Shown piece after piece: positions 1-38,369 of a stretch of 38,369 nucleotides of DNA. Every line of letters starts with the position of its first letter. The stretch's first letter is position 1. Source of the DNA: Bacillota bacterium (GTDB lineage: Bacteria; Bacillota; Clostridia; Peptostreptococcales; Anaerovoracaceae). The translations under genes and the position numbers were made by a program. The stretch lies in NCBI GenBank assembly GCA_022793975.1, contig JAAWDW010000162.1:1-38369 (forward strand), in the 5' to 3' direction. The notes below the pieces were generated by a model, which had not been told where the DNA came from, made no database searches, and saw only the letters and a list, made by a program, of their open reading frames with translations.

Positions 1-348
1 CCCCGCATATCCGGCAGCTACAGCTTTTGATATTTCGTTATGGTACCATTCTGCAGCGGGTACATCAGTAAAAGTAACTGATGACGTTGCGTTATTGCCA
101 AGTGCGTTGTTTACCATTTTTGTAAATTCCGCACGCGTTACCGGCTTGTCCGGCAGGAATGTACCGTCAGGATATCCGGAAATGATGTTTTTATTTGCGG
201 CATCAAGGATATAATCCTTTGCCCAGTGATTGTTTATGTCGCTGAAACTTGCGGCATAAGATGGGGCCGCCGATACCACAAAACCTGTAAAGACAGATCC
301 CAGTGTAAGAGAGGCAGTCAAAAGACTGCTGATTAAAGCTTTTTTCAT
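1..348 (-). CDS. SLH-domain secreted protein, N-terminal part (C-terminus lies outside window)
   Basis: My reverse-strand translation from ATG at 348: MKKALISSLLTASLTLGSVFTGFVVSAAPSYAASFSDINNHWAKDYILDAANKNIISGYPDGTFLPDKPVTRAEFTKMV...; signal peptide plus SLH motif; open through the window edge (absent from the ORF track because it is truncated). RBS-like gggaaggg upstream. Confidence 0.88.
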   Translation of the reverse strand, partial: MKKALISSLLTASLTLGSVFTGFVVSAAPSYAASFSDINNHWAKDYILDAANKNIISGYPDGTFLPDKPVTRAEFTKMVNNALGNNATSSVTFTDVPAAEWYHNEISKAVAAGYAG

Positions 349-606
349 TTTCCCTTCCCTTTCTTTTTCTTTCTATTAAAAATCCCGCTTTAATTTTAAA
401 AATTATTATTTTTTTAAGGTACAAAATTTTGATACTATACCAAAATAAATATACCACGAAACAGTATCAACGGCAAGCCGCCTTTACTATATGTTTACAT
501 ATTGTAATTGTTAAGACGCGCAATTGTAACCAAAAGTTTCAAAAAAATCTTGTAGAATGTAAAAATTTATGAGAAGCGGTGAAAATCAAATGTAATATTA
601 GTGTAA

Positions 607-634
607 TGGACTTACAGGCTGAGTTTGGTATAAT
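607..634 (+). promoter_or_regulatory. Putative sigma-A promoter (TGGACT-16 nt-TATAAT) for the 678 SLH gene
   Basis: -35-like TGGACT 607-612 and -10 TATAAT 629-634, 43 nt upstream of start codon. Confidence 0.5.
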
Positions 635-677
635 GAGATGAGGAATATTTGGAATTTTTAATGAAAGGGACCAAGAG

Positions 678-1295
678 ATGAAAAGAAAGATAATAAGCAT
701 TTTATTTGTACTGGTATTTGTAATTACGGGCAGTACGGCGGTATTTGCGGCTGAAGGTGAAATCGATTATTCTCAGTGGGATTCACAGGCGTCATATCCA
801 AGCGATGTTGTAAATACTCCGCTTTTTCCGGCGGTAAAATTCCTTACAGACAGAAAAATAATTAATGGGTATGATGACGGACTTTTTCACGGGGATAAAA
901 ACATTACACGGGCGGAATTTACAAAGATGATGGTTATTGCGACTAACAATCAGAATGGGATGAATCAGCGTCCGGACGCCGGATTTACCGATTTGGAAAA
1001 TTGCTGGGCCAAGGATTACATAAATACGGCGGTTTCACTTAAACTTATAAACGGAATGGGCGACGGTACATTTGCGCCGAACGGTGATGTTACATACGCG
1101 CAAGTAATTGCTATTATCGTACGTTCCAAAGGTGTAACGGATGCGGAAATGGGCGCTTACGGACAGTGGCCTGATAACTACGCAAAGTATGCAACAATGT
1201 ACAATATGACGGGAGATATATTAATTTCCGACTGGGATGCACCTGCGCCGAGAGGTGATGTGGCAAAGATTCTTTACAGAAACCTGCCTAAGTAA
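678..1295 (+). CDS. SLH-domain secreted protein (205 aa)
   Basis: Signal peptide followed by SLH motifs (NGYDDGLFHGDKNITRAEFTKMMV; FTDLENCWAKDYINTAVSLKLINGMGDGTFAPNGDVTYAQ). Confidence 0.88.
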   Translation: MKRKIISILFVLVFVITGSTAVFAAEGEIDYSQWDSQASYPSDVVNTPLFPAVKFLTDRKIINGYDDGLFHGDKNITRAEFTKMMVIATNNQNGMNQRPDAGFTDLENCWAKDYINTAVSLKLINGMGDGTFAPNGDVTYAQVIAIIVRSKGVTDAEMGAYGQWPDNYAKYATMYNMTGDILISDWDAPAPRGDVAKILYRNLPK

Positions 1296-1346
1296 ACAGG
1301 GTTTAGAGATGAAGTTATATAAGGAAAAGGAATAGGGGGAACAAAA

Positions 1347-2789
1347 ATGAAAAAGAAATTTATAAAAGTTGCGGCAGCCGCAATGTGTTTTGCAATGACA
1401 GCTTCGAGTATGGCGTTTGCGGCGGAGCTGCCGCGTGATGTGGAAGACAGCAGTATCGGAGGTTTTTCGAAAGCAATATCCGAACTTATGGATGCGGGTA
1501 TTGTTACAGGAGATGAAACAGGTCTTTTCCATCCTGCTAAAAATCTCAACCGTGCGGAGCTCTGCATTATGATAGTAAAAGCGATAGACCCGAAATTTGC
1601 CGATCTTACGGGCACGGTGACGATCGATGTTCCGGACAGTGGATTTACTGATATGAAAGGTTACGGATGGGCCAAGGCGCATATAAATTATGCGGCAAAT
1701 AACGATATCGCCAAAGGCTATACGGACGGCACATTCAAACCGGGAAACAACGTGACTATGGCCGAACTTGCGACATTTGCAGTAAGAGCATGCGGATATA
1801 CAGATAGCGATCTTACGGGCAGCTGGCCGCAGAATTATATATCAAAAGCAGAAGAACTCGGACTTTTTAATGGACTGGGCATAGTGGATACGGAAGGAAA
1901 TCTGATGACAGCATCGGCAATGCAGAAATTCGCAGCGCCGAAAGATATGGCGGCATATTTAATTTACAATGCGCTTCCTGCTATAAAGAAAGCAAATATT
2001 GAAAAAGATCAGCCGCAGGGAACAGATAAGGACACAACATCCAATATTCCGAACTTTGGCTCGTTTACATTTGCAAGCGGTTCGTTCAACTCGGACATTA
2101 ATACATATAACGGTATAGCGCTGGCAAAAGATGTGACGGTATTCGTATACGGCGATAAGAAAGATTACAAACGGGATATGACATTTGAAGATAACAGAAG
2201 CGCTTACAGAGAAACAACGGTATATAAGTACAAGAGCGTAAGTACTCCTGCATTTTATAAAATGTCCGGCGGCAAAATTACAGAAATGGTAGTGCCTGCA
2301 GATGTAGGATTCAGCGGAAAAATTTATTGCGTTATAAATTCGGCACAGAGCCGTGTGCTCAATTACGCAGGAGAGTCTGTGACAGGCATTGAGACTATTA
2401 CTGCGGGACGTGAAATTACGTGGTTTGCGGAAAAGGCGCTGACAGAATTCCCTGCAAAATCCGAATATATGACCGGCGAAATATATGAACTCTATGCGAG
2501 AGACGGTGAAATCAGAAGCATAGCAAAGGTTGGAGACGCGGACATAAAAGGTAAAGTATTTAAAGAATTTACAAACGGAATGACGGAAGTTGCGGATAAG
2601 AACGACGGTCTTATAAAGGTGGATTCGGATTGGTATTCGGTTAAGGACAATGCCGCTGTATATGTACTTGAAGATAATGAGTACAGTACGGGAAGTCTTT
2701 CGAGCATCAGAAAAGGCGATAAAGTAAGGCTTTATGATATTTCCGATGATGATGAATCTTCTGTTGACATCGTGGTCGTTAACAAGTAA
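1347..2789 (+). CDS. SLH-domain protein with C-terminal module related to the major S-layer protein (480 aa)
   Basis: Signal peptide, SLH motifs (KGYTDGTFKPGNNVTMAELATFAVRA), C-terminus LSSIRKGDKVRLYDISDDDESSVDIVVVNK resembles the end of gene A. Confidence 0.88.
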   Translation: MKKKFIKVAAAAMCFAMTASSMAFAAELPRDVEDSSIGGFSKAISELMDAGIVTGDETGLFHPAKNLNRAELCIMIVKAIDPKFADLTGTVTIDVPDSGFTDMKGYGWAKAHINYAANNDIAKGYTDGTFKPGNNVTMAELATFAVRACGYTDSDLTGSWPQNYISKAEELGLFNGLGIVDTEGNLMTASAMQKFAAPKDMAAYLIYNALPAIKKANIEKDQPQGTDKDTTSNIPNFGSFTFASGSFNSDINTYNGIALAKDVTVFVYGDKKDYKRDMTFEDNRSAYRETTVYKYKSVSTPAFYKMSGGKITEMVVPADVGFSGKIYCVINSAQSRVLNYAGESVTGIETITAGREITWFAEKALTEFPAKSEYMTGEIYELYARDGEIRSIAKVGDADIKGKVFKEFTNGMTEVADKNDGLIKVDSDWYSVKDNAAVYVLEDNEYSTGSLSSIRKGDKVRLYDISDDDESSVDIVVVNK

Positions 2790-2813
2790 AATCGAATAAG
2801 AACAGTAAATGTG

Positions 2814-2840
2814 GGACTGCCAAGGCAGTCCTGTTTAATT
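2814..2840 (+). terminator. Putative intrinsic terminator after the 1347-2789 SLH gene
   Basis: GGACTGC-CAAG-GCAGTCC hairpin followed by TGTTTAATT. Confidence 0.5.
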
Positions 2841-2849
2841 AGAGGTAAT

Positions 2850-3854
2850 ATGTACGAGCAGTTTTTTATAATTTTTGCGCTTGTTATTTTGGGCTTTTTT
2901 CTCGGGCGCAGGGAAATAATGGATGAAAGCACAAACGCGGGCATAAACAAGATGATAATGCGTTTTATCGTGCCTTGTATGTTCGTATATAAAATAGGAA
3001 GTCTTGAAATGACCGGGGAAACCATGCGCGAATTTTTTCTCACGGTGGCAGTATTTACGGTTATTTTGTTTGCAGGCGGATTGTATGCGCATATTTACGG
3101 TAAAATCCGAAAATTTCCTCGTGAGAATGCAAACGTTGCGGAGTTTTGTATGGTGCTTCCGAATAATGCTTTTATGGGATTTCCTGTTGCCAGTACATTT
3201 TTCGGGGAATTTGGTTTGCTGATGATGGCTGCCACGAATGCGGCAATGAATATATATATGTTTTCGTACGGTGTTATTCTGATGGACAGGGAGTCCGGCT
3301 TGAATGCTGAGGGCGGCGGCACTGATGAGAGCGACAAAACAGAGGGCGGCGGTAAAAAAGGCGGACAACATTCGCTTTTTGAGCACACAGTGCGTATTAT
3401 AAAGCATCTTATGAATCCGATGATGGCTTCACTTGTTGTTGCGCTTCTCATATGCGGGCTTGGTATAAGACTTCCGAGTGCTGTAAACGAACTCCTAGGA
3501 CAAATAAGCGGACTTTGTACGCCTTTGGCGATGCTATATGTAGGGTCAACGCTTTCAAGGGGTAGGTTGCTTGAAGTACTTAAAAGCAGTGTGGTAATAG
3601 AGTCAGGTCTGAACAAGATAATTATAATGCCTCTTATGGCATGGCTTATTGTTGCGTTCCTTCCGCTTACGCCGATAGCAAAAGCTATGTGCGTACTTGC
3701 AGCTTCGATGCCGACTGCAGCTATGACATCAATGCTGGCGGGTGATTACCGTCAGGATGTGAAGCTTGCGGGAATGATACTTCTTGTGTCGACAGCGCTT
3801 TCCGCAGCTTCGATGCTCGGATTTATACAGCTTATAAATATCTACATTATATAA
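2850..3854 (+). CDS. AEC (auxin efflux carrier) family transporter
   Basis: Hydrophobic AEC-like protein; RBS agaggtaat precedes ATG 2850; the listed ORF start (GTG 2811) lies in a terminator-like hairpin, so ATG 2850 is preferred. Confidence 0.8.
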   Translation: MYEQFFIIFALVILGFFLGRREIMDESTNAGINKMIMRFIVPCMFVYKIGSLEMTGETMREFFLTVAVFTVILFAGGLYAHIYGKIRKFPRENANVAEFCMVLPNNAFMGFPVASTFFGEFGLLMMAATNAAMNIYMFSYGVILMDRESGLNAEGGGTDESDKTEGGGKKGGQHSLFEHTVRIIKHLMNPMMASLVVALLICGLGIRLPSAVNELLGQISGLCTPLAMLYVGSTLSRGRLLEVLKSSVVIESGLNKIIIMPLMAWLIVAFLPLTPIAKAMCVLAASMPTAAMTSMLAGDYRQDVKLAGMILLVSTALSAASMLGFIQLINIYII

Positions 3855-3869
3855 TACAGAGGACTGGTT

Positions 3870-5462
3870 ATGGATGAAGCAAAAAGAACGCTTGAAAGAG
3901 TAAAAAATTTTCATTATATATTGATACTTGAAGGTATGGCAGTTGGAGTTTTTTCCGGTATCGTCATAGTGCTTTTCAGACTTGCAATAAGTAAAGCCGA
4001 GGAATATATGTCGCTTCTTCGCGGATTTGCAGTTCACCGCGCGTTTATGGCGGTAGCACTGTTTTTTATAATTTTTGCGCTTGCTATGCTATGTGCTTTT
4101 CTCGTAAAAAAGGAAGGAATGATATCGGGCTCTGGTATTCCGCAGGTAAAAGGAGAGCTTACCGACCGTATTGAAACAAAGTGGTACAAAGTACTTGCTT
4201 TTAAATTTATCGGTGCGACAGCAGCAATAGGCGCGGGACTGTCTCTCGGAAGAGAGGGTCCGAGTGTACAGCTCGGCGCAATGGTGGGGAAAGGATTTTC
4301 GCGTATAACTAAAAAGCTGCATACGGAAGAAAAACTGCTTATGACCTGCGGTGCCGGTGCAGGGCTTGCGGCAGCATTTAATGCACCGCTTGCGGGAGTT
4401 GTTTTTTCACTTGAGGAACTTCATAAAAATTTTTCGGAAGAAGTGCTGCTTTCCACTATGGCGGCAGCTATAACGTCGGATTTTGTTTCGAGATATGTTT
4501 TTGGACTTGCACCGGTATTTTCGATAGAAACTCCGGAAATGCTGCCGCTGAAGTACTACTGGATTGTAATTGTGCTCGGTGTTTTTCTCGGAGCGCTCGG
4601 TGTTTTTTACAATGCATCGGTGAAGAAATCACAGAATATGTACGGACATATAAAAGATCCGTTTGTGAGAATTGTCATACCGTTTATTTTTGCAGCTGTA
4701 TTTTCTGTTATTTATCCGGGCGTACTCGGCGGAGGAAGCTCACTTGTGGAAGAAATTGCGGGTGGCGGCTTTGTTCTTAAGGGATTGCTGCTTCTTCTTT
4801 TGGTTAAGTATATTTATTCTATGCTCAGTTTCGGAAGCGGAGCGCCGGGTGGCATTTTTCTGCCGCTGCTCGTACTCGGCTCTGTAATCGGCGCTTCATT
4901 TTTTGAGATAGGTGCTCCGATTTTCGGCATAGATGAAGGATATCTTGCAAATTTTGTGATGTTCGGTATGGCAGGATATTTTGCGGCAATAGTAAGGGCC
5001 CCTATAACCGGAGTTATATTGATATCGGAGATGACCGGAAGCTTTTCTCATCTTCTTACCTTATCAATCGCATCTCTTGTTGCGTATGTAACAGCGGATA
5101 TTTTGGGAGGCAAACCGATTTACAATCAGCTTCTTGAACGTATTTTGTCAAACCGCGTAATAGAGGAAGGACGTGCTTCGGAATCTCGCAGCAGAAAACA
5201 CGGAGGCAAAAGTGCTGTAAGAAAAGTGCTTGTGGAAACGTCGGTATATTTCGGCGCAGCTTCCGATGGAATGAGAGTTTCTGAACTTTGCTTGCCGAAG
5301 GGCACACTGATAGTAAGTCTGACAAGAGACGGCGAAGAAATTGTACCACATGGTGAATCAGTGATAAAAGGCGGGGACCGTCTCGTAGTGCTGTGCGACA
5401 GTGACGAAACTGCGGCTGTCGATAATATTTTAGATGAAAAGTGCAGAAGAATTGAAATATAA
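3870..5462 (+). CDS. ClC-type chloride channel/antiporter with C-terminal TrkA-C-like domain
   Basis: Motifs GSGIPQVKG, GREGPSVQLGA, AAAFNAPLAGVVF, GAPGGIFLPLLVLG; C-terminal RCK/TrkA-C-like tail. Confidence 0.9.
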   Translation: MDEAKRTLERVKNFHYILILEGMAVGVFSGIVIVLFRLAISKAEEYMSLLRGFAVHRAFMAVALFFIIFALAMLCAFLVKKEGMISGSGIPQVKGELTDRIETKWYKVLAFKFIGATAAIGAGLSLGREGPSVQLGAMVGKGFSRITKKLHTEEKLLMTCGAGAGLAAAFNAPLAGVVFSLEELHKNFSEEVLLSTMAAAITSDFVSRYVFGLAPVFSIETPEMLPLKYYWIVIVLGVFLGALGVFYNASVKKSQNMYGHIKDPFVRIVIPFIFAAVFSVIYPGVLGGGSSLVEEIAGGGFVLKGLLLLLLVKYIYSMLSFGSGAPGGIFLPLLVLGSVIGASFFEIGAPIFGIDEGYLANFVMFGMAGYFAAIVRAPITGVILISEMTGSFSHLLTLSIASLVAYVTADILGGKPIYNQLLERILSNRVIEEGRASESRSRKHGGKSAVRKVLVETSVYFGAASDGMRVSELCLPKGTLIVSLTRDGEEIVPHGESVIKGGDRLVVLCDSDETAAVDNILDEKCRRIEI

Positions 5463-5612
5463 TTATCTTTATAGTGGGTGTGTTTTTGGCGGTAACAGAA
5501 ATAATAATGATTTATATAATGTAGATAGAAAAAGAAATTCGATTAAAGCAATTTGGTTAGATAGAATAAATGTACTTAAAGTTCACCATTATTAAAATGA
5601 TACAAAAATATT

Positions 5613-5641
5613 TGTCGAAAACAGAAATAAAATATGTCGAA
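5613..5641 (+). promoter_or_regulatory. Tandem Spo0A-box-like motifs (TGTCGAA x2)
   Basis: TGTCGAA at 5613-5619 and 5635-5641, same orientation, 22 bp apart, intergenic. Confidence 0.4.
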
Positions 5642-5730
5642 AAAACAATGAATTTTGGTTTTGAAAAACTTTAAAAATTATTGAAAAAAGCGAATAAAAA
5701 AGCTCAATAATGAAACGTTAACTTTTCCGT

Positions 5731-5770
5731 AACACTGCTGTAATGGACATTTCCGCGGCAGTGTTTTATT
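5731..5770 (+). terminator. Putative terminator upstream of the S-layer promoter
   Basis: AACACTGC (5731-5738) ... GCAGTGTT (5758-5765) followed by T-rich TTTATT. Confidence 0.45.
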
Positions 5771-5858
5771 ATACTCATATACCTTGAAAACCGCGAAAAT
5801 ACTGTATTGCAAGACATAACAGATTCTATTACAGTTATATTACATTTGACTCAAAGAA

Positions 5859-5888
5859 TTGACTTGCGTCGGTCGACGAGGGTATAAT
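5859..5888 (+). promoter_or_regulatory. Strong sigma-A-like promoter of S-layer gene A
   Basis: TTGACT (5859-5864) - 18 nt - TATAAT (5883-5888). Confidence 0.75.
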
Positions 5889-5896
5889 CTAAACTG

Positions 5897-6009
5897 ATAG
5901 TATGCGTGGAAGTCTCACCTTCTATACTTACTATTCATAATGTCAAATTATCTTCGGAAGGGGAAGGTAGTTTGCAGGAACAAGTAGGCCCCTTCCAAAG
6001 AAAAATTTA
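5897..6009 (+). promoter_or_regulatory. Structured 5' leader of gene A: a unique 5'-terminal stem-loop plus a stem-loop shared with gene B
   Basis: Stem-loop 1: ATAGTA(5897-5902)/TACTAT(5929-5934) with inner TGGAAG/CTTCTA. Stem-loop 2: GGAAGGGG(5956-5963)/CCCCTTCC(5989-5996), also present in gene B leader. Confidence 0.6.
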
Positions 6010-6023
6010 GGAGGATACTCAAA

Positions 6024-8405
6024 ATGAAAAAAGTACTTTCATTTGTACTGGTATTAACACTGGTACTCGGTAGCTTCTCAATGGTATTCGCTGCACCTGC
6101 TCAGAAGAATCTTTCTGATATAGCAGGCGATGCTAATGAGCAGGCTATCCAGGTAGTAAACGACCTCGGAATTGTTGAAGGTTATACTGACGGAACATTC
6201 AAGTCAGGAAACAACGTAACAAGAGCTGAGTTCGCTGCTATGATTACAAGAGCTCTCGCTATTCCTGAAAGTGCACTTGCTGGTTATACTTCAACTAGCT
6301 TTAAGGATGCAGCAGGATACGGCTGGGCTGTAAAATATCTCGGATTCTGTGAATCAAGAGGTATCATGATCGGAGACGGAAACGGTAATGCAATGCCAGG
6401 AAGAACAGTTACTGTAAATGAAGCAATGACTATGGTACTCAGAGCTGTTGGATACACTAACAATTCATCAGTACTCGTAGGTTCATGGCCTGCAAACTAC
6501 GTTTCACTCGGACAGACACTTGGACTTTATGATGATGTTGCAACAGCAGTAACAATCAACAGAGGTTCGGCTGCACAGGTTATCTACAATGCACTTCCTG
6601 TAGCACTCGTACAGGTTGCTACTGACGGAACTACATCAAAGATCGTTGCAGAAAGAGATGAAGATGACAATCCGATTTACAGAACACTCCTCACTGCAGG
6701 ACTTAACTGCACTCAGGAAAAGGGAGTTATCGACTTCAACGACAATTCTGTAATCGCTCTTGCTGAGTATGTTGGCGCATATGCAAACATATATCGCAAT
6801 TCGGATGATGAAATCGTTGCGGTAGATCCTATCTCAACATTCCTCACTGGTTCGCTTGACGAAGGTGAATTTACAGCTGATGATGTAGACTATAAGTTTG
6901 CAACAGGCAAGGATGCTGTAGATCTTGAAGAGGCAGTTGCAAAGTATACAAATGCTGATTCAGACGGAACTACAACATTAGGCGCTATTACAGACAGCGA
7001 TATCACAATTGCAGTAGATCTTTCCGGAAAGACAATTAAGGAAATCTATTCAGTAGCTGTTTGGACTACAGATAATAAGGCTCTTGCTGATGACGATGTT
7101 CAGGACGAAATCAATGACGACCAGAAGCTCCTCGGTAAGGAATTTGATTTAGATGACGATGATGATATCGACGCTACTTCATACTCACTCCTCGGAGTTA
7201 ACTCGCTCAGTGACATTAAAGAAGACAACGTATTATACGTATATACTCTTGGAAACAAGGACAATGGCAAGATCGTAAAGATTGAAGTTGGTACTGCTAC
7301 TGTTGAAGGTAAGGTAACAAGAAGAGCTGCTGACAAGGATGGTGTTGACGGTTATGTTTACACAATTGACGGCAAGAAGCTTTACCTTGCTAACGAAGAT
7401 GTTGCAGCTCCTGTAGTAGGTGACGAAGGCAAGGCACTTCTCGACTACAATGGCGACATCTATGATTGGGATGTAAATGACAGCAAGTCTGAAAACTACG
7501 CTGTAGTAACAGGCGCAATGAAGGATTATGGCAGAGATAATATGCTCATGCTCCTTGACAAGGAAGGCAATGAAAAGGACTATGTTCTCAAGGATGATGA
7601 TGTAGAAAAGGTTGCTAGCAATGCTGCTGTAGGTGATATCGTTACATTCTCGCTTGATAAGAACGGAAAGATTGATGACCTTGAAATAGCTACAACAAAA
7701 GATGATGTAACAGGTAAGGTTTCTAAGGACGGATCACTTATCGGAAGAACTGTAATTAAGAAGAGCGTTGTTGTATTCGTTCAGGATGATGACGATTATT
7801 CGGTAGGCAAGATTGCAGATATTGATACAGATAAGAGCTTCCAGGCTGGAGACTTAACTGTAGTATACGACGGAAGTGAAGTTGCTGTTATCTTAGTACA
7901 GGACGGCGATACAGGCAACAGTGATGACCAGTATGGTATCATCAAGGTAAATGATATCGCAGGCGAAGATGCTGACGGTGATGATGCTACTCTCTTCGAT
8001 GTAATCGTTGACGGTAAGCTTATGGAAGATGTTGTTACTGAGCTTAACAGCAAGGATGCAGCTGTAACAGGTATGACTGACCAGCTCGTTAAGATCTTTA
8101 TCAACGCTGACGGTGTAATCACTAAGGTAGAAGAACACGGACTTAAAGCAGAAGATAACGAATATGTTGCTGCAAACGATAATATCGTAACAAAGATCAG
8201 CGGAAGAGTTATCACAGTTGCTGCTGATAAGGATGCTGACGGCGAAGCATTCAGAATCGCTGATGACGCAGTTATCTACGTATGGAATACTGATGATGAA
8301 GAATGGCAGGTTAAGACTTCGCTCTCATCACTCAGAAACCTCCACGTATCACTCTATGATACAGATGATGACACAACTGGATTCGATGTTGTAATGGCAT
8401 ACTAA
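6024..8405 (+). CDS. Large acidic SLH-domain protein, probable major S-layer protein (gene A, 793 aa)
   Basis: Signal peptide MKKVLSFVLVLTLVLGSFSMVFAAP, N-terminal SLH motifs (EGYTDGTFKSGNNVTRAEFAAMITRAL), very Asp-rich C-terminal region, strong promoter, long structured leader, RBS AGGAGG, codon usage biased relative to neighbours. Confidence 0.9.
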   Translation: MKKVLSFVLVLTLVLGSFSMVFAAPAQKNLSDIAGDANEQAIQVVNDLGIVEGYTDGTFKSGNNVTRAEFAAMITRALAIPESALAGYTSTSFKDAAGYGWAVKYLGFCESRGIMIGDGNGNAMPGRTVTVNEAMTMVLRAVGYTNNSSVLVGSWPANYVSLGQTLGLYDDVATAVTINRGSAAQVIYNALPVALVQVATDGTTSKIVAERDEDDNPIYRTLLTAGLNCTQEKGVIDFNDNSVIALAEYVGAYANIYRNSDDEIVAVDPISTFLTGSLDEGEFTADDVDYKFATGKDAVDLEEAVAKYTNADSDGTTTLGAITDSDITIAVDLSGKTIKEIYSVAVWTTDNKALADDDVQDEINDDQKLLGKEFDLDDDDDIDATSYSLLGVNSLSDIKEDNVLYVYTLGNKDNGKIVKIEVGTATVEGKVTRRAADKDGVDGYVYTIDGKKLYLANEDVAAPVVGDEGKALLDYNGDIYDWDVNDSKSENYAVVTGAMKDYGRDNMLMLLDKEGNEKDYVLKDDDVEKVASNAAVGDIVTFSLDKNGKIDDLEIATTKDDVTGKVSKDGSLIGRTVIKKSVVVFVQDDDDYSVGKIADIDTDKSFQAGDLTVVYDGSEVAVILVQDGDTGNSDDQYGIIKVNDIAGEDADGDDATLFDVIVDGKLMEDVVTELNSKDAAVTGMTDQLVKIFINADGVITKVEEHGLKAEDNEYVAANDNIVTKISGRVITVAADKDADGEAFRIADDAVIYVWNTDDEEWQVKTSLSSLRNLHVSLYDTDDDTTGFDVVMAY

Positions 8406-8440
8406 TCTGAGACTTGTAAATCATAATATAACAAACAAAA

Positions 8441-8468
8441 GAAGGCGGATTTCCGCCTTCTTTTTATT
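8441..8468. terminator. Intrinsic, probably bidirectional terminator between convergent genes A and B
   Basis: GAAGGCGG-ATTT-CCGCCTTC followed by TTTTTATTT on +, and A-rich upstream giving T-rich tail on -. Confidence 0.8.
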
Positions 8469-8492
8469 TGTCTATACTATTTATAGTACTGA

Positions 8493-10866
8493 TTACTCCC
8501 AAATGAGTATAACGTCAAATCCTTCTACGTCTTCATCAGTCTGGTATGCCTTTATATGGTTATCTTTTTTGATTGCGCTGATAGAAGTTTTTGCAGACCA
8601 TACTTTATCTTTATCGCTCCATACGTAGATAATCACATTATCAGCTAACTGATAAGTTTCACTATTAACGACAAACTGATTGTCACCGTCCTTAGATTCT
8701 ACTGTTGCACCCTTGAAATCCTCAACTTTAATATCTTTGCTGAGTTCATAAGTAACACCAGTTACAATACCATCTGCATTTACTGTGATTTCTGCAATAC
8801 CACTTGCAGTAGTAGTTTCTTTCCAAGTGCTGTACAGATCATTGGCCTTTGCCTTAAGTTCTTTACCCTCGATATATCCTTCAACATACGATACCTTATC
8901 TTTATCTTCGTTAACACTAGTATCTACTGCGTTGACAACTCCGTAAGTAGCTTCACCACTGTCTAACTGATTATCCTTATTAATGAAAATAGCAGCAATC
9001 TTTTTGTCCTTTGTAACTATACTTTCTGCTTCTAATTTTACATCTTTCTGGAAGTTTGTGAGCTTTTCAATTGAATAATCATTATTCTTATCCTTGAAGA
9101 ACACTACAATATTCGAAGCAACCGATTTAGTTCCGATTAGAGTTCCGCTCTTTGATATTCTGCCAAGCTCGGAAGCATCTTCTTCAACAACTATAAATTT
9201 GTTAATTTTACCGCTCTTGTTAAGTGAGTATTCAATAATTGTGTCTGCATCAATTGCAGTACCGCTGATTTCTAATTTAGTGCCATTATCTGATGCATTG
9301 ATATCTTTGTGCGCTTCAGCAATAATTTCTTCTCCTGCAGAAGTAAAGAGCTTAATGCTAATCTTTACGGTATCATCACTGTATCCTGGATCTTTTTTAT
9401 ATCCGAGATATAAAGCATAATTTCCTGCAGCCGCATTGTCTTCATCCCATATAGCGAGTTCGCCTGCGTAGTTAAGATAAGCTGTACCTTCGTCACCCAC
9501 ACCTGGTGCCTTTTTCTGGAAGTTTGCTGTAACGTTATAAGTTTTGCTATCAATTGTAAATTTATCGTTGTCCTTATTAATTCTTGTTACTTGTCCTGTA
9601 ATTGAATCAGTACCAACCGCAATTTTAGTAATTTCGTCATTCTTGTTCAGATAAAGTTCAATAACATTATCTTCCTTGATGTCATTAAGTGATGCAACGC
9701 CGAGGAGTATAAATGAAGTTTCATCAATTTTGTCGTCATCGTCAAGAATGAACTTTTCTCCACAGAGTCTTCATCAAGATCATCTTTTTGGAACTGTACA
9801 GCATCCTCTGCTGTCCATGTAGCGATTGAATAAAGAGTCTTTATAGTTTTACCTGAAAGTTCTACAGCGACTGTAACTGTAGCATTATCATAATTTGCTA
9901 TTGCCCCGCCTGAAACATTGTCTATATCGCCGTTGGCAAATGTTTCGCCGTCATCCGTTACTTCCATGCCTTCTTTGAATTTATACTCCGTGCCATCTAC
10001 ATCAATAATTTTTTTTCAGCGTCTACATCACCTGTAAGGAATGTTGACTTAACTTCTCCAATTGCAACGATTTCATCGTCCTTAGAGTAAGTTACAGCAT
10101 ATGTTCCCTGATAAGGCATGAGGTTGATTGCCGAAGGTTCTTCACCTGTAATTACATAAGCAGCACCTTTCTTGTCTATATCACATCCAAGACCTGAAGT
10201 AAGAAGTGTTCTGTAGATAGTTTCATTACCAAACTTTTCTGCAACAACTTTGTCAGTTTTCCCGTCAGTTGCTACCTGTACGAGTGCTACTGTAAGCACA
10301 TTGTAAACTACCTGTGCGGCACTCTCTCTGTTGATCGTAGTTGCTGCTGCAACATCATCATAAAGTCCGAGTGTCTGTCCGAGTGAAACGTAGTTTGCAG
10401 GCCATGAACCTACAAGTAACGCCGAATTGTTAGTGTATCCAATAGCTCTGAGTACCATAGTCATTGCTTCGTTTACAGTAACTGTTCTTCCTGGCATTGC
10501 ATTACCGTTTCCGTCTCCGATCATGATGCCCTTTGACTGGCAAAATGCGAGGTAAGGAACTGCCCAGCCATATCCCGCTGTATCTTTGAAAGTACTTGTT
10601 GAATATCCGGCAAGTGCACTTTCAGGAATAGCGAGGGCTCTTGTGATCATAGCTGCGAACTCGGCTCTTGTTACATTATTAGCACCCTTGAAAGTGCCGT
10701 CATCGTAACCTGTGATGATTCCGAGATCGTTTACTACCTGGATAGCTTCCTCATTTACGCTTCCTGCAATGTCAGAAAGACCTTTCTGCTCAGGTGCAGC
10801 GAAAACCATTGAGAAGCTACCGAGTACCAGTGTTAATACTAGTACAAATGAAAGTACTTTTTTCAT
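8493..10866 (-). pseudogene. Frameshifted paralog of gene A (gene B; SLH/S-layer protein, candidate silent copy)
   Basis: ORF fragments 9997-10866, 9647-9967 and 8493-9500 form one homologous product when one nt is added at each of two A tracts (T8 10009-10016 and T4 9754-9757 on + strand). The restored product would be ~791 aa versus 793 aa for A. Matches include VELSGKTIKTLYSIATWT vs VDLSGKTIKEIYSVAVWT and LLGVASLNDIKEDNV vs LLGVNSLSDIKEDNV. Confidence 0.85.
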
Positions 10867-10953
10867 TTCGAGTATCCTCCTAAATTTTTCTTTGGAAGGG
10901 GCCTATTTGTTCTTGCAAACTACCTTCCCCTTCCGAAGATAATTTGACATTAT
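10867..10953 (-). promoter_or_regulatory. Gene B leader, near-identical inverted copy of gene A leader 5937-6023
   Basis: Reverse complement reads ATAATGTCAAATTATCTTCGGAAGGGGAAGGTAGTTTGCAaGAACAAaTAGGCCCCTTCCAAAGAAAAATTTAGGAGGATACTCgAAATG; only about three substitutions from A. Confidence 0.85.
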
Positions 10954-10990
10954 TTTATAGTGGCAGGAGAACAAATAAAAATTGTAATTT

Positions 10991-11111
10991 CTAATAATGT
11001 AGTTCGGCATGGCAGGGCATCTGTGTACATTAAGTAAACTGTAAAGCAGGTACTTAGTAAGTGAAATTTATATGGATGTAATGCTATGTTGAGTGTGTTA
11101 TTAAAAAGTAT
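10991..11111. repeat. Interspersed TIR-like/imperfect palindromic repeat, copy R1
   Basis: TACATTAAGTAAACTGTAAAGCAG...ATTTATATGGATGTAATGCTATGTTGAGTGTGTTATTAAAAA; homologous to R2 and R3. Confidence 0.6.
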
Positions 11112-11236
11112 ACATTTTGAACATTGCGAATTTAAAATTAAATACACAAAGAAAGGAGGATATAATTACAAGATACAAAACATCATTATATTAAATAAAT
11201 AATGCAGAACAAATCGAAGAAAGGAATAAGAGAAAA

Positions 11237-12349
11237 ATGATGAAAAAAGAGTCTAATGAGAGAAATACGCAAAATTATGAAAAGGAACTGACAGGGTTGT
11301 GCAATTTATATTTGGAATATTGTTATTATGAAAAGCAACTGTCCGAAAACAGTATAAGGTCATACAAGTACGACCTCATAGGGCTTGTACGGTATGCAAA
11401 AAGTTACGTAATGTACGGTAAAAACGCGTTTAATAAGAACGAAAAACCCGGATGTGAAATAAAAATTACGGAAAATGAAAAGTTTGCCGTGCCGAATAGG
11501 CAAAATACAAAAAATCTACAGTATGTGTCTATACAAAAACTTGACAAAGAGTTTTGGTATAAATATATGACGGAGCTTTCTGCTGTAAAAAAAGTTAGAA
11601 CAGTAAAAAGAAAACTAGCCTGCTTTACGGGTTTCTTTTATTTTCTGGAAAATAAGGGAATAATACAGGAGAATCCACTCTGTAAATTCAAACTTAAACT
11701 AAAAGCTGCGGGCAGTGTGCCTGAAACTTTGAGTTTAAAAGAAATAAAACGAATATTTGACATAGCATACCGACTGTCTGCAGATGATGTGACAGGGTTG
11801 ACAATGGAAACCGCTGAAGTTTTGAGATGTCGCGATATTGCGGTACTGGAGCTTTTATTTTCCACAGGACTACGCGTCAGTGAGCTTTGTGCCATTAGTT
11901 TTGCCGCATATGACAGTGGTGATCAAAGCCTGCGCGTACTCGGAAAAGGCGGCAAAGAAAGAACACTTTATCTCGGAAACAGCGGCGTGATAGATGCACT
12001 CGAAAAATATATCGAGTTGAGATTGCGCATAGGTCCGGCAGATTCCGCAAGCGATGCTATATTTCTTAACAGATGGGGGAAACCGCTTTCGTGTCAAGCT
12101 GTACGCGATCTTGTCAAAAAATATTGTAAAGCAGCGGGAATAAGCCGCAATATAACTCCGCATGCGTTTCGTCATACATTTGCTTCACTTCTTCTTGAAG
12201 AAGGGGTGGAACTGCGGTACATACAGGAATTCCTTGGGCACAGCTCCATAACAACAACGCAGATCTATTTACATACGAGTGAAAAAAGAAAGCGCGAGAT
12301 ACTTACAAAAATGCATCCGCGTAAAAAATTAGGCAATATAATTAAATAG
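11237..12349 (+). CDS. Tyrosine recombinase/integrase (XerC/D-like, 370 aa)
   Basis: Catalytic signature: R in STGLRVSELC, K in GKGGKERTL, HAFRHTFAS, LGHSSITTTQIYLH; extended N-terminal region. Confidence 0.92.
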   Translation: MMKKESNERNTQNYEKELTGLCNLYLEYCYYEKQLSENSIRSYKYDLIGLVRYAKSYVMYGKNAFNKNEKPGCEIKITENEKFAVPNRQNTKNLQYVSIQKLDKEFWYKYMTELSAVKKVRTVKRKLACFTGFFYFLENKGIIQENPLCKFKLKLKAAGSVPETLSLKEIKRIFDIAYRLSADDVTGLTMETAEVLRCRDIAVLELLFSTGLRVSELCAISFAAYDSGDQSLRVLGKGGKERTLYLGNSGVIDALEKYIELRLRIGPADSASDAIFLNRWGKPLSCQAVRDLVKKYCKAAGISRNITPHAFRHTFASLLLEEGVELRYIQEFLGHSSITTTQIYLHTSEKRKREILTKMHPRKKLGNIIK

Positions 12350-12401
12350 TTGTTTAATCGTTTAATTGTGCGGTATATAATAACTGTAAGGAGGCGGAGA
12401 T

Positions 12402-12767
12402 ATGGAAAATAAAAAATTACCTCATGATCACGGAACAAATACGCTTGAAATATTTGAAGGTACATTTGAAAACAGGTCATTTGAAGATGCTGCAGACGTT
12501 TTTTCACTTGTGAGCGATAGTACGAGGCTTAAGATATTTTGTCTGCTCTGCCATACTGAAGACTGCGTAATAAATATTGCGGCGGCTGTGCAAATGAGTT
12601 CTCCTGCGGTGTCACATCACTTGCGTGTGCTAAAAAATGCACGTCTTATAAGCAGTAAGAAAGTCGGCAAAGAAGTATATTATACAGTTGCGGATACACG
12701 AGAAGCAGAGCTCCTTCACGCTGCTGTTGATAAAATGATGGAAATACGGGGCTGTGATATAATTTAA
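12402..12767 (+). CDS. ArsR-family metalloregulatory HTH repressor
   Basis: VSDSTRLKIFCLLCHTEDCVINIAAAVQMSSPAVSHHLRVLKNARLISSKKVGKEVYYTVAD winged HTH; metal transport genes downstream. Confidence 0.9.
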   Translation: MENKKLPHDHGTNTLEIFEGTFENRSFEDAADVFSLVSDSTRLKIFCLLCHTEDCVINIAAAVQMSSPAVSHHLRVLKNARLISSKKVGKEVYYTVADTREAELLHAAVDKMMEIRGCDII

Positions 12768-12810
12768 AGGTAAAAGAGGGCAGTCTCTAAATAAAACGGA
12801 GGGTCAAACA

Positions 12811-13026
12811 ATGAAAAAGAATTTTAAACTCGAAAATCTTGATTGTGCCAATTGTGCAGCAAAGATGGAAACAGCTATTAACAAACTTGAAGGCGTGAGT
12901 GCAAATATAAGTTTTATGACATCAAGACTCACACTGGAAGCAGATGATTCGGTATTTGAGGCGGCTGTCGAAGCGGCTCAGAAGGCCATTAATAAAGTAG
13001 AGCCTGATTGCCTGATTGTGAGATAA
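12811..13026 (+). CDS. Small heavy-metal-associated (HMA) domain protein
   Basis: LDCANCAAKMETAINKLEGV CxxC HMA motif; 71 aa. Confidence 0.85.
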   Translation: MKKNFKLENLDCANCAAKMETAINKLEGVSANISFMTSRLTLEADDSVFEAAVEAAQKAINKVEPDCLIVR

Positions 13027-13041
13027 AGTTGTAAGGGGTAT

Positions 13042-14997
13042 ATGATGAATAAGAAGCAGAAAAAACGACTTGCAGTCATCATTACGGCGCTTGTAATACT
13101 TGCCGCTGCAGCTTTTTGTGAACATTTTACGGAGATTTCATCACTGTATTTAACAGTGCCGTATTTTATTTCATATTTAATAGTAGGTTTTGGAACATTG
13201 GCTAAAGCGATAAAGAATATTTTTCGCGGACAGGTTTTTGATGAAAATTTCCTAATGGCAATTGCTACAGTCGGTGCGATTGCTCTCGGCGAGATGATGG
13301 AAGCAAACGCCGTTATGATATTTTATCAGATAGGAGAATTGTTTGAATCATGTGCGGTAGACAAATCGCGCAGATCAATTTCGGCACTTATGGATATAAG
13401 ACCTGATTATGCTAATGTGCTTAGAGACGGAGAGGAAATAAAAGTTGATCCTTATGATGTAAAAGCGGGAGAAATAATAATAGTAAGACCCGGTGAAAAA
13501 ATTCCTATGGACGGGAGAATCGTAGAAGGTTTGACATCGCTTGATACAGCAGCGCTTACAGGTGAAGCGGAGCCTCGCAGTGCGGAGGCGGGAGATGATG
13601 TCATAAGCGGCTGCATTAATATGACCGGTGTGGTGCGTGTTGAGGTAACAAAAGAGTTTGAAGAATCGACAGTATCAAAAATACTTGATCTTGTTGAAAA
13701 TGCTGCCTCTAAAAAAGCAAATGTTGAGAAATTTATAACTAAATTTGCAGCAGTTTATACTCCGATTGTATGTTTGGCGGCCGCACTGACAGCAATTTTG
13801 CCGCCGCTTGTAGTACCGGGAGAAGTATTTGCAGTGTGGATTTACCGTGCACTTACATTTTTAGTAATTTCGTGCCCGTGTGCCCTCGTTATCTCAATAC
13901 CGCTTTCGTTTTTCGGAGGTGTCGGCGGAGCAAGCAAGCTTGGAATACTTGTAAAAGGCAGCAATTATCTTGAAATTCTTGCGCGCACGGAAACGGTTGT
14001 CACGGATAAAACAGGGACGATCACAACGGGAACTTTTGATGTAGAAGAGATAAAAGCGGAAAGTGTATATACAAGTGAAGAACTCCTGGATTTTGCAGCT
14101 TATTCGGAAAGTTATTCGCATCATCCGATATCACTTTCGATAGTGAATGCTTATGACAAGGAAATAGATTCAACAAGAATAAAGAGTGTAAATGAAATTG
14201 CAGGCAGAGGAGTATGTGCGGAAATTAAGTTGTCTGATGCCGGTAGAATGTCTGAAGGTAAATTGGATAACGCAGAATATAATACTGATACGGCAGACAG
14301 AAGCCAAGACAAAGTGATTACGGTGCATGCCGGAAATGCTAAATTGATGAACGATATAGGTATAAATAATGTACCTGTTTTGGAAAAAACAACAGTATAC
14401 ATTGCTGTAAACAGAAGCTTTGCCGGATATATAACATTTGCGGATAAAATAAAATCTGATGCCGCAGATACCGTAAAGAAGCTTAAACTTTTGGGTGTAA
14501 AAAATGTCGTGATGCTTACCGGTGATAAAAAAGAGACAGCAAATAAAGTTGCCGCGGCGGTCGGAATAGACGAGGTGCGTGCTGAACTTCTGCCTCAGGA
14601 TAAAGTAACTGAGACGGAAAAAATCCTGGCAGGCAAAAATCCTAAAAAAAGCGTTGTCTTTGTCGGAGACGGTATTAATGATGCGCCAGTACTTGCAAGG
14701 GCGGATATTGGCGTTGCTATGGGTGGCCTCGGATCTGATGCGGCTATCGAGGCTGCTGATGTTGTGATTATGACAGATGAGCCGTCAAAACTGGCGGCAG
14801 CAATAGGTATTGCCAAGAAAACTGCGGCAATAGCACGTCAGAATGTGATATTTGCACTTGGTGTGAAATTTGCGGTTCTTGTTCTGGCGGCATTCGGCTA
14901 TGCTCATATGTGGGCTGCGATTTTTGCTGATGTAGGCGTTGCGGTACTCGCAATATTGAATTCGATAAGGGCACTCAATGTTTCCAAGTTTCAATAA
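13042..14997 (+). CDS. Heavy-metal translocating P-type ATPase (Cd/Zn/Pb-type, P1B)
   Basis: SCPCALVISIPLSF, DKTGTITTG, HHPIS, GDGINDAPVLARADIGVAMG motifs. Confidence 0.93.
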   Translation: MMNKKQKKRLAVIITALVILAAAAFCEHFTEISSLYLTVPYFISYLIVGFGTLAKAIKNIFRGQVFDENFLMAIATVGAIALGEMMEANAVMIFYQIGELFESCAVDKSRRSISALMDIRPDYANVLRDGEEIKVDPYDVKAGEIIIVRPGEKIPMDGRIVEGLTSLDTAALTGEAEPRSAEAGDDVISGCINMTGVVRVEVTKEFEESTVSKILDLVENAASKKANVEKFITKFAAVYTPIVCLAAALTAILPPLVVPGEVFAVWIYRALTFLVISCPCALVISIPLSFFGGVGGASKLGILVKGSNYLEILARTETVVTDKTGTITTGTFDVEEIKAESVYTSEELLDFAAYSESYSHHPISLSIVNAYDKEIDSTRIKSVNEIAGRGVCAEIKLSDAGRMSEGKLDNAEYNTDTADRSQDKVITVHAGNAKLMNDIGINNVPVLEKTTVYIAVNRSFAGYITFADKIKSDAADTVKKLKLLGVKNVVMLTGDKKETANKVAAAVGIDEVRAELLPQDKVTETEKILAGKNPKKSVVFVGDGINDAPVLARADIGVAMGGLGSDAAIEAADVVIMTDEPSKLAAAIGIAKKTAAIARQNVIFALGVKFAVLVLAAFGYAHMWAAIFADVGVAVLAILNSIRALNVSKFQ

Positions 14998-16414
14998 TTG
15001 ATTTGATGCTTGATTCGATTTCACCGAGGGGGATTTGATTATAATATAAAATATAGGTACTGCGGCCTGACGCGGCAGTATCTTTTGTTTTTATATAACG
15101 AACGGGAACACCAAAGTCGGCAGCTTCTTCAGAGACCGTTTCCGGTGACTTTTGGGTTGCAATCGTAATTGTTATATTTATGCCCGATGCTGTATTTATG
15201 GGTAAGACAAAATTTTTACCGTATTTATCAATTGCAGAGAGTAATTTCTGCAGCTTCTGCGCATACAGAGTGCGCAGTTTTTTTATATTTATTTGATAAA
15301 GGCCACGTTCCATAAAAATTGCCAGCGCCAACTGCTCCGCTTTGGAGCAGGTCTGTGTGTAGTCATTTTTTATTGTTAAAAATATTTGCGCCAGCTGTTC
15401 GGGAAGTACCATATAACTGATTTTTACCGAGGAAAAAAGTGTTGATGAGAATGAGCCGAGATATATTACACGATTCTCGGAGTCAAGTCCTTGCATAGAA
15501 GGTATCGGTTTTCCTGTGTAGCGTAGCTCACTGTCGTAATCATCTTCAATAATGAAACTGCCGTTTTGTGCTGCCCAGTCAATTAGCTTATAACGGTTGC
15601 CGATAGGAATGACAGCGCCTGTGGGAAATTGGTTGCTGGGCTTTATGTAGGCTGCTGTTCTTATATTTACTGGGAGTTTTTCAATAAGTATACCATTTTC
15701 ATTTACGGCAACAGGCGTTACGGCAAAACCACGGTCATGAAAAATATGGCGCACAGGAGTGTAGCCTGGGTCTTCGACAACGATATGGTCTATGCCGTAA
15801 TTTCGTAAAATAAGTGAAAGAGAGCCTGTTATCTGTTGGGTACCAGCTCCTATGACGATTTGATCAGGAGTGCATTTTACACCGCGGGCGCTGAAAAGAT
15901 ATTTGCAGAGTTCATATCTTAGCGCAGCCTCGCCTTGAGGATCGGATTCAAACATCAGAAGATCGGCGTGTTCGGTCAGTACATGCGACATACATTTTTT
16001 CCATTTTGTAAAATCAAAGCATGAAAGGTCGTATTTATACGGCGGCATACTGTATGAAAAAGCACCTGATGTATCAGACTCCCAAACAGATGAAGCAGAT
16101 GCTACAGGCTGATTGGCGGTTTGTATTGTTTTGCCTTTCTGCTCAGGTTTCTGCGACATATTAAGTCGTACGCTTCTGATGTAATATCCCGACTGGGGTT
16201 TACTGTATATGTAGCCTTCAACTTCGAGCTGTTCATATGCGGATGCAATAGTAGTTAGACTTAGAGAAAGCGATTTGGAAAGACTGCGCAGTGACGGCAG
16301 CTTTTCACCTTCTGATATTTCTCCGCTGAGAATACTGCTTTTGATATAATCGTATAATTGCAAGTATACAGGCCGTTTTATTTCGGTGTTTAAAACAGGA
16401 ATAATTGCTTTCAT
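14975..16414 (-). CDS. MocR/PdxR-like regulator (GntR HTH fused to PLP-dependent aminotransferase-like domain)
   Basis: GntR wHTH (IKSSILSGEISEGEKLPSLRSLSKSLSLSLTTIASAYEQLEVEGYI) plus aminotransferase fold-I domain; RBS GGAGG upstream of ATG 16414. Confidence 0.9.
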   Translation of the reverse strand: MKAIIPVLNTEIKRPVYLQLYDYIKSSILSGEISEGEKLPSLRSLSKSLSLSLTTIASAYEQLEVEGYIYSKPQSGYYIRSVRLNMSQKPEQKGKTIQTANQPVASASSVWESDTSGAFSYSMPPYKYDLSCFDFTKWKKCMSHVLTEHADLLMFESDPQGEAALRYELCKYLFSARGVKCTPDQIVIGAGTQQITGSLSLILRNYGIDHIVVEDPGYTPVRHIFHDRGFAVTPVAVNENGILIEKLPVNIRTAAYIKPSNQFPTGAVIPIGNRYKLIDWAAQNGSFIIEDDYDSELRYTGKPIPSMQGLDSENRVIYLGSFSSTLFSSVKISYMVLPEQLAQIFLTIKNDYTQTCSKAEQLALAIFMERGLYQINIKKLRTLYAQKLQKLLSAIDKYGKNFVLPINTASGINITITIATQKSPETVSEEAADFGVPVRYIKTKDTAASGRSTYILYYNQIPLGEIESSIKSIIETWKH

Positions 16415-16555
16415 AATAAATTCCTCCGGGATAAAATATTTTTAAAAATATACAACTTGATTAAAATCATAGATATAAAGCTAACGCAAACAATATATAC
16501 ACATTGCATACAGATACACAGATGAGATATCGTTTTTTCTATGCAGAAAAATATA

Positions 16556-16668
16556 TTTTTTAATAACACACTCAGCATAGCATCACATACGTATACATTG
16601 AGCAAACTGTGAACCAGTCCGCAAGTTAGTGGGATTTATGCAGATGTTATGCTGTAATTCTAAAAAAT
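16556..16668. repeat. Interspersed TIR-like/imperfect palindromic repeat, copy R2
   Basis: TTTTTAATAACACACTCAGCATAGCATCACATACGTATACATTGAGCAAACTGTGAACCAG...GGGATTTATGCAGATGTTATGCTGTAATTCTAAAAAA. Confidence 0.6.
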
Positions 16669-16776
16669 ATAGGTTTTGACACAGCATAAATGCATAGCCA
16701 TATATTTGTAATAAATTGCAATGTTTTATTTATAAATGATAGATAATTACAATTTTTATAAAAATGCAGAATAAGG

Positions 16777-16836
16777 TGTCTATATATCAAACTGTATATT
16801 AAAAAACAATCCAATTTGTCTATTTATAAATAGACA
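16777..16836 (+). promoter_or_regulatory. Candidate MocR-type operator region upstream of the ECF S-component gene
   Basis: TGTCTAT at 16777 and 16817 (40 bp apart); the second lies in the 20-bp perfect palindrome TGTCTATTTATAAATAGACA (16817-16836). Confidence 0.5.
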
Positions 16837-16899
16837 CTATTATTGTATTATTATAGTACAAAAAAATGATGAATTCAAGTGACGGAGGAAAATTGAAAA

Positions 16900-17436
16900 A
16901 TGAAAAGTGATAAAACTGCCAAAATTGTTTTGACCGCACTGATGATGTGTTTAATAATATTATCCACTATGCTTATAAAAGTACCAATCCCTTTTACTCA
17001 GGGTTATGTGCACCTCGGTGATGCAATGATATTTTTGTCGGTATTGATTCTTGGCTGGAAGTATGGGGCTGTGGCTGCGGGTCTTGGCTCTATGCTCGGA
17101 GATATTATAGGAGGAGCTGCGGCTTGGGCTCCATGGACACTCGTAATAAAAGGTGGAATGGCACTTTTGATGGGCGTGTGTTTAAAGGGCAGCAGTTCAA
17201 AAATAAAAGAAATAATCGGGATGATATTTGCCGGAGCGTTTATGACTTTAGGATATTATGCAGCAGAAGGAGTAATGTATGGCAACTGGGTGGTTTCAGC
17301 GCTTGGAATTCCCTGGAATATAGGACAGTTTACTGTGGGAATGATTATTGCGGAAATTATGGCTGCTGCACTGTCGAAAACACCGGCGGTGAGATATTTA
17401 ACATATAAGAATGATAGTGCAGCATCCAGAATATAA
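16900..17436 (+). CDS. ECF transporter substrate-binding (S) component, candidate vitamin B6-type (inferred from neighbour)
   Basis: MCLIILSTMLIKVPIPFTQGYVHLGDAMIFLSVLILG...GSMLGDIIGGAAAWAPWTLVIKG typical ECF-S fold; divergent from MocR regulator. Confidence 0.82.
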   Translation: MKSDKTAKIVLTALMMCLIILSTMLIKVPIPFTQGYVHLGDAMIFLSVLILGWKYGAVAAGLGSMLGDIIGGAAAWAPWTLVIKGGMALLMGVCLKGSSSKIKEIIGMIFAGAFMTLGYYAAEGVMYGNWVVSALGIPWNIGQFTVGMIIAEIMAAALSKTPAVRYLTYKNDSAASRI

Positions 17437-17499
17437 AATCCGACTTGATGCAAATTTTAAATTGGAAAACTTATAAATTTTGAATATTGCAAATATGGA

Positions 17500-17600
17500 A
17501 TTAGATGTACAAATGCGGGCGCGCTTACTAAGGTTCTGGTTTACATTTCGTTCAAGATATACGGATGTTATTTTATATTCTGAGTGTATTATTAAAAAGC
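17500..17600. repeat. Interspersed repeat, copy R3 (partial/diverged)
   Basis: TTACTAAGGTTCTGGTTTACATTTCG matches reverse complement of R1 centre; GGATGTTATTTTATATTCTGAGTGTATTATTAAAAAG matches R1 right end. Confidence 0.45.
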
Positions 17601-17639
17601 AGGCATTAATGTGTTAGCATTTGTTATATTAGTTTTGTG

Positions 17640-18863
17640 TTAAATGAGATCGTTAGCTGTAATGTAGCGCGCGGATGCAAGTTCTTCCGCAAGAAATTTG
17701 TGCACGGCGCGTGAAGCAAGAACCTGATTAAAATCGTCTTTTTTCAGTTCATCCGCGATCATAATAACGATAGTTTTGCGGCTTAGTTTTTTGCTGAGAA
17801 GTTCAAATGTTTCCGCAGCAAATAATTTGAAAGGTCGCGACTCTCTCAAGGTTTTGTTATCTTGTTTCAGAAGCTCACGCTTCATTATGCTTTTTTGCTC
17901 CTTAATTTTTTCGGAAAGTGCCGAATTTAAAGATTCGCGTGTGTATATAAGTGTTGGATCAAGTTCAAATATTTTGGCGGCGGTATCAGCCGCACGAAGT
18001 GTTTTTTGGTCAAAAATTCTGTGCGGAAATGCATAAAAATTCCCGCTGAAAATGTCAAAAGTCTTCATAGTATCAAGATATCCCAGGCGTATAAGCCTTT
18101 TAGCGTTGTCTTTGTTGAACACAAGTACACTGCCCATATCCCATGGGCAGGATATCATAGTTACTTTATCTGCAACGATTTTTGCCTGTTTAAGCTTGTC
18201 CCTGCGGAGGACACCGGCGGCATTGAGATTTACGGCAATTATATTTGATGCCCCTTTTTTAAGAGCGAGTTCGATAGGCACAACATCGGCAAAGCCTCCG
18301 TCAATGTATTCCGTTTCATCGATTTTATGCGGCTGTACTGCCGGTGCAATTGCCGAACTGGCTATAATGTAATCTATAAGTTTTCCCTGCGGAATCTCTT
18401 CTTTGTATAAATATCGGAGTGTGAGCATAGGCAGTTCGACGGCAGTAAGCCCGTATTCAATAGGTGAGCGACGTATGGCGTCTTCATCAATGTACTTTTC
18501 AAGAATTGCGGCAAGACCGTCAGGCGCGGCACCGCCGCTTTTGATTATTTCTTTGGCATATGCTTTGGCTTCTTCGAGAGGTATACCGGCAATATCGAAA
18601 GAAACCGATGAATTTTTTTTGGCAGCAGGCTTTTGAATATCCACGTTAAAAATCATTTCTGTATTAAGTTCCTGCCATAATTTTACCGCAAGATCAAATT
18701 CGTCCTGAAGTATGACAGCACCGTTTATGGAACCGACAGAAGTGCCGCAGACTATATCAAGTTTGATACCAAGCTCGCGGAGTGCTTGCCAAACACCAAT
18801 TTCATAAGCTCCTCTTGAACCTCCGCCTCCGAGAACAAGAGCGGTTTTTTTATTTTTTGCCAT
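17640..18863 (-). CDS. Patatin-like phospholipase family protein
   Basis: LGGGGSRGAYEIGVWQAL, GTSVGSING, DGGFADVVP. RBS GGAGG sits before ATG 18863; the listed start 18869 is a TTG. Confidence 0.9.
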   Translation of the reverse strand: MAKNKKTALVLGGGGSRGAYEIGVWQALRELGIKLDIVCGTSVGSINGAVILQDEFDLAVKLWQELNTEMIFNVDIQKPAAKKNSSVSFDIAGIPLEEAKAYAKEIIKSGGAAPDGLAAILEKYIDEDAIRRSPIEYGLTAVELPMLTLRYLYKEEIPQGKLIDYIIASSAIAPAVQPHKIDETEYIDGGFADVVPIELALKKGASNIIAVNLNAAGVLRRDKLKQAKIVADKVTMISCPWDMGSVLVFNKDNAKRLIRLGYLDTMKTFDIFSGNFYAFPHRIFDQKTLRAADTAAKIFELDPTLIYTRESLNSALSEKIKEQKSIMKRELLKQDNKTLRESRPFKLFAAETFELLSKKLSRKTIVIMIADELKKDDFNQVLASRAVHKFLAEELASARYITANDLI

Positions 18864-18986
18864 AATCAATCCTCCTTGCTTGTATTAAAGTTATTTTACT
18901 AAAAAAGAGCAAAAAATACAACGTATATGAAATGGGATTTAATGTGAACGTCATATATAAAAAGCGAAAAAAGTAAAATTTACATA

Positions 18987-19015
18987 TTGAACATACGTTC
19001 TGAAAATGGTACAAT
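18987..19015 (+). promoter_or_regulatory. Promoter with overlapping LexA (SOS)-type box
   Basis: TTGAAC (18987-18992)-17 nt-TACAAT (19010-19015). GAACATACGTTC (18989-19000) matches the core of the Gram-positive LexA consensus CGAACRNRYGTTCG (GAACRNRYGTTC). Confidence 0.7.
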
Positions 19016-19117
19016 ATAAACATAAGTTCGATAAAAGCATAAACATTTGATAATTGACGTTTGCTTAAGTCGGATATATAAATTTAAAGCGGATTGTGAT
19101 GCGGGAGATAAGGTTGT

Positions 19118-20620
19118 ATGGATATATATGAAAAGCTGGAAATTTTAGCGGACAGTGCAAAGTTTGATGTATCGTGCTCTACCAGCGGAACAAAAAGATC
19201 GAATAATGGGAAAATAGGTAATGTAGTACAGGAAGGAATCTGTCATGCATGGTCGGCAGACGGCAGATGTATATCGCTGCTTAAAGTCCTGTTTTCAAAT
19301 AAATGTGTGTACGACTGTCAGTATTGCGTAAACAGGCGCAGTACCGACTGCCGCCGCGCTGCTTTTGAGCCGGAAGAAATTGCGAAACTTACCATAGAAT
19401 TTTACAGACGCAATTATATAGAAGGTCTTTTTTTATCATCGGCGGTTGAAATTTCTCCTGATTATACAATGGAACGTATGATTGAAGCACTGCGAATTTT
19501 AAGATATGATTATGGATTTGCGGGATATATCCATGCAAAAATAATTCCGGGAGCTTCACCAGAACTCGTTGAAAAAATCGGCTGTATTGCGGACAGGCTT
19601 TCCGTGAATATAGAGCTTCCTACCGAGAAAAGCTTGAAATTACTCGCACCGCAGAAAAAGGCCGATGAAATATTCAAGCCAATGAAACAGATTACAAATA
19701 CTCTGATTGAAAGAAACGGTCTTATTGGGCCGGGAACGATGTTTAAAGGCCAGAAGCTGAATACAGATGAGCATTATATAAAAAATGCGGGAATGAAACT
19801 CGAAGACAGTGCGGATAAGTATGGTAAGACTGCGTTTTTAAAACCGATATCTGCAGATAGATTTGCTGTGAGCGCATCTTTGGCTGACAATACTTCGGCG
19901 GTATCAAGTGTATTATCACGCGGACACAGTAAAAATAATTTGTTTGCACCCGCAGGGCAGACTACGCAAATGATTATAGGCGCCAGTGGAGAAACAGACC
20001 GTCAGATACTTAAACTTTCTGAAGATATGTACAGAATATTTAAAATGAAACGTGTATTTTTCAGTGCGTATATAGCGGTCAGTGATTCACCCGTTCTTCC
20101 CGATGCAGGTTCAGCACCGCCGCTTGCCCGTGAACATCGTATGTATCAGGCCGACTGGCTTTTGCGCTTTTATGGATTTAAAGTTGACGAGCTTTTAGAT
20201 GACGAGCATCCGTTCCTCGATCCGGAGCTTGATCCTAAGGTGTCATGGGCACTTCGTAATATACACAGATTTCCTATGGAAGTAAATAAAGCATCTTTGG
20301 AAGAACTGCTGAGAATTCCGGGTATAGGTGTAAAATCGGCATACAGAATTTTGCGTCAGAGACGTGTTTCTTCAGTGAAGTATGAAGATCTTAGGAAGAT
20401 GGGAGTAGCGCTTAAGCGCACTAAATATTTTTTGACATGCGCAGGCAAATATTACGGAACTGCCCGCTTTGAGCCTGAGGATATCAGAGGAGATATGCTT
20501 GGAATAAATGAAGAAGAGCAGCTTTCAATGTTTGCTCCGACAGGAAAACAAATTGCACGCGGCGCAAATCCGTGGAATAATGTGGCGAAAGACAAAGCTG
20601 CAGTAATTACGGGGCTTTAG
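19118..20620 (+). CDS. Putative DNA modification/repair radical SAM protein with C-terminal helix-hairpin-helix
   Basis: CVYDCQYC radical SAM motif, FAPAGQTTQMIIGASGETDRQIL, HhH LLRIPGIGVKSAYRILRQRR; partner gene downstream. Confidence 0.9.
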   Translation: MDIYEKLEILADSAKFDVSCSTSGTKRSNNGKIGNVVQEGICHAWSADGRCISLLKVLFSNKCVYDCQYCVNRRSTDCRRAAFEPEEIAKLTIEFYRRNYIEGLFLSSAVEISPDYTMERMIEALRILRYDYGFAGYIHAKIIPGASPELVEKIGCIADRLSVNIELPTEKSLKLLAPQKKADEIFKPMKQITNTLIERNGLIGPGTMFKGQKLNTDEHYIKNAGMKLEDSADKYGKTAFLKPISADRFAVSASLADNTSAVSSVLSRGHSKNNLFAPAGQTTQMIIGASGETDRQILKLSEDMYRIFKMKRVFFSAYIAVSDSPVLPDAGSAPPLAREHRMYQADWLLRFYGFKVDELLDDEHPFLDPELDPKVSWALRNIHRFPMEVNKASLEELLRIPGIGVKSAYRILRQRRVSSVKYEDLRKMGVALKRTKYFLTCAGKYYGTARFEPEDIRGDMLGINEEEQLSMFAPTGKQIARGANPWNNVAKDKAAVITGL

Positions 20621-20629
20621 GGGGATAAA

Positions 20630-21367
20630 ATGGCAGAGTATTTATATGATGGGACTTTCGAAGGTTTTTTGTGTTGTGTATATGCACATTATTATAACGA
20701 AAAAGCAACATCAATAGCTGTTAAGGGAGATATGACGCAGATTGCATTTTTTGATGAACCTTATGAAATAAAAACGGATGGCAAAAAAGCAGAAATTGTA
20801 TATCATGCGATAGAAAATAAACTTTCGACGTTTGATCTGCGGCGCACATATCGTATTTTTCTTGCTGAGGTGCAGGGAAAAGAAATGGTCCTTCTCAATT
20901 ATCTGCGGTTTGGCTTTATAAAAGGACCCTCGGTATCTTCATATCACGGTTTTTCCATAGTACGTGCCGCCGAACTTTTGGAAAAAAAGGTGACAATGGA
21001 GTCAAACCGCTTTAGAGAGCTTTTGCGATTTTCGGTACTTGAAAACGATATTCTTTATGCTGAAATAGAACCGGATAATAATATACTTGAACTTCTCGGA
21101 CCGCATTACAGCGACAGATATAAGAATAATCCTTTTATTATACATGATATTAAACGAGATCGTGCACTCATCGCAGCGGGTGGAAAGTGGTATATATCGG
21201 CGTTTACAAAAGACAATCTGCCCGGATATCACACAGATGAATTTGATTTTCGCAGACTTTGGAAAAATTACTTTGAAAAGATAGCTATAAAAGAAAGGAC
21301 CAATCCACGCTGTCAGAAAAATTTTATGCCGGTACGTTATTGGAAGCATTTGACCGAAATGCAGTAA
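20630..21367 (+). CDS. TIGR03915-type putative DNA repair protein, partner of the radical SAM protein
   Basis: YLYDGTFEGFLCCVYAHY N-terminus, FMPVRYWKHLTEM C-terminus; 9 nt downstream of radical SAM gene. Confidence 0.85.
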   Translation: MAEYLYDGTFEGFLCCVYAHYYNEKATSIAVKGDMTQIAFFDEPYEIKTDGKKAEIVYHAIENKLSTFDLRRTYRIFLAEVQGKEMVLLNYLRFGFIKGPSVSSYHGFSIVRAAELLEKKVTMESNRFRELLRFSVLENDILYAEIEPDNNILELLGPHYSDRYKNNPFIIHDIKRDRALIAAGGKWYISAFTKDNLPGYHTDEFDFRRLWKNYFEKIAIKERTNPRCQKNFMPVRYWKHLTEMQ

Positions 21368-21499
21368 AAATAAAATTGATAATATTATTGAGCTTCAAAT
21401 ACATGCTGTATTTTCTGTCTGCTTTTTATTGTCCGTCGCTTCTCAATTGTGATACAATTAAAAAAGGAAACGAAAAACAGGGAGTATAAGGAGAGCAAT

Positions 21500-22231
21500 A
21501 TGGACAAAAGAGTAAGAGAAATAATAGATAAGAGCAAGAAAGTTGTATTTTTCGGTGGTGCCGGAGTATCGACCGAAAGCAATATACCCGATTTCAGATC
21601 CGAGACGGGACTTTACAATGCGATGCAGAATTATGGATATTCTCCGGAAGAAATGCTGTCATATGATTTTTATCAGAGCAAAAGGGAATTATTTTTTGAT
21701 TATTATAAAAACAATTTGATATATAAGGATGCAAAGCCAAACAAAGCGCACATCGCACTTGCGCGCCTCGAAAGCGAAGGCAGGCTTCTTTCTATTGTGA
21801 CACAGAATATAGATGGGCTGCATCAGGCAGCGGGAAGCAGGAGAGTGCATGAACTTCATGGCTCTGTTATGCGCAATTACTGCACAAGCTGTCATGCATT
21901 TTATGATCTTGATTATATAATGGACAAAAAGCATTGTGCGGACGGGAGCAATGTTCCTGTATGCGAAATATGCGGCGCGCCTGTTAAGCCGGATGTTGTG
22001 CTGTACGGCGAAGCTTTAAATGATGATACTATACGCGAAGCAGTTTCGGACATCTCATCAGCAGATTGTCTTATTATCGGCGGCACCTCTTTAGTGGTAT
22101 ATCCGGCGGCAGGATTCATAAACTATTTCAATGGGGATAATATGATTCTTATTAACAAAACAGCTACGGCTTATGACGGAAAGGCAAATCTTGTTATTTA
22201 CGATTCTATAGGCAAGGTGCTCGGTGACTGA
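21500..22231 (+). CDS. cobB: NAD-dependent protein deacylase, Sir2 family
   Basis: FFGGAGVSTESNIPDFRSETGLY, TQNIDGLHQAAGS, Zn-ligand CTSC/CEICG, ELHG. RBS AAGGAG precedes ATG 21500, preferred over listed 21449. Confidence 0.92.
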   Translation: MDKRVREIIDKSKKVVFFGGAGVSTESNIPDFRSETGLYNAMQNYGYSPEEMLSYDFYQSKRELFFDYYKNNLIYKDAKPNKAHIALARLESEGRLLSIVTQNIDGLHQAAGSRRVHELHGSVMRNYCTSCHAFYDLDYIMDKKHCADGSNVPVCEICGAPVKPDVVLYGEALNDDTIREAVSDISSADCLIIGGTSLVVYPAAGFINYFNGDNMILINKTATAYDGKANLVIYDSIGKVLGD

Positions 22232-22245
22232 AAGGGGAATACATA

Positions 22246-23082
22246 ATGAGGATTTTGGTATCAAATGATGACGGGATAAATGCAAGGGGAATACACGAAT
22301 TGGTAGCAGCGCTTTCAAATGTGGCAGAAGTGTATGTAAGTGCGCCTCATATTCAGAGAAGCGCGGCCGGACACGGTATGACGCTTACGGGAAGCCTCTT
22401 TGTGAGAGAAACAGCATTTGCAGGAGCGGTTAAAGCGTATGAAGTTTCAGGGACTCCCGCGGACTGTGTAAAAGTAGGAATATATCTTCTCAAAGAACAG
22501 GGGATTGAAATAGATATGGTGTTTTCAGGCATTAATCACGGCGGTAATCTGGGAACAGATACGCTGTATTCCGGAACTGTATCTGCGGCGCTTGAGGGAA
22601 ATTTGAAAGGTTATCCGGCTGTTGCAGTATCAGTGGATCTTGCGGGAAGCAAAGATGAACCGCAGCATTTTGAATATGCGGCGCAGCTTGCTGTTAAATT
22701 TGCAAAGTGGGGATTCGGCGAAAATAAAGATGCGAAGGAGGAGAAAGGCGGTTTTTCTAAGTTTGGCAGGAATATAACGCTTAGTATAAATGTACCTAAT
22801 CTTCCGGCGGCAGATATAAAAGGTGTGAAGACAGGAATACTTGCTAAAAGAGCATATCTTGATAATTATACAAACGCAGCGGAAGCGGGATCATATGCTG
22901 AAGACGGAAAAACGGAGTATACTTACGGAGGTACTTTGGTTAATATGAAATATGTGCCTGATAATTGCGATGTAGGGTTTATAGCAAAAGGATATGCAAC
23001 CGTAACGCCGCTGAAAACAGATCTTACGGATTATGAACTTATAGATGATATTTCGGCAATTACAGACATTATAACAGAGTAA
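22246..23082 (+). CDS. surE: 5'/3'-nucleotidase SurE
   Basis: MRILVSNDDGINARGI, SGTPADCVK, SGINHGGNLGTDTLYSGTVSAALEG. Confidence 0.95.
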   Translation: MRILVSNDDGINARGIHELVAALSNVAEVYVSAPHIQRSAAGHGMTLTGSLFVRETAFAGAVKAYEVSGTPADCVKVGIYLLKEQGIEIDMVFSGINHGGNLGTDTLYSGTVSAALEGNLKGYPAVAVSVDLAGSKDEPQHFEYAAQLAVKFAKWGFGENKDAKEEKGGFSKFGRNITLSINVPNLPAADIKGVKTGILAKRAYLDNYTNAAEAGSYAEDGKTEYTYGGTLVNMKYVPDNCDVGFIAKGYATVTPLKTDLTDYELIDDISAITDIITE

Positions 23083-23230
23083 TTAACTTGTATGACAAAA
23101 AAGTTGTTAAATTATTAACATTTTTTCGCGAAAACTATTGCAATTATTTTTGCTTATGTTATGATGTTAGTATAATACTAAAAAACTGGTTATTATTAAG
23201 TACAATAATATGTTTTAGGAGGATCAGAAA

Positions 23231-24412
23231 ATGAAAGAAGTTGTAATTGTAGGTGCAGCCAGAACAGCTATCGGAAGCTTTGGCGGTACTTTAAAGTCAG
23301 TTCCTGCATCAACTCTCGGCGCTATCGCTGTTAAGGAAGCAATCAAAAGAGCAGGAATTACTCCTGAGATGGTAGAAGAAGTTATTATGGGTAACGTACT
23401 TCAGGCAGGTCTCGGACAGAACGTAGCAAGACAGATCTCGATAGAAGCAGGAATTCCTAAGGAAGTTCCTTCGATGACTCTTAACAAAGTTTGCGGTTCG
23501 GGTCTCAGAGCTGTTGAGCTTGCTGCTCAGATCATCAAAGCAGGTGATGCTGATATCATTGTAGCAGGCGGTGCTGAAAATATGTCACTTTCACCATATG
23601 TTGTTCCTGCAGCAAGATGGGGAGCAAGAATGGGCGATACTAAACTCGTTGACGTTATGATCAGAGATGGTCTTTCGGATGCATTCAGCGGAGTACACAT
23701 GGGTATCACAGCTGAAAATATCTGCGAACAGTGGGGTCTCACAAGAGAAGAGCTTGACCAGTTTGCAGCTGCTTCACAGCAGAAGGCAGAGGCTGCTATC
23801 GCAGCAGGAAAGTTCAAGGATGAAATCGTTCCTGTAGAAATTCCTCAGAAGAAGGGTGATCCTAAAATTTTCGATACAGACGAATTCCCAAGAGCAGGTG
23901 TTACAGCTGAAGGTCTTTCGGGACTTAAGCCTGCATTCAAGAAGGACGGTATCGTAACTGCTGCTAACGCATCGGGTATCAACGATTCGGGCGCTGCTGT
24001 TATCGTTATGTCTAAGGAAAAGGCTGATGAACTCGGAATTAAGCCTATGGCTACAATCAAGTCATATGCATCAGCAGGCGTAGATCCTCAGATCATGGGT
24101 ATCGGACCTGTTCCTGCAACTCAGAAGGCTCTTGCTAAGGCAGGTCTTGAAATTAAGGATATCGATCTTATCGAAGCTAACGAAGCATTTGCGGCTCAGT
24201 CGGTAGCAGTTGGCAAGGAACTCGGATTTGATGCTTCCAAGCTTAACGTAAACGGCGGAGCTATTGCACTCGGACACCCAATCGGAGCATCCGGCTGCAG
24301 AATCCTTATCACACTCCTTTACGAGATGGCAAGAAGAGATGCAAAGACAGGTCTTGCTACACTCTGCATCGGCGGTGGACAGGGAACAGCGCTCATCGTA
24401 GAGAGAAACTAA
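23231..24412 (+). CDS. thlA: Acetyl-CoA C-acetyltransferase (thiolase)
   Basis: [61 protein letters not shown]. Confidence 0.95.
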
Positions 24413-24471
24413 TTAATTTAATAACTGAAGAATTTTTTGAAGGAAGGTCTTTTTCGTAGATTGCTACTAAT

Positions 24472-24496
24472 ACGGAAAGGGCCTTTTCCGTTTTTT
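24472..24496 (+). terminator. Intrinsic terminator after thiolase
   Basis: ACGGAAAGGGCCTTTTCCGTTTTTT. Confidence 0.75.
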
Positions 24497-24563
24497 ACTT
24501 TCTTAATTGTATTTATTGGACTTGTGTGGTATACTACAGATAAGATTTTTTTGGAGGAATGAT

Positions 24564-26198
24564 ATGGCAGAATCAAATAATTTTATTCATAGTATCATAG
24601 AAAAAGATAACGAAACGGGTAAGTACGGAAATAAGGTATGTACAAGGTTTCCGCCTGAGCCTAACGGATATCTTCATATAGGACATGCAAAGTCAATATG
24701 CCTTAATTTTTCGACTGCCAAAAAATACGGAGGTAAATGCAATTTAAGATACGACGATACAAACCCCGTAAAGGAGGATATCGAATACATCAATTCTATC
24801 GAGGCTGATGTAAAATGGCTTGGATGGGAGTGGGACGAGCGTCTTTGGGCTTCAGACTATTTTGATAAAATGTATGAAGGTGCAATCGAACTTATTAAAA
24901 AAGGCAAAGCGTACGTATGTGATTTGTCGGCAGATGAGATAAAAGAGTACAGAGGTACTCTCAAAGAACCGGGGAAAGAATCTCCGTACAGGAACAGGAG
25001 CGTGGAAGAAAACCTTAAGCTTTTTGAAGAAATGAGAGAGGGAAAATATGCTGACGGAGAAAAGGTGCTGCGCGCCAAAATAGATATGGCAAGTTCCAAT
25101 ATCAATATGAGAGATCCTGTAATATACAGAATCGCGCACGCTGCTCATCATAATACAGGTGACAAGTGGTGTATATACCCGATGTACGATTACGCACATC
25201 CTATTGAGGATGCCATTGAAGGAATAACACATTCGATATGCACTCTCGAATTTGAAGATCACAGACCGCTCTATGACTGGGTGCTTCGTGAAATAGGCTG
25301 GTGGGAAAATCCGCCGCAGCAGATAGAATTTGCAAGACTTAACCTTACAAATACCGTAATGAGCAAGAGATATCTTAAAGCTCTTGTCGATGACGGTACA
25401 GTAGAAGCATGGGATGATCCGAGAATGCCGACCATAGCCGGTCTTCGCCGCCGCGGATATACGCCTGAGGCAATACGCGATTTTTGCGAACGTATAGGTG
25501 TATCAAAAGCGAATAGTCTAGTCGATGTAGCGCTTCTCGAACACTGTGTGCGTGAGGATCTTAAGACGCGTGTCGAATCGAGAAATGTAATAGAGAAACC
25601 GATAAAAGTCATCATTACCAATTATCCTGAGGATAAGACAGAGATGATGGAAATAGAAAACAACAAAGAAGTTCCGGAAATGGGAAACCGTACTGTACCG
25701 TTTTCACGTGAACTTTGGGTGGATGGCGATGACTTCCAGGAAGTTCCGGAGAAAAAGTATTTTCGCCTTTTCCCGGGAAACGAGGTGAGATTTAAGGGCG
25801 CATATTTTATTACTTGCAACCAAGTTGTCAAGAATGAGGATGGCTCGATAAAAGAACTTCACTGCACTTATGATCCGGAAACACGTTCGGGTTCGGGTTT
25901 TGAAGGAAGAAAGGTAAAAGGCACGATTCATTGGGTAGATGCAAAGACAGCCGTACCTGTTACGATAAGAAATTATGGATACCTGATGCTTCCTGACGAA
26001 GAAGGCAATAATCAATTCAATCCTGATTCCGTGGAAATTACGCAGGGGTATGCAGAGCCTGCGCTTGCGGATGCAAATGCCGGAGACCGTTTTCAGTTTT
26101 TCCGTCATGGTTACTATATCGCCGATGAAAAACTGTTCAGCAAAGATAATCTTGTATTTAACAGAATTGTTGATCTCAAATCATCGTGGAAGAAATAG
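24564..26198 (+). CDS. glnS: Glutaminyl-tRNA synthetase
   Basis: [23 protein letters not shown] (HIGH), MSKR (KMSK-like); RBS TTGGAGG precedes ATG 24564. Confidence 0.95.
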
Positions 26199-26263
26199 GG
26201 CAGAAAGAATATGGAGACAACAGCATAACTGCAGGCAGATGATATAAATAGACAAAAATACGG

Positions 26264-26290
26264 GAAGCGCTTTAAATGAGCGCTTCTTTC
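26264..26290 (+). terminator. Putative terminator after glnS
   Basis: GAAGCGCT-ttaaatg-AGCGCTTC followed by TTTC. Confidence 0.55.
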
Positions 26291-26466
26291 AATACATACA
26301 GATATCGTATTTATATTTGCTGATGAATACAGAAATATTAGAACTGCAATTATTGACAGCGAAACAAGAAACAGGTTATTATAAAAGAAATAATGATTGC
26401 AGAAAAACGAAATGTGTGAAGCATATGGTATGATACGATGCAGAAGAATTTAAAGGAGGAAAAGTG

Positions 26467-27489
26467 ATGGATTACAGTGAAGTGATAAAGGCGGCACGCG
26501 AGTGCATAGGAGATAAGTGCAAAGCTTGCAATGTGTGTGACGGAGCTGCCTGTGGCAATAAGATACCGGGACCCGGAGCAAAAGGTATGGGTGATACCGC
26601 AATGCGCAATTACAAAAAATGGAGAGATATCAGGGTAAATATGGATACAATTAGCGAAAATCGTACTGTTGATACAGAGTTTAGCGTTTTCGGAAAAACA
26701 TTTAAATATCCGTTTTTTGCAGGCCCTGTGGGTGCGGTGAACTTGCATTACAGTGAAAAATATACAGATATGACATATAACGATGTACTCGTAAAGGCAT
26801 GCAGTGAAGCAGGCATTGCAGCGTTTACTGGAGACGGTACAGACCCTAAGGTTATGGAAGCAGCGGCGCCTGCCATTGCAGCAGCGGACGGCGTAGGAGT
26901 ACCGGTGATAAAGCCGTGGAATACGGACACGATACGCAAGAAGATGGATATTGTCAAGGGGTCAAATCCTTTTGCAATGGCTATGGATATAGATGCGGCC
27001 GGACTTCCTTTTTTAAAGAACATGACGCCTCCTGCAGGCAGCAAGAGCGTTGAAGAGCTGAGGGAAATAATAAAAATGGCGGGGGTTCCTTTTATAATCA
27101 AGGGGGTCATGAATGCAAAAACGGCTGAGAAAGCCATTGCAGCACAGGCAGACGCAATAGTGGTTTCAAACCACGGCGGTAGAGTGCTTGACCAGTGCCC
27201 GGCAACGGCAGAAGTACTTGAAGAAATAGTAGAGGCAGTAAAGGGACGAGTAAAAGTATTTGTGGACGGCGGCATCAGAAGCGGCACTGATGTATTTAAA
27301 GCACTTGCTCTCGGTGCGGACGGTGTACTGATTTGCCGGCCGTTTGTAACTGCTGTATACGGCGGCGGTGCGGAAGGTGTAAAATGCTACATAGAGAAAA
27401 TCGGTGCGGAACTTGCAGATACAATGATTATGTGCGGGGCATATTCACTAGGTGAAATTACACGCGATATGGTGCGTGTAGTCAAATAG
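26467..27489 (+). CDS. FMN-dependent alpha-hydroxy-acid oxidoreductase family protein (Cys-rich N-terminus)
   Basis: VSNHGGRVLDQCPATAEVL, VDGGIRSGTDVFKALALGADGVLICRPF; N-terminal CKACNVCDGAAC. Confidence 0.88.
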   Translation: MDYSEVIKAARECIGDKCKACNVCDGAACGNKIPGPGAKGMGDTAMRNYKKWRDIRVNMDTISENRTVDTEFSVFGKTFKYPFFAGPVGAVNLHYSEKYTDMTYNDVLVKACSEAGIAAFTGDGTDPKVMEAAAPAIAAADGVGVPVIKPWNTDTIRKKMDIVKGSNPFAMAMDIDAAGLPFLKNMTPPAGSKSVEELREIIKMAGVPFIIKGVMNAKTAEKAIAAQADAIVVSNHGGRVLDQCPATAEVLEEIVEAVKGRVKVFVDGGIRSGTDVFKALALGADGVLICRPFVTAVYGGGAEGVKCYIEKIGAELADTMIMCGAYSLGEITRDMVRVVK

Positions 27490-27582
27490 CATGTACATAT
27501 AATTCACAGTATTTTGAAATCAAAGAGAGACGATACTATTAAATATTAATAATCTAAAAATTAAATGTGCCGAATATTTAAT

Positions 27583-27628
27583 AAAAAGGAGTCCGCTTTG
27601 CAGTTTTGCATAGCGAGCTCCTTTTATT
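27583..27628. terminator. Bidirectional terminator between convergent genes
   Basis: AAAAAGGAGTCCGCT...AGCGAGCTCCTTTTATTT. Confidence 0.7.
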
Positions 27629-27663
27629 TATGCGGGCAGCCGCATTAATTTATACATCAGTTT

Positions 27664-28848
27664 TTACAGTATTCCTGCTTTTGAATTGTATTCAAAGCTG
27701 TAAACAGCAAGATCGTATTTCATAATTGCACTATATACTCCAAGCTGCGCGGCAGACGAATTATTCTGTGCTGTTTGAAGATCGGTAAGTGTGCACATTC
27801 CCGCATCATACTGAAGCTGAGTGAGACGCGCCGCTTCTTTGGCGTTTTCGTATGTCGACTGGGCAACATCTACAGCGGCTTTCAGATCGGTTAGCTCCAT
27901 ATAAGCCTGACGAATTTCAATTTCAACACTTATAAGCTTAGTGTCGTACGCAAGCTTTTGACCGTTAAATGCCGCTTCGCCGCCCATATATGTTGCAGAG
28001 CTTTTCGGATAGGCTTTAACGCTGTTGAATTCAAGCTCCGAATTATCCATATTGTATTTTGCCTGCATTATGTCTGCTCTGTTTGCAAGTGCCGACTTGA
28101 TAGCACTGTCAAGATTGATTGAAGGTGCGGTTACAAGCGTAAGATTATCGGTAAGAGTAAGTTTTTGCATAATATCGTAATTGAGCGCCATATTTGTCTG
28201 CATTCTTACAGTTGTAAGCGAAGTGAGTGCTTCGGATTCGGCCTGCTGTGCTGCAATGTATGCGTTTTCCGCTTGGAGAACATCCATCTTGGAGGCTACG
28301 CCGAGACTGAATTTTTTCTTTGTATTATCGAGAAGGGTTTTCTTTATACCTGTGTCTTCTTTAGCTATACGATAGCTCTCCTGACTCATAAGAAGTCCGT
28401 AATAAGCCTGAATTGTCTGGTTTTTGATACCGTTGATACCGGCTTCATAAGCAACCGGTGCGTATTTTTTATAATAATCCTTTGCCAGAGTTGCCTGCTT
28501 GCCTGTAAGAGAGTTGATTGACGGCACTCCTGAGCTTCCGAGAGCTGCCTGTTGCTCTGGCGGAAGAGACTTGTACTGATCGTTGGCATCTTTTATTGCT
28601 TTTATTGCTTCAAACTGACCTTTGGCAGCAGCATCGTTGCCGTCTTTTGCAAGCATTACGGCCTCAAAAGCAGGACCTGTTGTTGTCATTCTTTCTATAG
28701 CTTCATCCAGAGAAAGCTTAATTTCTTCTCCTTTAAAAGCCATAGCAGGCGAACTTGCGGTCTGCGCAGAATTCGTATCGGCAAAAATCATTGCAGTGCT
28801 GCTGAATACAAGTGTTAAAACCAAAATAAAACTAAGCGCTTTTTTCAT
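27664..28848 (-). CDS. TolC/OEP-family-like secreted protein
   Basis: Signal peptide MKKALSFILVLTLVFSSTAMIFA; OEP-like heptad repeats ASKMDVLQAENAYIAAQQAESEALTSL and YDAGMCTLTDLQTAQNNSSAAQLGVYSAIMKYDLAVYSFE. Confidence 0.8.
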   Translation of the reverse strand: MKKALSFILVLTLVFSSTAMIFADTNSAQTASSPAMAFKGEEIKLSLDEAIERMTTTGPAFEAVMLAKDGNDAAAKGQFEAIKAIKDANDQYKSLPPEQQAALGSSGVPSINSLTGKQATLAKDYYKKYAPVAYEAGINGIKNQTIQAYYGLLMSQESYRIAKEDTGIKKTLLDNTKKKFSLGVASKMDVLQAENAYIAAQQAESEALTSLTTVRMQTNMALNYDIMQKLTLTDNLTLVTAPSINLDSAIKSALANRADIMQAKYNMDNSELEFNSVKAYPKSSATYMGGEAAFNGQKLAYDTKLISVEIEIRQAYMELTDLKAAVDVAQSTYENAKEAARLTQLQYDAGMCTLTDLQTAQNNSSAAQLGVYSAIMKYDLAVYSFEYNSKAGIL

Positions 28849-28917
28849 GTCTTTTTCCCCTTTATCTTTATAAATGTCATATATATGCGTTTAATTTTTA
28901 TGCGCATGCATATGTGT

Positions 28918-28977
28918 TCCGACCCGCGGGTCGGACAATCAATAAAACTATTATACATGTTTTAATATGACAATTCA
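28918..28977 (-). promoter_or_regulatory. Promoter of the TolC-like gene with adjacent 18-bp GC-rich palindrome
   Basis: Minus strand TTGAAT-17 nt-TATAAT (-10 at 28950-28955) followed by TCCGACCCGCGGGTCGGA (28918-28935). Confidence 0.55.
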
Positions 28978-29132
28978 AGTAATAATTTATTAAGAAATCC
29001 TGAATAATTCTTTACACTAGCTATTTATTTTTTTGCTGTGATAATGTACAATATTAAGGATTGGAATTGATTTAAAAAGGGTTTCTAAAAATAGATACAG
29101 AAGCAAAAGGGAGAGAGAAAAGGTAACTTACA

Positions 29133-30314
29133 ATGAACGCAGAAAGAAAAAGACAGAAAAGACACGAAAAAAGGGTAATGAAACTCGCAAAGAAGAGACA
29201 GAAAGAAGAAAAAAAAGCAGCTAAGGCAAGCGGCGTGCGAAGAAGCGCTTCGGCACTTTCATTCAGCAATTCTGCAGTCGGCACTGTTAAAGGCGGAAAG
29301 AAAGGTAAAAGTACAAATGAAAAAAAGCGGTTTGCAAGGATCTTTGTGACTGCGCTCGCGGCTTTTCTGGTAGTACTCATACCGGCAGCATTTGCGATAA
29401 ACGGGTTTCTTGAGACCAGCCCATTTAAAGGGGGGCTTAATCTTGGGCAGGGAGAAGAAGTTAAATTTGAAGTCCTTGTAGATCCGGAAAGTCCGTTTTT
29501 TGCCGAATTTTCCGATTCCGAAAGAATAAATATACTTCTTATGGGCGTAAATCCACCGCTTACGGATGTGCTTATGCTCGGAAGTTTTGACCCGGAAACA
29601 AAACATGTAGATATAATATCAATACCGCGCGACACATACTATTACAGACCAGGCTATGCCGAAACCGACTATGCACAGTTTAAAATAAATGCCGCCTACA
29701 GAGGCGATCCGCTCAATACGGCAAAAGCAGTGAGCGATGTACTTTGCGGAATACCGATAAATTATTATGCCGTTGTGGAATATGATGATATAAGAAAAAT
29801 TGTCGATGAGATGGGCGGAGTGCCTATGTATCTGGAAAAAGATATGAATTACGATGACGAGTGGGACAATCCGCCGCTTCACATACATTTAAAGGCAGGG
29901 CAACAGACACTTAGCGGCGATGATTCTGTGAAATTTCTGAGATTCAGAAAAGGTTATGCAGAAGGTGATATCGGAAGAATCAAGGCTCAGCAAGTATGGA
30001 TGAAAAATGCAATGTCACAGGCGATAGACTATGGGATACTTAAGGTTGCCGATGTTGCATTTAAAGAAATAGATTCCAATTTAACATACAAAGCAATATT
30101 GAGCTTGGGTACAAAGGCGCTCGGAATAGAGGCGGAGAATATTACGACATATACGATGCCGAATACACCGCAGCCTGAACCGCCTTGGTATGTATATCCA
30201 AAACAGGCGGAAATAGAAGATATGCTGCGCGAAATATATTCGATAAAGCCTGATACGACCAGTGAAGGAGCGATAAGCGGCAGTGCGATTGAAGACGGAC
30301 AGACAGAACAGTAA
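29133..30314 (+). CDS. LytR-CpsA-Psr (LCP) family cell-envelope protein
   Basis: INILLMGVNPPLTDVLMLGSFDPETKHVDIISIPRDTYY, MGGVPMYLEKDMNYDD, GDDSVKFLRFRKGYAEGDIGRIKAQQ; N-terminal basic region then TM helix. Confidence 0.93.
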   Translation: MNAERKRQKRHEKRVMKLAKKRQKEEKKAAKASGVRRSASALSFSNSAVGTVKGGKKGKSTNEKKRFARIFVTALAAFLVVLIPAAFAINGFLETSPFKGGLNLGQGEEVKFEVLVDPESPFFAEFSDSERINILLMGVNPPLTDVLMLGSFDPETKHVDIISIPRDTYYYRPGYAETDYAQFKINAAYRGDPLNTAKAVSDVLCGIPINYYAVVEYDDIRKIVDEMGGVPMYLEKDMNYDDEWDNPPLHIHLKAGQQTLSGDDSVKFLRFRKGYAEGDIGRIKAQQVWMKNAMSQAIDYGILKVADVAFKEIDSNLTYKAILSLGTKALGIEAENITTYTMPNTPQPEPPWYVYPKQAEIEDMLREIYSIKPDTTSEGAISGSAIEDGQTEQ

Positions 30315-30407
30315 CAACAAAGAGCTTAAGGCAAAACTTTATCAATGGTCGAGAGTAGAATTTTAAGAAGCGTAAAAAATAAATTGCAAAAGAAAAGGGG
30401 TAAAAGT

Positions 30408-31565
30408 ATGAAACAGAGAATAAAAAAATCAGTAATAGCTGCTGTTATAGCGGCGGCTGTAATTACTGGGGGAATGCCGCTAAGCGGCGGCGTGCCGGAA
30501 GCGGCAGCATTACCTGCGCGCTTTACTGATGTTGCGGCAAGCCATTGGGCAAATGGTGATATTGACTTTGCGGCGCAAAAAGGCATTGTGAACGGATATG
30601 AAGCAGCAGGCGGTACATATGTATTTTATCCGGAGAATCAAGTCAGCTATGAAGAGGCAGCGACTATGCTTTACAGAGCGCTCGCGGCAGCGGGCAGATT
30701 GAGGACAGGCGGTACTTCAGATGAGGATAAAACGCAAGCAGTAGGCGGTGAGCTTACGGAGGAACAAAAAAATGCTTTGATTGAAAAGCACAGTGAGGAA
30801 CTTATTACAGCGAACATAGCCGAATGGGCAAAAGCGTACGTTGCTTACGGGCTTGAATACAATATAATAGAGCCGGATGAACTTTCGCATTTTGTAAATG
30901 CAAATACAAAACTCGGTAATCCCGCACCGCGTCTTAAAGTAGCAGTATGGACGGCAAAAGCCCTTGATAAGCAGGTTTCGGGCGTGTATTATCTGCCGTT
31001 TACAGACGCATCGCAAATAGACGATGCATCAGCAAAATACGTGGATATGCTTTATAGACATGGTATAATGAAAGGCTCTTGGCAGCCTGACGGTACAGTG
31101 GCATTTCAGCCCGCATCCGGTGTTAAACGAAGTGAGTTTGCTGCTATCAGCAACAGAGTTTTTAACAATGCGGGAACCGCATACGATATTTCAAAAGAAA
31201 TGTACAATTACAAAATCGAGCCGGGAGCAAAGATAGAAAGTGATAAACTGAGAATCGCAAGCGAATCTACAGTTATAGGAAGTGAAACCGGATGCGGAGC
31301 GGTGTCCGGGATAAGTGCAAAGATAGGTGATGTGCCGCAAGTATTTCTTGTAGGCTCACCGGAAGTGCTTACAGGTACTATAAAGTCTACAGAAAATATA
31401 AACGAAGATATTATAAAAATCGGCGTGCAGATCTCAGAAAAAGGAATGGGAAGAGAGATACTGTACTATATATTAGATAAGGATACAGAAAGTACGGCGA
31501 AAATAACAAACGGAACAAAAGTAACATTCATAGCCGATGGTGTAAGGCTCATAGAAATAAAATAA
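30408..31565 (+). CDS. SLH-domain secreted protein (~385 aa)
   Basis: RBS AAAAGGGG before ATG 30408, signal peptide, RFTDVAASHWANGDIDFAAQKGIVNGYEAAGGTYVFYPENQVSYEEAATMLYRAL and DGTVAFQPASGVKRSEFAAI. Confidence 0.85.
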   Translation: MKQRIKKSVIAAVIAAAVITGGMPLSGGVPEAAALPARFTDVAASHWANGDIDFAAQKGIVNGYEAAGGTYVFYPENQVSYEEAATMLYRALAAAGRLRTGGTSDEDKTQAVGGELTEEQKNALIEKHSEELITANIAEWAKAYVAYGLEYNIIEPDELSHFVNANTKLGNPAPRLKVAVWTAKALDKQVSGVYYLPFTDASQIDDASAKYVDMLYRHGIMKGSWQPDGTVAFQPASGVKRSEFAAISNRVFNNAGTAYDISKEMYNYKIEPGAKIESDKLRIASESTVIGSETGCGAVSGISAKIGDVPQVFLVGSPEVLTGTIKSTENINEDIIKIGVQISEKGMGREILYYILDKDTESTAKITNGTKVTFIADGVRLIEIK

Positions 31566-31577
31566 ATTCTTTATAGC

Positions 31578-31606
31578 GGCGGGTAAAATCAAAGCCCGCC
31601 CTTTCT
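31578..31606 (+). terminator. Putative terminator/hairpin between SLH gene and rho
   Basis: GGCGGG-taaaatcaaag-CCCGCC followed by CTTTCT. Confidence 0.5.
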
Positions 31607-31695
31607 GAAAAATTTTAAGTTTAAATTGATGATCTTATAAATCCCATAAAAAATAAAAATTAAGAAAGGAACGGGATTAACCCCGAGCGTTTAAA

Positions 31696-33093
31696 ATGGA
31701 AGAAAGTATTTTAAAAGCGAAAAAAGTGGCGGAGCTTAGAGAAATAGCAAGAGTCTGCGGAATAGAAGGTTATGATAAGATGAAAAAAGCAGAACTTATT
31801 TCTGCAATAACAACAAATGATGAATATATAGATGAGGAGCCTCAGAGCGAAAGCAAGGAAATAACGGATTCACAAGAACAGGAAATACAAAGAGACGATA
31901 GCATTCTGCAGCGGCAGGATGATGAAAAACAGACGGAGCCGAGACAAAAACAGCAGCAGGAATACAGTGACCAGGAGCGTCCGCAGGTGGAAGGAATACT
32001 GGATATTGCCGAAGCCGGATTTGGATTTTTAAGATTTTCCAATTTTCTTACCAGTGAAAAGGATATATATGTTTCGCAAACGCAGATAAGAAGGTTTAAT
32101 CTTAAAACCGGAGATAAAATAAAAGGTATTACAAGGCTTCCCAACGAAGGTGAGCGTTTCGGTGCGCTTCTTTATGTAAATACAGTCAACGGAGATGAGC
32201 CGGGGGCGGCAATAAGGAGAACTGATTTTTCAAGGCTTACGCCGGTATTTCCGTATGAGAGAATTTCTCTTGAGGGGCAGAGCCGGGATCTTGCGACAAG
32301 GCTTATTGATCTTATAGCTCCTATAGGAAGAGGACAGAGAGGGCTTATAGTTGCGCCGCCGAAGGCAGGAAAGACCGTACTTATCAAAAATATAGCAAAT
32401 ACGATAGAAAAAAACTATCCGGAAATAGAACTTATTGTGCTTCTTGTAGACGAAAGACCGGAGGAAGTAACCGATATGCAACGCAGCCTTAACGGCGGCG
32501 AAGTAATATATTCAACATTTGATGAAACGCCTCAGCATCATGCAAAAGTAGCGGAAATGGTGCTTGCAAGAGCGCAGAGACTTGTGGAGCATAAAAAGGA
32601 TGTGGTGATACTGCTTGACAGTATTACGAGACTTGCCAGAGCATATAACCTTGTTGTGCCGGCTTCCGGCCGTACTCTTTCCGGTGGTCTGGATCCAGGG
32701 GCGCTTCATATGCCTAAAAAATTCTTCGGTGCCGCACGCAAGATGGAAGAGGGAGGTAGTATTACAATACTTGCAACCGCACTCATAGACACGGGGAGCC
32801 GTATGGATGAAGTTATATTTGAAGAGTTCAAAGGCACGGGCAATATGGAAATACACCTTGACAGACAGCTTTCGGAGAAGAGAATATTCCCGGCAATAGA
32901 TATAAATAAATCAAGCACAAGAAGAGAAGATCTGCTTCTTTCTCAGGAAGAACTCGGAGCAATCTGGATGATGAGGAGAGCGCTGGCAAACAGAGGCGTA
33001 CAAGAAATAACAGAAACCGTTATCGATAACCTTATGTATACCAAAAATAATCAGGAATTTATTGAAATAATCAAGAAAACAATGAAAGATTAA
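31696..33093 (+). CDS. rho: Transcription termination factor Rho
   Basis: [72 protein letters not shown]. Confidence 0.97.
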
Positions 33094-33102
33094 GGGGCAA
33101 AA

Positions 33103-34128
33103 ATGGATTTAAAAAGGATATTTATAAAAGATGCCTGCCCGACAAAAATAGGCGGACAAGCTATAATTGAGGGAATAATGATGAGAGGCGCCGATAGAAC
33201 GGCGACAGTGATACGACTGCCGGACAAATCTCTTCATATAAAAACTGAAAAGCTTCCAAAACCGAGTAAATTAGCCAAGATACCGATTCTGCGAGGTGTG
33301 GCGGCATTTGTGAGTTCGCTTGTAATAGGCACGAAGATACTTATGTATTCCGCAGATGTACTTGAAAGCTATGAGGAGCCGGGAGAAGGACAGGAGGAAC
33401 AGATCGAAACTGCGGGAGGAGGCAGATTTGCCGCTTGGCTGGAGAGAAAATTCGGAGAAAAGGCACTTTGGAATTTTATGATATATACATCGGTTATGTT
33501 TGCCGTATTGTTTACGGTAGGTATTTTCATAGTGCTGCCGACGGCGCTTGTTCATCTGTGCAGCAGATTTACAGAAAGCGAGATCCTTCTAAATCTTATA
33601 GAGGGCTTTCTCAGAATAATAATGTTTGTGGTATATGTGCTGCTTATAAGAAGAATGAAAGATATAAGGCGCGTTTTTCAATTTCACGGAGCAGAGCATA
33701 AGTGCATACATTGCTTCGAAAACGGGCTTGAACTTACACCGGCAAATTGTCAGCAGTTCTATACGCTTCATCCGAGATGCGGAACAAGTTTTTTGATGTT
33801 TGTAATGGTAATATCGCTTGTGCTTTTTTCACTTCTCGGCTGGCCGAATCTGTTCTGGCGCATAGCATCGAGACTTCTGCTCATACCTGTTATTGCCGGT
33901 CTTTCATATGAACTTTTGCGCTGGGCCGGACGCTCTGACGGAATTATAGTGAAAGCGCTGTCGCTTCCGGGGCTGTATCTGCAAAAACTTACAACGTGTG
34001 AGCCTGATGACGAGCATCTGGAAGTTGCCATAGCGGCAATGAAAGCTGTAATGGTAGATGAGAGTGAGCCGGTGTTTGTAGGCAAATGCGATCTTGACGG
34101 CAATCTCATTCCGGGTACGGAGGAGTAA
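33103..34128 (+). CDS. DUF1385-domain membrane protein
   Basis: KIGGQAIIEGIMMRG start and FHGAEHKCIHCFENGLELTPANCQQFYTLHPRCGTSFL motif. Confidence 0.92.
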   Translation: MDLKRIFIKDACPTKIGGQAIIEGIMMRGADRTATVIRLPDKSLHIKTEKLPKPSKLAKIPILRGVAAFVSSLVIGTKILMYSADVLESYEEPGEGQEEQIETAGGGRFAAWLERKFGEKALWNFMIYTSVMFAVLFTVGIFIVLPTALVHLCSRFTESEILLNLIEGFLRIIMFVVYVLLIRRMKDIRRVFQFHGAEHKCIHCFENGLELTPANCQQFYTLHPRCGTSFLMFVMVISLVLFSLLGWPNLFWRIASRLLLIPVIAGLSYELLRWAGRSDGIIVKALSLPGLYLQKLTTCEPDDEHLEVAIAAMKAVMVDESEPVFVGKCDLDGNLIPGTEE

Positions 34129-34130
34129 TT

Positions 34131-34994
34131 ATGGGGCTTTTGATAAAAGATATTTTAAAAATTGGAGAAACGAGACTTGAACGTGCCGGCATTTCCGATT
34201 TTAAAACAGATGCGGCAGAGCTTTTCTGCTATCTTCATAATCTGGAAAGAAGCAAACTTTTTATGAACTGGTCAAGCAATGTGGATGACAATGGTTGTGA
34301 ACAGTATTTTACGCTTCTTGACAGAAGATGCAGCGGTGTGCCGCTTCAATACATAACAGGGCATCAGGAATTTATGGGTTTTGACTTTGAAGTAAACGAG
34401 AATGTGCTGATACCGAGACAGGATACAGAAATATTAGTGACGGAAGCGCTCAATATAATAAAAGACAAGGGCAGGAAGATAAAAAAAGTGCTTGATCTTT
34501 GCACAGGCAGCGGAGCCGTGGGCATTTCGATTGCCAAACTTTCGGCGGCTGATGTTACGGCATCGGATGTCAGTGAAGAAGCGGTTTCGACAGCGAAACG
34601 TAATGCGAGTAAAAACGGTGCCAAAGTCGTGTTTGTGTGCGGAGATCTGTTTGCGCCGTTTAGAAAGAAGCTCGGTAAGATTAGATTTGATATGATAGTA
34701 TCCAATCCGCCGTATATACCGACTTCTGTTATAGAAGGTCTGCAGACAGAAGTAAGGGATCATGAGCCGCGGCTTGCTCTCGACGGAGGGGATGACGGCC
34801 TTGAATTTTACAGACGTATATTAAGAGCCGCCCCCGATTTTTTACGCAAAGAAGGAGTGCTTCTACTTGAAATAGGATACGATCAGGCTGCGGCTGTTGC
34901 AAGTCTTGCAGAGGATGAGAAACGGTACGGCGGGATACGCATAGTGCGCGACTTTGCGGGGCTTGACAGGGTTGCGGTGCTGCCTCTTTTATGA
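34131..34994 (+). CDS. prmC: Peptide chain release factor N5-glutamine methyltransferase
   Basis: GVPLQYITGHQEFMG, VLIPRQDTEILV, VLDLCTGSGAVGIS, VSNPPYIP. Confidence 0.95.
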   Translation: MGLLIKDILKIGETRLERAGISDFKTDAAELFCYLHNLERSKLFMNWSSNVDDNGCEQYFTLLDRRCSGVPLQYITGHQEFMGFDFEVNENVLIPRQDTEILVTEALNIIKDKGRKIKKVLDLCTGSGAVGISIAKLSAADVTASDVSEEAVSTAKRNASKNGAKVVFVCGDLFAPFRKKLGKIRFDMIVSNPPYIPTSVIEGLQTEVRDHEPRLALDGGDDGLEFYRRILRAAPDFLRKEGVLLLEIGYDQAAAVASLAEDEKRYGGIRIVRDFAGLDRVAVLPLL

Positions 34995-35051
34995 TAAAAT
35001 ATATGAAATAATGTCTGAGCTTACGCTGTATTAAAAATGGAGGATCAAATA

Positions 35052-38000
35052 ATGTCTGAGACGAAAAAATCGCTGAGGAGTATTGCGTATACAATTGTTC
35101 TTATTATAGCGATTATAGTACTGTTTCGTTGGTATACTACGGCAAACAGCGAGCGTATAGAAAAACAAAATATGAATTATGCGACAGATTCGGCTCGTCA
35201 GACCGCAGAACATATGGAAACAGAACTGGAGAATGCGCTTAACCGAATTACGACATACTCGTATTTCCTCGGTGAAAGCTTGGACGAACCTATTGTAACT
35301 CCCGCTATGCTTGGAGAAATGGAAGGTAATTCGCTGTTTGATTATTTTCGTTTTGCCGATTCAAATGGTATAAATTATTCTGCTGACGGACAAGCGTATG
35401 ATATAAATACACGTGATTATTATATTAACGGAATGAATGGAGAAACGGGAATTGAAGTGGTATTTGATTCTGATTTTGTCCATAAAACAATGATAAATTT
35501 TTATACACCTGTTTTATATAATGATGAAATAATAGGTGTGCTTCAGGGTGCGTATTTGCCGAGCAAACGGCTGCAGAGTATGCTTTATACAAGTTACTTC
35601 GGTGAGGAGGCCGGGGTTTATCTTTGTGTTGAAAACGGAGATGTTATAGCAAGCACGGAAAAGGACGGACATACGGGCAATTTGTTTGACAATATGTTGT
35701 CTTTAAATACACTCGGTGAAAAAACGTATGATGAAGTTAAAAATGTATTTGACAACGGAGGCGAATATTCGTTTTTTTGCGCATCGGCAACAGAGGCAGA
35801 TAATATATGTGCAATCAAGATTAAAGATACGGAATATGTGCTTGTACAGACTTTCCCTAAGAATGTGACCAGGACTATGATAAAAAATGCAAACAGAACG
35901 GGAATTGTTATGGAAGCAATACTCATTACACTGTTTTCAGCGTATACGCTGCTTCTGTTTGTAAGATCAAGATTTATAAGAAAAAGACTGCAAGAAGAAA
36001 ACCGTGAAATGGGATATGTTATTACAGGGTCGCGCCTCTTGTTTTCACGTTTTATTATGGCGGACTTTGAAAAGGATACATATCAGTATTTAAGCGGTAC
36101 AAAGCCGGATTGCGACAGCTTCCCTAAGAGCGGTAAATACGAAGATTTTGTGGAATATTTCTGTTCGCTTATAATCGAAGAGGATGAACGCGGGAAGTTT
36201 GCCGAGAGATTTGATAAAAATGCAATTATTGAAAAACTGGGAGAAGACCGTACAGATGTGCGCTATGAACTTCATGTGAGAAGAAACGGTGTAGACGGCT
36301 GGGAGCATATGAGTATTATACCGCTTGAGCGCAAAAACGGGAAGACTGTTAAGGCGCTGTTCCTGCGTCAGAACACAACGGAAATAAAAGAGCGAGAACT
36401 CCGCGCGCAGGCGGAAATTGCGCGCGCAAGCAGAAGAGAGAGACAATATATAGTGGCGACTATGTCGGACGCTATATGTACATATGAATTTAATCTTACG
36501 CGCGATCTTATAGAAAGTGATATTATACGTGAAAACGACGGAGAAAAAGTATCGCTTCTTAAAGAAGCCGGACTCTCTGCCCCGTGCAAAGCATCCGCAT
36601 GGTTTGAAGCGAGAAAAGAACTTGTTGATAAAGATACGCTTGACGATTACTGTGCAGTAAATAATATCGAATTCCTGAGGAATTGCTATGCTGCGGGAGA
36701 AAGAGAAGAAACCGTTGAGTATTGGAGTACTGATATCAAAGGGGAAAAACTCTGTGTCCGTCAGTCGTTTATTATGGCTAAGGACGAAGGCGGAGATATA
36801 ATGGTTATGGTTATTGTAAAAGATGTAACCAAGCAGGTAGAGAAGCAGCAGGAACAGACGCGTGCACTTCAGGAAGCTCTTATGCAAGCACAGCATGCAA
36901 ACAATGCCAAGACAACATTCCTTTCAAATATGTCGCATGATATCCGTACGCCGATGAATGCAATAATAGGATTTACGACTATTGCCGTAAGTCATATAGA
37001 TAATAAAGAGCAGGTTAAGGATTGTCTGCAGAAAGTACTTTCGTCAAGTAATCATTTGCTTAGTCTCATAAATGATATTTTGGATATGAGCAGGATTGAG
37101 AGCGGCAAGGTGCAGATAAAAGAGCAGGAATGCAATATTTCCGAGATTACTCACAGCCTTATAAATATAATTCAGCCGCAGGTAAAGGCAAAACAGCTTG
37201 ATCTTTTTATAGATACATTCGATGTTGCCAACGAAGATGTTATAACGGATCCTCTTAAGCTCAATCAGATATTTATAAATCTTATGAGTAATGCTGTTAA
37301 ATATACGCCGGCAGGGGGAACGGTAAGTTTCCGCATTATTCAGGAGACGACATTCCACCGGGGTTACGGTGATTATGTATTTATTGTAAAGGATAACGGC
37401 ATAGGTATGTCGCCTGAGTTTGTGGAGCATATCTTTGAGCCTTTTGAGCGTGAAGCCAGTACGACAAAGACAGGTATTCAGGGTACGGGACTGGGAATGG
37501 CTATTACCAAAAATATTATAGAAATGATGGGCGGTAAGATCAGCGTTACCAGTGAAAAAGGCAAAGGCAGTGAATTTAGGGTTGAACTCAGCCTTAAACT
37601 GCAGGATGTTGAAAAGAACTCCGATCAGATCAAGGAACTTGAAGGTCTCAGGGCTCTTGTTGTTGACGATGATTTTGATACATGCGACAGTGTAAGCAAA
37701 ATGCTTAATCAGCTGGGACTTCGTGCCGAGTGGACTACTTCGGGAAGGGAAGCGGTATACAGAGCCAAGAGCGCTTATGAAGAGGGAGATTCTTATCATA
37801 CTTATATTCTCGATTGGCAGATGCCGGAAATGAGCGGTGTTGAGACAGCAAGGAGAATAAGAAGCGCGGTCGGACAGGAAGCGCCGATAATAATACTTAC
37901 GGCATATGATTGGGCAGACATAGAAGAACAGGCAAGGGATGCGGGAGTATCGGCGTTTTGCGCGAAACCGCTCTTTATGTCCGATTTAAAGTCTGTACTT

Positions 38001-38369
38001 CTTACGGCCAATCAACTTGCGACAAAGGAAGAAGAGAAAGAGGCATCTTGGGTATCCGCAGATTTTAGCGGCAAAAGAGTGCTGGTTGTAGAAGATAATG
38101 AACTTAATCGTGAGATTGCCGAAGAGATATTGGCAGAGGCCGGATTTGAAGTGGATACGGCTCCTGACGGTACAGATGCGGTATCTATGATGCAGAGGGT
38201 GGAAGAAGGGCATTACGATGCTATTCTTATGGATGTACAGATGCCGATTATGGACGGATACGAGGCAACGCGCACTATCAGGGCGCTTCCGAGAGAGGAT
38301 GTTAAAAATATTCCTATCATTGCGATGACGGCAAATGCAATGGATGAGGATAAAGAAACTGCACTTAAG
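35052..38369 (+). CDS. Hybrid sensor histidine kinase with extracellular sensor, HATPase and two receiver domains (truncated at window end)
   Basis: Translated by me: open from ATG 35052 to window end (1106 codons). H box FLSNMSHDIRTPMNAIIGF, N box NQIFINLMSNAVKYTP, G boxes DNGIGMS and GTGLGMAITKNI; REC1 ALVVDDDFDTCD...YILDWQMPEMSG, REC2 VLVVEDNELNREI...ILMDVQMPIMDG. Missing from the ORF track because no stop in window. Confidence 0.93.
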   Translation, partial: MSETKKSLRSIAYTIVLIIAIIVLFRWYTTANSERIEKQNMNYATDSARQTAEHMETELENALNRITTYSYFLGESLDEPIVTPAMLGEMEGNSLFDYFRFADSNGINYSADGQAYDINTRDYYINGMNGETGIEVVFDSDFVHKTMINFYTPVLYNDEIIGVLQGAYLPSKRLQSMLYTSYFGEEAGVYLCVENGDVIASTEKDGHTGNLFDNMLSLNTLGEKTYDEVKNVFDNGGEYSFFCASATEADNICAIKIKDTEYVLVQTFPKNVTRTMIKNANRTGIVMEAILITLFSAYTLLLFVRSRFIRKRLQEENREMGYVITGSRLLFSRFIMADFEKDTYQYLSGTKPDCDSFPKSGKYEDFVEYFCSLIIEEDERGKFAERFDKNAIIEKLGEDRTDVRYELHVRRNGVDGWEHMSIIPLERKNGKTVKALFLRQNTTEIKERELRAQAEIARASRRERQYIVATMSDAICTYEFNLTRDLIESDIIRENDGEKVSLLKEAGLSAPCKASAWFEARKELVDKDTLDDYCAVNNIEFLRNCYAAGEREETVEYWSTDIKGEKLCVRQSFIMAKDEGGDIMVMVIVKDVTKQVEKQQEQTRALQEALMQAQHANNAKTTFLSNMSHDIRTPMNAIIGFTTIAVSHIDNKEQVKDCLQKVLSSSNHLLSLINDILDMSRIESGKVQIKEQECNISEITHSLINIIQPQVKAKQLDLFIDTFDVANEDVITDPLKLNQIFINLMSNAVKYTPAGGTVSFRIIQETTFHRGYGDYVFIVKDNGIGMSPEFVEHIFEPFEREASTTKTGIQGTGLGMAITKNIIEMMGGKISVTSEKGKGSEFRVELSLKLQDVEKNSDQIKELEGLRALVVDDDFDTCDSVSKMLNQLGLRAEWTTSGREAVYRAKSAYEEGDSYHTYILDWQMPEMSGVETARRIRSAVGQEAPIIILTAYDWADIEEQARDAGVSAFCAKPLFMSDLKSVLLTANQLATKEEEKEASWVSADFSGKRVLVVEDNELNREIAEEILAEAGFEVDTAPDGTDAVSMMQRVEEGHYDAILMDVQMPIMDGYEATRTIRALPREDVKNIPIIAMTANAMDEDKETALK

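Follow-up and report, generated by a model that had tools for sequence, protein, structure and literature searches.

A candidate inversion switch of SLH surface-protein genes beside a Xer-like recombinase

Two convergent surface-protein genes that share their 5' ends, with one strong promoter outside the shared part and a tyrosine recombinase gene at the other end, raise the question whether the locus is a switch in which either gene can be brought behind the same promoter. We analyzed the whole stretch of DNA containing it, 38,369 nucleotides long (the window), which is number 52 among the contigs of an assembly of 1.2 Mb that is 59% complete, together with related genomes, mostly draft assemblies with one genome per species. 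The locus is very probably a site-specific S-layer switch, in which a dedicated Xer-like recombinase would invert the DNA carrying the two genes behind one promoter. The features on which this reading rests are as follows.

5859..5888, + strand: promoter TTGACT-18-TATAAT, outside the proposed exchanged block, sole promoter of the expression site
5937..5952, + strand: proposed core on the expression side, ATAATGTCAAATTATC (ATAA-N7-TTATC), at the left edge of within-genome homology
5937..6023, + strand: shared leader (5' UTR) of A, containing a conserved hairpin and the ribosome-binding site AGGAGGA
6024..8405, + strand: gene A, SLH surface protein of 793 aa, intact single ORF with a Pfam SLH match
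8437..8464, no strand assigned: terminator-like hairpin with a 12-pair stem and T runs on both strands, between the 3' ends of convergent A and B
8493..10866, - strand: gene B, promoterless SLH cassette with two frameshifts, from the ORF list and alignment to A
10867..10953, - strand: shared leader of B, 3 substitutions relative to that of A
10938..10953, - strand: proposed core on the silent side, at the block start of the B side
11237..12349, + strand: XerC/XerD-like tyrosine recombinase of 370 aa, intact ORF with a complete catalytic set

The first-pass annotation had read gene A as an SLH gene, and its uninterrupted frame encodes a protein with a signal-peptide-like N-terminus and a match to the SLH domain (E 1.9e-14). 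This domain was the only one matched in Pfam by the surface proteins, which are not of the Lactobacillus S-layer type. The N-terminus and the SLH match, together with the strong promoter and the leader, make A a putative S-layer protein, possibly the main S-layer subunit. The promoter, located just outside the block on the A side as had been proposed, fits the consensus at 11 of 12 positions and ranks first among the promoter-like matches of the region; nothing comparable lies upstream of B, again in agreement with the earlier reading.

The two genes begin within an inverted repeat of 718 nt (5937-6654 and 10236-10953), which is 85% complementary overall and 96% identical in its first 170 nt. 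Chance is excluded as the origin of such a repeat, and other species have the block in the same arrangement; a search across the assembly found no third copy. In the alignment of the A and B sides the sequences are unrelated up to 5936 and 10954, and homology starts abruptly at 5937 and 10953, the equivalent points at which it had been claimed to end. The common leader of about 87 nt, estimated to contain about three substitutions, has exactly 3 in 87 nt. It is followed by a near-identical signal peptide, an SLH region with 70-93% identity, and then a remainder with about 50% nucleotide identity, so that both the patchy near-identity of the coding 5' ends and the divergence of the C-terminal parts (about 37% amino acid identity) are confirmed.

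A hairpin is predicted in the leader, and genomes lacking the recombinase have a similar leader. Probably it is an element of the mRNA leader that explains part of the block conservation, and since the proposed core overlaps this hairpin, part of the core conservation would likewise not come from recombination. A covariation test on core-bearing sequences gave many G-U changes and no two-sided change; a pairing change was spotted by eye in recombinase-free genomes, outside the scored set. Because the overlap is with the start of the hairpin, every arriving cassette would be transcribed with the same leader.

Gene B had been described as a single gene, a description that has to be corrected: the region splits into three ORFs of 289, 106 and 335 aa, separated by two single-base length changes, one in a T8 run on the + strand (10009-10016) and one at about 9754-9773. 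These frameshifts may be assembly errors at two A runs of the gene; the remaining large ORFs in the window show no visible breaks, and base quality is therefore not obviously poor in general. With B frameshifted, the gene that an inversion brings to the promoter in this genome would be truncated, and the switch may here be one-sided, damaged or decaying at present. The promoterless B cassette is presumably silent.

The recombinase gene starts 284 nt beyond the B edge of the block, close to the earlier estimate of about 280 bp. Its product matches Phage_integrase (PF00589, E 1.5e-40), and the catalytic residues R213, K237, H309, R312, H335 and Y344 are invariant in 30 homologs, as expected of a tyrosine recombinase. 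The best PDB match is XerD; the scores against the XerC and XerD equivalog models, 222.8 and 219.8 bits, respectively, are below the cut-offs of 335.15 and 329.6. The congeners G002 and G003 each have, in addition, a separate gene resembling XerD, whose 232-aa parts reach 284 and 276 bits against XerD, and in a tree with few housekeeping Xers and long branches, where placement is unsure, the XerD-like genes lie apart from the window recombinase. A housekeeping XerC/XerD would have spoken against a dedicated function; these data, together with the co-occurrence and adjacency of recombinase and site across genera described below, mark the protein as distinct from both. The G003 recombinase reads as two overlapping frames. 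In a search of genome contigs with the recombinase alignment, none of the 80 matches listed contained the core or an A-like N-terminus.

The block copies open with ATAATGTCAAATTATC or a close variant of the form ATAA-N7-TTATC, which is similar to the centre of dif, the site used by Xer; E. coli dif has ATAA-N6-TTAT there. The same core stands upstream of both window genes, in opposite orientation. Recombinases from a neighbouring branch adjoin GGATAA-N7-TTATC, with a spacing of 7 in 7/7 matches when 2-13 was allowed, and ATAAT-N5-[AG]TTATC is found within 400 bp of 10 of 30 recombinase genes, versus 0.15 expected from shuffled sequences. A recombinase gene contains the core within its 3' end in G074, G093, G278 and G145, where the core encodes DNVKLS. 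We also considered the leader hairpin, with arms CAAATTATCTTC and GAGGATAATTTG, as the core. The ATAA-N7-TTATC element is preferred because it forms the left edge of homology, recurs beside related recombinases with other leaders, and is kept in G145, where the bases after the core differ. The crossover had been placed broadly, between 5937-~6090 and ~10800-10953. The shared 5' block stands, and the exchange itself is best placed at the block start, at 5937-5952 and 10938-10953, where we infer that the recombinase encoded from 11237 acts.

In the congeners the block is present at additional sites. G003 has it at four, flanked by a CLC-transporter gene with the promoter, the recombinase gene, an MBL-fold gene and a GNAT gene; the four contigs end inside the block, the usual effect of identical repeats on short-read assemblies. 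Three of these four flank types (CLC with promoter, MBL and GNAT) are seen in G002, whose recombinase contig stops within that gene and whose site count therefore covers three sites. In G002 contig 4 the block follows the CLC gene and promoter and the contig ends 126 nt into it, and contigs 8 and 35 each carry the block, with no promoter, in front of an SLH gene. The latter contigs overlap by 127 nt and thus form one convergent pair, GNAT-[cassette]-><-[cassette]-MBL. The MBL and GNAT flanks are orthologous between the two genomes (60% and 54-57% amino acid identity). The genus therefore appears to have two convergent pairs, with up to four sites, one of them with a promoter.

Within a genome the flanks of the block are unrelated, and its first 117 nt are 100% identical among three copies in G002 and among three in G003; between genomes this segment is 92-97% identical, and the CLC flank is 79-90% conserved across species. 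Judged from these copies, the block shows concerted evolution within genomes. The cassettes have also moved. In G002 the ortholog of A occupies the MBL site, which has no promoter (65% identical beyond residue 220), whereas other genes reach at most about 42% against the divergent part of A; the MBL locus of the window genome is present and lacks a cassette. Comparison with relatives, proposed at first pass as a check, thus finds A at the promoter here and its counterpart at a silent site there, which means that cassettes have changed places relative to their flanks since the species separated. This is evidence for cassette exchange over evolutionary time, between species, and says nothing of switching within a culture.

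The arrangement is not confined to this genus. The same promoter followed by TGATAG is present at a single site in each of the genomes G002, G003, G011, G074, G278, G107, G169 and G221, and the 90 nt preceding each of the silent sites examined contain no TATAAT. By sequence alone, one promoter lies outside the inverted repeats and the other genes are promoterless. The promoterless cassettes are intact, encoding 760-1036 aa, in G002, G074, G093, G075, G278 and G011; genes that were silent for good would not be expected to be so. Recombinase and block are adjacent in G003, G005, G074, G075, G079, G093, G169 and G278. In G074, which belongs to another genus, the order REC-REC-site-gene-><-gene-promoter repeats the anatomy of the window. 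G278 has two recombinases between two divergently oriented sites, one with a promoter and one without; the cassette at the latter encodes an unrelated protein with Cu_amine_oxidN1 domains after the signal peptide. Homology there extends no further than the signal peptide, and a long homologous stretch is therefore not required. In G221 and G191, GGATAA-N7-TTAT-type sites are located at both 5' ends of a convergent gene pair beside a recombinase, the window anatomy with other passengers.

Among 299 genomes of the family, the site pattern was found in 30 and the recombinase in 31, with both in 16 (Fisher p 1.6e-10), in nine of which they lie within about 600 bp of each other. Counted by genus, 13 are shared of 18 and 20 (p 1.7e-7), and the recombinase is present in 12/14 multi-site versus 4/16 single-site genomes (p 0.001); all these p values are inflated by shared ancestry. 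The site pattern without the recombinase (at E<=1e-40) occurs in 14 genomes and the recombinase without the site in 15.

In the proposed mechanism, a cassette would consist of the core site, the 5' UTR and an SLH surface-protein gene, with cassettes arranged in convergent pairs and a promoter, immediately outside the core, solely at the site that follows the CLC-transporter gene. The Xer-like recombinase would exchange strands between two cores in opposite orientation, the DNA between them would invert, and the other cassette would land behind the fixed promoter with the mRNA leader unchanged. The first-pass idea of an expressed and a silent gene swapping behind a fixed promoter is strongly supported, on comparison with relatives, by the single promoter per genome, the intact promoterless cassettes, the identical blocks on unrelated flanks and the silent-site position of the A ortholog in a congener. 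The anatomy, the sharp block edge, the single promoter, the exchanged cassettes and the adjacency of recombinase and site jointly support recombinase-driven exchange, and we infer that inversion takes place in living cells. For the broader scheme, in which one Xer-like recombinase distributes SLH cassettes among four sites with a single expression site and its family drives other convergent pairs, we lean only slightly in favour.

Several of these observations could be accommodated otherwise. If the genes were swapped through the 718-nt 5' repeats, by homologous recombination of the RecA type or by gene conversion, with the recombinase incidental, then a repeat of that length, the patchy identity of the coding 5' ends and the concerted evolution of the block would all be natural outcomes. 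We regard this as improbable, since the homology of every copy begins at the same base, at the ATAA-N7-TTATC core, the recombinase adjoins that core across genera, and the G278 copies share only core, leader and signal peptide; the two processes could nevertheless act together. It is very doubtful that the recombinase is a mobile-element integrase or a housekeeping dimer-resolution Xer located beside the S-layer genes by chance. Its Xer-like organisation, with XerD as the closest structure, and the dif-like core agree with such an origin, but the subthreshold XerC/XerD scores, the separate XerD-like gene of G002 and G003, and the co-occurrence with and adjacency to the S-layer core in many genera do not.

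A frozen inverted duplication, with A expressed, B a dead pseudogene and no switching in this strain, is unlikely overall, although for this strain taken alone it may hold. The two frameshifts in B are what it predicts, and a single configuration, from a single genome, is seen in the species. SLH paralogs in alternating orientation exist in G001 without core or recombinase, showing that such duplicates can exist without a switch. As an account of the whole system it does not fit: promoterless cassettes are intact in six other genomes, the ortholog of A occupies a silent site in G002, and the recombinase ORF of the window is intact with all catalytic residues. A site-specific switch remains the preferred reading.

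Switches of related design are known. The Campylobacter fetus sap system combines one promoter with several silent S-layer genes whose 5' ends are conserved, and is largely RecA-dependent, using long conserved 5' regions; it differs from the window in its Gram-negative host and protein family. In the Vpma system of Mycoplasma agalactiae, a linked recombinase, Xer1, acts by inversion at sites upstream of each gene, with one active promoter (PMC2268961); Vsp of M. bovis and Vsa/HvsR of M. pulmonis are further systems of this type. The window resembles it in the linked Xer-type recombinase, the single promoter and the sites just upstream of the genes, Xer1 being likened by description, not by sequence. 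The passengers differ: Vpma proteins are lipoproteins of wall-less bacteria encoded in one array, whereas the window has SLH proteins and its genus up to four sites. Switching is proven experimentally in Mycoplasma and deduced from sequence here. In Lactobacillus acidophilus, the active and silent S-layer genes slpA and slpB swap by inversion of the slp chromosomal segment (PMC7858073, citing Boot et al. 1996); the same paper mentions S-layer switching in Campylobacter. An active/silent S-layer pair would be interchanged in the same way in the window, but the slp proteins are unrelated to the SLH family and form one pair only. Surface proteins of other anaerobes are likewise switched by inversion, as in the CwpV and flagellar switches (RecV) of Clostridioides difficile and the BT1927 S-layer promoter of Bacteroides thetaiotaomicron (PMC2784873, PMC7446863, PMC12548429); these flip a short on/off element beside one gene or operon, whereas the window would swap whole cassettes at a fixed promoter. 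The proposed mechanism is close to Vpma/Xer1 and slpA/slpB by analogy. A description of a multi-site SLH switch or of the core was not found in the open literature, most subscription papers being outside the scope of the search.

Since contigs break at the block repeats, draft genomes hide such switches. If the reading is correct, an exact recombination site is available to test, a larger family of convergent-pair switches, with passengers other than surface proteins, is indicated, and coat switching by a dedicated recombinase would be a widespread trait of one bacterial family, with recombinase and site together in 13 genera, affecting S-layers, which can govern phage entry and host contact.

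Convergent gene pairs with an adjoining related recombinase were found in two family relatives, where they carry other passengers:

L239 (genome G221), 8466-13049, convergent gene pair, related recombinase adjoining
L240 (genome G191), 6861-9638, convergent gene pair, related recombinase adjoining

The G221 pair encodes a 354-aa protein with an ATP-grasp-type match and an 808-aa protein with no Pfam match, both genes being preceded by AAGGATAATAGGTAATTATC; judged from sequence, the passengers of this putative switch differ and its anatomy is the same as in the window. The G191 pair consists of a 335-aa protein that weakly matches GNAT and a 238-aa methyltransferase-like protein, and both 5' ends carry AAAGGATAATATAAGATTAT.

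Two congeners were also analyzed:

L083 (G003, contig C139), 281-1247, recombinase
L035 (G001), 7900-18853, three SLH paralogs in alternating orientation

The G003 recombinase is divided over a 224-aa and a 110-aa frame that overlap, reflecting either decay or an assembly error. G001 lacks the recombinase, and its SLH paralogs lack the proposed recombination core, their upstream homology beginning only shortly 5' of the start codon. The window itself contains additional SLH-domain genes without the core (678-2789 and 30345-31565), among them a 480-aa gene kept beside AEC and CLC genes in congeners G002 and G003. It also has an intergenic repeat of ~48-50 nt (78-88% identity), with one copy upstream of the recombinase (11065-11112) and others near 16.6 and 17.6 kb (16552-16599, 17558-17607).

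An unlike partner is observed in G278:

L242 (G278), 6811-9093, promoterless cassette

Since this cassette and its partner have in common only the site, leader and signal peptide, the remainder being a Cu_amine_oxidN1 protein, the comparison suggests a switch that exchanges two kinds of surface protein. Finally, in G074 (L139), G093 (L144), G278 (L137) and G145 (L140), the recombinase gene contains the core within its 3' end. Because the core there encodes the C-terminal DNVKLS, recombination could change the tail of the recombinase itself.
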